Assembly (NCBI GenBank): GCA_017882375.1
Contig: JADGPP010000017.1
Coordinates: forward strand, 1-48,168
Reading direction: 5' to 3'
DNA: 48,168 bases
Source of the DNA: Solirubrobacteraceae bacterium
GTDB taxonomy: Bacteria > Actinomycetota > Thermoleophilia > Solirubrobacterales > Solirubrobacteraceae
Shown: positions 1-48,168 of the stretch, in pieces
Position numbering within the stretch: position 1 is the first letter of the stretch
Layout: every line of letters begins with the position of its first letter
Notes under the pieces: model-generated
Databases searched by the model: none
Seen by the model: only the letters and a program-made list of their open reading frames with translations
What the model was told of the DNA's origin: nothing
Position numbers and translations under genes: made by a program

Positions 1-6
1 GGCCGG

Positions 7-756
7 TCACGTGCGCGACTGCTCCCAGGAGAAGCCGCGCACCGCGAAGAACAGGCCGAAGACGCCCCACAGGGCGATCACCGCGAGCGCGTCGAGGTGG
101 CTGCCCATGCCAGAGCCTGTGACGATCGCGCCGTACAGGCCGTCGATCAGCGGCTTCAGCGGTAGCGCTTCGGCGATCTGGCGCAAGAAGCCGGGAGCGC
201 TCTTTGAGTCGAACACGTAGAAGGAGATGAACACGACCGGCAGGAACACGGCGTTGACGTAGGCGGCGGTCGACTCGAAGTTGGGGATCGCGTGGGCGAA
301 GGCGACTCCCAGCGCCGTCAGGCAGACGACGCCGACGAGCACGAAGACGATCAGCTCGGGCCAGTCACGCGGCCAGCCGATGCCGAAGATCAGCTTGCCG
401 GCGAGCACCACGATTGCGATCTGCAGCGCGGTGTTGGTCACGGCGTTGGCGGCGACGCCGCCGAAGTAGGAACCCGTGGGCAGCGGCGTGCCGCGGATGC
501 GCTTGAGCACGCCGCGCTCGCGCAGGAAGACGATGTTGTAGGCGAGCGCGGTGAACGTCGTCGACATCACGCTCATCGCGGCGATCGCCGGGATCAGGCG
601 GTTGAGCTCGTGCTGGTTGCCGGCGAGGATCGCTCCGCCACCGCCGAGGAACAGCAGCGGCAGCAGGAAGTTGAAGAAGGCGGCGCTCGGATTGCGCCAG
701 AACATGCGCCGCTCCAGGCGGTACTGGCGCCAGCCGAGCGTGAGCGCGTCAGCCAT
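7..756 (-). CDS. ABC-2 type transporter permease
   Basis: Membrane subunit of an ABC exporter. The 249-residue protein has a cytoplasmic N-terminus rich in Arg followed by about six hydrophobic segments (roughly residues 25-45, 55-75, 105-125, 135-152, 165-182 and 222-242), the layout and length of the ABC2_membrane/DrrB-like family. Its start codon lies inside the 3' end of the upstream ATPase gene (8-base overlap), so the two are translationally coupled and should form one transporter. The substrate cannot be read from the sequence; drug, lipid or polysaccharide export are all known for this family. The stop codon lies at the left edge of the window, so the gene is complete. Confidence 0.88.
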   Translation of the reverse strand: MADALTLGWRQYRLERRMFWRNPSAAFFNFLLPLLFLGGGGAILAGNQHELNRLIPAIAAMSVMSTTFTALAYNIVFLRERGVLKRIRGTPLPTGSYFGGVAANAVTNTALQIAIVVLAGKLIFGIGWPRDWPELIVFVLVGVVCLTALGVAFAHAIPNFESTAAYVNAVFLPVVFISFYVFDSKSAPGFLRQIAEALPLKPLIDGLYGAIVTGSGMGSHLDALAVIALWGVFGLFFAVRGFSWEQSRT

Positions 757-1606
757 CGGCGGTCAGCTCCAGGTAGACGTCCTCGAGCGTCGGGCGCGCG
801 ACGCTCAGCTCCTCCAGTCGCTCGCCGCGCGCGAGCGCCTCGGTGGTCAGCTCGTTCAGCAGCGCCGTCGGATCGTCGGTCTGGCGCTCGACGAAGTGAC
901 CGTCGCGATCGCGGTAGGCGACGCGGTAGTGCGACGCGCCGACGCCGAGCTCGCGCGGCGGGCCGATCGCCAGGACACGGCCGTCCTTGACGATCGCAAC
1001 GCGGTCGGCGAGCTCCTGCGCCTCGTCGAGGTAGTGCGTCGTCAGCAGGATCGTCTTGCCGAGGTCGCGCAGCTTGCGCACGGTGTCCCAGGCGCTGCGC
1101 CGCGCCTCGGGGTCAAAGCCGGTGGTCGGCTCGTCGAGGAAGATCAGCTCGGGGTCGCCGACGAGCGCGAGCGCGAAGTCCAGGCGCCGCAGCTGCCCGC
1201 CCGAGAGCTTGCGACTGCGCACGTCAGCCTTCTCCTGCAGGCCGGCGAGCGTCAGCACCTCCTCGACGTCGCGCGGCTTGGGATAGAAGCTGGCCCAGTG
1301 GCGCAGCGCCTCGCGCGGAGTGATGTGAGCGTAGATGCCGCCCGACTGCAGCACGATGCCGATTCGCTGGCGCAGCGCGCGGCTGCGTTTGCCGGGGTCC
1401 TGGCCGAGCACGGACACCTCGCCGCCGCTGCGCGCGCGGTAGCCCTCGAGAATCTCGACCGTCGTCGTCTTGCCGGCGCCATTGGGCCCGAGCAGGCCGA
1501 ACACCTCGCCGCGATGCACGCTTATGTCGATGCCGCGCACGGCCTCGAACTCGCCGTAGCGCTTGCTCAGGGCGTGCACTTCGATGGCCGGGCCCGCTTC
1601 GCTCAC
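749..1606 (-). CDS. ABC transporter ATP-binding protein (DrrA-like)
   Basis: Nucleotide-binding subunit that powers the permease encoded immediately downstream. The 285-residue protein shows Walker A (GPNGAGKTT, near residue 40), the ABC signature LSGGQLRR, Walker B with the catalytic Glu (LIFLDEPTTGFD) and the switch His in LLTTHYLDEA, in the usual order. A C-terminal tail of about 70 residues after the core domain is typical of the DrrA/CcmA-type export ATPases. The start is a GTG. The 8-base overlap with the permease indicates a two-gene operon. Family assignment is firm; the transported molecule is unknown. Confidence 0.92.
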   Translation of the reverse strand: MSEAGPAIEVHALSKRYGEFEAVRGIDISVHRGEVFGLLGPNGAGKTTTVEILEGYRARSGGEVSVLGQDPGKRSRALRQRIGIVLQSGGIYAHITPREALRHWASFYPKPRDVEEVLTLAGLQEKADVRSRKLSGGQLRRLDFALALVGDPELIFLDEPTTGFDPEARRSAWDTVRKLRDLGKTILLTTHYLDEAQELADRVAIVKDGRVLAIGPPRELGVGASHYRVAYRDRDGHFVERQTDDPTALLNELTTEALARGERLEELSVARPTLEDVYLELTADG

Positions 1607-1642
1607 GAGCAGCTAATCATCCCAGCCGCGGCGCGCGCCGTG

Positions 1643-3646
1643 CTACCAGTGCACGCCCCGCGTGAGCGTCGCCATCGCGATCTGCTCGAAGGAAGCCTTC
1701 TCCTCTTCGTTCGTCTGGCCCTTGGAGGCCGCCGAGTCGGGGAACACGCGGTAGGCGAGGTGCAAGAGCCGGTCGACCGTCTTGGGCGAGAGCGCGTAGG
1801 CGATCTCGCCGACCGTGCCCAGGCGCGTGCCCATGTGCTTCGGACGCCCTCGCATCGCCTCGCAGATCATGTCGGCCGCCTCGTCGGGGGTGATCGCGGG
1901 GAAGGCGTCGTACATCTTCGTCGGCGCGATCATCGGCGTGCGCACGAGCGGCATGTGGATCGTCGTGAACGTCACGCCGTCGCCGACGACCTCCGAGGCG
2001 ACCACGCGCGTGAAGGCATCGAGCGCTGACTTGGAGGCGACGTAGGCGGAGAAGCGCGGCGGATTGGTCTGCACGCCGATCGACGAGATGTTGACGATGT
2101 GCCCGGAGCCGCGCTCGCGCATGTGCGGCAGCAGGCCGATGATCAGCTTGACAGCGCCGAAGTAGTTGAGCTGCATCGTCCGTTCGAAGTCGTGGAAGCG
2201 GTCGTAGCTGAGAGCGATCGAGCGGCGGATCGAACGGCCCGCGTTGTTGACGAGCATGTCGACGTTGCGGTGATCGGCGAGCACCCGCTCGATCAGCCGT
2301 TCGACGGACTCCATGTCGGAGATGTCCGCCGCGTACACGTACGCGGTCCCGCCGGCGGCGACGATCTCCGCGCGCGCCTCCTCGAGCTTCTCGACGTTGC
2401 GGGCGACCAGCAGCGGTATCCCGCCCGCCTCGGCGACCTTCAGGGCGGTCGAGCGGCCGATCCCCGACGAGGCGCCGGTGATCATCACGTGCTTGCCCTG
2501 CAGCGCCTCCTTGAGCGTGCGCCCGGCGGACATGCTCGGGTCCATCTCGCGCTCCCAGTAGTCCCACAGCCGTCCGGCGTAGTCGTGCAGCGCCGGCGGG
2601 CGCTCCAGCGCCGTTCCCGCCAGCGCCCGGCCGGCCTGGCGCGTGTCAAAGCGCGGTATGAGCTCCATGTGCGCGAGCACCTCTTCGGGAATGCCCAACT
2701 CGCGCAGCGCAAGTTTGCGCAGCTGGCGCCACGGCGGCAGGTCGAGCGCGAGCGCGAGCGGCCACTTGGGCAGCGGATCGGTCAGGCGTTTGTCGACGCT
2801 CACGGCAAAGCGCGGAGCGTGCGCCGCGGAGGCGAGCTCGTTGATCAGCTCGTCCACGCGCTGGCGGCGCGGATCGGTCAGGTGAAAGGCTTTGCCGTCG
2901 AGGTCGGGCTCGTGGGCGATGTGCTCGAGCGCGTCGACGACCCAGTCGACGGGGACGACGTTGGTGTTGCCGAGATCCAGCCCGACGAGCGGCGTCCACT
3001 CGGGGAGCAGCTGGCGCGCGCGCTGGATCGCCTTGAAGAAGTAGTACGGGCCGTCGATCTTGTCCATCTCGCCGGTGCGCGAGTCGCCGACGACGATGCC
3101 CGGCCGGTAGACGCGCCAGGGCACGTAGACCTGCTCGCGCACGATCCGCTCGGCCTCGAACTTGGTGCGGTGGTAGGGCGAGGGCAGCTTCTGGCCCTCG
3201 TCGAACATCTCCTCTTGAAAGGTGCCCTTGTACTCGCCGGCGACGGCGATCGAGGAGACGTGGTGCAGGCACTCGGCGTTGATCGCGCGCGCCAGTTCGA
3301 CCGCGTGCGTCGTGCCGCCGACGTTGACGGCGGTGTTCAGCTCGGGCGCCGCCGTCATGTCGTAGACGGCCGCGAGATGGAAGAAGTGCTTGATCTTGCC
3401 GCGCAGCTCGGTCACCTGCTCCTGCTCCACGCCGAGCAGCGGGCGGCGCAGGTCGCCGATCACCGGCTGGACGCGTTTGCCGGCCGCCGCGCCGGCGACG
3501 ACGCTCCAGCGCTCGATCAGGTCGTCCAGGCGCTCAAGCGAGGTCTCGCGCACGAGGACATACACCTTGCCCTGGCGTTTGTCGAGCAGCTGCTCGACCA
3601 GACGACGCCCGATGAAGCCGGTCGCTCCTGTGATGAAGTAGGCCAT
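1643..3646 (-). CDS. two-module fatty acyl-CoA reductase (AcrA1-like)
   Basis: Predicted NAD(P)H-dependent enzyme of 667 residues made of two Rossmann modules. The N-terminal module (about 1-375) starts with GATGFIG (residues 7-13) and has the active-site pair Y158/K162, as in extended SDR or male-sterility-type acyl reductases. The C-terminal module (about 382-667) is a classical SDR with TGASSGIG just after residue 388, NNAG, and Y535/K539. This fusion and length match the mycobacterial AcrA family, which reduces acyl-CoA to aldehyde or alcohol for wax or ether lipid synthesis. The ATG at 3646 is chosen because it falls directly before the glycine motif; the open frame runs further upstream but that part is Arg/Ala-rich and unlike the family. 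The enoyl-CoA hydratase-like gene lies next upstream on the same strand, fitting a lipid role. The exact substrate is inferred. Confidence 0.85.
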   Translation of the reverse strand: MAYFITGATGFIGRRLVEQLLDKRQGKVYVLVRETSLERLDDLIERWSVVAGAAAGKRVQPVIGDLRRPLLGVEQEQVTELRGKIKHFFHLAAVYDMTAAPELNTAVNVGGTTHAVELARAINAECLHHVSSIAVAGEYKGTFQEEMFDEGQKLPSPYHRTKFEAERIVREQVYVPWRVYRPGIVVGDSRTGEMDKIDGPYYFFKAIQRARQLLPEWTPLVGLDLGNTNVVPVDWVVDALEHIAHEPDLDGKAFHLTDPRRQRVDELINELASAAHAPRFAVSVDKRLTDPLPKWPLALALDLPPWRQLRKLALRELGIPEEVLAHMELIPRFDTRQAGRALAGTALERPPALHDYAGRLWDYWEREMDPSMSAGRTLKEALQGKHVMITGASSGIGRSTALKVAEAGGIPLLVARNVEKLEEARAEIVAAGGTAYVYAADISDMESVERLIERVLADHRNVDMLVNNAGRSIRRSIALSYDRFHDFERTMQLNYFGAVKLIIGLLPHMRERGSGHIVNISSIGVQTNPPRFSAYVASKSALDAFTRVVASEVVGDGVTFTTIHMPLVRTPMIAPTKMYDAFPAITPDEAADMICEAMRGRPKHMGTRLGTVGEIAYALSPKTVDRLLHLAYRVFPDSAASKGQTNEEEKASFEQIAMATLTRGVHW

Positions 3647-3750
3647 CGCGCAGCAGAGCCTACCTCGTATGCGCGAGCGGCTGCCGGGAGGCTTGGTCTT
3701 GCTGAACGCGCGCGTCGCCGCGGTCGAGCCGCAGCGCGCGCGTCGGCTGT

Positions 3751-4542
3751 CTAGGCGCCGGCTCCGGCGCCGCCACGGCCCTCGCCGGCGGCAAAGCGCT
3801 GGGCACCGCGCGCGCCGTCTTCGAACACCTCCGGGCCGGCCTTGGCCTCCAGCGCGAGCGCCTGCTGCAGCGGCATGCCGAAGCCCTCGATCGCGGCGCG
3901 CCGGTCGGCGAGCATCGTGCGTTGGGGGAAGCCCGCGAGACCCTCGGCGAGCGCCAGCGCGCGCTGCAGGTGCGCGCCCGGGGCGACGACCTCGGTGAGC
4001 ATGCCCATCGCCAGCGCCTCCTGCGCGGCGATCATGCGCCCGGTGAGGATCAGGTCGAGCGCGCGTCCGAGGCCGACGATGCGCGGCAGGCGCTGAGTGC
4101 CGCCGTCGATCAGCGGCACGCCCCAGCGCCGCTCGGGATAGCCGAGCGTGGAGTCCTCGGTGGCGATGCGCAGGTCGCACCACAGCGCGAGCTCCAGGCC
4201 GCCGGCGAGCGCGAAGCCGGAGATCGCGGCGATCGTCGGCTTCGACGGCGTCAGGCGCGTGAAGCCCATCGGGCCCTCCTCGCTCATCAGCCGCGCCACG
4301 AACGTCTCGGTCGCCTTGAGGTCGGCGCCCGCGCAGAAGGAGACACCGCCGGCGCCCGTCAGCACCATCACGCGCGCCTCGTCGTCGGCCTCGAAGCGCT
4401 GGTAGGCATCGTGCAGCAGCGCCGCCGTGGGCCCGTCGACGGCGTTGCGCCGGTGCTGACGGTCGATCGTGACCAGCGCGGCGGCGCCGCGACGCTCGTA
4501 GCGGACGGCGGTCGCATCGGCCGGCGGCGGTTGCTCGCTCAT
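3751..4542 (-). CDS. enoyl-CoA hydratase/isomerase family protein
   Basis: Crotonase-fold protein of 263 residues. The oxyanion-hole segments are visible as FCAGADLKA and FALAGGLELALWCD, followed by the YPERRWGVPLIDGG segment that carries the catalytic acidic residue in hydratases. Such enzymes hydrate or isomerise enoyl-CoA thioesters in fatty acid breakdown, although the family is broad and the reaction here is not proven. I place the start at the ATG at 4542: the longer frame up to 4599 adds a Gly/Pro-rich stretch without family character and would overlap the neighbouring small membrane protein gene. It sits about 100 bases upstream of the acyl-CoA reductase on the same strand, possibly co-transcribed with it. 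Confidence 0.85.
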   Translation of the reverse strand: MSEQPPPADATAVRYERRGAAALVTIDRQHRRNAVDGPTAALLHDAYQRFEADDEARVMVLTGAGGVSFCAGADLKATETFVARLMSEEGPMGFTRLTPSKPTIAAISGFALAGGLELALWCDLRIATEDSTLGYPERRWGVPLIDGGTQRLPRIVGLGRALDLILTGRMIAAQEALAMGMLTEVVAPGAHLQRALALAEGLAGFPQRTMLADRRAAIEGFGMPLQQALALEAKAGPEVFEDGARGAQRFAAGEGRGGAGAGA

Positions 4543-4580
4543 CGGCGGTCCACCGCTCGGCGCGGCGCCCGTACGGCCCT

Positions 4581-4853
4581 CTACCAGCCGCCGCGCCACT
4601 GAGCGTTGCTCAGGTGCGCCTTGTGCGCTGCTTTGCGGGCTTCCTTGCGCTTGTCCAGGCGGCGTTGCAGCATGCTCATGCAGAACACGAACAGGGGAAA
4701 GAAGACGATCAGGATGAAGCCCGCGTCCGTGACGACTTTGTCGTCGGTCGCGCCGTAGAAGCCGCGGCCGTCGTTTTCGGCCTGGGCGACCGATGTGAGC
4801 ACGAGCGGGACGAGCAGGGCCGATAGGAACAGCGATGTCTTCAGGCGGCGCAT
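4581..4853 (-). CDS. small secreted or membrane-anchored protein
   Basis: A 90-residue protein of unknown function. It has a clear signal peptide (basic MRRLK start, hydrophobic core, AQA cleavage site near residue 25) and a second hydrophobic helix at about 45-62, followed by a strongly basic tail (RRLDKRKEARKAAHKAH). This predicts an exported N-terminal loop, one membrane helix and a cytoplasmic basic end. It lies just upstream of the enoyl-CoA hydratase-like gene on the same strand and is divergent from the ABC-F gene. I do not recognise a family. Confidence 0.7.
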   Translation of the reverse strand: MRRLKTSLFLSALLVPLVLTSVAQAENDGRGFYGATDDKVVTDAGFILIVFFPLFVFCMSMLQRRLDKRKEARKAAHKAHLSNAQWRGGW

Positions 4854-4908
4854 CTCGGCCCGGATCCTAGCGGAGGCACGGGCCGCCCGGCCCTACCATC
4901 ACGAAGCG

Positions 4909-6915
4909 ATGGCTCTACTGATCGCCTCCGACATGCACAAGGACATGGCCGGGCAGTCGCTGCTGCGCGGGGTGTCGTTCAAGCTGGAGCGCCGCGAACG
5001 GATGACGGTCGCCGGGCGCAACGGCACGGGCAAGACGACGCTGCTGCGGATGCTCGCGGGGGAGACGTCGATCGACCGCGGCGAGCTGAGCGTGGCCAAG
5101 GGCGTGCGCATCGCGCTGCACGACCAGCGCCCGCCGCGCGAGCGCGGGATGGCGCTGCGTGACTACGTGCTGTCGGGCTGCGTGGAAGAGCTGCAGATCG
5201 AGGCCGAGCTGGCCGAGCTGGAGGCGCGCATGACGGCGGGCGACTCAGAAGACGCGCTGCTGTCGCGATACGCACGCGCGCAGGGACGCCTGGAGGCGCG
5301 CGGCGGCTATCTGTGGCGCGACCGCGCGACGGTGATGGCGCGCGGGCTGGGGTTCGGCGACGACGACCTCGATCGCCCGCTGGACACGTTCTCCGGCGGT
5401 CAGCTCACGCGCGCCTCGCTGGCCCGCGCCCTGGCGACGGGCGCGGACGTGCTGCTGCTGGACGAGCCGACCAACCATCTGGACATCGAGTCGCTGGAGT
5501 GGCTGGAGCAGACGCTCGTCGAGCTCGACGCGGCTGTCGTGCTCGTCGCGCACGACCGCTGGTTTCTGGAGGCGGTGGGCACTGCGGTGCTGGAGATCGA
5601 GGCCGGGCGCTCGCGCTTCTTCGCCGGCACGTGGCATCAGTGGCGCAAGGAGCAGGCGGCGCGCGAGATCGCGCTGGGTCGTGCGATCGACTCCCAGAAG
5701 GCGGAGATCGCGCGCATGGAGCGGTTCATCGAGCGCTTCCGCTACAAGGCCTCGAAGGCCCGCCAGGCGCAGTCGCGCGTGAAGAAACTGGCGAAGATCG
5801 AGCGGATCGAGCGCTGGCCGATCTCCGATCGGTCCGCGGCGGGCAAGGGCCTGGACTTCGAGTTCGCTGCGCCGGAACGCTCGGGACGCGTGATCTTCGA
5901 GCTGATCGACGGGCGCGTGGAGATCGGCGCGGAGAAGGTGCTGCTGCTGGAGCACGCCGAGCTGTGGCTGGAGCGTGGCGAGCACGTGTCGCTGGTGGGG
6001 CCCAACGGATCGGGCAAGACGACGCTGATCGAGACGCTCGCCGGACGGCGCGAGCTGGCGGCGGGAAAGCTGAGCACCGGGCACAACGTCAAGGTCGGCT
6101 ACCTCTCCCAGCACGCCGACGAGCTCGGCGCGGGCGGCGACCCCGGCCAGAGCGTGCTCGATGCGGCGCAGCGGGCGACGGGCCTGACACAGGGCAAGGC
6201 GCGCGCGCTGCTCGGGCGCTTCCTGTTCTCCGGCGAGGACGCGGAAAAGCCGCTGGAAGGGCTGTCCGGCGGCGAGCGCAGGCGTCTGTCGCTGGCGATC
6301 CTCGTGCACTCGGGCGCCAACGTGCTGATCCTCGACGAGCCGACCAACCACCTCGACATCGAGAGCCGCGAGGCGCTGGAGGACGCGCTGCGAGCGTTCA
6401 CCGGCGCAGTGCTGCTCGTCTCGCACGACCGCGCCCTGCTCGACGCCGTCGGCACGCGGACCGTGTCGGTCGAGCAGCGCTCGCTGCACAGCTACCTGGG
6501 CGGCTGGCCGGAGTACGTGCGCGTGCGCGAAGAGCGTCGCGCCGGCGGTGGCGGCGGCCTCGCCCAGGCCCCGGTCTCCGCAGCTTCGACGCCTGCGGGC
6601 AACGGCTCCCGGCCGGACGCCTCCGGCGCAGGCGAGGTCGTCGCCAACGGCTCGGCAGGCGTTAGGCCCGCCGGTGCGGCGAATGGGGGCAAGCGCAGGC
6701 CGAAGGGGCCGTCGAAGAACCGCGTCAGCGCGCAGGAGCAGGCCGAGCGCGTCGTGGAAGACGCCGAGGCGGCGATGCGCGCGCTGGAGGACGAGCTGGC
6801 CGACCCGGCGGCGTGGGCGACGAAGTACGAGTCGGCGAAGTCCGAGGCGCGCCACACGGCCGCGCGCCGCGCGGTCGAGGACGCCTACGCGCGCCTGGAG
6901 GCGCTGATCGACTGA
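4909..6915 (+). CDS. ABC-F family ATPase (ribosome-associated type)
   Basis: Soluble protein of 668 residues with two ABC ATPase cassettes and no membrane segment, which defines the ABC-F family. Cassette 1 has GRNGTGKTT, SGGQ and LLLDEPTNHLDIES; cassette 2 has GPNGSGKTT, SGGE and LILDEPTNHLDIES. Between them is the charged linker (about 245-310) that reaches into the ribosomal E site in characterised members. A Gly/Ala-rich spacer leads to a C-terminal Glu/Ala-rich coiled coil (about 600-668) like that of Uup. Members act in translation (EttA, Uup) or protect ribosomes from antibiotics; the sequence alone does not decide which. The ATG at 4909 is used because it precedes the first conserved segment; the frame upstream is not family-like. 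Confidence 0.9.
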   Translation: MALLIASDMHKDMAGQSLLRGVSFKLERRERMTVAGRNGTGKTTLLRMLAGETSIDRGELSVAKGVRIALHDQRPPRERGMALRDYVLSGCVEELQIEAELAELEARMTAGDSEDALLSRYARAQGRLEARGGYLWRDRATVMARGLGFGDDDLDRPLDTFSGGQLTRASLARALATGADVLLLDEPTNHLDIESLEWLEQTLVELDAAVVLVAHDRWFLEAVGTAVLEIEAGRSRFFAGTWHQWRKEQAAREIALGRAIDSQKAEIARMERFIERFRYKASKARQAQSRVKKLAKIERIERWPISDRSAAGKGLDFEFAAPERSGRVIFELIDGRVEIGAEKVLLLEHAELWLERGEHVSLVGPNGSGKTTLIETLAGRRELAAGKLSTGHNVKVGYLSQHADELGAGGDPGQSVLDAAQRATGLTQGKARALLGRFLFSGEDAEKPLEGLSGGERRRLSLAILVHSGANVLILDEPTNHLDIESREALEDALRAFTGAVLLVSHDRALLDAVGTRTVSVEQRSLHSYLGGWPEYVRVREERRAGGGGGLAQAPVSAASTPAGNGSRPDASGAGEVVANGSAGVRPAGAANGGKRRPKGPSKNRVSAQEQAERVVEDAEAAMRALEDELADPAAWATKYESAKSEARHTAARRAVEDAYARLEALID

Positions 6916-6929
6916 CCTACAATCCGCCG

Positions 6930-7289
6930 ATGGACCGCTTTCGCACGGCCGGCAACGTCGCGATCGTCGCGCTGATCGCCGCAGCGGTGTTCCTACTGCC
7001 GGGCGGCGGCCGCGCGGCGAGCACGTTCGAAGGCGTCCTGCTCGTCGGCTTCGGCGTCGGCTTCGGCTATCTCGGGCTGCGCATGTACCGCGAATACCGC
7101 GTCACGCTGCACGGCCTCGGCGATCGCCACCGCGCCGCGCTGTACGCCTCGCTGGCGACCGTCGCGTTCGTCGTGATCGGCCAGAAACGCATGTGGGACA
7201 CGAGCCTCGGCGAGCTCGCCTGGTTCGTGCTCGTCGCGCTGGCGGTCTACGGCCTGCTCGTCGTGTATCGCCGCTGGCGCAGCTACTGA
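6930..7289 (+). CDS. small integral membrane protein, unknown function
   Basis: A 119-residue hydrophobic protein with four likely membrane helices (about 8-24, 31-48, 66-84 and 92-110) joined by short basic loops. The ATG follows the ABC-F stop by 14 bases, so the two are probably co-transcribed. I do not recognise a family; it has no motif suggesting an enzyme. The start at 6930 gives a short polar N-terminus before the first helix, whereas the longer frame runs back into the ABC-F gene. Confidence 0.7.
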   Translation: MDRFRTAGNVAIVALIAAAVFLLPGGGRAASTFEGVLLVGFGVGFGYLGLRMYREYRVTLHGLGDRHRAALYASLATVAFVVIGQKRMWDTSLGELAWFVLVALAVYGLLVVYRRWRSY

Positions 7290-7331
7290 CGCGCTCGGAC
7301 GCGGGGTGGGGGCCTCGTATCCTCGGATGGG

Positions 7332-9233
7332 ATGGCTACGAAGGCAGCGGCGAGCGAGGGCGAGGCGCGCACTAGCCTGGTCGAGCAGCGTCGCGCGCTG
7401 CCCGACCAGCCAGGCGTGTACCTGTTCCGCGACGGCAAAGGGCGCGTCGTCTACGTGGGCAAGGCCAAGTCTGTGCGCAAGCGCGTGGCGTCGCACTTCT
7501 CCAAGGCGCAGGTGCCCAGCAGTCCCGGGCACGCGGAGATGGTCGCCAACGTGGAGAGCGTCGAGTGCGTCGTGGTGGCGACCGAGGCTGAGGCGCTTCT
7601 GGCAGAGCAGAGCTTCATCAAGCAGTACCGGCCGCGCTTCAACATCCGCCTGCGCGATGACAAGTCCTACCCGTTCATCGCGATCTCGCTCGACGAGGAC
7701 TACCCGCGCGTGTACTTCACGCGCGAGCGCCACCGCCCACGGCGGGCGTACTTCGGTCCGTACTCCAACGCCAAGCGCGTGCGCGGGACGCTGGAGGTGC
7801 TGGCGAAGGTGTTCATGTTCCGTTCGTGCACCGGCCCCGAGCCGGGGCGGCGCAGCGGCAGCCCGTGCCTGGACTACTACATCAAGCGCTGCGAGGCGCC
7901 GTGCGTGGGCTACGTCTCCAAGGAGGAGTACCGCGCGAGCATCGACGGCGTGATCGACTTCCTGTCGGGCCGTTTCAAGGACATCGAGCGCGAGCTGCAG
8001 CAGCGCATGCGCGCGGCGGCCGGCGCCGAAGAGTTCGAGCAGGCGACCGTCGAGCGCAATCGCCTGCGCGCGGTGCACTCGCTGCTGGAGCGCCGGCGCG
8101 TGGCCAACGAGTCGGTCGGCACGTTCGACGCCGTGGCCGTGGCGGTCGATGGGCGCGAGGCCAACGCCCAGGTCTTTCAGGTGCGCGACGGCGTTCTCTC
8201 GGACCGCCAGTCGTTCTATCTCTCCAACGAGACCGAGCGCAGCGTCGCGGAGGTCGGCGAGGAGTTCATGCTGCAGTACTACGCCGGGCACATGTCGATT
8301 CCCGCGCTGCTCGTCGTGCAGCGCGAGCTCGACGAGCGCTCGGCGCTGACCGAGGCGCTGGCCAGCCGCCGCGGCGGCTCGGTGGAGATGCGCGCGGCCG
8401 AGCGCGGCGAGAAGCGGCGCATCCTCGAGCTCGCCGAGCGCAACGCGCGCCTGGCGCTCGACCAGGAGCGGCTGAGATCCGAGCGCCGCCGTCAGAGCCG
8501 AGTCGAGGCGCTCGATGGCCTGCAGCAGGCGCTCGGCCTCGACGTGCCGCCGATCCGCATCGAGTGCTTTGACATCTCCAACCTCGGCGGCACGCACACG
8601 GTCGCTTCGATGGTCGTGTTCGAGGGCGGCGCGCCGAAGAAGGCCGACTACCGGCGCTTCAGGATCCGCTCGCTCGCCGAGGGCGAGTCCGACGACTTCG
8701 CGGCGATGGCCGAGGTGCTGGGTCGTCGCTTCGCCCAGTGGGAGCGCCAAGCTGACCTCTCCCCGCACGACCCCGCCTACGACGCGAGCTTCGCGTCGCT
8801 GCCGAACGTCGTGGTGATCGACGGCGGCAAGGGCCAGCTCGCCGCCGGGCTCGGACCCCTGCGCGGCTTTCGCGATCGCGGCGTAGCCGTCGTCTCGCTG
8901 GCCAAGCGGATCGAGGAGGTGTTCATCCCCGGCCGCCGCACGCCGCTGCAGCTCGACCACTCCACGCCGGAGCTGCAGCTGCTTCAGCGCGTGCGCGACG
9001 AGGCGCACCGCTTCGCGATCACCCACCATCGCAACAGGCGCGATCGCGCGATGACGAGCTCGCTGCTCGACGAGCTGCCGGGCGTCGGCCCGGCGCGCAA
9101 GCGCGCGCTGCTTGCGCACTTCGGCTCGCCCGACGCGGTCGTGTCGGCGTCCAGTGAGGAACTGCAGGCGGTGCCCGGGCTGCCGGCGAAGGTCGCGCGG
9201 GAGCTCCACGCCAGCCTCCACCGCGCCGGCTGA
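7332..9233 (+). CDS. uvrC: excinuclease ABC subunit C
   Basis: Nuclease subunit of the UvrABC nucleotide excision repair system, which cuts on both sides of a DNA lesion after UvrA/UvrB recognition. The 633-residue protein has the full domain order: N-terminal GIY-YIG nuclease (GVYLFRDGKGRVVYVGKAK), a cluster of four Cys around residues 160-200 (Fe-S type in recent work), a UVR coiled region that binds UvrB (EEFEQATVERNRLRAVHS), the RNase H-like second nuclease with CFDISNLGGTHTVASMV and DGGKGQL, and a C-terminal double helix-hairpin-helix (LPGVGPARKRALLAHFG, VPGLPAKVARELH). Length is normal. It heads the conserved actinobacterial uvrC-rapZ-glycolysis neighbourhood. Confidence 0.97.
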   Translation: MATKAAASEGEARTSLVEQRRALPDQPGVYLFRDGKGRVVYVGKAKSVRKRVASHFSKAQVPSSPGHAEMVANVESVECVVVATEAEALLAEQSFIKQYRPRFNIRLRDDKSYPFIAISLDEDYPRVYFTRERHRPRRAYFGPYSNAKRVRGTLEVLAKVFMFRSCTGPEPGRRSGSPCLDYYIKRCEAPCVGYVSKEEYRASIDGVIDFLSGRFKDIERELQQRMRAAAGAEEFEQATVERNRLRAVHSLLERRRVANESVGTFDAVAVAVDGREANAQVFQVRDGVLSDRQSFYLSNETERSVAEVGEEFMLQYYAGHMSIPALLVVQRELDERSALTEALASRRGGSVEMRAAERGEKRRILELAERNARLALDQERLRSERRRQSRVEALDGLQQALGLDVPPIRIECFDISNLGGTHTVASMVVFEGGAPKKADYRRFRIRSLAEGESDDFAAMAEVLGRRFAQWERQADLSPHDPAYDASFASLPNVVVIDGGKGQLAAGLGPLRGFRDRGVAVVSLAKRIEEVFIPGRRTPLQLDHSTPELQLLQRVRDEAHRFAITHHRNRRDRAMTSSLLDELPGVGPARKRALLAHFGSPDAVVSASSEELQAVPGLPAKVARELHASLHRAG

Positions 9234-9446
9234 GCCGCCCGAGGCGCGGCGCGAGCCAGTGTCCTCGGTCGCTCGCGTGCTGGCCGATCGGCGATCCCGT
9301 CGATCGACGATCGGTACGCCACGCTCCCTGCGTCCTTGGCTCGCTTGCCCCTCGCGCGGCTCGGAGAGGGCGACAGCAGCTGGGACTTTCCCTGCAGTTA
9401 GCGGCATATTGACGCTGTCGTCCCGCCGGTAGAGCAGAATAGGTCG

Positions 9447-11508
<2,062 letters not shown>

Positions 11509-11583
11509 GCGCTGTCTGGCGCCGGCGAAGGTTATGGAGGGGGCTATCGTGAGACAGCGCAAGCGGATGGGAGTGGTGTGCCG

Positions 11584-12789
11584 ATGAGGACGCTGGAGCA
11601 CTTGGACGTGGAGGGCAAGCGCGTACTGGTACGGGTGGACTTCAACGTGCCGCTCGGCAAGGACGCCGACGGACGTGTGGTGGTGGCCGACGACACGCGG
11701 ATCGTCGCGGCGCTGGCGACGATCGAGGAGCTGCGCGCGCGCGGAGCGAGCCTGGTGCTCGTCTCGCATCTCGGCCGGCCCGAGGGTCGGCGCGAGGAGG
11801 ATCTCTCGCTGGCGCCGGTCGTCGCGCGGCTGGCCGAGCTGACCGAGGCACCGGTGACGCTCGCACCGGCGGTCGTCGGCGAGCAGGTCAAGGCGCTGGC
11901 CGAGCAGCTCGGCGCGGGTGAGCTGCTGGTGCTCGAGAACGTGCGCTTCGAGCCCGGCGAGACGACCAACGACCCGGCGCTGGCGCAGGCGCTGTCGCAG
12001 CTGGCCGACGTGTACGTCAACGACGCGTTCGGCGCTGCGCACCGCGCGCACACGAGCACCGAGGGCGTCGCGCACCTGCTGCCCAGCGCCGCCGGGCGGC
12101 TGCTGGAGCGCGAGGTGAGGACGCTCGCGGAGATCCTCCAGAGCCCCGCGCGTCCGCTCGTGGCGGTGATCGGCGGCGCGAAGGTGGCCGACAAGATCGG
12201 CGTGATCGACCGCTTCCTGGACCTCGCCGACGTCGTGATCATCGGCGGGGCGATGTGCTTTCCGTTCCTCTGCGCGCAGGGCCACGCGGTCGGCGAGTCG
12301 CTGTGCGGCGACGAGGACACCGAGCACGCGCGGCGCGCGCTGGCCAAGGCGACCGACCCCGGCCGTGCAAGCGTGCAGCTGCCGACAGACCTGGTGATCG
12401 GCGACCGACTGGCAGCCGACGCCGAGCATCGCGTGCTCGACGGCATCGAGGTCCCGCCCGGCTGGATGGGGCTGGACATCGGCCCGAAGACCGCCGAGCG
12501 CTACGCGGCGGAGGTCGCGCTCGCGGGGTCTGTCTTCTGGAACGGGCCGATGGGAGCGTTCGAGCTGGCGCCGTTCGCCGCCGGCACGCGCCGCGTGGCG
12601 GAGGCGGTCGCCGCGGCGCCTGGCGTCACCGTCGTCGGCGGCGGCGACTCGGCCGCGGCGCTCGCGCGCTTTGGCCTGGAGGACGCCGTCGATCACCTCT
12701 CGACCGGCGGCGGCGCGACGCTCGAGCTGGTCGAGGGACGCGCACTGCCGGGCGTGCAGGCGCTGCAGGGCGCGGGCGTGATCTCGTGA
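11584..12789 (+). CDS. pgk: phosphoglycerate kinase
   Basis: Transfers the high-energy phosphate of 1,3-bisphosphoglycerate to ADP. The 401-residue protein carries the N-terminal signature VLVRVDFNVPL, the substrate-binding HLGRP segment, the hinge and nucleotide-binding stretch GGAKVADK, and the C-terminal FWNGPMGAFE and VGGGDSAAAL motifs. The ATG at 11584 has a GGAG at about 10 bases and matches the usual MRTL start; a GTG six bases earlier (11578) is in frame and cannot be excluded. The stop overlaps the tpiA start codon (GTGA), so the genes are translationally coupled. Confidence 0.96.
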   Translation: MRTLEHLDVEGKRVLVRVDFNVPLGKDADGRVVVADDTRIVAALATIEELRARGASLVLVSHLGRPEGRREEDLSLAPVVARLAELTEAPVTLAPAVVGEQVKALAEQLGAGELLVLENVRFEPGETTNDPALAQALSQLADVYVNDAFGAAHRAHTSTEGVAHLLPSAAGRLLEREVRTLAEILQSPARPLVAVIGGAKVADKIGVIDRFLDLADVVIIGGAMCFPFLCAQGHAVGESLCGDEDTEHARRALAKATDPGRASVQLPTDLVIGDRLAADAEHRVLDGIEVPPGWMGLDIGPKTAERYAAEVALAGSVFWNGPMGAFELAPFAAGTRRVAEAVAAAPGVTVVGGGDSAAALARFGLEDAVDHLSTGGGATLELVEGRALPGVQALQGAGVIS

Positions 12790-13553
12790 CGGCGGCGCGC
12801 ACGCCGCTGATCGCGGGCAACTGGAAGATGTACAAGACAGAGCGCGAGGCCGAGGACTACATCCAGGCGCTGCTGCCGCGCGTGTCGTCGATCGACGGCG
12901 CCGACGTGGCGGTCTGCGTGCCGTTCACCGACCTGCGCGCGATGGTCGACAGCGCGCGCGGCTCGCGCGTGGAGGTGTACGCGCAGAACATGCACCACGA
13001 GCCCGAGGGCGCGTTCACCGGCGAGGTCTCGCCGCTGATGCTGTCAGACGTCGGCGCGCAGGGTGTCGTGCTCGGCCACTCCGAGCGGCGCGAGCAGTTC
13101 GGCGAGACCGACCGCGCGCTTGCGCTGAAGGTGCCCGCGGCGCTCGCCGCCGGGCTCACGCCGATCCTCTGCGTGGGCGAGACCGAGTCAGAGCGCGAGA
13201 ACGAGGACACCGACCGCAAGCTGCGCCAGCAGATCAAGGACGACCTGGTCAACGTCCCGAGCGAGCGCCTGACGGACGTAGTCATCGCCTACGAGCCGAT
13301 CTGGGCGATCGGCACGGGCAAGGTGGCCACGCCAGAGCAGGCGCAGGAGGCGATCGCCTTCATCCGCGCGCTCGTCGGCGATCGCGACGCGCAGGCCGCG
13401 CAGGGCGTGCGCATCCTCTACGGGGGATCGGTCAAGGCCGACAACGCCGCCGAGCTGCTCGCATTGCCCGATGTCGACGGCGCGCTCGTCGGCGGCGCTT
13501 CGCTGCAGGCCGACTCGTTCGCGCAGATCGTGGGCGCGGCCGCGGCGCGATGA
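12786..13553 (+). CDS. tpiA: triose-phosphate isomerase
   Basis: Interconverts dihydroxyacetone phosphate and glyceraldehyde 3-phosphate. The 255-residue TIM barrel has all catalytic residues: Lys14 in AGNWKMY, His98 in LGHSERRE, and Glu170 in AYEPIWAIGTGK, plus the phosphate-binding loop YGGSV near the C-terminus. The GTG start overlaps the pgk stop by three bases, and its own stop overlaps the gpmI start (ATGA), so translation is coupled through the run. Length is normal for the family. Confidence 0.97.
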   Translation: MTAARTPLIAGNWKMYKTEREAEDYIQALLPRVSSIDGADVAVCVPFTDLRAMVDSARGSRVEVYAQNMHHEPEGAFTGEVSPLMLSDVGAQGVVLGHSERREQFGETDRALALKVPAALAAGLTPILCVGETESERENEDTDRKLRQQIKDDLVNVPSERLTDVVIAYEPIWAIGTGKVATPEQAQEAIAFIRALVGDRDAQAAQGVRILYGGSVKADNAAELLALPDVDGALVGGASLQADSFAQIVGAAAAR

Positions 13554-15142
13554 GCGACCGCGCTGCGCCGGCCAGCCTGCCGGTCGCAAGCGTGTGCCTG
13601 GTCGTGCTCGACGGGTGGGGGCTGGCCGAGCCCGGTCCCGGAAACGCCGTGTCGCTGGCGAGCACGCCGGTGTTCGACGAGCTGTGGCGCGACTTCCCGC
13701 ACACGACGCTGACGGCCTGCGGACGCGCCGTCGGGCTGCCGGAGGGACGGATGGGCAACTCGGAGGTCGGCCACCTGAACCTCGGCGCGGGCGCGGTCGT
13801 GCGCCAGGATCTCGTGCGCATCGACGACGCGATCGCCGACGGCACGCTGGCGGGCAACGAGGTGCTGCTCGGCGCCTTACCGGCCGGTGGGCGGTTGCAC
13901 CTGATCGGACTCGTCTCAGACGGCGGTGTGCACTCCTCGCTGGAGCACCTGCGTGCGCTGATCGCGATCGCGCGCGATCGCGACGCCGGCGAGGTGATCG
14001 TGCATGCGTTCACCGACGGCCGTGACACGCTGCCGCACGCCGGAGCGGGCTACCTGGCCGAGCTGGACGCCACGCCGGGCGCGCGCGTGGGCTCGCTGAT
14101 CGGGCGCTACTGGGCGATGGATCGCGACCGCCGCTGGGAGCGCACGCAGCGGGCCTACGACCTGCTCGTGCACGGGCGGGCCCCGTACAGCGCCGCCGGC
14201 GGCGAGCACGCGGTGCGTGAGGCCTACGAGCGCGGCGAGACCGACGAGTTCATCGAGCCGACGCTCGTCGGCGAGCCGGCGGCGATCGCCTCGGGTGACA
14301 GCGTGATCGCGTTCAACTTCCGCCCCGATCGCATGCGCCAGCTCACGCGCGCGCTGGCCGAGCGCGACTTCGGCCAGGCACCCGACCCCGGCGCGGGGCG
14401 GCCCGACAGCGAGTTGCCGGGCTGGCGCGGGCGCGGCGGTGGTGAGCCGGTCGCGCGCTACACGACGCTCACTCAGTACGAGCAGGGCTGGCCGTATCCG
14501 GTCGTGTTCGCGCCCGAGCGCCCGGCGACGACGCTCGGAGCGGTGCTCGCGGGCGTGGGCGTGGGGCAACTGCACGTGGCCGAGACGGAGAAGTACCCGC
14601 ACGTGACGTACTTCTTCAACGGCGGCGACGAGGCGCAGCTGCAAGGCGAGCGGCGTGAGCTCGTGGATTCGCCGCGCGACGTGCCGACATACGACCACAA
14701 GCCGCAGATGAGCGCGCGCGAGGCAGCGCACGCGTTCGCGCAGGCCTGGCGCGAGGACCGCCCGGCGTTTGCGATCGTCAACTTCGCAAACGCCGACATG
14801 GTCGGGCACACGGGCGTGATCGAGGCCGCGGTGCAGGCGATCGAGACGGTCGACACGTGTCTCGGCGAGCTCGTCGCGGCGGTGCGCGAGCAGGGGGGAG
14901 CGTGCGTGGTGACGGCCGACCACGGCAACGCCGACCACATGCTCGAGCCCGACGGCAGCCCGAACACCGCGCACTCGCTGAACCCCGTCCCGCTGATCGT
15001 CACCGTGCCAGGCGTGACGCTGCGCGCCCAAGACGGCATACTCGCGGATGTGGCGCCCACCGTCCTCGACCTATTGGGAATCGCCCGGCCGGCCGGGATG
15101 ACCGGCCGCACGCTGCTGCTCGACGACCAGACCACGCGATGA
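13550..15142 (+). CDS. gpmI: 2,3-bisphosphoglycerate-independent phosphoglycerate mutase
   Basis: Manganese-dependent mutase that converts 3- to 2-phosphoglycerate through a phosphoserine. The 530-residue protein shows LDGWGLAEPG with the first metal ligand, the nucleophile Ser71 in GRMGNSEVGHLNLG, DGRDT, and the metal-binding NFANADMVGHTG and ADHGNADHM motifs of the alkaline-phosphatase fold. Its position directly behind tpiA with a 4-base overlap is notable because many actinobacteria use a cofactor-dependent enzyme (gpmA) instead. Its stop overlaps the next start by 4 bases. Confidence 0.96.
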   Translation: MSDRAAPASLPVASVCLVVLDGWGLAEPGPGNAVSLASTPVFDELWRDFPHTTLTACGRAVGLPEGRMGNSEVGHLNLGAGAVVRQDLVRIDDAIADGTLAGNEVLLGALPAGGRLHLIGLVSDGGVHSSLEHLRALIAIARDRDAGEVIVHAFTDGRDTLPHAGAGYLAELDATPGARVGSLIGRYWAMDRDRRWERTQRAYDLLVHGRAPYSAAGGEHAVREAYERGETDEFIEPTLVGEPAAIASGDSVIAFNFRPDRMRQLTRALAERDFGQAPDPGAGRPDSELPGWRGRGGGEPVARYTTLTQYEQGWPYPVVFAPERPATTLGAVLAGVGVGQLHVAETEKYPHVTYFFNGGDEAQLQGERRELVDSPRDVPTYDHKPQMSAREAAHAFAQAWREDRPAFAIVNFANADMVGHTGVIEAAVQAIETVDTCLGELVAAVREQGGACVVTADHGNADHMLEPDGSPNTAHSLNPVPLIVTVPGVTLRAQDGILADVAPTVLDLLGIARPAGMTGRTLLLDDQTTR

Positions 15143-15495
15143 GCGTCTCGCGCAAGTTGCTCGCGGCGTTCTTCGTCGGCTCCGGCGTCAACCACTTCGT
15201 CTCGCCGCGTTTCTATCGCGCGATCGTGCCGCCGCGGCTGCAGGACGATGCCACGCGCGTCGTCGAGGTCAGCGGCGTGGCGGAGGTGCTCGGCGGTCTC
15301 GGCCTGCTGCTGCCGCGCACGCGGCGGCTGTCCGGCGCCTATCTGATCGCGCTGCTGGCGGCGGTCTTCCCGGCGAACCTGTACATGGCGCGCGAGCCCG
15401 AGCGCTTCAAGCGCGTTCCGCGCTGGGCGCTGTACGCGCGGCTGGCGCTGCAGCCGCTGATGATGTGGTGGGCGTGGCGAGCCACGCGCGATTGA
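15139..15495 (+). CDS. DoxX-like small membrane protein
   Basis: A 118-residue hydrophobic protein with four helices. The order of motifs (GSGVNHF near the start, a Glu/Gly-rich helix VSGVAEVLGGLGLLLP, and an AVFPANLYMA helix) resembles DoxX/DUF4267-type membrane proteins, whose biochemical role is mostly unknown. Its ATG overlaps the gpmI stop (ATGA), so it is translated with the glycolytic run, although a functional link to glycolysis is not established. Confidence 0.72.
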   Translation: MSVSRKLLAAFFVGSGVNHFVSPRFYRAIVPPRLQDDATRVVEVSGVAEVLGGLGLLLPRTRRLSGAYLIALLAAVFPANLYMAREPERFKRVPRWALYARLALQPLMMWWAWRATRD

Positions 15496-15565
15496 CGATT
15501 CACGCCCTCGTAGCGGCGCCCGACGCTGCTACATTCGGTTGAGGAGGACAAGGGTAAAGACCGTC

Positions 15566-16081
15566 ATGTTGACCGCCACCGCCGTCAAGATCGCATCAGG
15601 GGAGCCAGAGAGCCTCGTCACGGGAGACCGCTCCGAGGCCGGCCAACGCGCGTGGCGCGGGCTGTTGCGAGCGCACGCCTGCCTCGCCAAGCGGCTCGAC
15701 GCGGCACTGGACCGGGCGCACGGGCTGCCGCTGACCTCATATGAGGTCCTCGACCGCCTGGAGGACTCCAGCGGCGGGCGGATGCGCATGTGCGATCTCG
15801 CCGAGCAGGCGCAGATCTCGCGCAGCGGTCTGACGCGGCTGGTCGATCGTCTCGAGCGCGAGAACCTGCTCGAGCGCTGCTCCTGCGACCACGATGCGCG
15901 AGGGTCGTTCGCATGCCTCACCGACGCCGGGCGAGAGCGCGTGGGCGAAGCGCGCGTCACACACCTGGCGGTCGTGCGCGAGCAGTTCTTCTCGCGCTTC
16001 TCCGACGCTGAGCTCGGCCTGCTGGCCGACATGTGTCAGCGCGTCGCGCCGTGCAGCAGCGCCGAGTCGCCCGCCTGCTGA
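15566..16081 (+). CDS. MarR family transcriptional regulator
   Basis: Predicted dimeric winged-helix DNA-binding regulator of 171 residues. After a polar N-terminal stretch come the dimerisation helix (HACLAKRLDAALDRAH), the recognition region (MRMCDLAEQAQISRSGLTRLVDRLE), and the wing (LERCSCDHDARGSFACLTDAGR), the canonical MarR layout. A Cys pair (CSC) in the wing could allow redox sensing, but this is speculation. The ATG at 15566 is preferred; a TTG at 15539 is in frame. It follows the DoxX-like gene after 70 bases and may have its own promoter. The target genes are unknown; the AT-rich stretch downstream is one possible binding region. Confidence 0.85.
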   Translation: MLTATAVKIASGEPESLVTGDRSEAGQRAWRGLLRAHACLAKRLDAALDRAHGLPLTSYEVLDRLEDSSGGRMRMCDLAEQAQISRSGLTRLVDRLERENLLERCSCDHDARGSFACLTDAGRERVGEARVTHLAVVREQFFSRFSDAELGLLADMCQRVAPCSSAESPAC

Positions 16082-16357
16082 GCACATCTCGCCGCGCCGT
16101 GGGCTCGATCGCCCCGCGACCTCTGATATAGCCCGTTTTTCCGATTGCAATGCGCCATCGGGACCTGACCGTGCGCTGTCCGCGGCTGTCCGCAGCGGAT
16201 CGCCGCGCGCACGCGAGCCCAAATCATCATAAGGAACTTGACAGGTTAACACTTAGATTTTATAACTTGCGCCCACCCCAGTTTTAGACAGTGGAGATGA
16301 ACGCGAAATGGCCCCACGTGACGGGTCCGCGGCGGAGAGCTGCGGCTGCCCGATGCG
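16082..16357. other. intergenic region between marR-like and dedA-like genes
   Basis: The two flanking genes converge here. The first half carries a weak stem (GGGCT/AGCCC) followed by TTTTT near 16136, a possible terminator for the regulator gene. The second half holds an AT-rich stretch with a near-perfect promoter (separate entry). I see no convincing open frame. Confidence 0.5.
16238..16266 (+). promoter_or_regulatory. near-consensus vegetative promoter, orphan
   Basis: TTGACA (16238-16243), a 17-base spacer and TATAAC (16261-16266) match the main sigma factor consensus closely. It sits in an AT-rich patch unlike the surrounding DNA and includes a GTTAAC palindrome in the spacer. It points rightwards into the 3' end of the leftward dedA-like gene, so any transcript would be a small or antisense RNA; no coding gene lies downstream on this strand. 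Confidence 0.55.
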
Positions 16358-17020
16358 CTAGAGCTCGTGCTCCGGCCGTTCGCTCGCCTGCGCACGCGGC
16401 CGTGCCGGCGCATCCTGTTCTGACGAGCTGTGCCGGTGCGCGCGACGATGCAGGAGCACCGCGCTGGCGATCGCCACGACCGCTGCGACAAGGCCGAAGA
16501 TGCCGAACGTTTCGACCGCGTTGCCGGCCGAGCTGCCGAGAAAGTACGCGAGCAGGCCGATCGCCGTGGCCCAGCAGATGCCGCCGAGCGCGTTCCACAC
16601 GACGAACGACCGCCAGTGCATGCGCGTCGCTCCCGCCAGCCACGACGCCCACACGCGCAGGCCGAGCACGAAGCGCCCGAAGAACACCGCCTTGGGACCG
16701 TGGCGCTCGAAGAACGGCTCGCCGGTGCGCAGCACCTCCAGACGCTGGCGGTGAAAGCGCCCAGGCCGCTCGAGCAGCCAGCGCCCGCCCTTGCGCCCGA
16801 TCACGTAGCCGATGTTGTCGCCGACGATCGCCCCTGCCGCGGCGAGCACGATCACCAGCTCGATGCCCAGCTTGCCGCGGCTGGCGAGCACCGCGGCGGT
16901 GATCAGCGCTGTCTCACCCGGAATCGGCACGCCGCCGGACTCGGCCATCACCAGCGCGAACAGCAGCGGGTAGCCAGCTACCTGGATCAGGTGGTCGACG
17001 TTGAGAAAAGATGCAAGCAT
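16358..17020 (-). CDS. DedA/SNARE-associated family membrane protein
   Basis: Integral membrane protein of 220 residues. It shows the DedA/VTT pattern: an N-terminal re-entrant segment with MAESGGVPIPGETALI, then hydrophobic helices, the GDNIGYVIGRKGGRWLLER stretch, FERHGPKAVFFGRFV and LRVWASWLAGATRM with the conserved Arg residues, followed by two helices and a hydrophilic tail. Members are lipid scramblases or flippases, several of them needed for recycling undecaprenyl phosphate and for envelope integrity. The gene is transcribed leftwards and faces the MarR-like gene. Confidence 0.9.
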   Translation of the reverse strand: MLASFLNVDHLIQVAGYPLLFALVMAESGGVPIPGETALITAAVLASRGKLGIELVIVLAAAGAIVGDNIGYVIGRKGGRWLLERPGRFHRQRLEVLRTGEPFFERHGPKAVFFGRFVLGLRVWASWLAGATRMHWRSFVVWNALGGICWATAIGLLAYFLGSSAGNAVETFGIFGLVAAVVAIASAVLLHRRAHRHSSSEQDAPARPRAQASERPEHEL

Positions 17021-17181
17021 CGCGCGCCCCCTAGCATGGCGCAGTCTGCCACCGCGCCAGGGTCTTGCTCGCGCGCCGAGCGATAGCCATGGTTATACGC
17101 AGTCTCTGCAGCGACACGCCCAGCCTCTGCACTTGACGCCTCACGCCGCGGCTGCAGACGCGCGCGGCGCCGCAGCGTGAG

Positions 17182-18402
17182 CTATTTCGTGTTTTCTGAG
17201 ACCAGCTGCTTGAGCGCCGATGTCGCCTGCTGCACGTCGGAGTAGACGACGTTGCGCAGCACCACCTTCGTCGGCGCCGGCGCCGTGATCACGACGATGG
17301 CGACGATCACGACGGCGAGCGCGAGCAGCGCCAGGAGCGCGACGAGCAGGCGCCCGCGCCTGCGGCGGGGACTGCCGGCGGCCGGCGCCGGCGCCTGCGC
17401 CGGCCTGGCGGCCGGCGCCTGGCCGCGGGGCGGCCCTGAGCGTGGGCGGCGCGGCGTCACCGCGCTTGCCGTGACGGTGCGATCGGCTCCGCGACCGCCC
17501 GACCGGCTGCCGGCGCTGAGCACGCTCGTCGCCTCCGTAGGCGCTTGGCGTCCGGCCTGCGCGCGCTCGCCGGGGGCGATGCCGTTTGCGCCGTCGCTCA
17601 GCGCGCGACCCATCTCGCGCGCGGTCTGGTAGCGCTCGCGCGGGTCCAGCGCGAGCGAGATCGCGACCGCCTCGGCGAGTTGCGGGCTGACGGCGGCGAC
17701 GAGCGTGTCGAGCATCGGCGGCGCCTCCTGCTGCTGCTTGAGCGCCAGCTCTGTCAGCGAGTTGGCCTCGTACGGCAGGCGGCCGGAGATCAGCTGGTAG
17801 GTCACCACGCCGAGCGCGTACAGGTCGGCCCGCGGACCCGCCTCTTCGCCGCGCGCCTGCTCGGGAGCCAGATACGCGGCGGTGCCGAGCACCGAGCCGA
17901 CCTGCGTGATGCTCGACTGCTCGGTCGCCTTGGCGATGCCGAAGTCCGCCAGCTTGACCTCGCCTTCGCGCGCGCGCAACAGGTTGCCCGGCTTGACGTC
18001 GCGATGCACCACGCCGTGGCGATGCGCATAGTGCAGGCCCTCGCACGCCTGGTCGATGATCGCGATCGCCTCGTCGACCTCCAGCCAGCCATCGTCGCGC
18101 AGGATCTCCGCGCACGATTGTCCCTCGATGTACTCCATCACGATGTAGTACTGGCCGCTGGCCTCGTCCTGACCGGAGTCGAACACCTGCACGATGTTCG
18201 GGTGCACCAGTCTCGCCGCGGCCTGGGCCTCGCGCTGGAAGCGCGAGATGAACGTCGGATCCTCTGCGAGGTGCTCGGCGAGCAGCTTCACGGCGACCTG
18301 ACGCTCCAAGCGCAGGTCGAGCGCGAGGTGCACCGTGGACATCCCGCCGTAGCCGAGACGCCCCTCCAGGCGGTAGCGCCCGCCGATCTCCGCGGCACTC
18401 AT
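17182..18402 (-). CDS. membrane-bound serine/threonine protein kinase (PknB-like)
   Basis: Hanks-type kinase of 406 residues. The catalytic domain (about 8-270) has the glycine loop GRLGYGGMS, Lys39 in AVKLL, the HRDVKPGN catalytic loop (Asp135), DFG at 153-155, and the GTAAYLAPEQARGE activation segment. A Pro/Ala/Arg-rich juxtamembrane stretch (about 280-345) leads to a single membrane helix (about 350-371). The outside part is only about 33 residues and ends in a PASTA-like fragment (VQQATSALKQL), far shorter than the several PASTA repeats of PknB. Its ATG overlaps the stop of the lipoprotein gene (ATGA), so the two are coupled, and the lipoprotein could serve as an extracellular partner; this is inference. 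Confidence 0.92.
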   Translation of the reverse strand: MSAAEIGGRYRLEGRLGYGGMSTVHLALDLRLERQVAVKLLAEHLAEDPTFISRFQREAQAAARLVHPNIVQVFDSGQDEASGQYYIVMEYIEGQSCAEILRDDGWLEVDEAIAIIDQACEGLHYAHRHGVVHRDVKPGNLLRAREGEVKLADFGIAKATEQSSITQVGSVLGTAAYLAPEQARGEEAGPRADLYALGVVTYQLISGRLPYEANSLTELALKQQQEAPPMLDTLVAAVSPQLAEAVAISLALDPRERYQTAREMGRALSDGANGIAPGERAQAGRQAPTEATSVLSAGSRSGGRGADRTVTASAVTPRRPRSGPPRGQAPAARPAQAPAPAAGSPRRRRGRLLVALLALLALAVVIVAIVVITAPAPTKVVLRNVVYSDVQQATSALKQLVSENTK

Positions 18403-19040
18403 TTAGCCGCTTCCTGACCGCCGCCGACTTTCGCACCGCCCGCTCCGCCGGTGCCGCCTTCGCCGGTCGGGGCTTCTTCGCTGCCCACGCCCGGCGTTCC
18501 TTCGCCGCCCGGCGCAGGCGTGCCTCCACCGGGACCGGACGGACTCGGCGTGGTCGTCGTCGGCGTCGTCTGCGTGCTCGTCGTCTGCGTTTCCGTCGTC
18601 GGCGTCGTTGTCGTCGTGCTCGTCGTCGTTTTCGGCGTGCTCGTCGTCGCAGTCGACTGCGGCAGCGGCTGAGCGCACAGCGCAAGCGCGCGCGTGCGCA
18701 GGTTTTCGATGCCCTGGCGCAGCGTGTTGTGCAGCCCCGCGTCGATGCTCGCGGGCAGCGCGGCGAAAGCCTGGTCGGTTCTCAGCAGCGCGCTTTCGGT
18801 GGCACTGCAGTTGCCGTCGCCGTTTTCGGCCGCCTTTGCGACGGCTTCGAAGTCGCTCTGCAGCGGACCGGCGTCGCCGGTGGGTATCAGTCCCTTGCTC
18901 GAGCCCGAGCAGGCGACGAGCAGTGCCGCGAGCACGCCGAGCACGGCGGTGAGCGAGACGCGAAGCAGCGGAGCGCGCGCGACGCGCTCGCGTCGCGCGC
19001 GGGACGATCTCCGATCGGTCGGCGAGGAGACGCGGTTCAT
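18399..19040 (-). CDS. putative lipoprotein with Thr/Pro/Gly-rich tail
   Basis: A 213-residue exported protein of unknown function. A basic N-terminus is followed by a hydrophobic segment and a lipobox LVAC with the acylated Cys44. A helical domain (about 50-135) has two conserved-looking Cys, followed by a low-complexity tail of Thr (about 140-175) and then Gly/Pro/Glu. The tail could span the cell wall. It starts 2 bases after the phosphoesterase stop and overlaps the kinase start, which places it in the kinase operon. The ATG at 19040 is chosen because it gives a proper signal peptide. No family recognised. Confidence 0.75.
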   Translation of the reverse strand: MNRVSSPTDRRSSRARRERVARAPLLRVSLTAVLGVLAALLVACSGSSKGLIPTGDAGPLQSDFEAVAKAAENGDGNCSATESALLRTDQAFAALPASIDAGLHNTLRQGIENLRTRALALCAQPLPQSTATTSTPKTTTSTTTTTPTTETQTTSTQTTPTTTTPSPSGPGGGTPAPGGEGTPGVGSEEAPTGEGGTGGAGGAKVGGGQEAAK

Positions 19041-19042
19041 GC

Positions 19043-19774
19043 TCACTGACCGTACTCCAGGCGCTCGGCCAGCGAGTCCGGCAGACGCGCTGCACGAATC
19101 GCTGCAGCCGCCCCCGCTATGTCGTAATCGGTGCGCTGAAACGACGCCGTCAGCCCGTCGAGGTCGAGCAGCAGCCACGAGGCGCGCGGGTCGCCGTCGC
19201 GCGGCTGTCCGACGCTGCCCGGGTTCAGCAGCCACTCGCCCGCCGCGATGTCCAGCTCGGTTCCCTCGCGCCGCGGCTCGCCGGTCGCCAGCTCGCCCTC
19301 CTGGCGCACGAACGACAGCGCCACGTGGGAGTGGCCGACGAGACAGATCCGGTGCACTTGGCGGTCGAGGCACAGCTCGGCGAGCAGCGTCGACAGCACG
19401 TACTCCCAGACGGGGTCGCGCGGGCTGGCGTGGTAGAGGCCGATTGCACCCTCCTCGCCCTGCGGGCGCAGGCCGGAGAGGAACTCGAGGTTCTTCGGCG
19501 CGATCACCTCGCGCGTCCATTGCGCGGCGAGGCTCGCGCCGCGCGAGAACTCGTCCAGCGGAATCTCACCGGTGACGGCCAGATCGTGGTTGCCTGCCAG
19601 GCAGACAGCCGCGTGCTCGCGCGCCAGCTCGACGCACGCGTCGGGGTCGGCGCCGTAGCCGACGAGATCGCCCAGGCACCACAACTCCGCGGCGTCGCTC
19701 GCGGCGACAGCCTCGAGCGTGGCCTCGAATGCTTGCCGGTTGGCGTGGATGTCGGAGATGACCGCGACCTTCAT
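19043..19774 (-). CDS. metallophosphoesterase (YfcE/MJ0936-like)
   Basis: Predicted binuclear-metal phosphodiesterase of 243 residues. Metal-binding motifs are in order: SDIHAN at the N-terminus, GDLVGYGAD, GNHD, and GHSHVAL near the middle, with an LNPGSVGQPRD segment typical of YfcE-like enzymes. These cleave phosphodiesters in the cytoplasm, but the physiological substrate is unknown. It is followed after 2 bases by the lipoprotein and kinase genes and preceded by the DUF3467 gene, so the four probably form one leftward operon. Confidence 0.88.
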   Translation of the reverse strand: MKVAVISDIHANRQAFEATLEAVAASDAAELWCLGDLVGYGADPDACVELAREHAAVCLAGNHDLAVTGEIPLDEFSRGASLAAQWTREVIAPKNLEFLSGLRPQGEEGAIGLYHASPRDPVWEYVLSTLLAELCLDRQVHRICLVGHSHVALSFVRQEGELATGEPRREGTELDIAAGEWLLNPGSVGQPRDGDPRASWLLLDLDGLTASFQRTDYDIAGAAAAIRAARLPDSLAERLEYGQ

Positions 19775-19801
19775 CGTGTCGCTGCTGACGGCCGTGCGGT
19801 T

Positions 19802-20119
19802 CTACTCCTCGTCAGGCCCGGCCTCCGTGCCGCCGTACTCGGGCAGGTTCTTGATCCCCTCGCGGGTGCGCCACTTGGAGTAGTTGTCCTCCATCGCGTC
19901 GATCAGCTCGCGCATGAAGCGCGGCGAGAGATTAACGCGCGAGACGACGACACCGGGAACCTCCTCGGCCTCGACCTCGTGGTCGACGCGCGCGAAGGTG
20001 ACCGTGAACTCGTAGTCGGAGTGGCTGACATTCGCGAAGTTCGCGTAGACGCCTCCCATGATCTCGGGAGACAGGTGGATGTTGATGTGGCGCTCGGCGC
20101 CTGAGTCCTGGTCGGTCAC
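19802..20119 (-). CDS. DUF3467 domain protein
   Basis: A 105-residue soluble protein that matches the DUF3467 pattern: an N-terminal segment GGVYANFANVSHSDYEFTVTF, an acidic middle, and VNLSPRFMRELIDAMEDNYSKW towards the C-terminus. The family is short and widespread and has no established function. The gene is divergent from argS and lies 27 bases upstream of the phosphoesterase gene, likely as the first gene of that leftward operon. Confidence 0.85.
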   Translation of the reverse strand: MTDQDSGAERHINIHLSPEIMGGVYANFANVSHSDYEFTVTFARVDHEVEAEEVPGVVVSRVNLSPRFMRELIDAMEDNYSKWRTREGIKNLPEYGGTEAGPDEE

Positions 20120-20151
20120 GCAGCTAGTATCGCAACCGCCGGGCGGGAATC

Positions 20152-21873
20152 ATGACCGAACCTCCTTCCAGCGACCAGCCACCCTCCTCAGGGCCCGTGG
20201 TTTCGGGCGAGCAGCCCTCGCTCGGCGCCCTGCGCGAGGCCGTGCTGCAGGCCGCTGCGACGCTGCTGCGGGTGGCTGAGGGCGACGCGGCACCTCCGCC
20301 CGCGGGTGGACGCGGGGGCATCACGCTGGAGCGTCCGCCGCGCGCTGACTTCGGCGACTACTCGACCAACGCCGCGCTGTTGCTCGCCCCGCGCCTGAGC
20401 GCCTCGCCGCGCGAGGTGGCCGAGCGGCTGGGCGCGCAGCTCGCCGGCGATCTCGGAGCGAGCCTGCAGCGCTTCGAGGTCGCCGGGCCGGGGTTTCTCA
20501 ACCTGTTCCTCGCCGACGGCTGGCTGCGCACCGCGCTCGGCGGCGTGCTGGCTGCAGGTGACGCATATGGCGCCGGCGGCCGCGAGCCGGGCGAGCGCGT
20601 GATGGTGGAATTCGTTTCGGCCAACCCGACCGGGCCGATGCACGTCGGCCACGCGCGCAACGCCGCCTACGGCGACGCGCTCGCGCGGATGCTCGAATTC
20701 GCCGGCGAGCGCGTCGAGCGCGAGTACTACGTCAACGACGCCGGATCGCAGGTGCGCACGTTCGGCGAGTCGATCCGGGCGCTGGCGCGCGGCGAGCGCG
20801 CGCCGGAGAACGGCTACCAGGGCGACTACATCGCCGACCTCGCGGCGCGCATCGCGGACGCCGCGACCAGCGATCCGGCCGACGTCGGTCGCGCCGCCGT
20901 GGCGATGATGGTCGGCGAGATCCAGCGGTCGCTGACGGCGTTCGGCGTCAAGGAGTTCGACTACTGGGCGTACGAGAGCGCCCTGCACGAGGGTCAGCCG
21001 AGCCTCGTCGATCGTGCGCTTGCACGCCTGGCGGAGCTCGGGCACACCTACATGCAGGACGGCGCCCTGTGGCTGCGCAGCACTACATTCGGCGACGACA
21101 AGGATCGCGTGCTCGTGCGCTCCAGCGGCGAGTTCACCTACCTGGCCTCGGACGTGGCCTACCACGAGGAAAAGCGCGAGCGCGGCTTCGACCGCCTGGT
21201 CGATGTGTGGGGCGCCGACCACCACGGCTACGTGCTGCGCCTGAAGGCGGTCTACGCGGCGCTCGGTGGCGATCCGGACGACCTCGAGCTCTTGATCATG
21301 CAGCTCGTGCACCTCGTACGCTCGGGCGAGCGTGCGCAGATGTCAAAGCGCGCGGGGGAATTCGTTACGCTCGACGATCTGGTCAGCGAGATCGGAGTCG
21401 ACGCCGCGCGCTGGTACCTGCTCGCGCGTTCGCACGACACGACGGTCGACCTCGACCTCGACCTCGCGCGCAGCCAGTCTGCAGAGAACCCCGTGTACTA
21501 CGTGCAGTACGCGCACGCGCGGATCCTCTCGGTGCTCGCCAAGGCCGGCGAGGATCGCGCGAGCGCCGCCGGCGAGGATCCGGCAGGCGTCGCCGACCAG
21601 GAGCTGCATCCGTCAGAGCGGGCGCTGATCAAGCAGCTGCTGGACTTTCCCGTCGAGCTCGCCTCGGCGACCGCGCGCCGCGCGCCGCATCGGATCGCCG
21701 CCTACGCGCTCGAGCTCGCGCAGGGCTTCACGGCGTTCTACCGTGACTGCCGCGTGGTCGGCGCCGAGTCCGAGGCGATCGAGTCCCAGCGGATCGCCCT
21801 GTGCGTGGCGAGCAGGCGCACGATCGCGCGCTGCCTGGACCTGCTCGGGGTGAGCGCGCCCGAGCACATGTAG
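20152..21873 (+). CDS. argS: arginyl-tRNA synthetase
   Basis: Class I aminoacyl-tRNA synthetase of 573 residues that charges tRNA-Arg. The N-terminal additional domain (about 20-115) is followed by the HIGH-type motif HVGHARNA after SANPTGPM, the core Rossmann domain with VWGADHHGYVLRLKA, a KMSKS-type motif QMSKRAGEFV, and the helical DALR anticodon-binding domain ending in LLGVSAPEHM. Length and order are normal. A Ser/Pro-rich N-terminal stretch of about 20 residues precedes the conserved start. It is divergent from the DUF3467 gene and converges on ccmH with 7 bases between them. Confidence 0.97.
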   Translation: MTEPPSSDQPPSSGPVVSGEQPSLGALREAVLQAAATLLRVAEGDAAPPPAGGRGGITLERPPRADFGDYSTNAALLLAPRLSASPREVAERLGAQLAGDLGASLQRFEVAGPGFLNLFLADGWLRTALGGVLAAGDAYGAGGREPGERVMVEFVSANPTGPMHVGHARNAAYGDALARMLEFAGERVEREYYVNDAGSQVRTFGESIRALARGERAPENGYQGDYIADLAARIADAATSDPADVGRAAVAMMVGEIQRSLTAFGVKEFDYWAYESALHEGQPSLVDRALARLAELGHTYMQDGALWLRSTTFGDDKDRVLVRSSGEFTYLASDVAYHEEKRERGFDRLVDVWGADHHGYVLRLKAVYAALGGDPDDLELLIMQLVHLVRSGERAQMSKRAGEFVTLDDLVSEIGVDAARWYLLARSHDTTVDLDLDLARSQSAENPVYYVQYAHARILSVLAKAGEDRASAAGEDPAGVADQELHPSERALIKQLLDFPVELASATARRAPHRIAAYALELAQGFTAFYRDCRVVGAESEAIESQRIALCVASRRTIARCLDLLGVSAPEHM

Positions 21874-21880
21874 CGCGGCC

Positions 21881-22348
21881 TCAGTCGAAACGCTCGAGAT
21901 CCGCGTCCAGGCGCTGGGAGTCGGCGACGCTGAGCGCCGGCGCCGTCCCACGGCTCTGCGCCTGCGCTCGGGCGCGACGGCGCCAGCGCGGCAGCAGCAC
22001 GGCGAGCGCCCCCAGCAGCGCCAGGCACGCGGCGAGCGGCACCAGGTATGCCGCCGCGCCGAAGCCGTTGTCGCTCGGCAGCGCGAGCACCGCCGGCCCA
22101 TACTGGCCGACGAGTGCGTGCTTGATCTGCGCTTCGTCGGCGCCGTGGTCGATCAGGCCCTGGATGAACGCCCGCTCGCGGTCGGCCTGCGTCGACTCGG
22201 CGACGTTCAGCGGGATTTTGCACGTCACGCACATCACCTGACGCTCGATCGCCGGCAGCGACGCGCGCGGGACGGCTGCCCCTGCGCTCGCGCATGTCGC
22301 GAGCGCGGCGACGGCGATGCCCAGCGTGAGCGTGCGACGCGCGCTCAC
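21881..22348 (-). CDS. ccmH: cytochrome c maturation protein CcmH/CycL-like
   Basis: Membrane-anchored thiol-disulfide protein for cytochrome c assembly, 155 residues. It has a signal peptide (to about residue 25), the redox motif C40-V-T-C43 in a QVMCVTCKIPLN context as in CcmH/NrfF, and one membrane helix at about 98-119 followed by a basic tail. In the System I pathway CcmH keeps the apocytochrome CxxCH cysteines reduced for haem attachment. The GTG start overlaps the TlpA-like gene stop (GTGA), so the pair is co-translated. The frame stays open further upstream, but that part overlaps the other gene and is not used. Confidence 0.87.
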   Translation of the reverse strand: MSARRTLTLGIAVAALATCASAGAAVPRASLPAIERQVMCVTCKIPLNVAESTQADRERAFIQGLIDHGADEAQIKHALVGQYGPAVLALPSDNGFGAAAYLVPLAACLALLGALAVLLPRWRRRARAQAQSRGTAPALSVADSQRLDADLERFD

Positions 22349-22893
22349 GTGCTCTGTGCGAGGGCGATCGCGCGGTCGAGGAACGCTTGGTTGAGCTCGC
22401 CGCGGGAGATCGCGGCGATCCGCCCGTGGCGGTCGATCACGAAGCTCTCCGGCAGCTGGTCGGTGCCGTAGGAGTGGGCGAACGTGCCGTTGTTGTCGCG
22501 CAGGTTGGGGTACGTCAGGCGATAGTGGCGCACGAACGACTGCGAGTCCGGTGAGGCGTCGAGGTAGGTCACGCCGAGCACCGTGCCGCCGGCGCGCGAG
22601 AGCCGCGCCTGCGCGCGTTGCAGCAGCGGCGCCTCGACCTGGCACGGTTCGCACCACGAAGCCCAGAAGTTCAACACGACGACCTTCCCGCGGTAGGCGG
22701 CGAGCGTGCCCGCACCATGGCCGTCGAGCAGCGGCAGCGAGCTCGTCGCGTCGGGCGCCGCCGGGTGTTCGTCGCGCGCCACGCGCTCGTCGAGCGTGCG
22801 GCTGGCCGAGCGCGCCGTGACGCCGTAGACGAGCAGGCCGATCAAACCGGCGCCAGCCAGCGTCGCGAGGGTCGGCAGCAGGCGGCGTCTCAC
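22345..22893 (-). CDS. TlpA/CcmG-like thiol-disulfide oxidoreductase
   Basis: Membrane-tethered thioredoxin-fold protein of 182 residues. A single N-terminal hydrophobic helix (about 7-25) anchors it outside the membrane; the domain has the motif WASWC81-E-P-C84 and the ESFVIDRHGRI strand with the cis-Pro region before it. With the coupled CcmH gene it should supply reducing power for cytochrome c maturation. Other ccm genes usually found nearby (ccmF, ccmE) are absent here; upstream lies the tRNA-Gly gene and then accessory DNA. Confidence 0.88.
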   Translation of the reverse strand: MRRRLLPTLATLAGAGLIGLLVYGVTARSASRTLDERVARDEHPAAPDATSSLPLLDGHGAGTLAAYRGKVVVLNFWASWCEPCQVEAPLLQRAQARLSRAGGTVLGVTYLDASPDSQSFVRHYRLTYPNLRDNNGTFAHSYGTDQLPESFVIDRHGRIAAISRGELNQAFLDRAIALAQST

Positions 22894-22933
22894 TGCCTGA
22901 AGGGTAGAGGCGGTCGCGTACTATCTGCGCAGC

Positions 22934-23006
22934 GCGGCGGTAGCTCAGTTGGTAGAGCGCGAGCTTCCCAAGCTCGAGGTCGCGGGTTCGAGACCCGTTC
23001 GCCGCT
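22934..23006 (+). tRNA. tRNA-Gly (anticodon CCC)
   Basis: A complete cloverleaf can be folded: acceptor stem GCGGCGG with TCGCCGC and discriminator T, D arm GCTC/GAGC, anticodon stem CGAGC/GCTCG with loop TTCCCAA (anticodon CCC, reading GGG), and T arm with loop TTCGAGA. CCA is not encoded. It is the last backbone feature before a long accessory region, and tRNA genes are common integration targets. Confidence 0.95.
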
Positions 23007-23136
23007 TGAGACTCACAAGGACCCTGATGGCGCTGAATCTTCAGCAATAGCGCCATATCTGGGCCTTTCTAGTTTGGTTCGCCGTGGCCGCCCGAGCGGA
23101 CGAGCACGGTCAACTGAGGACATCCAGACTAGCAAT

Positions 23137-23157
23137 CTGCGGTGACCCTGCGGTGAC
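23137..23157 (+). repeat. tandem decamer repeat
   Basis: CTGCGGTGAC occurs twice with one base between copies, about 130 bases after the tRNA-Gly gene. Confidence 0.6.
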
Positions 23158-23413
23158 GGAATGGGGTGCCTGGCTCCACCACATCGCAGCGTGTGGGGTG
23201 CGTTTATTCGATCGGGGCGATCGCGGCGCCCAATCACCGTTCCCGTGCAGACCGAGAAGACCAGGCAGCGGCGCCGGGGTGCTCTCTCCAACATCGTGAG
23301 TCTGCGTCGGCCGCTGAAACGATCCCCGCGTAGACCTGAGGCGGCATCAAAGAGACCGCAGAAGGTGCGAAAACGGCTTAGCAAAGCCAACGTGAACCAT
23401 ACTCCCCGACTAG

Positions 23414-23441
23414 CGAGAGGCCCGTGTTTACGGGCCTCTCG
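23414..23441 (+). terminator. perfect 12-bp hairpin
   Basis: CGAGAGGCCCGT pairs with ACGGGCCTCTCG around the loop GTTT, followed by TGTGTTT. It resembles an intrinsic terminator in the non-coding stretch before the island. On the plus strand it would stop transcripts coming from the tRNA side and insulate the defence genes. Confidence 0.65.
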
Positions 23442-23471
23442 TGTGTTTCAGGCCAGTAACGAGACACCGCT

Positions 23472-23493
23472 GGGGTCCAATTTGGGGTCCAAT
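23472..23493 (+). repeat. direct repeat GGGGTCCAAT
   Basis: Two exact copies with a period of 12 bases, just after the hairpin. Function unknown. Confidence 0.55.
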
Positions 23494-23760
23494 GTTCCGA
23501 TCCGAGCGGCTAACAACGCGCTGGCCACGGGCGCCTACCCCGTCGAGCTCGAGGAGTCTTACTGCGCGTTCGCGCCCGGCGGCGCAAGTAGCTTCCGAGC
23601 CGCCGATATCGGCTTCGTCTTTGGGTCGGACCTTTGCTAACTGCCCAGTGCTGACGCGGCTTCGATAGCCCGTCCCATCGTTGTTCAGGTGCCGGCTCGT
23701 CGGCCGAAGTGCCAAGGTGGGCAAAGGACGAGACCGCGATGGACGAGAGGTGAGCCCGAC

Positions 23761-25551
23761 GTGTTGCAGATCGTTACCAAGATGTATTTCCGAGAGGGTG
23801 TGTCCCTGCACTCCACCGTCCATCGCGAGACGCTCTACACCAATCGCTTCTTCCTGCCGCTGGGCGTGGTCGTCCAGCTACCCGTCGGCGAGCTCGCCCC
23901 GTCTACCGGGACTATGCCGGTATCGACCGTGATGGTGTCAGTCACCGAGCACCTAGAGGCCGAGCACCCAGACGGCCGGTCGTCCGTGATCGTTGCGACA
24001 GGCGGGACCGACCTCGTAGACGCCCTGGCGGACGTGCTCTCTTTCGGTCTCAACGCCGTCTTCAGCCGCGATCACGACCTCGTCAGGAGCTTGGTCCCCA
24101 ACTCCCTCGAAGGCTCCAGCCGCTCGTCAGCGTCGAAGCTGTTCCGTCATACGTTCAGCCCGCACCGCTTCGTCCCGGACGTGGAACTCGAGGAGCTCCG
24201 ACGATTCATGTCGCAGCTCCTGGCCTTGAAGCGCAGTCATTTCGAGGCGGCCATGCGCGCCATCAGACGCATCGTACACGCGACGCAGCACGCGGTCGAT
24301 GACCCTACCCTCGCTTACGTCGACCTGGTTGCAGCCCTTGAGTCACTCAGCGAGGGTGCGAGCGTCCCGGCGCCGACCTGGGATCAGATGGACAGCCGTA
24401 AGCGCAAACTGATCGACACCGCTCTGGAGGGCGCGGACGCTGGTCTAAGCGCGAGCCTGCGCGAGGCCGTCATGGAAGGCGACCGGCTTGGTGCCAAGAG
24501 CAGGTTTGTCGCATTCGTGATGGACAGCGTCTCGCCCGATTACTTCAGAACTGAGGCCGTGGACACGGTGAGGCCGGTCCGAGGCGCAGATCTTGAGGGC
24601 GCGGTGAAGCTTGCCTACGACATCCGGTCGCGCAACGTGCACGTGCTCGAGGATTTGCCGCCAGAGGCGTGGGTCCTCGGCGACGGAGCTGACACGGTGT
24701 TGCCCCCAGCCAAGGGGATCATGCTCAGTCACGAGGGGCTCGCACGTCTGGCCCGGCACGTCGTCAGGAGCTATGTTGAGCGAGCGCCCGCCGAGACCGA
24801 TTTGACCTTCGACTGGCGCGCCAGCCTTCCGGGGAAAATACAAATGCGGCTCGCGCCCCAGTACTGGGTCTGGCAAGCCGAGGGCTTCGACCACAAGTCC
24901 GTCTCCCGGTATTTCTCGGGCTTTGTAGGACACCTGGTCGACACGCTCGCTGAACGCACCGAGGGCGTGACCAACATGCAAGCAGTGCTCGAGCGCATCG
25001 AGCAGCAGTTGCCCGGCATCGCGGATGGACCGGACAAGGCGCTCATGTTGGCGATCTACGCGTTGTGGCATAGCGTTCTCGCGCCGAGCGAGCATCGGCC
25101 GCAGGCAGCCAAGTTCCTCGCCAAGCATGAGCATCTCCTGCAGCGGCTCGAAGCGCCTTCATTTGTCGTCGGGCTCCTGACCGACCAGATGCCAGACTGG
25201 ACTGACGACCAACTGCATACGTTGGCGACCCAGCGCCGGGCAGAGCGGAAAAAACGCGGTCACCTAGAGCTACCGATCGGCTTCGACGCCGCTCTGCAAG
25301 TCATGGCTGCCGAGCGGTTGACGCAGGCCGGACGGGCCGACGAAGGGCGGCGCTTGGCGGGCTTCGCCGTCGAGGAGATGCCCGGCTACGAGCAGCTCAT
25401 CGCGTGGGAGGCGGCGCTGAACGGCGGACAGGCATCCGCACTTGACCTGCGCGCGCTGGTCCTGCAGACCGAGCCTGGCGCTGGAGCGGGGGAGGAGACG
25501 CCCTCCGAGGTCGCAGACGGGGAGGCTGCGCTCGACCCGGACGGGGAGTAG
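23761..25551 (+). CDS. HEPN-motif protein, candidate defence effector
   Basis: A 596-residue protein of uncertain family. The best clue is a single HEPN RNase-type motif R289-SRNV-H294 (Rx4H with a polar residue after the second Arg) in the context KLAYDIRSRNVHVLEDLP, as in Apea-like HEPN domains. The N-terminal part (about 5-110) is beta-rich; the middle and C-terminal parts are helical, and the last 40 residues are acidic. HEPN proteins of this kind cut RNA in abortive-infection and toxin systems. The GTG at 23761 is preferred since a GAGGTGAG site lies about 6 bases upstream; a GTG at 23689 is in frame. It is followed after 103 bases by a NACHT-type ATPase gene, a pairing that suggests an effector with a sensor. 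Activity and partnership are inferred. Confidence 0.7.
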   Translation: MLQIVTKMYFREGVSLHSTVHRETLYTNRFFLPLGVVVQLPVGELAPSTGTMPVSTVMVSVTEHLEAEHPDGRSSVIVATGGTDLVDALADVLSFGLNAVFSRDHDLVRSLVPNSLEGSSRSSASKLFRHTFSPHRFVPDVELEELRRFMSQLLALKRSHFEAAMRAIRRIVHATQHAVDDPTLAYVDLVAALESLSEGASVPAPTWDQMDSRKRKLIDTALEGADAGLSASLREAVMEGDRLGAKSRFVAFVMDSVSPDYFRTEAVDTVRPVRGADLEGAVKLAYDIRSRNVHVLEDLPPEAWVLGDGADTVLPPAKGIMLSHEGLARLARHVVRSYVERAPAETDLTFDWRASLPGKIQMRLAPQYWVWQAEGFDHKSVSRYFSGFVGHLVDTLAERTEGVTNMQAVLERIEQQLPGIADGPDKALMLAIYALWHSVLAPSEHRPQAAKFLAKHEHLLQRLEAPSFVVGLLTDQMPDWTDDQLHTLATQRRAERKKRGHLELPIGFDAALQVMAAERLTQAGRADEGRRLAGFAVEEMPGYEQLIAWEAALNGGQASALDLRALVLQTEPGAGAGEETPSEVADGEAALDPDGE

Positions 25552-25654
25552 TGGCAACCGTCCGGTCGTCGATCCGCGGCGCCGTCCATCATCAAAAGAT
25601 CGTCGTACACGCACCAAAAACCCCCGCTCCCCTTGATCTCGAACGTCGCGAGCG

Positions 25655-28600
25655 ATGACCGGTCACTTCTACGCCACGAGGTACTGGCTGCCCGACGGCG
25701 ACCCACTCGAGTTCAACGACCGCGGCTTTATGCCCGATCCATCCAGGAAATGGTCCGCGGCTTGGGTACCCAACGTACGCTCCTACGCACAGATCGATGA
25801 CAAAGCCTGCCTTGTGCTCATCGGAGAGCCGGGTCTCGGCAAGACAACAGCACTCGAGCGGGCGGCCGAGGATCTCAAAGACAAGCCTGGCGGTAGCAAG
25901 GACGAGGTTCTGTTTGTCGATCTGAGTGCGACCACAGAAGAGTCGGTGCTGCGCTCCCGTATCTTCGACTCCCCGGAGTGGCGGCGGTGGCAGGACGGTG
26001 AGCACCGGCTACACCTCTTCCTGGACACCCTCGACTTCGCGTTGCTGCGCGTCGAGACGATTGGCGAGCTTCTCCAGGAAGGGCTGTCGGAGGCACCGAC
26101 CGACAGGCTCGCGTTGCGCCTGGCGTGCCGGACCGCCGATCGCTACCGAACGCTGGAGGCCTGGCTACAGAGGCATTTCGGTGCCGGCCGTTTCGCGCAG
26201 TTCGGGTTGCTGCCGCTCACGCTCAGCGACGTTCACGACGCGGCAAAAGCACGACTAGATGACCCGGAGGCCTTCGTGCGCGCAGTCATCACCAAGGGCC
26301 TACAACCACTCGCGATGATCCCTGGCACTCTCAACATGCTTCTCGACATCGCGTACGAGCACGGTGAGCTGCCCGATTCACGCGCAGACGTCTACCAGCA
26401 GGGGTGCGAGCTGCTTTGCAGCGAGCCCGCCGAGCGTCGGAGCAGAAGCAACGTGACATCCCGCGCCCTCAGCTCAAGCAAGCGCTTCGGCGTTGCCCAG
26501 CGGATCGCGGGACAGATGATCCTGGGCGCGCAGGCAGCGATCTCGACCACCGGGAAAGCTCCGACTCCCGACGCGCTTGATGAAGCTGTCCTGGCCGGTG
26601 GCGAGGAGACTGACCGGCTGCTCGGCTCTCCGACGAGCTTCGAGGTCAATGAGCTCGCCGTGAAAGACACCCTCGGTTGCGGTCTGTTCGCTGGCATCGG
26701 CGACGGCCGACTGAACTTTCGCCACAAGACCTACGGCGAGTTCCTGTGCGGTCGATGGCTCGCCAACGGCGCCCTAACCCAAGAACAGGTCGACGATGTC
26801 ATCTTCAGTGATCTCGACGGTCGGATGAGAGTGATTCCGCAGCTCCGGGAGGTTGCGAGCTGGCTGGCTGCTCTGTCGAGCGACTTCGCCGAGCTGCTCT
26901 TGGCGCGCGAACCGGCGGTACTGGTGCGAGCGGACCCCGCTTCGGTCCCAGTCAACGACCGCGCCTCGATCGTCACCGCTCTGCTTGCCGCCATCGGCTG
27001 CTATGAACTCCAACGCTTCGACCTCCCCGTCCGCAACGCACTAACGCATCTCGATCACCCAGGGTTGGCGGACCAGCTCAGGGGCGTGCTAAAGGACAAC
27101 GGCCGCGACGTCGCGAGCCGCGAGACAGCAGCAGACATCGCAGGTGCTTGCAAGGTCAGCGCGCTAGAGCCCGACTTGGTGGCGCTCGCACTCGACAGCG
27201 ATACCCCGCAGGGCGTGCGTCACGCCGCACTGCACGCGCTCGGCGAGTTCGCGTCAGAAGACGCCCGGCGACAGCTAGTGGAGTTGGCGATTGCCTCGTC
27301 ACCCCAAGACATTGATGACGAGCTGAAGGGTGCAGCCCTGGCCGCGACATGGCCATCGGTGCTTGCCCTCAACGAGCTACTTCCGTCTCTGAGCCCACCA
27401 AAGCGGCTGAACCTCTACGGCTCCTACAAGCACTTCCTTCGTAACTTGCTCATCGCTGGTCTTGCCGACGATCAGCTAGCGCCAGTGTTGCGCTGGTCGG
27501 CGAAGCTGCCCATCGAACATGCTGCGACAGATGAGTTGTCAGACCTGCGCGAGCAGCTCCTGATTCGCGCCGCCGACCGCCTGGCGGACGAGGACACACT
27601 CAACGTGTTCGCGGACGTCGCGACCAAGCTTCTCGCCGAAAATGTCGAGCTCTTCTCGCGCCTAACACTTGAGGAACATCCCAAGCTTCTCCAGGACCAA
27701 GCGAACAGGCGCCGACTACTCTCGGCGATGCTCTCGCAGGACGCGCCAGACGATTCCGAGCGCTCGGTGGATGCCGCCGAATTGGTGATGAGCACGCCGT
27801 CGCTCGCGCCCCCCGAGGACGTCGAGTGGGCGGCCCAGCAACTCGCGACCCGCATCGGGACACCTGAGGAGGCCGCGTGGGCCGCGCTGCTCGAGGCCAT
27901 GCTCGTCAACGGTGCCAGCGACGAGACGATCTTCGACGCACGGCAACAAAGCCCCGTGCTCGCTCAGCTGACGCGCTACCGCTACGAGCCGGTTCTCATC
28001 AGCTCGCCAGAGGCCGACGCCATGCGTAACCGCCAACAGCGCATCGCCGAGATGGTCGAGCGTCGCGAGGAGATCCGGGCCCCAGGCTTCGATGTTCGCG
28101 CGAAGGTCGCAGAAGCGAAAACACTCTGGGAGGACGGCGACCTCGACGGGTTCTGGGTAGCGCTCGCCTGGATGGAGCAAGTGCAACGCCTCGGCGGGTT
28201 CCTGATCTCCGACCCGCGACGCCTTGCCGGATGGGATCTCGTTGACGAAGGCATCCACGCGTGGCTCACTGACGCCGCGCCGACCTACCTGCGTGACGCC
28301 GCGGTCGAGCCATCGCAGTGGTTTCACCAGCGTCGCGTGAACGAGCCGGCATGGGCGGGCTACCGGGCCCTCCACCTACTAGCCAGCACTGAGCAAGAGC
28401 TCTCCTTGATCAGCTGCGACATCATCGCGCGGTGGGCGCCCGTAATCGTCGGCTGGCCGTGGGGTGACATGAGCGACGACGAGTTCGACCGTTGGGCCAT
28501 CGTCAGGCTCGTGCACTGCGCCCCGGACGCCGCGGCCGCCTGGCTCAAGCAAGCCCTCCGCCGCGAACGCAACGAGGGACACGCCCTCGCCGTCCGTCGG

Positions 28601-29869
28601 TTCACTCGGCTCGTCGTGCCAGCCGTGGAGCAGGCGATCCTTGCTCGCGCTCGCGACAGCCGCCAGAAGCCTGCGGAGCGGGCCGAGCTCGTTAGCTTCC
28701 TGATGGCCGAGGGTCCCGAGACCGGCTGGGCCCTCGCGCGCCGCCTCGTGGTTCCCTCAGCCGTCAAAGCCGGTGGCGGTCGCCGGGAACTCGCAGCCGC
28801 TCTCGCTGCTCGCCTCGTGACAGGGAGCGCCGACGGGGAATGGCGCCGCATCTGGCCACTCATTCAAGCCGACGAGGAGTTCGGCCGAGACCTGATTGGC
28901 CGCCTCGCTGGCGAGATCGAACCGAACGTTGCCCGCCGGCTCACCGAGAGCCAACTCGCTGACCTGTTCAGCTGGATCGAGGCCCGATACCCACGCGTCG
29001 AGAATCCAATCCCCGAAGAAGTCCACTACGTCGGCGCGCGAGAGCAGATCGTGATCTGGCATGAACAGCTGCTGCGCGAGCTGGTCGCGCGCGGAACGTA
29101 CGACGCCGTCCAGGCATTCAACCGACTGGTATTCGCCTACCCCAAGTTCGTATGGCTCAGAGCAATGCGCGAGCAAGCGAGAGAGGCAGCGAGCCGAGCC
29201 ACGTGGATCAGCCCGAGCCCCGCACAGGTCCTAGCGATGGCGCAGGAGAACGCACAGCGTTGGATCGTGTCCGACGCGGGCCTGCGGCGCGCGGTAGTAG
29301 ACGTTCTCCGCACCGCAACCGACAAGCTGCAGGGCGTTAACTCGCAGGTCCAACTTCTCTGGACCGACCCTCCGCACGAACCCCGCGGCGAGCAGAAGCT
29401 CTCCGACTGGATTGCGGGCTTCCTCGAGTACGAACTGCAGGGGCGCGCGATCGTGATCGGCCGCGCGACGCAGATCCGAGCATCCGTGACCGGAAAGGGC
29501 CGCGGCGAGTCGATCGACCTGAAGATCGATGCTGTCGCAGGCAAGCACACGCAAGGCCCGCCGATCGTGACCGTGATGGTCGAGGTCAAGGGATCCTGGA
29601 ACCGAGACCTCTTGACGGCCATGGAGTCCCAGCTCGTCGAGCGCTACCTGACGGGCTCCATCACCCAAGGCATTTACCTCGCCGGCTACTACGCCGCCGA
29701 TGACTGGAAGCAGTCAGACAGAAAGCGAACCGCTGCACGGCGCCACACGCTCGACGGGCTCTCGCAGGCCCTGGAAGTGCAGGCAGTCGACGTCTCCACG
29801 CGTCGCCTCGTCGGCGTCGATTCGGTCGTTCTCGACTGCTCGCTGATGGCCGCACGACCGTCGACCTAG
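25655..29869 (+). CDS. NACHT-type ATPase with helical repeats and C-terminal nuclease-like domain
   Basis: A 1,404-residue multidomain protein. The N-terminal NTPase has Walker A GEPGLGKT (57-64), Walker B LFLDTLD (121-127) and the NACHT/STAND landmark FRHKTYGEFL (355-364), which is common at the end of the winged-helix region. A long helical middle (about 420-1260) looks like HEAT-type repeats and would be the sensing part. The C-terminus (about 1265-1380) has D1288/D1292 followed by E1310-V-K1312 in VTVMVEVKGSW, then a helix with QLVERYL and the strand GIYLAGYY: a restriction-endonuclease-like PD-(D/E)xK pattern. STAND proteins of this design (Avs and other bacterial NLRs) oligomerise on a phage signal and cut DNA. 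The target and trigger are unknown, and the pairing with the HEPN gene is inferred from position. Confidence 0.8.
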   Translation: MTGHFYATRYWLPDGDPLEFNDRGFMPDPSRKWSAAWVPNVRSYAQIDDKACLVLIGEPGLGKTTALERAAEDLKDKPGGSKDEVLFVDLSATTEESVLRSRIFDSPEWRRWQDGEHRLHLFLDTLDFALLRVETIGELLQEGLSEAPTDRLALRLACRTADRYRTLEAWLQRHFGAGRFAQFGLLPLTLSDVHDAAKARLDDPEAFVRAVITKGLQPLAMIPGTLNMLLDIAYEHGELPDSRADVYQQGCELLCSEPAERRSRSNVTSRALSSSKRFGVAQRIAGQMILGAQAAISTTGKAPTPDALDEAVLAGGEETDRLLGSPTSFEVNELAVKDTLGCGLFAGIGDGRLNFRHKTYGEFLCGRWLANGALTQEQVDDVIFSDLDGRMRVIPQLREVASWLAALSSDFAELLLAREPAVLVRADPASVPVNDRASIVTALLAAIGCYELQRFDLPVRNALTHLDHPGLADQLRGVLKDNGRDVASRETAADIAGACKVSALEPDLVALALDSDTPQGVRHAALHALGEFASEDARRQLVELAIASSPQDIDDELKGAALAATWPSVLALNELLPSLSPPKRLNLYGSYKHFLRNLLIAGLADDQLAPVLRWSAKLPIEHAATDELSDLREQLLIRAADRLADEDTLNVFADVATKLLAENVELFSRLTLEEHPKLLQDQANRRRLLSAMLSQDAPDDSERSVDAAELVMSTPSLAPPEDVEWAAQQLATRIGTPEEAAWAALLEAMLVNGASDETIFDARQQSPVLAQLTRYRYEPVLISSPEADAMRNRQQRIAEMVERREEIRAPGFDVRAKVAEAKTLWEDGDLDGFWVALAWMEQVQRLGGFLISDPRRLAGWDLVDEGIHAWLTDAAPTYLRDAAVEPSQWFHQRRVNEPAWAGYRALHLLASTEQELSLISCDIIARWAPVIVGWPWGDMSDDEFDRWAIVRLVHCAPDAAAAWLKQALRRERNEGHALAVRRFTRLVVPAVEQAILARARDSRQKPAERAELVSFLMAEGPETGWALARRLVVPSAVKAGGGRRELAAALAARLVTGSADGEWRRIWPLIQADEEFGRDLIGRLAGEIEPNVARRLTESQLADLFSWIEARYPRVENPIPEEVHYVGAREQIVIWHEQLLRELVARGTYDAVQAFNRLVFAYPKFVWLRAMREQAREAASRATWISPSPAQVLAMAQENAQRWIVSDAGLRRAVVDVLRTATDKLQGVNSQVQLLWTDPPHEPRGEQKLSDWIAGFLEYELQGRAIVIGRATQIRASVTGKGRGESIDLKIDAVAGKHTQGPPIVTVMVEVKGSWNRDLLTAMESQLVERYLTGSITQGIYLAGYYAADDWKQSDRKRTAARRHTLDGLSQALEVQAVDVSTRRLVGVDSVVLDCSLMAARPST

Positions 29870-29914
29870 CACCCCGACGAGGCCGCGCGTCCGACTGGGT
29901 AGAACTGGGCGCAG

Positions 29915-30143
29915 ATGTCCGCAGGCACGCGACGCTGCACCTACTGCCGCGAGACGAAGCCTGCTGCCAGCTTCAGGCAGCAAGGGCGACCACATCTTCC
30001 CCGCGGCAAACGGGGGCGGGTGGGTCGACCCGGACGCGTGCGGCGAATGTAACGCGACCTGCAACCGGCTCGCCGGCCAGATGGTCACCAACGACCCGCT
30101 CGTCAGGTTCCTCCGAGAGACCGTCAGGCTCAGCCTGCGCTAA
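29915..30143 (+). pseudogene. frameshifted HNH endonuclease remnant
   Basis: Two overlapping frames together spell a small HNH protein. From the ATG at 29915 the first frame gives RRCTYCRETKPAASF, a zinc-type CxxC start. After about position 29985 the next frame (+1) continues with GDHIFPAANGGG and CGECNATCNRLAGQ up to the TAA at 30141-30143, which is the HNH core (D-H, Asn, CxxC). Neither frame alone is a complete domain, so one base was gained or two lost. It lies between the NACHT gene and qatA. A programmed frameshift is possible but there is no clear slippery site. Confidence 0.65.
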
Positions 30144-30169
30144 GGCGGGCTGAGAACTAGGCTGTGCTG

Positions 30170-31924
30170 ATGATTCCGACGGGTGAGATTCCCCTCTGGC
30201 CAGATCATCCATCTGGGGAGGATCTTCTGGGCTTCGCTGACATCGCGGCGCCCATCGGTACAGCGATCCGTCGCGAGCGCCTCGACCCCGTGGCCATTGG
30301 TGTGTTCGGCGACTGGGGCTCAGGTAAGACGACCATACTCAAGCTGGTCGGCAACGAGTTCGACGCTGACGGTACCGGTGACGGCGACATCCGTGCTGTG
30401 CTCGTGGTTTGGACGCAGCCTTGGGAATACGACCCGCTGCTTGACCCCAAGGCGACGCTAATCGAACAGGTCCTGTCGGCGGTTCAGGCCGAGGTTGCCA
30501 AGAACGCTGGCCTCGCCGAGAAGCTTAAGAGCCGCTTCGCGGATCTCCGCAAACGCGTCGACGTGTCAAAGGCGATCACGCTCGCAGCGAAGACTGCCAT
30601 CACTGTCTCGCCGCCAAGCATCGACCAGCTCTCCGCGATCTTCAGCAAGGAGAGCGGGGCCGAGCAGCCGACACTCCAGGGGTTCCGAGACGAGTACGCG
30701 ACCCTGATGAGCGAGCTGGAGGGCATCAGTCGTGTCGTCGTCCTCGTCGACGACCTCGACCGCTGTTTGCCCGAGGCGGTCGTCGGGACGCTCGAGGCGA
30801 TCAAGCTGTTCCTCTCCGTCCCCCGCATGGGCTTCGTCATCGCGGCCGATGAGCGCTCCGTCACCCAGGCCATCGCCACCCGCTACGAGCAGGCACCGAA
30901 GCCTCAGGAGATGGCCCGGGACTACCTCGAGAAGATCGTCCAGATCCCGCTCACGGTCCCCGCGCTTGGGGAGAGCGACACCGAGGCCTACCTCGCCCTG
31001 CTCCTCCTACGACGCCACTTCGAGGGCAGCGATGACGACTACCGGAAGATCATCGAACACTGCGCCAAGATGCGGGCCGCCTCGGCCGAGCGGGTTCTCG
31101 ATGACCTGCCGGATGGGCTCATCGCGGGCGACGCGGCCAAGGAGCTGCCGCTTGCAGCCCAGCTCGCGCCGGTGCTCGCACAGAAGCTCGCTGGAAACCC
31201 GCGGCGACTCAAGCGTTTCCTCAACGCGTACTGGCTACGAGCAGACATCGCGGCACGACGCGACGCGGAGCTCGAGCCGCCCGTTCTGGCGAAGCTGCTC
31301 ATCCTCGAACGCCTCGACGCCGAGGGCTTCAACACCGTGCTCGATTGGCTCCAGCACGGTGAGCTCACTGCGCGGCTCACCAAGCTCGAGCAGGCTGAGA
31401 AGACCGACGGCCTCGACCCGCAGGAGAAGCAGCTGCACGAGTGGGCGCGCAGTGGACCGAAGCTCGCCGACAAGCAGCTCGGCCCGTACCTGCGCCTGGC
31501 AACCTCGCTGCAGAGCCGCTCCGGCGCCCGCAGCCAACTACGATCCCAGCTACGAGACATCACCGGCGGCCTCCTGTCCGAGGTCGCCGGGGCTCAGAAA
31601 GCGGCCATCACAGACTGGAAAGGCCTCGGGGAAACCGACCAGCTTGCAGTTGCCCGCGAATTTGCACACGACGTCGTCGCCGAGCCAAAGCGCCAGGCCC
31701 ACGGCCGTCGCGCCATCGAGGCGCTCGGAAAGGACCAGGCGGCGGCGCACGCGATCACCGCAGGCCTCGCCGGCCTGGCGCCAAAGGACGTCGAACCGGC
31801 GCTAGCGATAGCGCTCAGCGCGATCAGCGGAGGCCGTGAGCTGATCGAGGGCTGGGTCGCATCGGGTGAGCTGACGGCCATGACCAGCAAAGCTGCCGAG
31901 AGCGCGCTCAAGGGTGACACGTAG
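30170..31924 (+). CDS. qatA: QatA, KAP-family P-loop ATPase
   Basis: ATPase component of the QatABCD anti-phage system, 584 residues. The KAP NTPase pattern is clear: Walker A GDWGSGKT (47-54), the WTQPWEYDP segment, and Walker B VDDLDRC (193-199) followed by FVIAADERSV, then a helical region. The C-terminal third is helical with no recognised domain. KAP ATPases act near membranes in some lineages, but no transmembrane insert is evident here. The ATG at 30170 is used; a GTG two codons earlier is also in frame. The stop overlaps the qatB GTG by one base. Assignment rests on the combined order KAP ATPase, Gly-rich protein, QueC-like and TatD-like genes. Confidence 0.9.
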   Translation: MIPTGEIPLWPDHPSGEDLLGFADIAAPIGTAIRRERLDPVAIGVFGDWGSGKTTILKLVGNEFDADGTGDGDIRAVLVVWTQPWEYDPLLDPKATLIEQVLSAVQAEVAKNAGLAEKLKSRFADLRKRVDVSKAITLAAKTAITVSPPSIDQLSAIFSKESGAEQPTLQGFRDEYATLMSELEGISRVVVLVDDLDRCLPEAVVGTLEAIKLFLSVPRMGFVIAADERSVTQAIATRYEQAPKPQEMARDYLEKIVQIPLTVPALGESDTEAYLALLLLRRHFEGSDDDYRKIIEHCAKMRAASAERVLDDLPDGLIAGDAAKELPLAAQLAPVLAQKLAGNPRRLKRFLNAYWLRADIAARRDAELEPPVLAKLLILERLDAEGFNTVLDWLQHGELTARLTKLEQAEKTDGLDPQEKQLHEWARSGPKLADKQLGPYLRLATSLQSRSGARSQLRSQLRDITGGLLSEVAGAQKAAITDWKGLGETDQLAVAREFAHDVVAEPKRQAHGRRAIEALGKDQAAAHAITAGLAGLAPKDVEPALAIALSAISGGRELIEGWVASGELTAMTSKAAESALKGDT

Positions 31925-32721
31925 TGGGCACAAGCGATCCCTACGACGGGAGCGGCGGAGCCTGGAACGGCATCGCACGTGACGTCCAGAGCTTCCACGA
32001 ACAGCCCTCAGACGACGCGGCCAAAGCGATCATCGAGGAGACCCTCATCCAGCTGGGCCTCGAGACAGCCGAAGCCCCTGGTACAGGCCTCGCAGACCTC
32101 GTTGACCCGAAGGCGCCCGCCCTGCCAGGGGTTCGCATCAGGCCGGGGGCCGCAGGCAGCGGTGGCGGTGGCGGTGCCGCAGGTCCCGGGGGCGGCACAT
32201 CCGCGGGAAGCTCCGGCGGTGGCGGGCGCTCTCGCAGGCGCATCGCGACGAGCGGGGCTCGCGCGCTTGCGGCCGGGTCGGCGTTGCGTCGGGGCGACGC
32301 TGGCGCACTTCTCCGGTTCGGCCTCAATCTCGCCGAGCTCACCGGCCTCGATGTTCTCGATCAGGTCGCACGGATCCTCAATGTCGCCGCTCCCGCGTCT
32401 GGGCTGCAGGCCGATGCCGAGCTTCGCCACGCGCTCACTGACACACTCCTCGCGCTCCTCGACGGGGACGGCAGTTCTCGCGAGGCGATGGAGTCATTCA
32501 TCGCCTCCTACACATTCGAGGTATTGATCACAGAGACAGGCGCGCGCGAGCGCAACGGCGAACGCGCCGGGGCACTCACGAAGGGCGACGAGCAACAGCT
32601 CAGACACGCGATCGACGCGTACGTCCAGCAGCTCGATCTCAGTGATGATCTCGTCACAGAGGACGATTTCCGCGCCGCGATCGAGACGATCCTCGAGCAG
32701 GGCGGGAGGCTCCTCGAGTGA
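31924..32721 (+). CDS. qatB: QatB, Gly-rich-linker protein of the Qat system
   Basis: A 265-residue protein with no recognised catalytic motif. It begins MGTSDPYDGSGGAW, as is common for QatB-type proteins, has a Gly/Ser-rich linker (about 75-102) ending in a basic patch RSRRR, and then a helical domain rich in Leu and Asp. Its identity as qatB rests mainly on position between the KAP ATPase and QueC-like genes, with which it shares overlaps of one base and four bases (GTGA). QatB is required for defence in the described system, but its biochemistry is not established. Confidence 0.82.
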   Translation: MGTSDPYDGSGGAWNGIARDVQSFHEQPSDDAAKAIIEETLIQLGLETAEAPGTGLADLVDPKAPALPGVRIRPGAAGSGGGGGAAGPGGGTSAGSSGGGGRSRRRIATSGARALAAGSALRRGDAGALLRFGLNLAELTGLDVLDQVARILNVAAPASGLQADAELRHALTDTLLALLDGDGSSREAMESFIASYTFEVLITETGARERNGERAGALTKGDEQQLRHAIDAYVQQLDLSDDLVTEDDFRAAIETILEQGGRLLE

Positions 32722-34013
32722 GCACGTACTCGCTGATCGCCACCGCAGCGGCCAACACCCCAACACTGAGCACCGAGGAGTTCCTCTGGCGCCCGCTCGG
32801 GAAAGGCCTCGACTCTTCGTTCCACACAAGCCTCAGCCCGCGCGCCCCGGAGCTGGGACCACTCCCCGCCGCCAACGCCGATCTGATTTCCCTCGCGACC
32901 CTCGTCTACCTCGTCGACCGAACGGCGCCGAGACCCCGAGGTCGCGGGCTCGCGACTCGAGAGCTTGAGCTCTCGGTCCCCGTCGCTGATCCTGTCGCCT
33001 GGAATGCTGCGGGACCTGCGTTCGAGGATCTTCTGCGTTTTCTTTCAGGCGATGAGTGGCGGCTGACGTTCGAGCAGGGCGCGCCGCAGACCAACACGCC
33101 GGTCGCCAGGCCCGCACAGACCTCACTCGTTGCCCTGCTCAGTGGGGGCGCCGACTCGCTCGCCGGGACTCTGCTCAGCAGGCAGGACGGGGTCACGCCG
33201 GCGCTCGTCTCCCACTGGGACTGGACGATCATCAGCGGCTTCCAGTCGCGGCTGGTGAAACGCCTAGATCAGCTCTTGAGCATCGAGATCGACCATGTCA
33301 GGGTCCAGGTCGGGCGACGCAAGAAGCAGCTCGGAGGCGTCGATGATTTCCCCGAGGAGGGCAGTAGCCGCTCTCGCTCGTTCCTCTTCATTGCCCTTGG
33401 TCTGGCTGCAGCCGCGGTTCGGGGGGCCGATCTTGTCATGGCCGAGAATGGTTGGGCATCAATCAACCCTCCGCTTGCCGGCGAGCGGAGGGGCTCGTTC
33501 TCCACGCGGACAACGAACCCGGCGTTCCTGGACGGCCTGCAGCAGATCCTCGCCGAGGTTGAAATCAACACGAGCATCATCAACCCGTTCGAGGGTCTGA
33601 CGAAGGGTGACGTGTTCCTGAAAGTACGGGAACTGCTCGGAGCAGACGCGGCCTCGAGTCTGCTCTCTGCCTCCCACTCCTGCGCCAAGCCGATTGCAGG
33701 CCGTTTCCACACGCCCGTCCGCTCGCACTGTGGGTTGTGCTTCGGGTGCCTGCTACGGCGAGCTGCCTTCATCGCAGCGGACCTCAACGACCAGACGCCC
33801 TACGTCGACGAGCTCCTCTCCGGCGCCAAACGCACCGAATACCTCAGCCCCAATCAGCTGAAGCTGTATGAGACCGTCAGATACGCCGCGAGTAAGCAGT
33901 TCTCTCCGGGGGACATCATCGAACTCGGCCTCCCCGAGCGCATCCCGACCGGGGAAGCCCTCGCGCTCGCCCAGCGCGGCCTCGACGAGCTCGCGCAAGT
34001 GCAGATCGCGTGA
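32718..34013 (+). CDS. qatC: QatC, QueC-like PP-loop enzyme
   Basis: A 431-residue relative of 7-cyano-7-deazaguanine synthase. The PP-loop ATP-binding motif is SGGADS (142-147) after a strand LVALL, and near the C-terminus there is a zinc-type set C322, C338, C341 and C344 in a CAKP...HCGLCFGC arrangement as in QueC. Compared with housekeeping QueC (about 220-240 residues) it has an N-terminal extension of about 130 residues and a longer tail. In Qat systems the enzyme is thought to make or attach a modified-base or nitrile-type group that marks a target; this is not settled. It overlaps its neighbours on both sides by four bases. Confidence 0.9.
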   Translation: MSTYSLIATAAANTPTLSTEEFLWRPLGKGLDSSFHTSLSPRAPELGPLPAANADLISLATLVYLVDRTAPRPRGRGLATRELELSVPVADPVAWNAAGPAFEDLLRFLSGDEWRLTFEQGAPQTNTPVARPAQTSLVALLSGGADSLAGTLLSRQDGVTPALVSHWDWTIISGFQSRLVKRLDQLLSIEIDHVRVQVGRRKKQLGGVDDFPEEGSSRSRSFLFIALGLAAAAVRGADLVMAENGWASINPPLAGERRGSFSTRTTNPAFLDGLQQILAEVEINTSIINPFEGLTKGDVFLKVRELLGADAASSLLSASHSCAKPIAGRFHTPVRSHCGLCFGCLLRRAAFIAADLNDQTPYVDELLSGAKRTEYLSPNQLKLYETVRYAASKQFSPGDIIELGLPERIPTGEALALAQRGLDELAQVQIA

Positions 34014-34786
34014 CTCTCCCGCTCCCGCCGCTTGATGCGCACGCTCACGTCTCGCCCGACGTCCCGGCCGCAGACCTAACGTCGTTGCGGGCCGCCGTCT
34101 TTGCCGTAACGCCATCGCTGTCGGAGTGGCAGCGAGCCGCAGGCAGAACGGACGAGCTCACGGCCTGGGGCCTCGGCTGTCATCCGGCGATCGCTTCCGA
34201 GGTGGAGAGCTTCTCACCGTCCGCCTTCTCGGAGGCCCTCGACTCCGCCACGTTTGTTGGCGAGGTGGGCCTTGACGCCCGGCGCGGTGCAGCGATCGCG
34301 ACCCAGAAGGAGGTCTTCCACCAGGTGCTTGAGATGCTCAGCGAGCGGCCGCGCCTAGTATCGATCCACTCGGTTGGTGCCTCGGGTCAGGTTCTGGATG
34401 CCCTGGAGCGCTATCCCCAGCCAGGGGCGATCCTGCACTGGTGGCGCGGCTCGACCTCCGAGACTGACCGGGCGCTCGAGATCGGTTGTTTCTTCTCGCT
34501 CAACGCTGCTGAGACGAGACGGCCAAAGGTCATCGCCCGGATCCCCGCCGAGCGCGTGCTCACAGAGACCGACTTCCCACACACTCAGAAGCACGATCGC
34601 GCTGCGACTTGCCCCGGTGTCGTGGAGATGGTCGAGGACGCGCTCGGACAGGCCTGGGCGCTCGATGAGTGGGGTGTGCGCCGACGCATATGGGCCAACC
34701 TAGCGACGCTGTTGGAGCGAGCTCAATCGACCGCTCGTATGCCGCTCGGCATACGGAAGGGGCTTCTTGTCGCGTCTGTCTCCTAA
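34010..34786 (+). CDS. qatD: QatD, TatD-like metal-dependent hydrolase
   Basis: A 258-residue amidohydrolase-fold protein of the TatD DNase type. Metal-binding residues are visible: HxH in LDAHAHV (H11, H13), Glu85 in GEVGLD, His120 in SIHSVGA, a further His in ILHWWRG, and Asp188 in TETDFPHT. TatD enzymes are 3'-5' nucleases or deacylases; in the Qat system the protein is the likely effector or processing nuclease. The GTG start overlaps the qatC stop (GTGA). It is the last gene of the operon and faces a convergent gene 30 bases away. Confidence 0.9.
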   Translation: MTLPLPPLDAHAHVSPDVPAADLTSLRAAVFAVTPSLSEWQRAAGRTDELTAWGLGCHPAIASEVESFSPSAFSEALDSATFVGEVGLDARRGAAIATQKEVFHQVLEMLSERPRLVSIHSVGASGQVLDALERYPQPGAILHWWRGSTSETDRALEIGCFFSLNAAETRRPKVIARIPAERVLTETDFPHTQKHDRAATCPGVVEMVEDALGQAWALDEWGVRRRIWANLATLLERAQSTARMPLGIRKGLLVASVS

Positions 34787-34816
34787 AGACAGTACGTTTG
34801 CACTAGCTCTAGGAAT

Positions 34817-37800
34817 TCAACACGAGCCCACGGGGGTGTGGCCGGGCTTGGGGTCAGAGTCGGATCGCAGAGTGGCAGCGAGGTCGTCTACGACGGTGAA
34901 GGTGACCGGGACGTCATCGAGGAAGGCAGCCACCTCCACGTTACGAGTGACCATCAGAGAAATAACGCGCCACGTGTTGGGAGCTGCCGGGGCAGCGAGA
35001 AGACGTGCTGCTGCGTCCGGACTTTCTTCGATGGCCGTGGTGCGAGCCATGAGCTTGCCGATGTAGTCCTCATCATCTAGGAACTTGCCGATGCGCGACC
35101 TGATCGTCCGGGGCGAAAATCCTGCTGAGACATCCTTGACCTCACACACCCAGATCCGGGATCGGTCAGCATCTGCGATCAAGAGATCGACCTCGCCTGG
35201 CAGGTGAAGCCCGAATTCGGCGGCTTCGTTCTCGTGGATGTTGGCTTTGTGAGGCATCTGCAGATCTGCCGCAACCTGGGCGGCGACGCGCTCGACATCG
35301 CGGTTGACCACACGTCGATAGGTGTTGAAGGCATTGCGTACCTGCTCGGGTATTTCGGAGGGATGCCATGGCAGACGACCTTCGCTTATGTAGCGGAGAT
35401 ATACGCCTTGGGTGGCGTGAATCTGCCAAGGCATGATGATCAGCCGATCGTTGTAGGGGATCAGTGGTCGTGTGAGCAGCCGGTGTCGGCGTCGATCCTG
35501 CTCCCAGTAGCGAGCGCCTTCCCTGGAGACCTGGTCTGGGTCGATGATTAGTCGATCAAGCGCGGCCTCTATCTGATTGGCCGGAAGCGCCGACCAAGTC
35601 TGAGCCGTGTCGCGAAGCTCGGCTCGTGACACGAGCACGACAGGGTCGCCACCCGGGGTCCAGCAGAGCGCTGAACCCAAGACAGCGGTGATGCCGTCCA
35701 ATCCGGTGCCACAGGCTTCCAGCATGATGCGATTGGCCTTGTCGAGCGAGCCGGGACCATCTAGGGAGGTCAGTGGAATAAAGGCGCTGGTTTGACGAGG
35801 GTACTGCTCCCCGAGGCGCAAGTCTACGCTCGGCTCTTCGCCGTCCGCATCGCGTAGACGAAGCCGATGCGCCATATCCGCGGCAAGGTAGGCGCCGACA
35901 TTCACGGGAGCTCGTGATCGACACTCGATTTGTTCCGGTTGTGCTCCCGGTTCATCGGACTCGGAAACCGCTACCACGTGAGTGATACCTCCGTTTTGTA
36001 CCCAGACCGCGAGAGAGTGCATGCCTCGGTCAGCGCCTTCCAAGGCTCTCCCGATTTGGATCGCTAGGTGAGCGAAGGCAGTGGCCTCGGCGACATCGAA
36101 CCGGTCGGGCGCTATGGAGCCCTGTGGGCGCTCGGCGAGAAGCAGCTCAAGCAAGAATTCCAGTGGGTGCGTTCGCTCTGATGCGTCGGGTTTCGCCAGA
36201 GCTTGAGACCGCCAGTGCGCTCCCCATGGTGCCGCCAGTGCTCTCTCTATCTCACCTACGGCTCTTGCGCGCTCCCCTTGAGCAGCGTTATGGTGCTCCA
36301 CAACGGACAGGATGGCATCCGGTGCCCAATCGGCTACCAGTTGTTTCAGTGTCCTGGTTGTCGCGGGCAGAATTTGCGTTTGGCAGGCTTCCTGAGCTGG
36401 AGGCCCAAGAAGCCGGCAGGGGGCCATCCCGTCTTCTTGGATTGCCGCGGCAAGCGTTCGATGGGCACGAGCCTTTGTTGCTTGGCTTCGGGGGAGGGTC
36501 TCTGCTCCTTTGAACGGCACGGGAAGCGGTGCCTCCGCGAAATGGAGCATGGCCACGGGAGGCGCCCCCTCCCATGCGGCAATGAACTTCGCACGAGTCG
36601 TCTCCCAATCGGCGTTCGGGTATTGCTCTTGCAGCCGATCGAGAGAGTGGACCAGCGCCTGGCCAAGAACGCTGTGGGCGGCTTTTGGATTCTCAGCGAG
36701 CAGCTCGAGCCAGTCCGGTCCGATAAGGAGTCCTACGAAGGGTCTAAGCTCAGCGCCGGCCTGGAAACCGATTCCGACGTGATCATCATCTGCTCCACTG
36801 GGGCGTGTAACGGTGAAATCCATGTGAATGAGCAGAGGCACATCGCCCTGGAGCGTTAGACCTGACGCGACGTCGGGGTAGTTGGTACAGGTAAGGAGCA
36901 GACCGTCGGTCAGTCCAAGGCAAAACGCGGGGTCAAGCCCCAGGTCGGCCAGGCCGCCCGTAAGGGAGGTAGTAATCAATAGCGGCGGCTCGGCTAGCAC
37001 GTGTACGAGATCGCACTCGTGGGTGTAGAGCGTGGCGTGCCCACGGTCATCCAGCTCCGCCACGTACCAAGCAGAAACCGGAGGAAGACTGGCTGCCGTA
37101 AGGACGGACTCAATCGGCTCCCACTTCGCGGCGCGCTGCCACGCGGTGTCGTCGGACACACCGGCAAGAGCCAGGACGACGTCGTGTTCCCCGGTTGGGT
37201 TCAACACTCCTAGCGACTTCCAGTGACGCCAAATATCCATGTAGTCGAGGCTCGCGAGCTCGGCGATCCCGGGCATCGTCGTCAGCTCGTCGAGAAACTG
37301 ATACACGAGGTCAAAGCCCAACTCGGGCTGCTGCACCTCGAAGCTGATTGATGCCAAGTCCTCGACGTGAAGATGTACTACACCAGGTGTCTCGGGAGGG
37401 CGCTCACGCAACGGACCGCCATAAATGACGACTCTCCGCACGACGGCGGTCTCATCGATAACGGCGCCGGCTTCGATGAGTTGCTCAGCCGTGATGTCCG
37501 AGAGCATCGACTCCGCGGCGTTGATGGCAGTGACCAGCCCGTCGCGATCGAGACCGCTCGCCACGCCGATCGCAAATGCGTGTCGCCGGCCCGGCAGGGC
37601 GACGGTCACCGAGCCGACGCCAGGGAGCGAACCACTCGAGGTATCTGACTGACTAGCCCGATCAAGGGCGTCGTCCTGCGGGATCTGATGCGAGATTCCG
37701 AAGATAGCGGCGGCACGATGTACGGTCCTGACCCTCAAGGCCGTTACGCTCGCAGCGTCGGCCGCCGCCTCACTTGCCAGTACGCCGGTTGACGCCGCGA

Positions 37801-38692
37801 GAGCGTCGAGGACCAAACAAGCCGGTATGGGTCGGATCAGACCTCCGCACTCGACAGCAAGGACTTTCCCCAACGCCACCGCCATTGGTTCGAGACAGAG
37901 ACTGAGTTTGTCGCTGGCAGTCGCCCACTCCCAGGCCGCGGCAGCACGATCCGGCTTGCTGCAATGCGCCAGCCAAATCGCCGACGATAAATCGCGCGAG
38001 CGAACAGCTTCAAGCTCCTCGTCCGTTAGCGCGACCGGCGTGGCAGCTATGCGCCGAATACGCTCTGAGAGAGCCTCATCCTCGGGCTCAGGTTCATCAC
38101 GAGCCAGAGTTGCGGTCGGCCATGCCCGGCTCAGCCGGCTTGTCCACCAATGCGAATAACGCAAGGCGACCTCAAGAAGATCGGTCAGCGAAAAGCCGTG
38201 CGCATCAGTGACAAAGGGATCGATGGCAGTTGCAGTCGACGTGATGACTCGCAGCAATTGGGACGGATCAGTGTGGGCTCCCGGATGGATCCGCAATCGA
38301 TCCTCGTCAATCGCGTGACACACAACGAGCCGCGGATCAACGTTCCAGCAGTCCTCGACGTACCGAAGCTGCGGGGCAGCCTTGTGTGCCGCGATCAGGA
38401 GCATCGCCAGGTCGGATGGACTAGCCGTAGTGACCCCGTGGGGACAGTTTGTGACGGCACGCGACCAAAGGACCGTGAGCGAGGGCAGCTGGTGGCCGCA
38501 CCCGGGCGAATCCGCAGCAGCCGAGATCAGCGAGATCAACGAGTCTGGCTCGAAGGCAGCAAAAGCCCGATCGATCTGCCACCACCTAACGCGTGACCAG
38601 TTGACATCCTGGGGGTTGCGAGGTCTTCGCGCCTTCGCAGTACGCGCTCTTTTCGGCTGTCGACGGGGTTTTCGTCTCGTTGGCTTACTCAT
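34817..38692 (-). CDS. very large protein with C-terminal PD-(D/E)xK nuclease-like domain
   Basis: A 1,291-residue protein that I do not recognise as a named family. It starts with a strongly basic segment (about 1-30, many Arg/Lys), then a long region without clear motifs and with no membrane segments. The end (about 1100-1260) has HLPGEVDLLI (E1167, D1169) followed by IWVCEVKD (E1184, K1186), the spacing of a restriction-endonuclease-fold active site, with a helix after it. This layout, with a long N-terminal part and a nuclease at the end, fits a stand-alone defence protein or one that senses an invader. It converges on qatD with only 30 bases between stops and has the RES/Xre toxin pair upstream on the same strand. 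The nuclease assignment is moderately sure; the rest is unknown. Confidence 0.72.
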   Translation of the reverse strand: MSKPTRRKPRRQPKRARTAKARRPRNPQDVNWSRVRWWQIDRAFAAFEPDSLISLISAAADSPGCGHQLPSLTVLWSRAVTNCPHGVTTASPSDLAMLLIAAHKAAPQLRYVEDCWNVDPRLVVCHAIDEDRLRIHPGAHTDPSQLLRVITSTATAIDPFVTDAHGFSLTDLLEVALRYSHWWTSRLSRAWPTATLARDEPEPEDEALSERIRRIAATPVALTDEELEAVRSRDLSSAIWLAHCSKPDRAAAAWEWATASDKLSLCLEPMAVALGKVLAVECGGLIRPIPACLVLDALAASTGVLASEAAADAASVTALRVRTVHRAAAIFGISHQIPQDDALDRASQSDTSSGSLPGVGSVTVALPGRRHAFAIGVASGLDRDGLVTAINAAESMLSDITAEQLIEAGAVIDETAVVRRVVIYGGPLRERPPETPGVVHLHVEDLASISFEVQQPELGFDLVYQFLDELTTMPGIAELASLDYMDIWRHWKSLGVLNPTGEHDVVLALAGVSDDTAWQRAAKWEPIESVLTAASLPPVSAWYVAELDDRGHATLYTHECDLVHVLAEPPLLITTSLTGGLADLGLDPAFCLGLTDGLLLTCTNYPDVASGLTLQGDVPLLIHMDFTVTRPSGADDDHVGIGFQAGAELRPFVGLLIGPDWLELLAENPKAAHSVLGQALVHSLDRLQEQYPNADWETTRAKFIAAWEGAPPVAMLHFAEAPLPVPFKGAETLPRSQATKARAHRTLAAAIQEDGMAPCRLLGPPAQEACQTQILPATTRTLKQLVADWAPDAILSVVEHHNAAQGERARAVGEIERALAAPWGAHWRSQALAKPDASERTHPLEFLLELLLAERPQGSIAPDRFDVAEATAFAHLAIQIGRALEGADRGMHSLAVWVQNGGITHVVAVSESDEPGAQPEQIECRSRAPVNVGAYLAADMAHRLRLRDADGEEPSVDLRLGEQYPRQTSAFIPLTSLDGPGSLDKANRIMLEACGTGLDGITAVLGSALCWTPGGDPVVLVSRAELRDTAQTWSALPANQIEAALDRLIIDPDQVSREGARYWEQDRRRHRLLTRPLIPYNDRLIIMPWQIHATQGVYLRYISEGRLPWHPSEIPEQVRNAFNTYRRVVNRDVERVAAQVAADLQMPHKANIHENEAAEFGLHLPGEVDLLIADADRSRIWVCEVKDVSAGFSPRTIRSRIGKFLDDEDYIGKLMARTTAIEESPDAAARLLAAPAAPNTWRVISLMVTRNVEVAAFLDDVPVTFTVVDDLAATLRSDSDPKPGHTPVGSC

Positions 38693-38872
38693 CGTTCAAT
38701 GATCCCAAGGGCTACCACGGACAGGATGAGAGGCGCCACGAGCTTCGTAAGTCCGAATCCTTATAGCCCCGAGGTCGCTGACGAAGTGTTGAGCGAGTCG
38801 ATCAAGCCGACTTCACCGAAGGCTCGGGTGGCGCTGGCTAGGCTCACGGCGCGCGACACTGATCGGCAACGA

Positions 38873-39397
38873 TCAGGTGGTCATGCCGCGGGGCGGTGGC
38901 GGGATGGCTTGCACGGTGCTCGAGTCCAGCGGCGTGCAGCCGGCTGGCGGCCAGTCCGTCGCGAACACGCACGTGATGAGCGACCCGGGTCGCGCGGCGC
39001 TGGGGGCTACGAGGCCGGCCCATCCCTCGCGCCAGAGCTGCTCACCAGCCCGTTGATAGGCAGGCCATGTGCTCCGGCCCGGTCGGGGGGCCTCGAGTGA
39101 GACGCGTCGCAGTTGCTCGACGTCGCTGAGGTCGGCAAGCTCGAGGTCAAGGCGCCAGCGATGATGGTCGTAGGGAATGTGATCTTGGGGCGAGAGTCCC
39201 CACTCGGCAAGCGAGCGATACCACTCCGCGGTGGCTGTTGTCAGGGTGTCGGCGAGGTAGAGGGCGCGCACGACATCGCCTCGCTGCCAGCGTCCATCCG
39301 ATGGTGTGTCCGCGCGTTCGAGCAGGTCAGCTACGTGCGGTACGTGCCTGATCCACGTGCCCTCGACGGTGCGAGGACGAACGGGCAACTGCTCCAC
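38873..39397 (-). CDS. RES-domain toxin
   Basis: Toxin of a type II toxin-antitoxin pair, 174 residues. The RES-type pattern is visible: an early Arg in TWIRHVPH, DGRWQRG (34-40), ALYLADTLTTATAEW with a conserved Glu at 58, and a later beta-rich part. RES toxins break down NAD or transfer ADP-ribose, stopping cell growth (MbcT, ParT). The start is a GTG two bases after the antitoxin stop, so the toxin is translated second from the same transcript, the usual order in this family. Confidence 0.83.
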   Translation of the reverse strand: MEQLPVRPRTVEGTWIRHVPHVADLLERADTPSDGRWQRGDVVRALYLADTLTTATAEWYRSLAEWGLSPQDHIPYDHHRWRLDLELADLSDVEQLRRVSLEAPRPGRSTWPAYQRAGEQLWREGWAGLVAPSAARPGSLITCVFATDWPPAGCTPLDSSTVQAIPPPPRGMTT

Positions 39398-39399
39398 GG

Positions 39400-39735
39400 T
39401 CAGGAGACGCCGGGGTACTCGATCTCGGCGATCAGCTTGGCGACCCTGCGGTACTCGCCACGGGCGATCAGCTCGATCGGCTTCTCGTCATCCAACGCGA
39501 GGATCGGACGCTGCAGCCAGACTGGAATCGACTCCGGTTGCACGACGAGAGCAAGTCGTTTGATCATCTCCGCCAGCTCGATCAGTCGTTCGGCGCGTGC
39601 GCCCGTCGGCTCGCTTCGGCCGGCAAGCCAGCCCCGTACGGTGCTCGGCTTCGCTCCGGTCGCGGCAGCGATCATCCGGTCAGATAGGCCGGCCATGTCG
39701 TGAACTCGCTGGGCGTCTTCGAGCAATGGACTCAT
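39400..39735 (-). CDS. Xre/MbcA/ParS-type antitoxin
   Basis: Antitoxin that should bind and neutralise the RES toxin and repress the operon, 111 residues. An N-terminal helix-turn-helix of Xre type (about 14-45, SDRMIAAATGAKPSTVRGWLAG) is followed by the short C-terminal toxin-binding domain (about 70-111) with WLQRPILALDDEKPIELI, typical of DUF2384 proteins. The ATG at 39735 is chosen because it gives the usual length; the open frame extends upstream with unrelated sequence. The toxin gene follows after 2 bases. Confidence 0.86.
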   Translation of the reverse strand: MSPLLEDAQRVHDMAGLSDRMIAAATGAKPSTVRGWLAGRSEPTGARAERLIELAEMIKRLALVVQPESIPVWLQRPILALDDEKPIELIARGEYRRVAKLIAEIEYPGVS

Positions 39736-39755
39736 GGACTGGAAGTGTAGCTCAC

Positions 39756-39765
39756 AATCGCGATT
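39756..39765. promoter_or_regulatory. candidate operator of the toxin-antitoxin pair
   Basis: AATCGCGATT is a perfect 10-base palindrome 20 bases upstream of the antitoxin ATG, within the likely promoter region. Antitoxins of this type bind palindromes at their own promoter. Confidence 0.4.
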
Positions 39766-40247
39766 ACGTCGCCAAACAGTCGTATTGACGTGGGCGGTCC
39801 CAAAGGGCGAGGTCTGGGCCGCCGAACCCTCGTTGATCGACAGTCTCACCGGCACGCTTTGCCTATGCTCATGTAACGCGCCTATTGCTTGAGGAGCCTC
39901 GGGCGATAGCCAAGGAGCTGGCTCGCGCGACCAGCGTGCGCGACTGATCTAGAGGGCTCCTCGGTTGAAATCCCTCGGTTGATTCTTTGGCCCCTCCGGC
40001 CCGAATCTTGCGCGCTACCGCGCAGGGGAACGTCGGTAGCGCCCTCTTGCGCGGCCCGCTGGAATCCGGTCAGCGCGTCTTCGTCTCGACCTACACTCGT
40101 CACGCGACAAGGAGTGGGGCGAGAGGCTGGCTGGCGGCAAGAGCCAAAGGTCAGCCCCTCGACCCTCTCAGAAACCAATCACTCCAGGCGAAGACGAAAC
40201 ACCCGGTGCGCTGGGAAGTTCGTTTTCACCTGGCTACGATCAGCAGC
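39766..40247. other. intergenic region after the toxin-antitoxin pair
   Basis: About 480 bases with no convincing gene. Several short open frames exist on both strands but show no family motif. It should contain the promoters for the leftward antitoxin gene and the rightward membrane protein gene. A degraded gene fragment cannot be excluded. Confidence 0.4.
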
Positions 40248-40880
40248 ATGGACCTGGTACTCCGCATCGTCGTTGTGTTGCTCTCCTTGGTGCTGCTGTG
40301 GAGCGGGCTAAAGCACCTGGAGTTCAGCCCGCTCGCACGGACGCTGCTGTCGATCGTGGAGCTGGCGGTGTTCGTGATCGCGGTCAGCACGCTGGGCTGG
40401 GTCGCGGGCGCCCTCGTGGTGATAGGCGTCAGCACGGCCGCTGTCATGGTCTGGTCGGTCAAACTCGCTATGGGCGCCGAATCGAAGCTGGTCTATGCCG
40501 GCATCCAGATTGATGAGTCAAAGGAGACGATGAAAGCCCTGGAGCATCGGCTGGGCGGGCGCGAGGCGATGAGGGCCATGGGTCCGCTCGAACGCTCCGA
40601 GCTGATCAGACTCCTGGCCGAGCGGACCCGCAAGGTCAAGGAAATCGAAGAGATGGCCGTCCCGATCGCGATGCTCAAATCGATCTACAGTGCGGACCTC
40701 GCCTGGCTTGTCGAGAGCTTCGACCGACTTCTTCGACTGGCCCATGAGCCGGCAAGCAAGGCGGGGGACCTGGCCGACACCCTGCACAACACAACGTGTG
40801 GCTCGCCGAGCACCTTCCGGGAGATCGTTGATGGCTTCATCACCGTCTATGACGGCCTTGAGGACTTGGCGGCTGCCTAG
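40248..40880 (+). CDS. two-helix membrane protein, unknown function
   Basis: A 210-residue protein. Two hydrophobic segments lie near the N-terminus (about 3-20 and 30-68, the second long enough for two helices), followed by a cytoplasmic part of about 140 residues with heptad-like charged helices (ESKETMKALEHRLGG, LLAERTRKVKEIEEM). No motif of a known family was seen. The ATG at 40248 places the first helix directly at the N-terminus; the open frame reaches back about 260 bases but that part is unconvincing. It stands alone between the toxin-antitoxin pair and a transposase. Confidence 0.6.
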   Translation: MDLVLRIVVVLLSLVLLWSGLKHLEFSPLARTLLSIVELAVFVIAVSTLGWVAGALVVIGVSTAAVMVWSVKLAMGAESKLVYAGIQIDESKETMKALEHRLGGREAMRAMGPLERSELIRLLAERTRKVKEIEEMAVPIAMLKSIYSADLAWLVESFDRLLRLAHEPASKAGDLADTLHNTTCGSPSTFREIVDGFITVYDGLEDLAAA

Positions 40881-40885
40881 CCCCA

Positions 40886-42682
40886 CCCTCGTCACTTCTT
40901 CATGCTCCGCGCGTCTCGTGCTTCAGCGCGGAGTGACTACGCCAAGGCTCAGGCCGCTATCGCCTGGGCGTTCTCATCCTCAGCCGCCTTCGGTTCGCCC
41001 ATGCGCCTCCACCTCTCCAGGCTCAGCGCGTGCGTGATCGTCACGACCGCCGCCACCTCCAGATCCACCTGCGACTGCCGGTAGAACCAGCGCTTGCTCT
41101 TGAGCAGCCCGAAGCGCTGCGTGAATTGACTCCCGAACGCGCCCTCCTGCCCGTTGAAGCGGGCCACGCCATATGCCTTGGAGAGCGGGTCGTTGAAGGT
41201 CAGCGGGTTGCCCACATCCCACTCGACGCGCGCCCTATCGTGCGGCAGGCACTGCTGGAACTTGCTGCTCGCGTTGTCCGTCTGCATCCACAGGCCAGAG
41301 GTGATGGTCACGCTCTTGCACTTCGGGCACTCGCCCTTCAGCCGCGCCGTGGCCTTGCCGGTCTTCGGTTGGATGGAGGCCACGCGAGAGGTCTTCCCCT
41401 TGCCGCAGGCGCAGACCAGCTCTCGATGCCCATTGAGGAACCAGTCAGGATGCCGGTCGATCGGGTAGCGCTTGCCACCCCGCTCCTTGGCGTCCTTCTT
41501 GGAGCTTGGCCTCTTGGCATGGCTCGACAGGTGGGTGTTCTCGATGATGCCGATCTCGCGCAGCTCGCGCCGAAGCTCATGGGAGTGGAAGTTGCAATCC
41601 GTGCTCAGGACCCGAAGCTCCTGGCCGTCACGCTCCGGGCCTCCACCGTCCGCGCCTCCGAGCGTCCTCAAGACCTGGCCGACCTCGGGCACCATCTCGA
41701 TGAGCGTCGTGTTCTCGCCGGCGTGCATCGGCACGTTGCGAGGCGCGAGGACCGTGCCCTTGCTGCTCATCACCATGACGATGTTCCAGCCGTGCCCGGA
41801 GTGGTCGGCGTTGCGCCCCTTGTTGGGAACGTAGCCGGCCTCGGGGGCGGTGATGGCAGGCACCTTCTTCCCGTCGCGCCCCTTCTTCCATTCGTTGACC
41901 ACTTCGATGACATTGCCGTCCTTGTCCTTCTTGACGATGGGCGCGGTCGCGTGCGTCTCCAGCTTGGAGCCGTCCGCGTAGAGGACGCGGCACTCCTCGC
42001 GGGCGCCGGGGACGCTCGTCAGCTTCTCCGTGAGCGCCCATCGCTCCAACTGCTGCATCAGCGCCGCCAGCTCAGCCTCGGGCAGCCATTTGAGGCGGAA
42101 GTCTGAGACCCAGCTGTCAGAGGGCACACCCTCCATCCATCGCTGCGGCTTCCCGCCGCCATGCGGACGCGGCTTGTCGAAGCCAAGAAGCTCACGCGTC
42201 CGCTCCGCCTTGTCCGTGGTCAGCCAGTCGCGCGTATGCACCGTGGATTGCGAGGCGATGACCCGGCGCAGCATCTCAAAGCGCCAGTAGTCGAGGGCGA
42301 AGAATTTGGGGCGCTGGCCCCGGCGCTTCTTCTCACCCGGCCTCGGGGCGAGGCGAGCGGCGTCTGCGGCTTCGAGCGATGGCAGCACGACCTCCCGGAA
42401 GCCGCGCAGCTCCTCGACGGCGAGGACGACCTCGCCGGGCTCGATGCCACGCAGCTCCTCGCGCGATGCCGCGTAGTCGAGGGTGCGGTCCTCTGGAGCG
42501 GGAGGGAGGGTCGCTGACCGGCTGGCGCGGCGCTTGGGAACGGTCTCGCCGGCTTGGACTGCGCGCAGCGCAGGACGGGTGTCCTTGGCGGCGCTTCCGC
42601 CGGACTGGCCCTCTGCCTTGCTCACCCGCTTGCGACTCACCCCCATCCAATAGGGCTCGGGGAGGACCCGACCGGACGAGGG
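40886..42682 (-). mobile_element. putative insertion sequence around the DDE transposase
   Basis: Defined only by the transposase gene and an 8-base inverted repeat (CCCTCGTC at the left, GACGAGGG at the right) about 60 and 30 bases outside the gene. Further matching between the ends is poor and no target duplication was recognised, so the borders are tentative. Confidence 0.3.
40949..42646 (-). CDS. DDE transposase with zinc-ribbon insert
   Basis: A 565-residue transposase-like protein. Candidate catalytic residues are D225 in LYADGSK, D350 in STDCNFHS and E501 in NGQEGAFGS. Between the second Asp and the Glu there is a Cys set (CACGKG, CPKCKS), a zinc-ribbon insert, and the end has a FGLLKSKRWFYRQSQVDLE segment. 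The pattern recalls IS1182/IS4-like elements, but I cannot assign the family with certainty. Both ends look complete in frame, so it could still be active. A short inverted repeat CCCTCGTC/GACGAGGG at 40886-40893 and 42675-42682 might mark the ends. Confidence 0.72.
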   Translation of the reverse strand: MGVSRKRVSKAEGQSGGSAAKDTRPALRAVQAGETVPKRRASRSATLPPAPEDRTLDYAASREELRGIEPGEVVLAVEELRGFREVVLPSLEAADAARLAPRPGEKKRRGQRPKFFALDYWRFEMLRRVIASQSTVHTRDWLTTDKAERTRELLGFDKPRPHGGGKPQRWMEGVPSDSWVSDFRLKWLPEAELAALMQQLERWALTEKLTSVPGAREECRVLYADGSKLETHATAPIVKKDKDGNVIEVVNEWKKGRDGKKVPAITAPEAGYVPNKGRNADHSGHGWNIVMVMSSKGTVLAPRNVPMHAGENTTLIEMVPEVGQVLRTLGGADGGGPERDGQELRVLSTDCNFHSHELRRELREIGIIENTHLSSHAKRPSSKKDAKERGGKRYPIDRHPDWFLNGHRELVCACGKGKTSRVASIQPKTGKATARLKGECPKCKSVTITSGLWMQTDNASSKFQQCLPHDRARVEWDVGNPLTFNDPLSKAYGVARFNGQEGAFGSQFTQRFGLLKSKRWFYRQSQVDLEVAAVVTITHALSLERWRRMGEPKAAEDENAQAIAA

Positions 42683-42746
42683 CTATGTCAAAGCGCCATG
42701 CCACTCGCCAAACGTCCGCAGAGGTGCGCTGAATCGCCGCCAGCCT

Positions 42747-42810
42747 GCAACGGAGCTTGCATCCGCGCATGGCTGGCAGCCGGTGAGGGCATCGTCCGCC
42801 GGCTCCTGTT
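42747..42810 (+). repeat. 64-bp perfect direct repeat, copy 1
   Basis: Runs from GCAACGGAGCTTGC to CGGCTCCTGTT and is identical over 64 bases to copy 2, 440 bases downstream. It contains a small GGCT-GGC-AGCC hairpin. The copies flank the small membrane protein gene. Confidence 0.9.
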
Positions 42811-42846
42811 TGAGAAGCAAGGACATTCGCGGCCCGGGGTTGGGTA

Positions 42847-43176
42847 ATGACTCTGCATGCAATGGGGCAGCGATGGTGCCGTACGATCCACCTGGTGACA
42901 CGCCAGCCGGCTGACAAGCGCGAGAACCCGGTGCGTCGAGCAATACGCTGGCTCGGCCCAGCCCAGCCGCCGACCAAACGCGAAAGGGGTCTTCTGCGGT
43001 TGGGCGCGCTTGTCGGACTGGCGCTGATAGTTGCCAGTGGGCTGACGCTGATAGTTGCCAGTGGGCTCGACGGATGGTTCCGCGCGGTCGGAGTCGGATT
43101 GTTTGGCGGCTGCGCCGGAGGACTTGTGTGGAACCGGGGCTTTCGGCCGAAGCCCCGCAAGCCTCCGCCCAGATAG
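42847..43176 (+). CDS. small membrane protein with tandem LIVASGL repeat
   Basis: A 109-residue protein with a basic N-terminal half, two adjoining hydrophobic stretches (about 50-70 and 75-92) and a basic Arg/Lys/Pro tail. The middle carries LIVASGL twice in a row, from a 24-base tandem duplication (22 of 24 bases identical, 43022-43067). The gene sits exactly between the two 64-bp direct repeats. No family recognised; the start could also lie at a later codon, so the reading frame itself is only moderately supported. Confidence 0.5.
   Translation: MTLHAMGQRWCRTIHLVTRQPADKRENPVRRAIRWLGPAQPPTKRERGLLRLGALVGLALIVASGLTLIVASGLDGWFRAVGVGLFGGCAGGLVWNRGFRPKPRKPPPR
43022..43067 (+). repeat. 24-base tandem duplication inside the small membrane gene
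   Basis: CGCTGATAGTTGCC...GGGCT is repeated with a 24-base period, keeping the frame and doubling the heptapeptide LIVASGL. Confidence 0.85.
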
Positions 43177-43186
43177 CCCGCTACGA

Positions 43187-43250
43187 GCAACGGAGCTTGC
43201 ATCCGCGCATGGCTGGCAGCCGGTGAGGGCATCGTCCGCCGGCTCCTGTT
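43187..43250 (+). repeat. 64-bp perfect direct repeat, copy 2
   Basis: Identical to copy 1 at 42747-42810 over all 64 bases. It lies just before the DUF4238 gene, where it could also contain its promoter region. Confidence 0.9.
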
Positions 43251-43304
43251 CGACGAGCCACGTAGGCCCGGCGTGACGTTGGTGGCGCCTGTCAACCTAT
43301 CCCG

Positions 43305-44324
43305 GTGTCCGCCAGCCAGTCCGTGAAGCACCACATCAACCCGCGTCATCTGCTCGCGCACTTTGAGAACGACGGTGGTGGCCTAACGGTGGTGCGGCGG
43401 AGCCCGTGGGTCGTGCTCCGCAACCAGACACCTGAGAGCGTTGGCTACATCAGGAGGCACAACAGCCGCCGGAACCCTGACGGCACATGGAGCGATGAGA
43501 GCGAGCAGGATCTCGCCAAATTGGATGCCGTGGGCGCGGTCGAGCTTGACGACGCCATCCGGTTTGGCATTGACGCTAACGCAGAGGCTCATCTGCGCCT
43601 GCTGGACATGGACCTGGAGCATCGAGCGAACCTGCAGCTGTTCATCGCCACGATGATGGTTCGGACCCCGAGCTTCAGGGCGCGCTTTGACGAGTCGGCA
43701 TTGCCGACACTCATCGAGGACATGCGAGGGCGCCTGGAGGACGGGTTCGCAGCGGGGACGATTGACCCTCAGAGCTACAAGGCCCTCACCACCGCCTTTG
43801 AGACGCCAGGCCACGTGAGGCTCGACCGACCCGAGCATCGCCATCTGGACGGGATGGTGCCGTTGATCGTCAGCGCTGCCACGAGGCTGCACCTCGACAC
43901 CCTCGTGGGCGTCCGGCGCTTCGCGGAGCCGCTGCTCCTCACCGGCGAGGAGCCTGTCGTCGTGTTCCCTGATGCTGACTTCTCGAAAGGCCGGTCAGCC
44001 GGGGAGTTCCTGTTCTCGTCTGGTGACAGCCCCATCCAGGCGTGGAGAGAAATGAACACGCTGCTCGACCAAGTTGATGAGAAGCGGCGCACGCTGGCTG
44101 CCCTCGCAATCGCCATTGATCCTCACACTGTCTTTATGATGTTCAACGCTGACACAGACGATGGGGGCAAGTCTGGGTTCATCGCCTCCCAAGTGCAGGC
44201 CGAGGGCCTAGCTGGCGTGGTCAACATCCTGGCGACCGGAAGCTCCACCTGGGTAGCAGGCCGAGACGACTGTGATTTCCTGTCACTGATAGTCAAGAGC
44301 GCTCACGAGCACGGGGCGGCCTGA
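43305..44324 (+). CDS. DUF4238 domain protein
   Basis: A 339-residue protein that fits the DUF4238 pattern: an N-terminal HHINPRHLLAHF segment, a helical middle (LEHRANLQLFIATMMVRTPSFR), and LLLTGEEPVVVFP near residue 205, as in the conserved 'T-x-D-x-P' type strand of the family. The function is unknown; such genes are common in accessory islands and near defence genes. The start is a GTG placed immediately before the conserved segment. The second copy of the 64-bp repeat ends 54 bases upstream. Confidence 0.75.
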   Translation: MSASQSVKHHINPRHLLAHFENDGGGLTVVRRSPWVVLRNQTPESVGYIRRHNSRRNPDGTWSDESEQDLAKLDAVGAVELDDAIRFGIDANAEAHLRLLDMDLEHRANLQLFIATMMVRTPSFRARFDESALPTLIEDMRGRLEDGFAAGTIDPQSYKALTTAFETPGHVRLDRPEHRHLDGMVPLIVSAATRLHLDTLVGVRRFAEPLLLTGEEPVVVFPDADFSKGRSAGEFLFSSGDSPIQAWREMNTLLDQVDEKRRTLAALAIAIDPHTVFMMFNADTDDGGKSGFIASQVQAEGLAGVVNILATGSSTWVAGRDDCDFLSLIVKSAHEHGAA

Positions 44325-44404
44325 GCGCCGCAGCCATCCGGGGGCAGCTTTCCAGTGAAGCCAAAAAGCAGCCACGCCGACGGCTTTCGTGGCAGTGTCA
44401 CCTC

Positions 44405-44692
44405 ATGCAGTGCGCATCATCCGACCCCACCCGAGCGAGCACGCTGCGCTCACCGCGCCCGGAGCCTGAGCCTGCCCCACTACGGCCTCTTGCTCCTCTC
44501 GGGAAGCGGCTGGGCAACATCCCCATCTACAGCACGGCCCTCATGCTGCTCTACCTGTGCTTCTTGGCCGTGTACGGCGACGCCCTCGTGCGCCTCGGCA
44601 CCGTCTGCGCCTACTTCTACGTCTTCTTCATCTTTTGGGCGCTCGTCAACTGTGTCCTCCTGGTTGCGCGGGAGGAGGCCAAGAAGCTTTGA
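44405..44692 (+). CDS. small membrane protein
   Basis: A 95-residue protein with a Pro-rich polar start (1-38) and two hydrophobic helices (about 42-57 and 64-88), ending in REEAKKL. It is antisense to the 3' part of the gene at 44480-44980. The membrane part looks real (clustered aromatic and Leu residues followed by a charged tail), but the N-terminal part is low complexity and the true start may lie further in. No family recognised. Confidence 0.45.
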   Translation: MQCASSDPTRASTLRSPRPEPEPAPLRPLAPLGKRLGNIPIYSTALMLLYLCFLAVYGDALVRLGTVCAYFYVFFIFWALVNCVLLVAREEAKKL

Positions 44693-44980
44693 TAACCAGA
44701 GGATGGAGGCGAGGGCTACGAGCCCTGCGACAACAAAGCCGAACGCAACGATCTTGAGTGCCTGGCTGAACGTGCTAGATGCCTCAATCGTTCCCGCGAA
44801 CAGTGTCAGGGCACCAAGGTGCGCCGCAACGCGGGCGAGCTCGTTCATAAGCTCGCACAGTCGTGCGTTCCGCTTGAAGCCCGCGCCCATGAACAGTATC
44901 CCGGCGAGCACACCCAACCCCGCGCCAATCACCAAAAGGAACTCGGCTGCGTGAGGGATTGCCGGTACGGGCTTACCCAC
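44480..44980 (-). CDS. four-helix membrane protein, unknown function
   Basis: A 166-residue frame. The first 95 residues hold about four hydrophobic segments with polar loops (LLVIGAGLGVLAGILFMGA, then ALTLFAGT, IVAFGFVVAGLVALASIL), a credible membrane protein. The remaining 70 residues are acidic and repetitive and lie exactly opposite the gene at 44405-44692, so either the two genes overlap convergently over 213 bases or the tail is an artefact of that gene. A GTG at 44980 is preferred over a TTG at 44986. Confidence 0.5.
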   Translation of the reverse strand: MGKPVPAIPHAAEFLLVIGAGLGVLAGILFMGAGFKRNARLCELMNELARVAAHLGALTLFAGTIEASSTFSQALKIVAFGFVVAGLVALASILWLSKLLGLLPRNQEDTVDERPKDEEDVEVGADGAEAHEGVAVHGQEAQVEQHEGRAVDGDVAQPLPERSKRP

Positions 44981-45003
44981 GAGCAATCAGCCCCTAGCGC
45001 GCG

Positions 45004-45477
45004 CTACGGCTTCTTGGCTGCCGACGCCTTGGGAGCTGGCTTCTTCTTAGTCAGCAGAGCATTGAGATCGGTCGCGCCCTTGGTCAACTCGCGGACGCTT
45101 GAGAGGCCCTGGAAGTGTGCGTGTTTGACGCTCGCGCCGTTGAACTCGAACTTGTGGACATGCCCATTGGTGTGCAGGAACCTGAGCAGCTTGATGACGC
45201 GTTTGGGCACCTTGCGCTGGTAGTCGGCGACGATGTTGCTGGGCGCAGCACTTACGCTTATCCACTTCGGCTGAGGGTGGCTGAGGACCTTGGAGACCTC
45301 GACGCGGGTGATGAGCAGCAGCTCGCCGCCTTCGATGCCGACGCAATAGACCGTGTCGCCTCGTGACACGAGCCCTTCGCCGTAGGGGATGTAGATGCTC
45401 CCGACGACCTTGCCTTTGAGCTTTCGCTTGTTCTGCTTGCGGGTGTCTTTGTTCCAGAAGGAGAGCCAGTCGGCCAT
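45004..45477 (-). CDS. hypothetical protein with possible PUA/EVE-like fold
   Basis: A 157-residue basic protein of unknown function. After MADWLSFWNKDTRKQNKRK comes a beta-rich part, VVGSIYIPYGEGLVSRGDTVYCVG and GELLLITRVEV, whose pattern resembles PUA-like or EVE domains that bind modified bases in nucleic acids; this is only a suggestion. The C-terminus is Lys/Pro/Ala-rich (KKKPAPKASAAKKP), like a nucleic-acid-binding tail. The ATG at 45477 is chosen over a GTG three codons upstream. It is transcribed leftwards, next to the membrane protein gene at 44480-44980. Confidence 0.6.
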   Translation of the reverse strand: MADWLSFWNKDTRKQNKRKLKGKVVGSIYIPYGEGLVSRGDTVYCVGIEGGELLLITRVEVSKVLSHPQPKWISVSAAPSNIVADYQRKVPKRVIKLLRFLHTNGHVHKFEFNGASVKHAHFQGLSSVRELTKGATDLNALLTKKKPAPKASAAKKP

Positions 45478-45669
45478 GCTCGGCACGGTATGGCGCCCGG
45501 CGGACAGAAGGTTCGCGGGTCGGAATCTGCGCGTGCTCTCGACTCGGGCTCGGTCGGAGTCAGGCGGGCGCGCGCCGTAGGCTCTTCGTCAGTGTCAACG
45601 TCCGGAGTGCCGGGCTGTGACGTCCGACCGACCGGGTTGGTTCTCGGGCTGGCGACGAGCTGACTCCTA

Positions 45670-46816
45670 GTGTAGTGTCTCGTAAATAAGTGGGGTTTGT
45701 GGTATGGTGTTTGTATGCGTTTACCTACACCAGCACTTGCTTTGCAGAAGGGCCAGCGGGAGATCCTCGAGACAGTGGCGCGCTCGCGTGGCGCAGCGTA
45801 TCGGGACGTGCAGCGTGCACAAGCGTTGCTGCTCGCCGCCGATGGCGTGGCGAACACTCAGATCGCCGTTGCGGTGGGGGTCTCAGCGACGAGCGTGAAG
45901 TCGTGGCGCGAGCGTTTTGTGAAGGAGGGACTGACCGCGTTTGGCGCTGTGCGAGCGGGGCGTGGTCGTAAGCCTCAGATCAGCCCCGAGAAGGTCGCGG
46001 AGATTGTGCACGCGACGCTGCATGAAAAGCCGCCGGGCGAGACACACTGGTCGTGTCGCACGATGGCTAAGGCCCAGGGGGTCAGTCCTGCGACGGTGCA
46101 GCGGATCTGGGCCGCGCGCAACATCCAGCCGCACCGGGTCAAGACGTTCAAGTTGTCCAACGACAAGCGTTTTGAGGAGAAGCTCGTCGATGTCGTCGGC
46201 CTGTATCTGAACCCGCCGGAGAACGCGGTCGTTTTGAGCATGGACGAAAAGAGCCAGATACAGGCTTTGGACCGCACCCAGCCGAGCCTGCCGATGAAGA
46301 AAGGCCGTGCGGGCACAATGACCCACGATTACAAGCGCAACGGCACCACGACCCTGTTCGCCGCCTTGAATGTGCTCACCGGCCGGGTGATCGGTGATTG
46401 CCTGCCCCGTCATCGTCATATCGAGTTCTTGAAGTTCCTGCGCAGGATCGACCGTGAGGTCCCCAAGGGCCTACAGATCCATCTGATCCTCGACAACTAC
46501 TCAACGCACAAGCATGAGAACGTAAAGAAGTGGCTGGCCAAACAGCCCCGCTTTCACTTGCACTTCACGCCGACGTCGAGCTCGTGGATGAACCTCGTCG
46601 AGCGGTGGTTCGGCAAGTTCACCGAAAAGGCCATCCGCCGCGGCGTCTTTCACTCCGTCCCCGAGCTGATCGCAGCGATCGAAGCCTACCTCCAAGCCAA
46701 CAACGAGAACCCCACACCGTTCATATGGACCGCAACCACCGACCAAATCCTCGCCAAGGTCCGCCGCGGACGCGTCACCCTCAACACAATCACCACATAA
46801 AACTGAGACATGACAC
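45670..46816 (+). mobile_element. IS630-family insertion sequence
   Basis: A 1,147-base element with one transposase gene. The ends are imperfect inverted repeats: the left end reads GTGT-AG-TGTCTC and the complement of the right end reads GTGT-CA-TGTCTC, with scattered matches further in. Both ends are flanked by TA (45668-45669 and 46817-46818), the target duplicated by this family. The element appears complete. Confidence 0.85.
45715..46800 (+). CDS. IS630-family transposase
   Basis: A 361-residue transposase. An N-terminal helix-turn-helix (about 40-75, GVSATSVKSWRERF) and a second one (GVSPATVQRIW) bind the ends, followed by the DDE domain with D177 in LSMDEKS, D260 in LILDNYS and E296 in NLVERWF. 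D260 and E296 are 35 residues apart, the DD35E spacing of Tc1/mariner-IS630 enzymes. The frame is intact from start to stop and ends 16 bases before the right inverted repeat. The ATG at 45715 is used rather than a GTG at 45697. Confidence 0.93.
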   Translation: MRLPTPALALQKGQREILETVARSRGAAYRDVQRAQALLLAADGVANTQIAVAVGVSATSVKSWRERFVKEGLTAFGAVRAGRGRKPQISPEKVAEIVHATLHEKPPGETHWSCRTMAKAQGVSPATVQRIWAARNIQPHRVKTFKLSNDKRFEEKLVDVVGLYLNPPENAVVLSMDEKSQIQALDRTQPSLPMKKGRAGTMTHDYKRNGTTTLFAALNVLTGRVIGDCLPRHRHIEFLKFLRRIDREVPKGLQIHLILDNYSTHKHENVKKWLAKQPRFHLHFTPTSSSWMNLVERWFGKFTEKAIRRGVFHSVPELIAAIEAYLQANNENPTPFIWTATTDQILAKVRRGRVTLNTITT

Positions 46817-46979
46817 TAGGCTCGCTGTCGACCGTGAGGTCTGACCAGCATGCGTTGTGTCGCTCGCCGCCGCCCGAGGATCCCCGGCGTGACTTGATAG
46901 GAGCGTGGCACCGCCCCAACTGAGGTCTGTCCGCCGGAGGTCCACTTCAACGGCAATCTCGATGAAGGGACGGTTGGCA

Positions 46980-48075
46980 ATGATCGTGATCGGAGCGGAT
47001 ATCCACAAGAGCACTCATGCATTGGCGGCGGTTTCAGGCGATGGCGCAGTGGTGGCCGGCGAGCTTGAGATCCGAGCCGATGAGGGCGGGCACCGTGCTG
47101 CTTTGCGTTGGGCGCGGGAGCTCGATTCCGAGCGGGTGTGGGCGATCGAGGACTGCAGGCATCTCTCAAGGCGCCTAGAGCAGGCGCTGATCGCCGCCGG
47201 TGAGCGAGTGCTCCGCGTGCCGCCGAAGATGATGGGCCAGGCTCGCCGCGGCGAACGCGAGCCGGGCAAGTCCGATCAGATCGACGCCAGGGCTGTCGCA
47301 CGCGCCGTGGTCAGAGAGGGCATCGAGCGCTTCCCGGCCGCATTCCTGGACGAGCGGGCGATGGACCATCCGCCTGCTCGGCGATCACCGCTCGGACTTG
47401 GTTGCTGAGCGCACTCGCCAGATCAACCGCCTGCGCTGGCATCTGGTTGACCTCTGCCCGGAGCTCGAGGCCAGCATCCCTGCCCGCCAGCTCCACAGTG
47501 GCGTGATGCTGGATCGCATCGCCCGCCGCCTTCGCCGCGAGCAGCGCACCGCACGCACGCGAGTGGCGCTGGAGCTGGTGGCGAGCGTCCGCGCCATCTC
47601 CCGCCAGGCAAATGAGCTTGAAAGCGAGCTGCGCTCGCTAACTATGGCCTATCGCCCAACGCTGCTGGCCGAGCAGGGCCTGGGTGTCCTCACCGCGGCG
47701 ACACTGATCGGGCGCACCGCCGGCGCTGAGCGCTTCCCGACCGACGCGCACTTCGCCCGCCATGCCGGGGTGGCGCCAATTCCTGTCTGCTCCGGGCGCA
47801 CCGAGCGCCATCGCCTGCATCGTGGTGGAGACCGCCAGCTCAACCGCGCGCTTCACGTGATCGCGATCACCCGCGCCCGCATCGACCCGCAGACACGCCA
47901 ATACCTGGAGCGCAAGCGCGCCGAGGGCAAGGGCAACCGCGAGGCCCTACGCTGCCTCAAGCGCCACCTCGCGCGCCGCATTCACCGCCTCCTCTCGATG
48001 CCTCCCGTCAACACCGACCGCCGGACACGGATCCAGCTGAATAGCGCAATTTCCGTGCCCTGCTTGACATACTAA
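46980..48075 (+). pseudogene. IS110-family transposase with frameshift
   Basis: Two consecutive frames make one IS110-type enzyme. The first (46980 to about 47367) has the DEDD RuvC-like start: GADIHKSTH, AIEDC, and KSDQIDARAVARA. After about 47367 the protein continues in the +1 frame with IRLLGDHRSDLVAERTRQ and runs through the coiled region to the C-terminal transposase_20 domain (GVLTAATLIG, FARHAGVAPIP, NRALH) and the TAA at 48075. One extra base near 47367 breaks the gene, so this copy is probably inactive unless a frameshift is used. It starts about 160 bases after the IS630 element. Confidence 0.85.
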
Positions 48076-48091
48076 CCCGTGGCAGTAAATA
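48064..48091 (+). promoter_or_regulatory. possible outward promoter at the IS110 end
   Basis: TTGACA (48064-48069), a 16-base spacer and TAAATA (48086-48091) overlap the transposase stop and point out of the element. Only the sequence match supports it. Confidence 0.35.
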
Positions 48092-48167
48092 GAGGTCCTG
48101 CGGCGTAGGTGACGTGGCGCTCATGGAAGTAGCGGGCGACGAGTCTGGGTTGACGTTGGCGGCTGCG
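48072..48167 (-). CDS. possible 3' end of a gene running off the window
   Basis: An open frame of 31 codons enters from the right edge on the minus strand and stops at 48072-48074, ending in LVARYFHERHVTYAAGP. It is too short to assign, and overlaps the end of the IS110 gene. It may be chance. Confidence 0.2.
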   Translation of the reverse strand, partial: RSRQRQPRLVARYFHERHVTYAAGPLFTATG

Positions 48168-48168
48168 C

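Follow-up and report, generated by a model that had tools for sequence, protein, structure and literature searches.

The window analysed here, a 48,168-nucleotide stretch of a draft Solirubrobacteraceae genome, carries a small membrane-protein gene between two identical 64-bp direct repeats termed R1 and R2 (collectively R), and we read this gene as being carried by a single-gene cassette with direct repeats as its boundaries, with a probability of about one half. We prefer this reading to a one-off duplication because each of the two copies of an otherwise unfamiliar gene lies between direct repeats, and one of the two repeat pairs belongs to a family of dispersed sites, R', that bound exchangeable units.

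In a comparison within the window, R1 and R2 agree exactly over 64 bp with a start-to-start distance of 440 bp, as the initial annotation had stated, and the similarity stretches to 72 bp at 96% identity once three mismatches on the right side are allowed. The left edge of the repeat is sharp, and beyond the right edge seven of the next 12 bases still match. At a spacing of 150-3000 bp between copies, the window contains no other exact direct repeat of more than 17 bp. A search for the 64-mer across the own genome and 232 genomes from the order, as had been suggested, returned just the pair in the window, and R is absent from the plasmids and viral contigs searched. Matches to R in other genomes (E values up to 5) are short and background-like and were dismissed. 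Fold analysis revealed no special structure in R.

A single gene lies between the repeats, and the earlier claim that they flank it precisely holds on the 3' side, where the stop codon precedes R2 by about 10 bp; at the 5' end the fit is loose, with R1 and the probable start 84 bp apart. The longest open reading frame begins at ATG 42847. Since the alignment with the paralogue shifts frame 5' of GTG 42895 and the conserved stretch starts just before this codon, the ATG is probably not the true start, and translation probably runs from the GTG to the stop at 43176. The promoter-like block GCGATGGTGCCGTACGAT directly 5' of the GTG marks the point where paralogue conservation begins, and a possible -10 element in this region would imply a leaderless layout. 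The predicted protein has basic ends, a strong first and a weaker second hydrophobic segment, and no match in Pfam (above cut-off), NCBIfam, PHROGs or PADLOC. No homologue of the gene was found in the phages, plasmids, IMG/VR entries and species contigs searched, and among all genomes and databases covered it is seen in this one genome only, in two copies; weak matches in other genomes of the order (E 1e-3 to 1e-2) look like unrelated or generic hydrophobic proteins and were set aside. The 24-base in-frame duplication noticed earlier within the gene does exist, albeit as an imperfect one, and extends the first hydrophobic segment by eight residues (LIVASGLT). Since the paralogue carries a single unit, the duplication is most simply explained as a gain in the window copy.

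Table 1. Coordinates of the repeats, genes and sites discussed in the text (positions without a locus name refer to the window)
Feature	Position	Strand	Remarks
Repeat copy R1 (64 bp)	42747-42810	.	Identical to 43187-43250
Repeat copy R2 (64 bp)	43187-43250	.	Begins about 10 bp past the stop codon of the small gene
Small membrane-protein gene (probable start), 93 aa, two hydrophobic segments	42895-43176	+	Paralogue alignment, dN/dS, hydropathy
Possible -10 element TACGAT	42882-42887	+	Just 5' of the GTG, leaderless layout; kept in the paralogue
24-bp in-frame tandem duplication	43015-43038 / 43039-43062	+	Two units, 22/24 match
DUF4238 gene, next downstream, accessory	43305-44324	+	Pfam PF14022, E 1.8e-9
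RES-domain toxin and Xre/MbcA/ParS-type antitoxin	38873-39855	-	Adjoins the region
R' sites around the C139 paralogue	L003 4991-5017 and 5410-5436		Spacing 419
R'-delimited toxin-antitoxin-type units	L070 (G110:C41) 1919-3782
R'-delimited toxin-antitoxin-type units	L071 (G110:C290) 1915-2668
R'-delimited toxin-antitoxin-type units	L094 (G000:C145) 10985-14436	-
D1 sites (GGAGCCAACCGAAGTCAATGCGAACC...)	L096 (G101:C96) 1181, 2148, 3679, 6754, 9102

The genome holds one paralogue only, on contig C139 (locus L003, minus strand, about 5076-5336), which is 74% identical to the window gene at the DNA level over about 310 bp. With a dN/dS ratio of about 0.31 (NG86) to 0.43 (YN00), both gene copies appear to be maintained as proteins. 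The block shared by the two copies, again about 310 bp, comprises the promoter and the coding region only, and since the upstream flanks are unrelated (13 of 60 bases match), this block was moved; it sits inside the window repeats by 59 bp on the 5' side and by about 7 bp on the 3' side. The paralogue is also bracketed by a direct repeat, namely R' (27 bp at 92.6%, 44 bp at 77%), which is oriented opposite to the gene. R1 and R2 differ at none of 64 positions (95% upper bound 4.6%), as against 27 of 85 third codon positions for the gene copies, and at the level of sequence divergence this shows that the R1/R2 pair was made, or else homogenised, long after the gene copies diverged. As a side observation, contigs C139 and C145 share an identical 99-bp end (L003 6764-6862; G000:C145 1-99) and are probably adjacent.

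R' is a dispersed site of 65-75 bp. A search of congeners with the C139 region matched R' copies in G110, and sequence-only models, whose weaker matches are not trusted, count six sites in the own genome (G000; two on C139, three on C145 and one on C160), five in G110 and two in G101, both congeners, and one in a member of another family (G178). The units between R' sites code for an RHH antitoxin with PemK, Fic, DUF4160 with DUF2442, and DUF2283 in G110, and for RHH with PemK (PemK/MazF) and PIN with Phd/YefM in the own genome; PIN and GNAT genes lie between sites in G101. The RHH-PemK unit of G110 aligns with that of the own genome from R' to R' (75% over 740 bp) and has different neighbours, and in G110 one DUF2283 unit is found downstream of two different units (98% over 432 bp), the mismatches between its copies clustering in the 5' half of R'. 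This homology from site to site amid different neighbours, together with the recurrent DUF2283 unit, argues from a comparison of few draft genomes that R' sites bound exchangeable units. A second class of sites in G101, termed D1, comprises five intergenic copies of 68 bp that alternate with R', and R' and D1 have 5' contexts in common, e.g., GACAAGAAAAATGG. Rfam lists no known structured RNA at R or R' above gathering scores, and plasmids yielded only short, weak matches to R'. A search with PF22022, a general tyrosine-recombinase domain, detected recombinases in the own genome and none in G101 or G110, and linked no enzyme to the sites. One candidate tyrosine recombinase of the own genome, 333 aa long, is located at G000:C145:28138.

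R lacks the conserved R' core (TGGGCGAAAC...GCGCAAACC) and falls outside the R' family as so defined. The R cores score 1.8 bits on the R' profile, a value attained by 16 of 4000 background windows; the match is weak and lies on the minus strand, which puts it opposite to the gene, as R' is in C139. For the longer R2 region, which partly consists of the gene end, none of 4000 background windows scores as high. The profile match hints at a relatedness of R and R' and is suggestive only.

The DUF4238 gene downstream of R2 is nearly absent from the family, with one weak match among 146 family genomes. Upstream, a 565-aa open reading frame (40949-42646, minus strand) looks like a transposase by eye and has no match in Pfam, NCBIfam, PHROGs or PDB sequences, and at the contig end two overlapping frames (46905-48075, plus strand) represent an IS110-type transposase that is probably frameshifted. 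The single-copy form proposed for relatives was not encountered: no empty site carrying a lone R came to light, for neither the 64-mer nor an orthologous locus turned up in relatives. Nor did the pair show itself as a conserved old feature.

According to the cassette reading, a unit of ~440 bp, consisting of the gene with its own promoter and one repeat copy, would have become inserted in an accessory region adjoining transposase genes and the RES/Xre toxin-antitoxin pair, such that the 64-bp sequence now flanks the gene on each side. By analogy, R would serve the window copy as R' serves the C139 copy, and insertion rather than local duplication would have produced the R1/R2 pair. Recombination of R1 with R2 would delete the gene and leave one repeat copy, and homologous recombination between repeats could drive the shuffling. 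The initial annotation had offered a recent duplication, a recombination cassette or a mobile unit that can be lost; the cassette is favoured by the paralogue in unrelated flanks between R' sites, and insertion or loss drew no support from relatives. Several findings count against a cassette. R occurs only twice, and its status as a “site” is therefore by analogy; it is devoid of the R' core, and the searches revealed neither an empty site nor a recombinase linked to the sites. Moreover, R' opposes the gene in C139, and the ends of the repeat-bounded intervals in the window and in C139 are not homologous, unlike those of a transposon with defined ends.

Among known systems, integron cassettes and CALIN arrays, which are bounded by attC sites, resemble the units described here in carrying one or two small genes each, in the stop codon shortly before a 60-70-bp site, in a cargo rich in toxin-antitoxin genes and in common units that occur in different order and neighbourhood. 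This last behaviour, one site-bounded unit in different neighbourhoods, is seen for R' units only (RHH-PemK and DUF2283) and not for R. A functional likeness is possible, but R, R' and D1 were rejected as attC sites: they contain no palindrome, and their fold z-scores range from about -1.6 to +1; the consensus fold of R' is weak, with a covariation term near 0. Simple sites of the RYYYAAC/GTTRRRY type, sought by eye, are likewise missing from R, R' and D1; R is bounded by GCAAC...CTGTT with misfitting adjacent bases, and R' has neither motif. Nor does the genome show a complete integron, since no integrase (IntI) match reached the curated cut-off: the best TIGR02249 match in the own genome, which is 96% complete, reaches 74.5 bits versus a cut-off of 265, and all 14 control genomes also give sub-cut-off matches. 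By way of background, IntegronFinder 2.0 found no complete integrons in Actinobacteria (PMC9024848). An insertion with target-site duplication would share with our case the direct repeats of different sequence at two insertion places, but 64 bp is very long for such a duplication, the interval contains no transposase, and conserved element ends common to the two copies are absent. The neighbourhood with its RES/Xre pair and transposases recalls toxin-antitoxin accessory islands, from which the small protein differs in matching no toxin or antitoxin family. A broader proposal, that the order possesses a non-integron cassette system whose 65-75-bp sites are unstructured and comprise R', D1 and, as a possible third class, R, with exchangeable units rich in toxin-antitoxin genes, a putative recombinase and the window gene as one unit, is speculative, and we consider it improbable. 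The literature searched on repeat-bounded toxin-antitoxin cassettes lacking an integrase contained nothing relevant.

The main rival to the cassette is a one-off repair event, in which a fragment bearing the gene was inserted at a staggered break (end-joining with fill-in, akin to a long target-site duplication) or template switching took place, such that the 64-bp duplication arose with no dedicated system. We judge this unlikely, yet it accounts for R being known only as this pair, for the identity of the copies, which implies youth, for the absence of special structure and for the difference in repeat length between the two gene loci (64 bp in the window, about 27-44 bp on C139). On this view, however, chance would have placed the only paralogue between direct repeats as well, and between repeats of a recurrent family that bounds exchangeable units. 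Tandem amplification and collapse, i.e., doubling of R and the gene by unequal crossing-over and later deletion of the second gene copy to yield R-gene-R, fits a near-exact repeat with residual similarity at its right edge, and the 24-bp duplication in the gene shows that slippage occurs here; yet no remnant of a second gene follows R2, and this course of events appears quite unlikely. Still less credible is R as a regulatory element duplicated 5' of two genes. Its distance to the next start is indeed similar (148 bp before GTG 42895, 118 bp before GTG 43305), but R does not include the promoter-like block that the small gene and its paralogue have in common, and the paralogue lacks R altogether. 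Finally, an assembly artefact in this draft of 172 contigs (contamination estimate 3%) is highly improbable, given that the similarity of the copies breaks off at either edge, that they are located well within a 48-kb contig and that C139 shows an independent counterpart of similar layout.

If the duplication was a one-off event, it is an ordinary one. If the repeats are recombination sites, the locus would represent cassette capture in a lineage where no integron integrase was detected, by means of sites that do not fold like attC; and if homologous recombination does the work, the comparison would still reveal a shuffling of small accessory and toxin-antitoxin genes in these bacteria.
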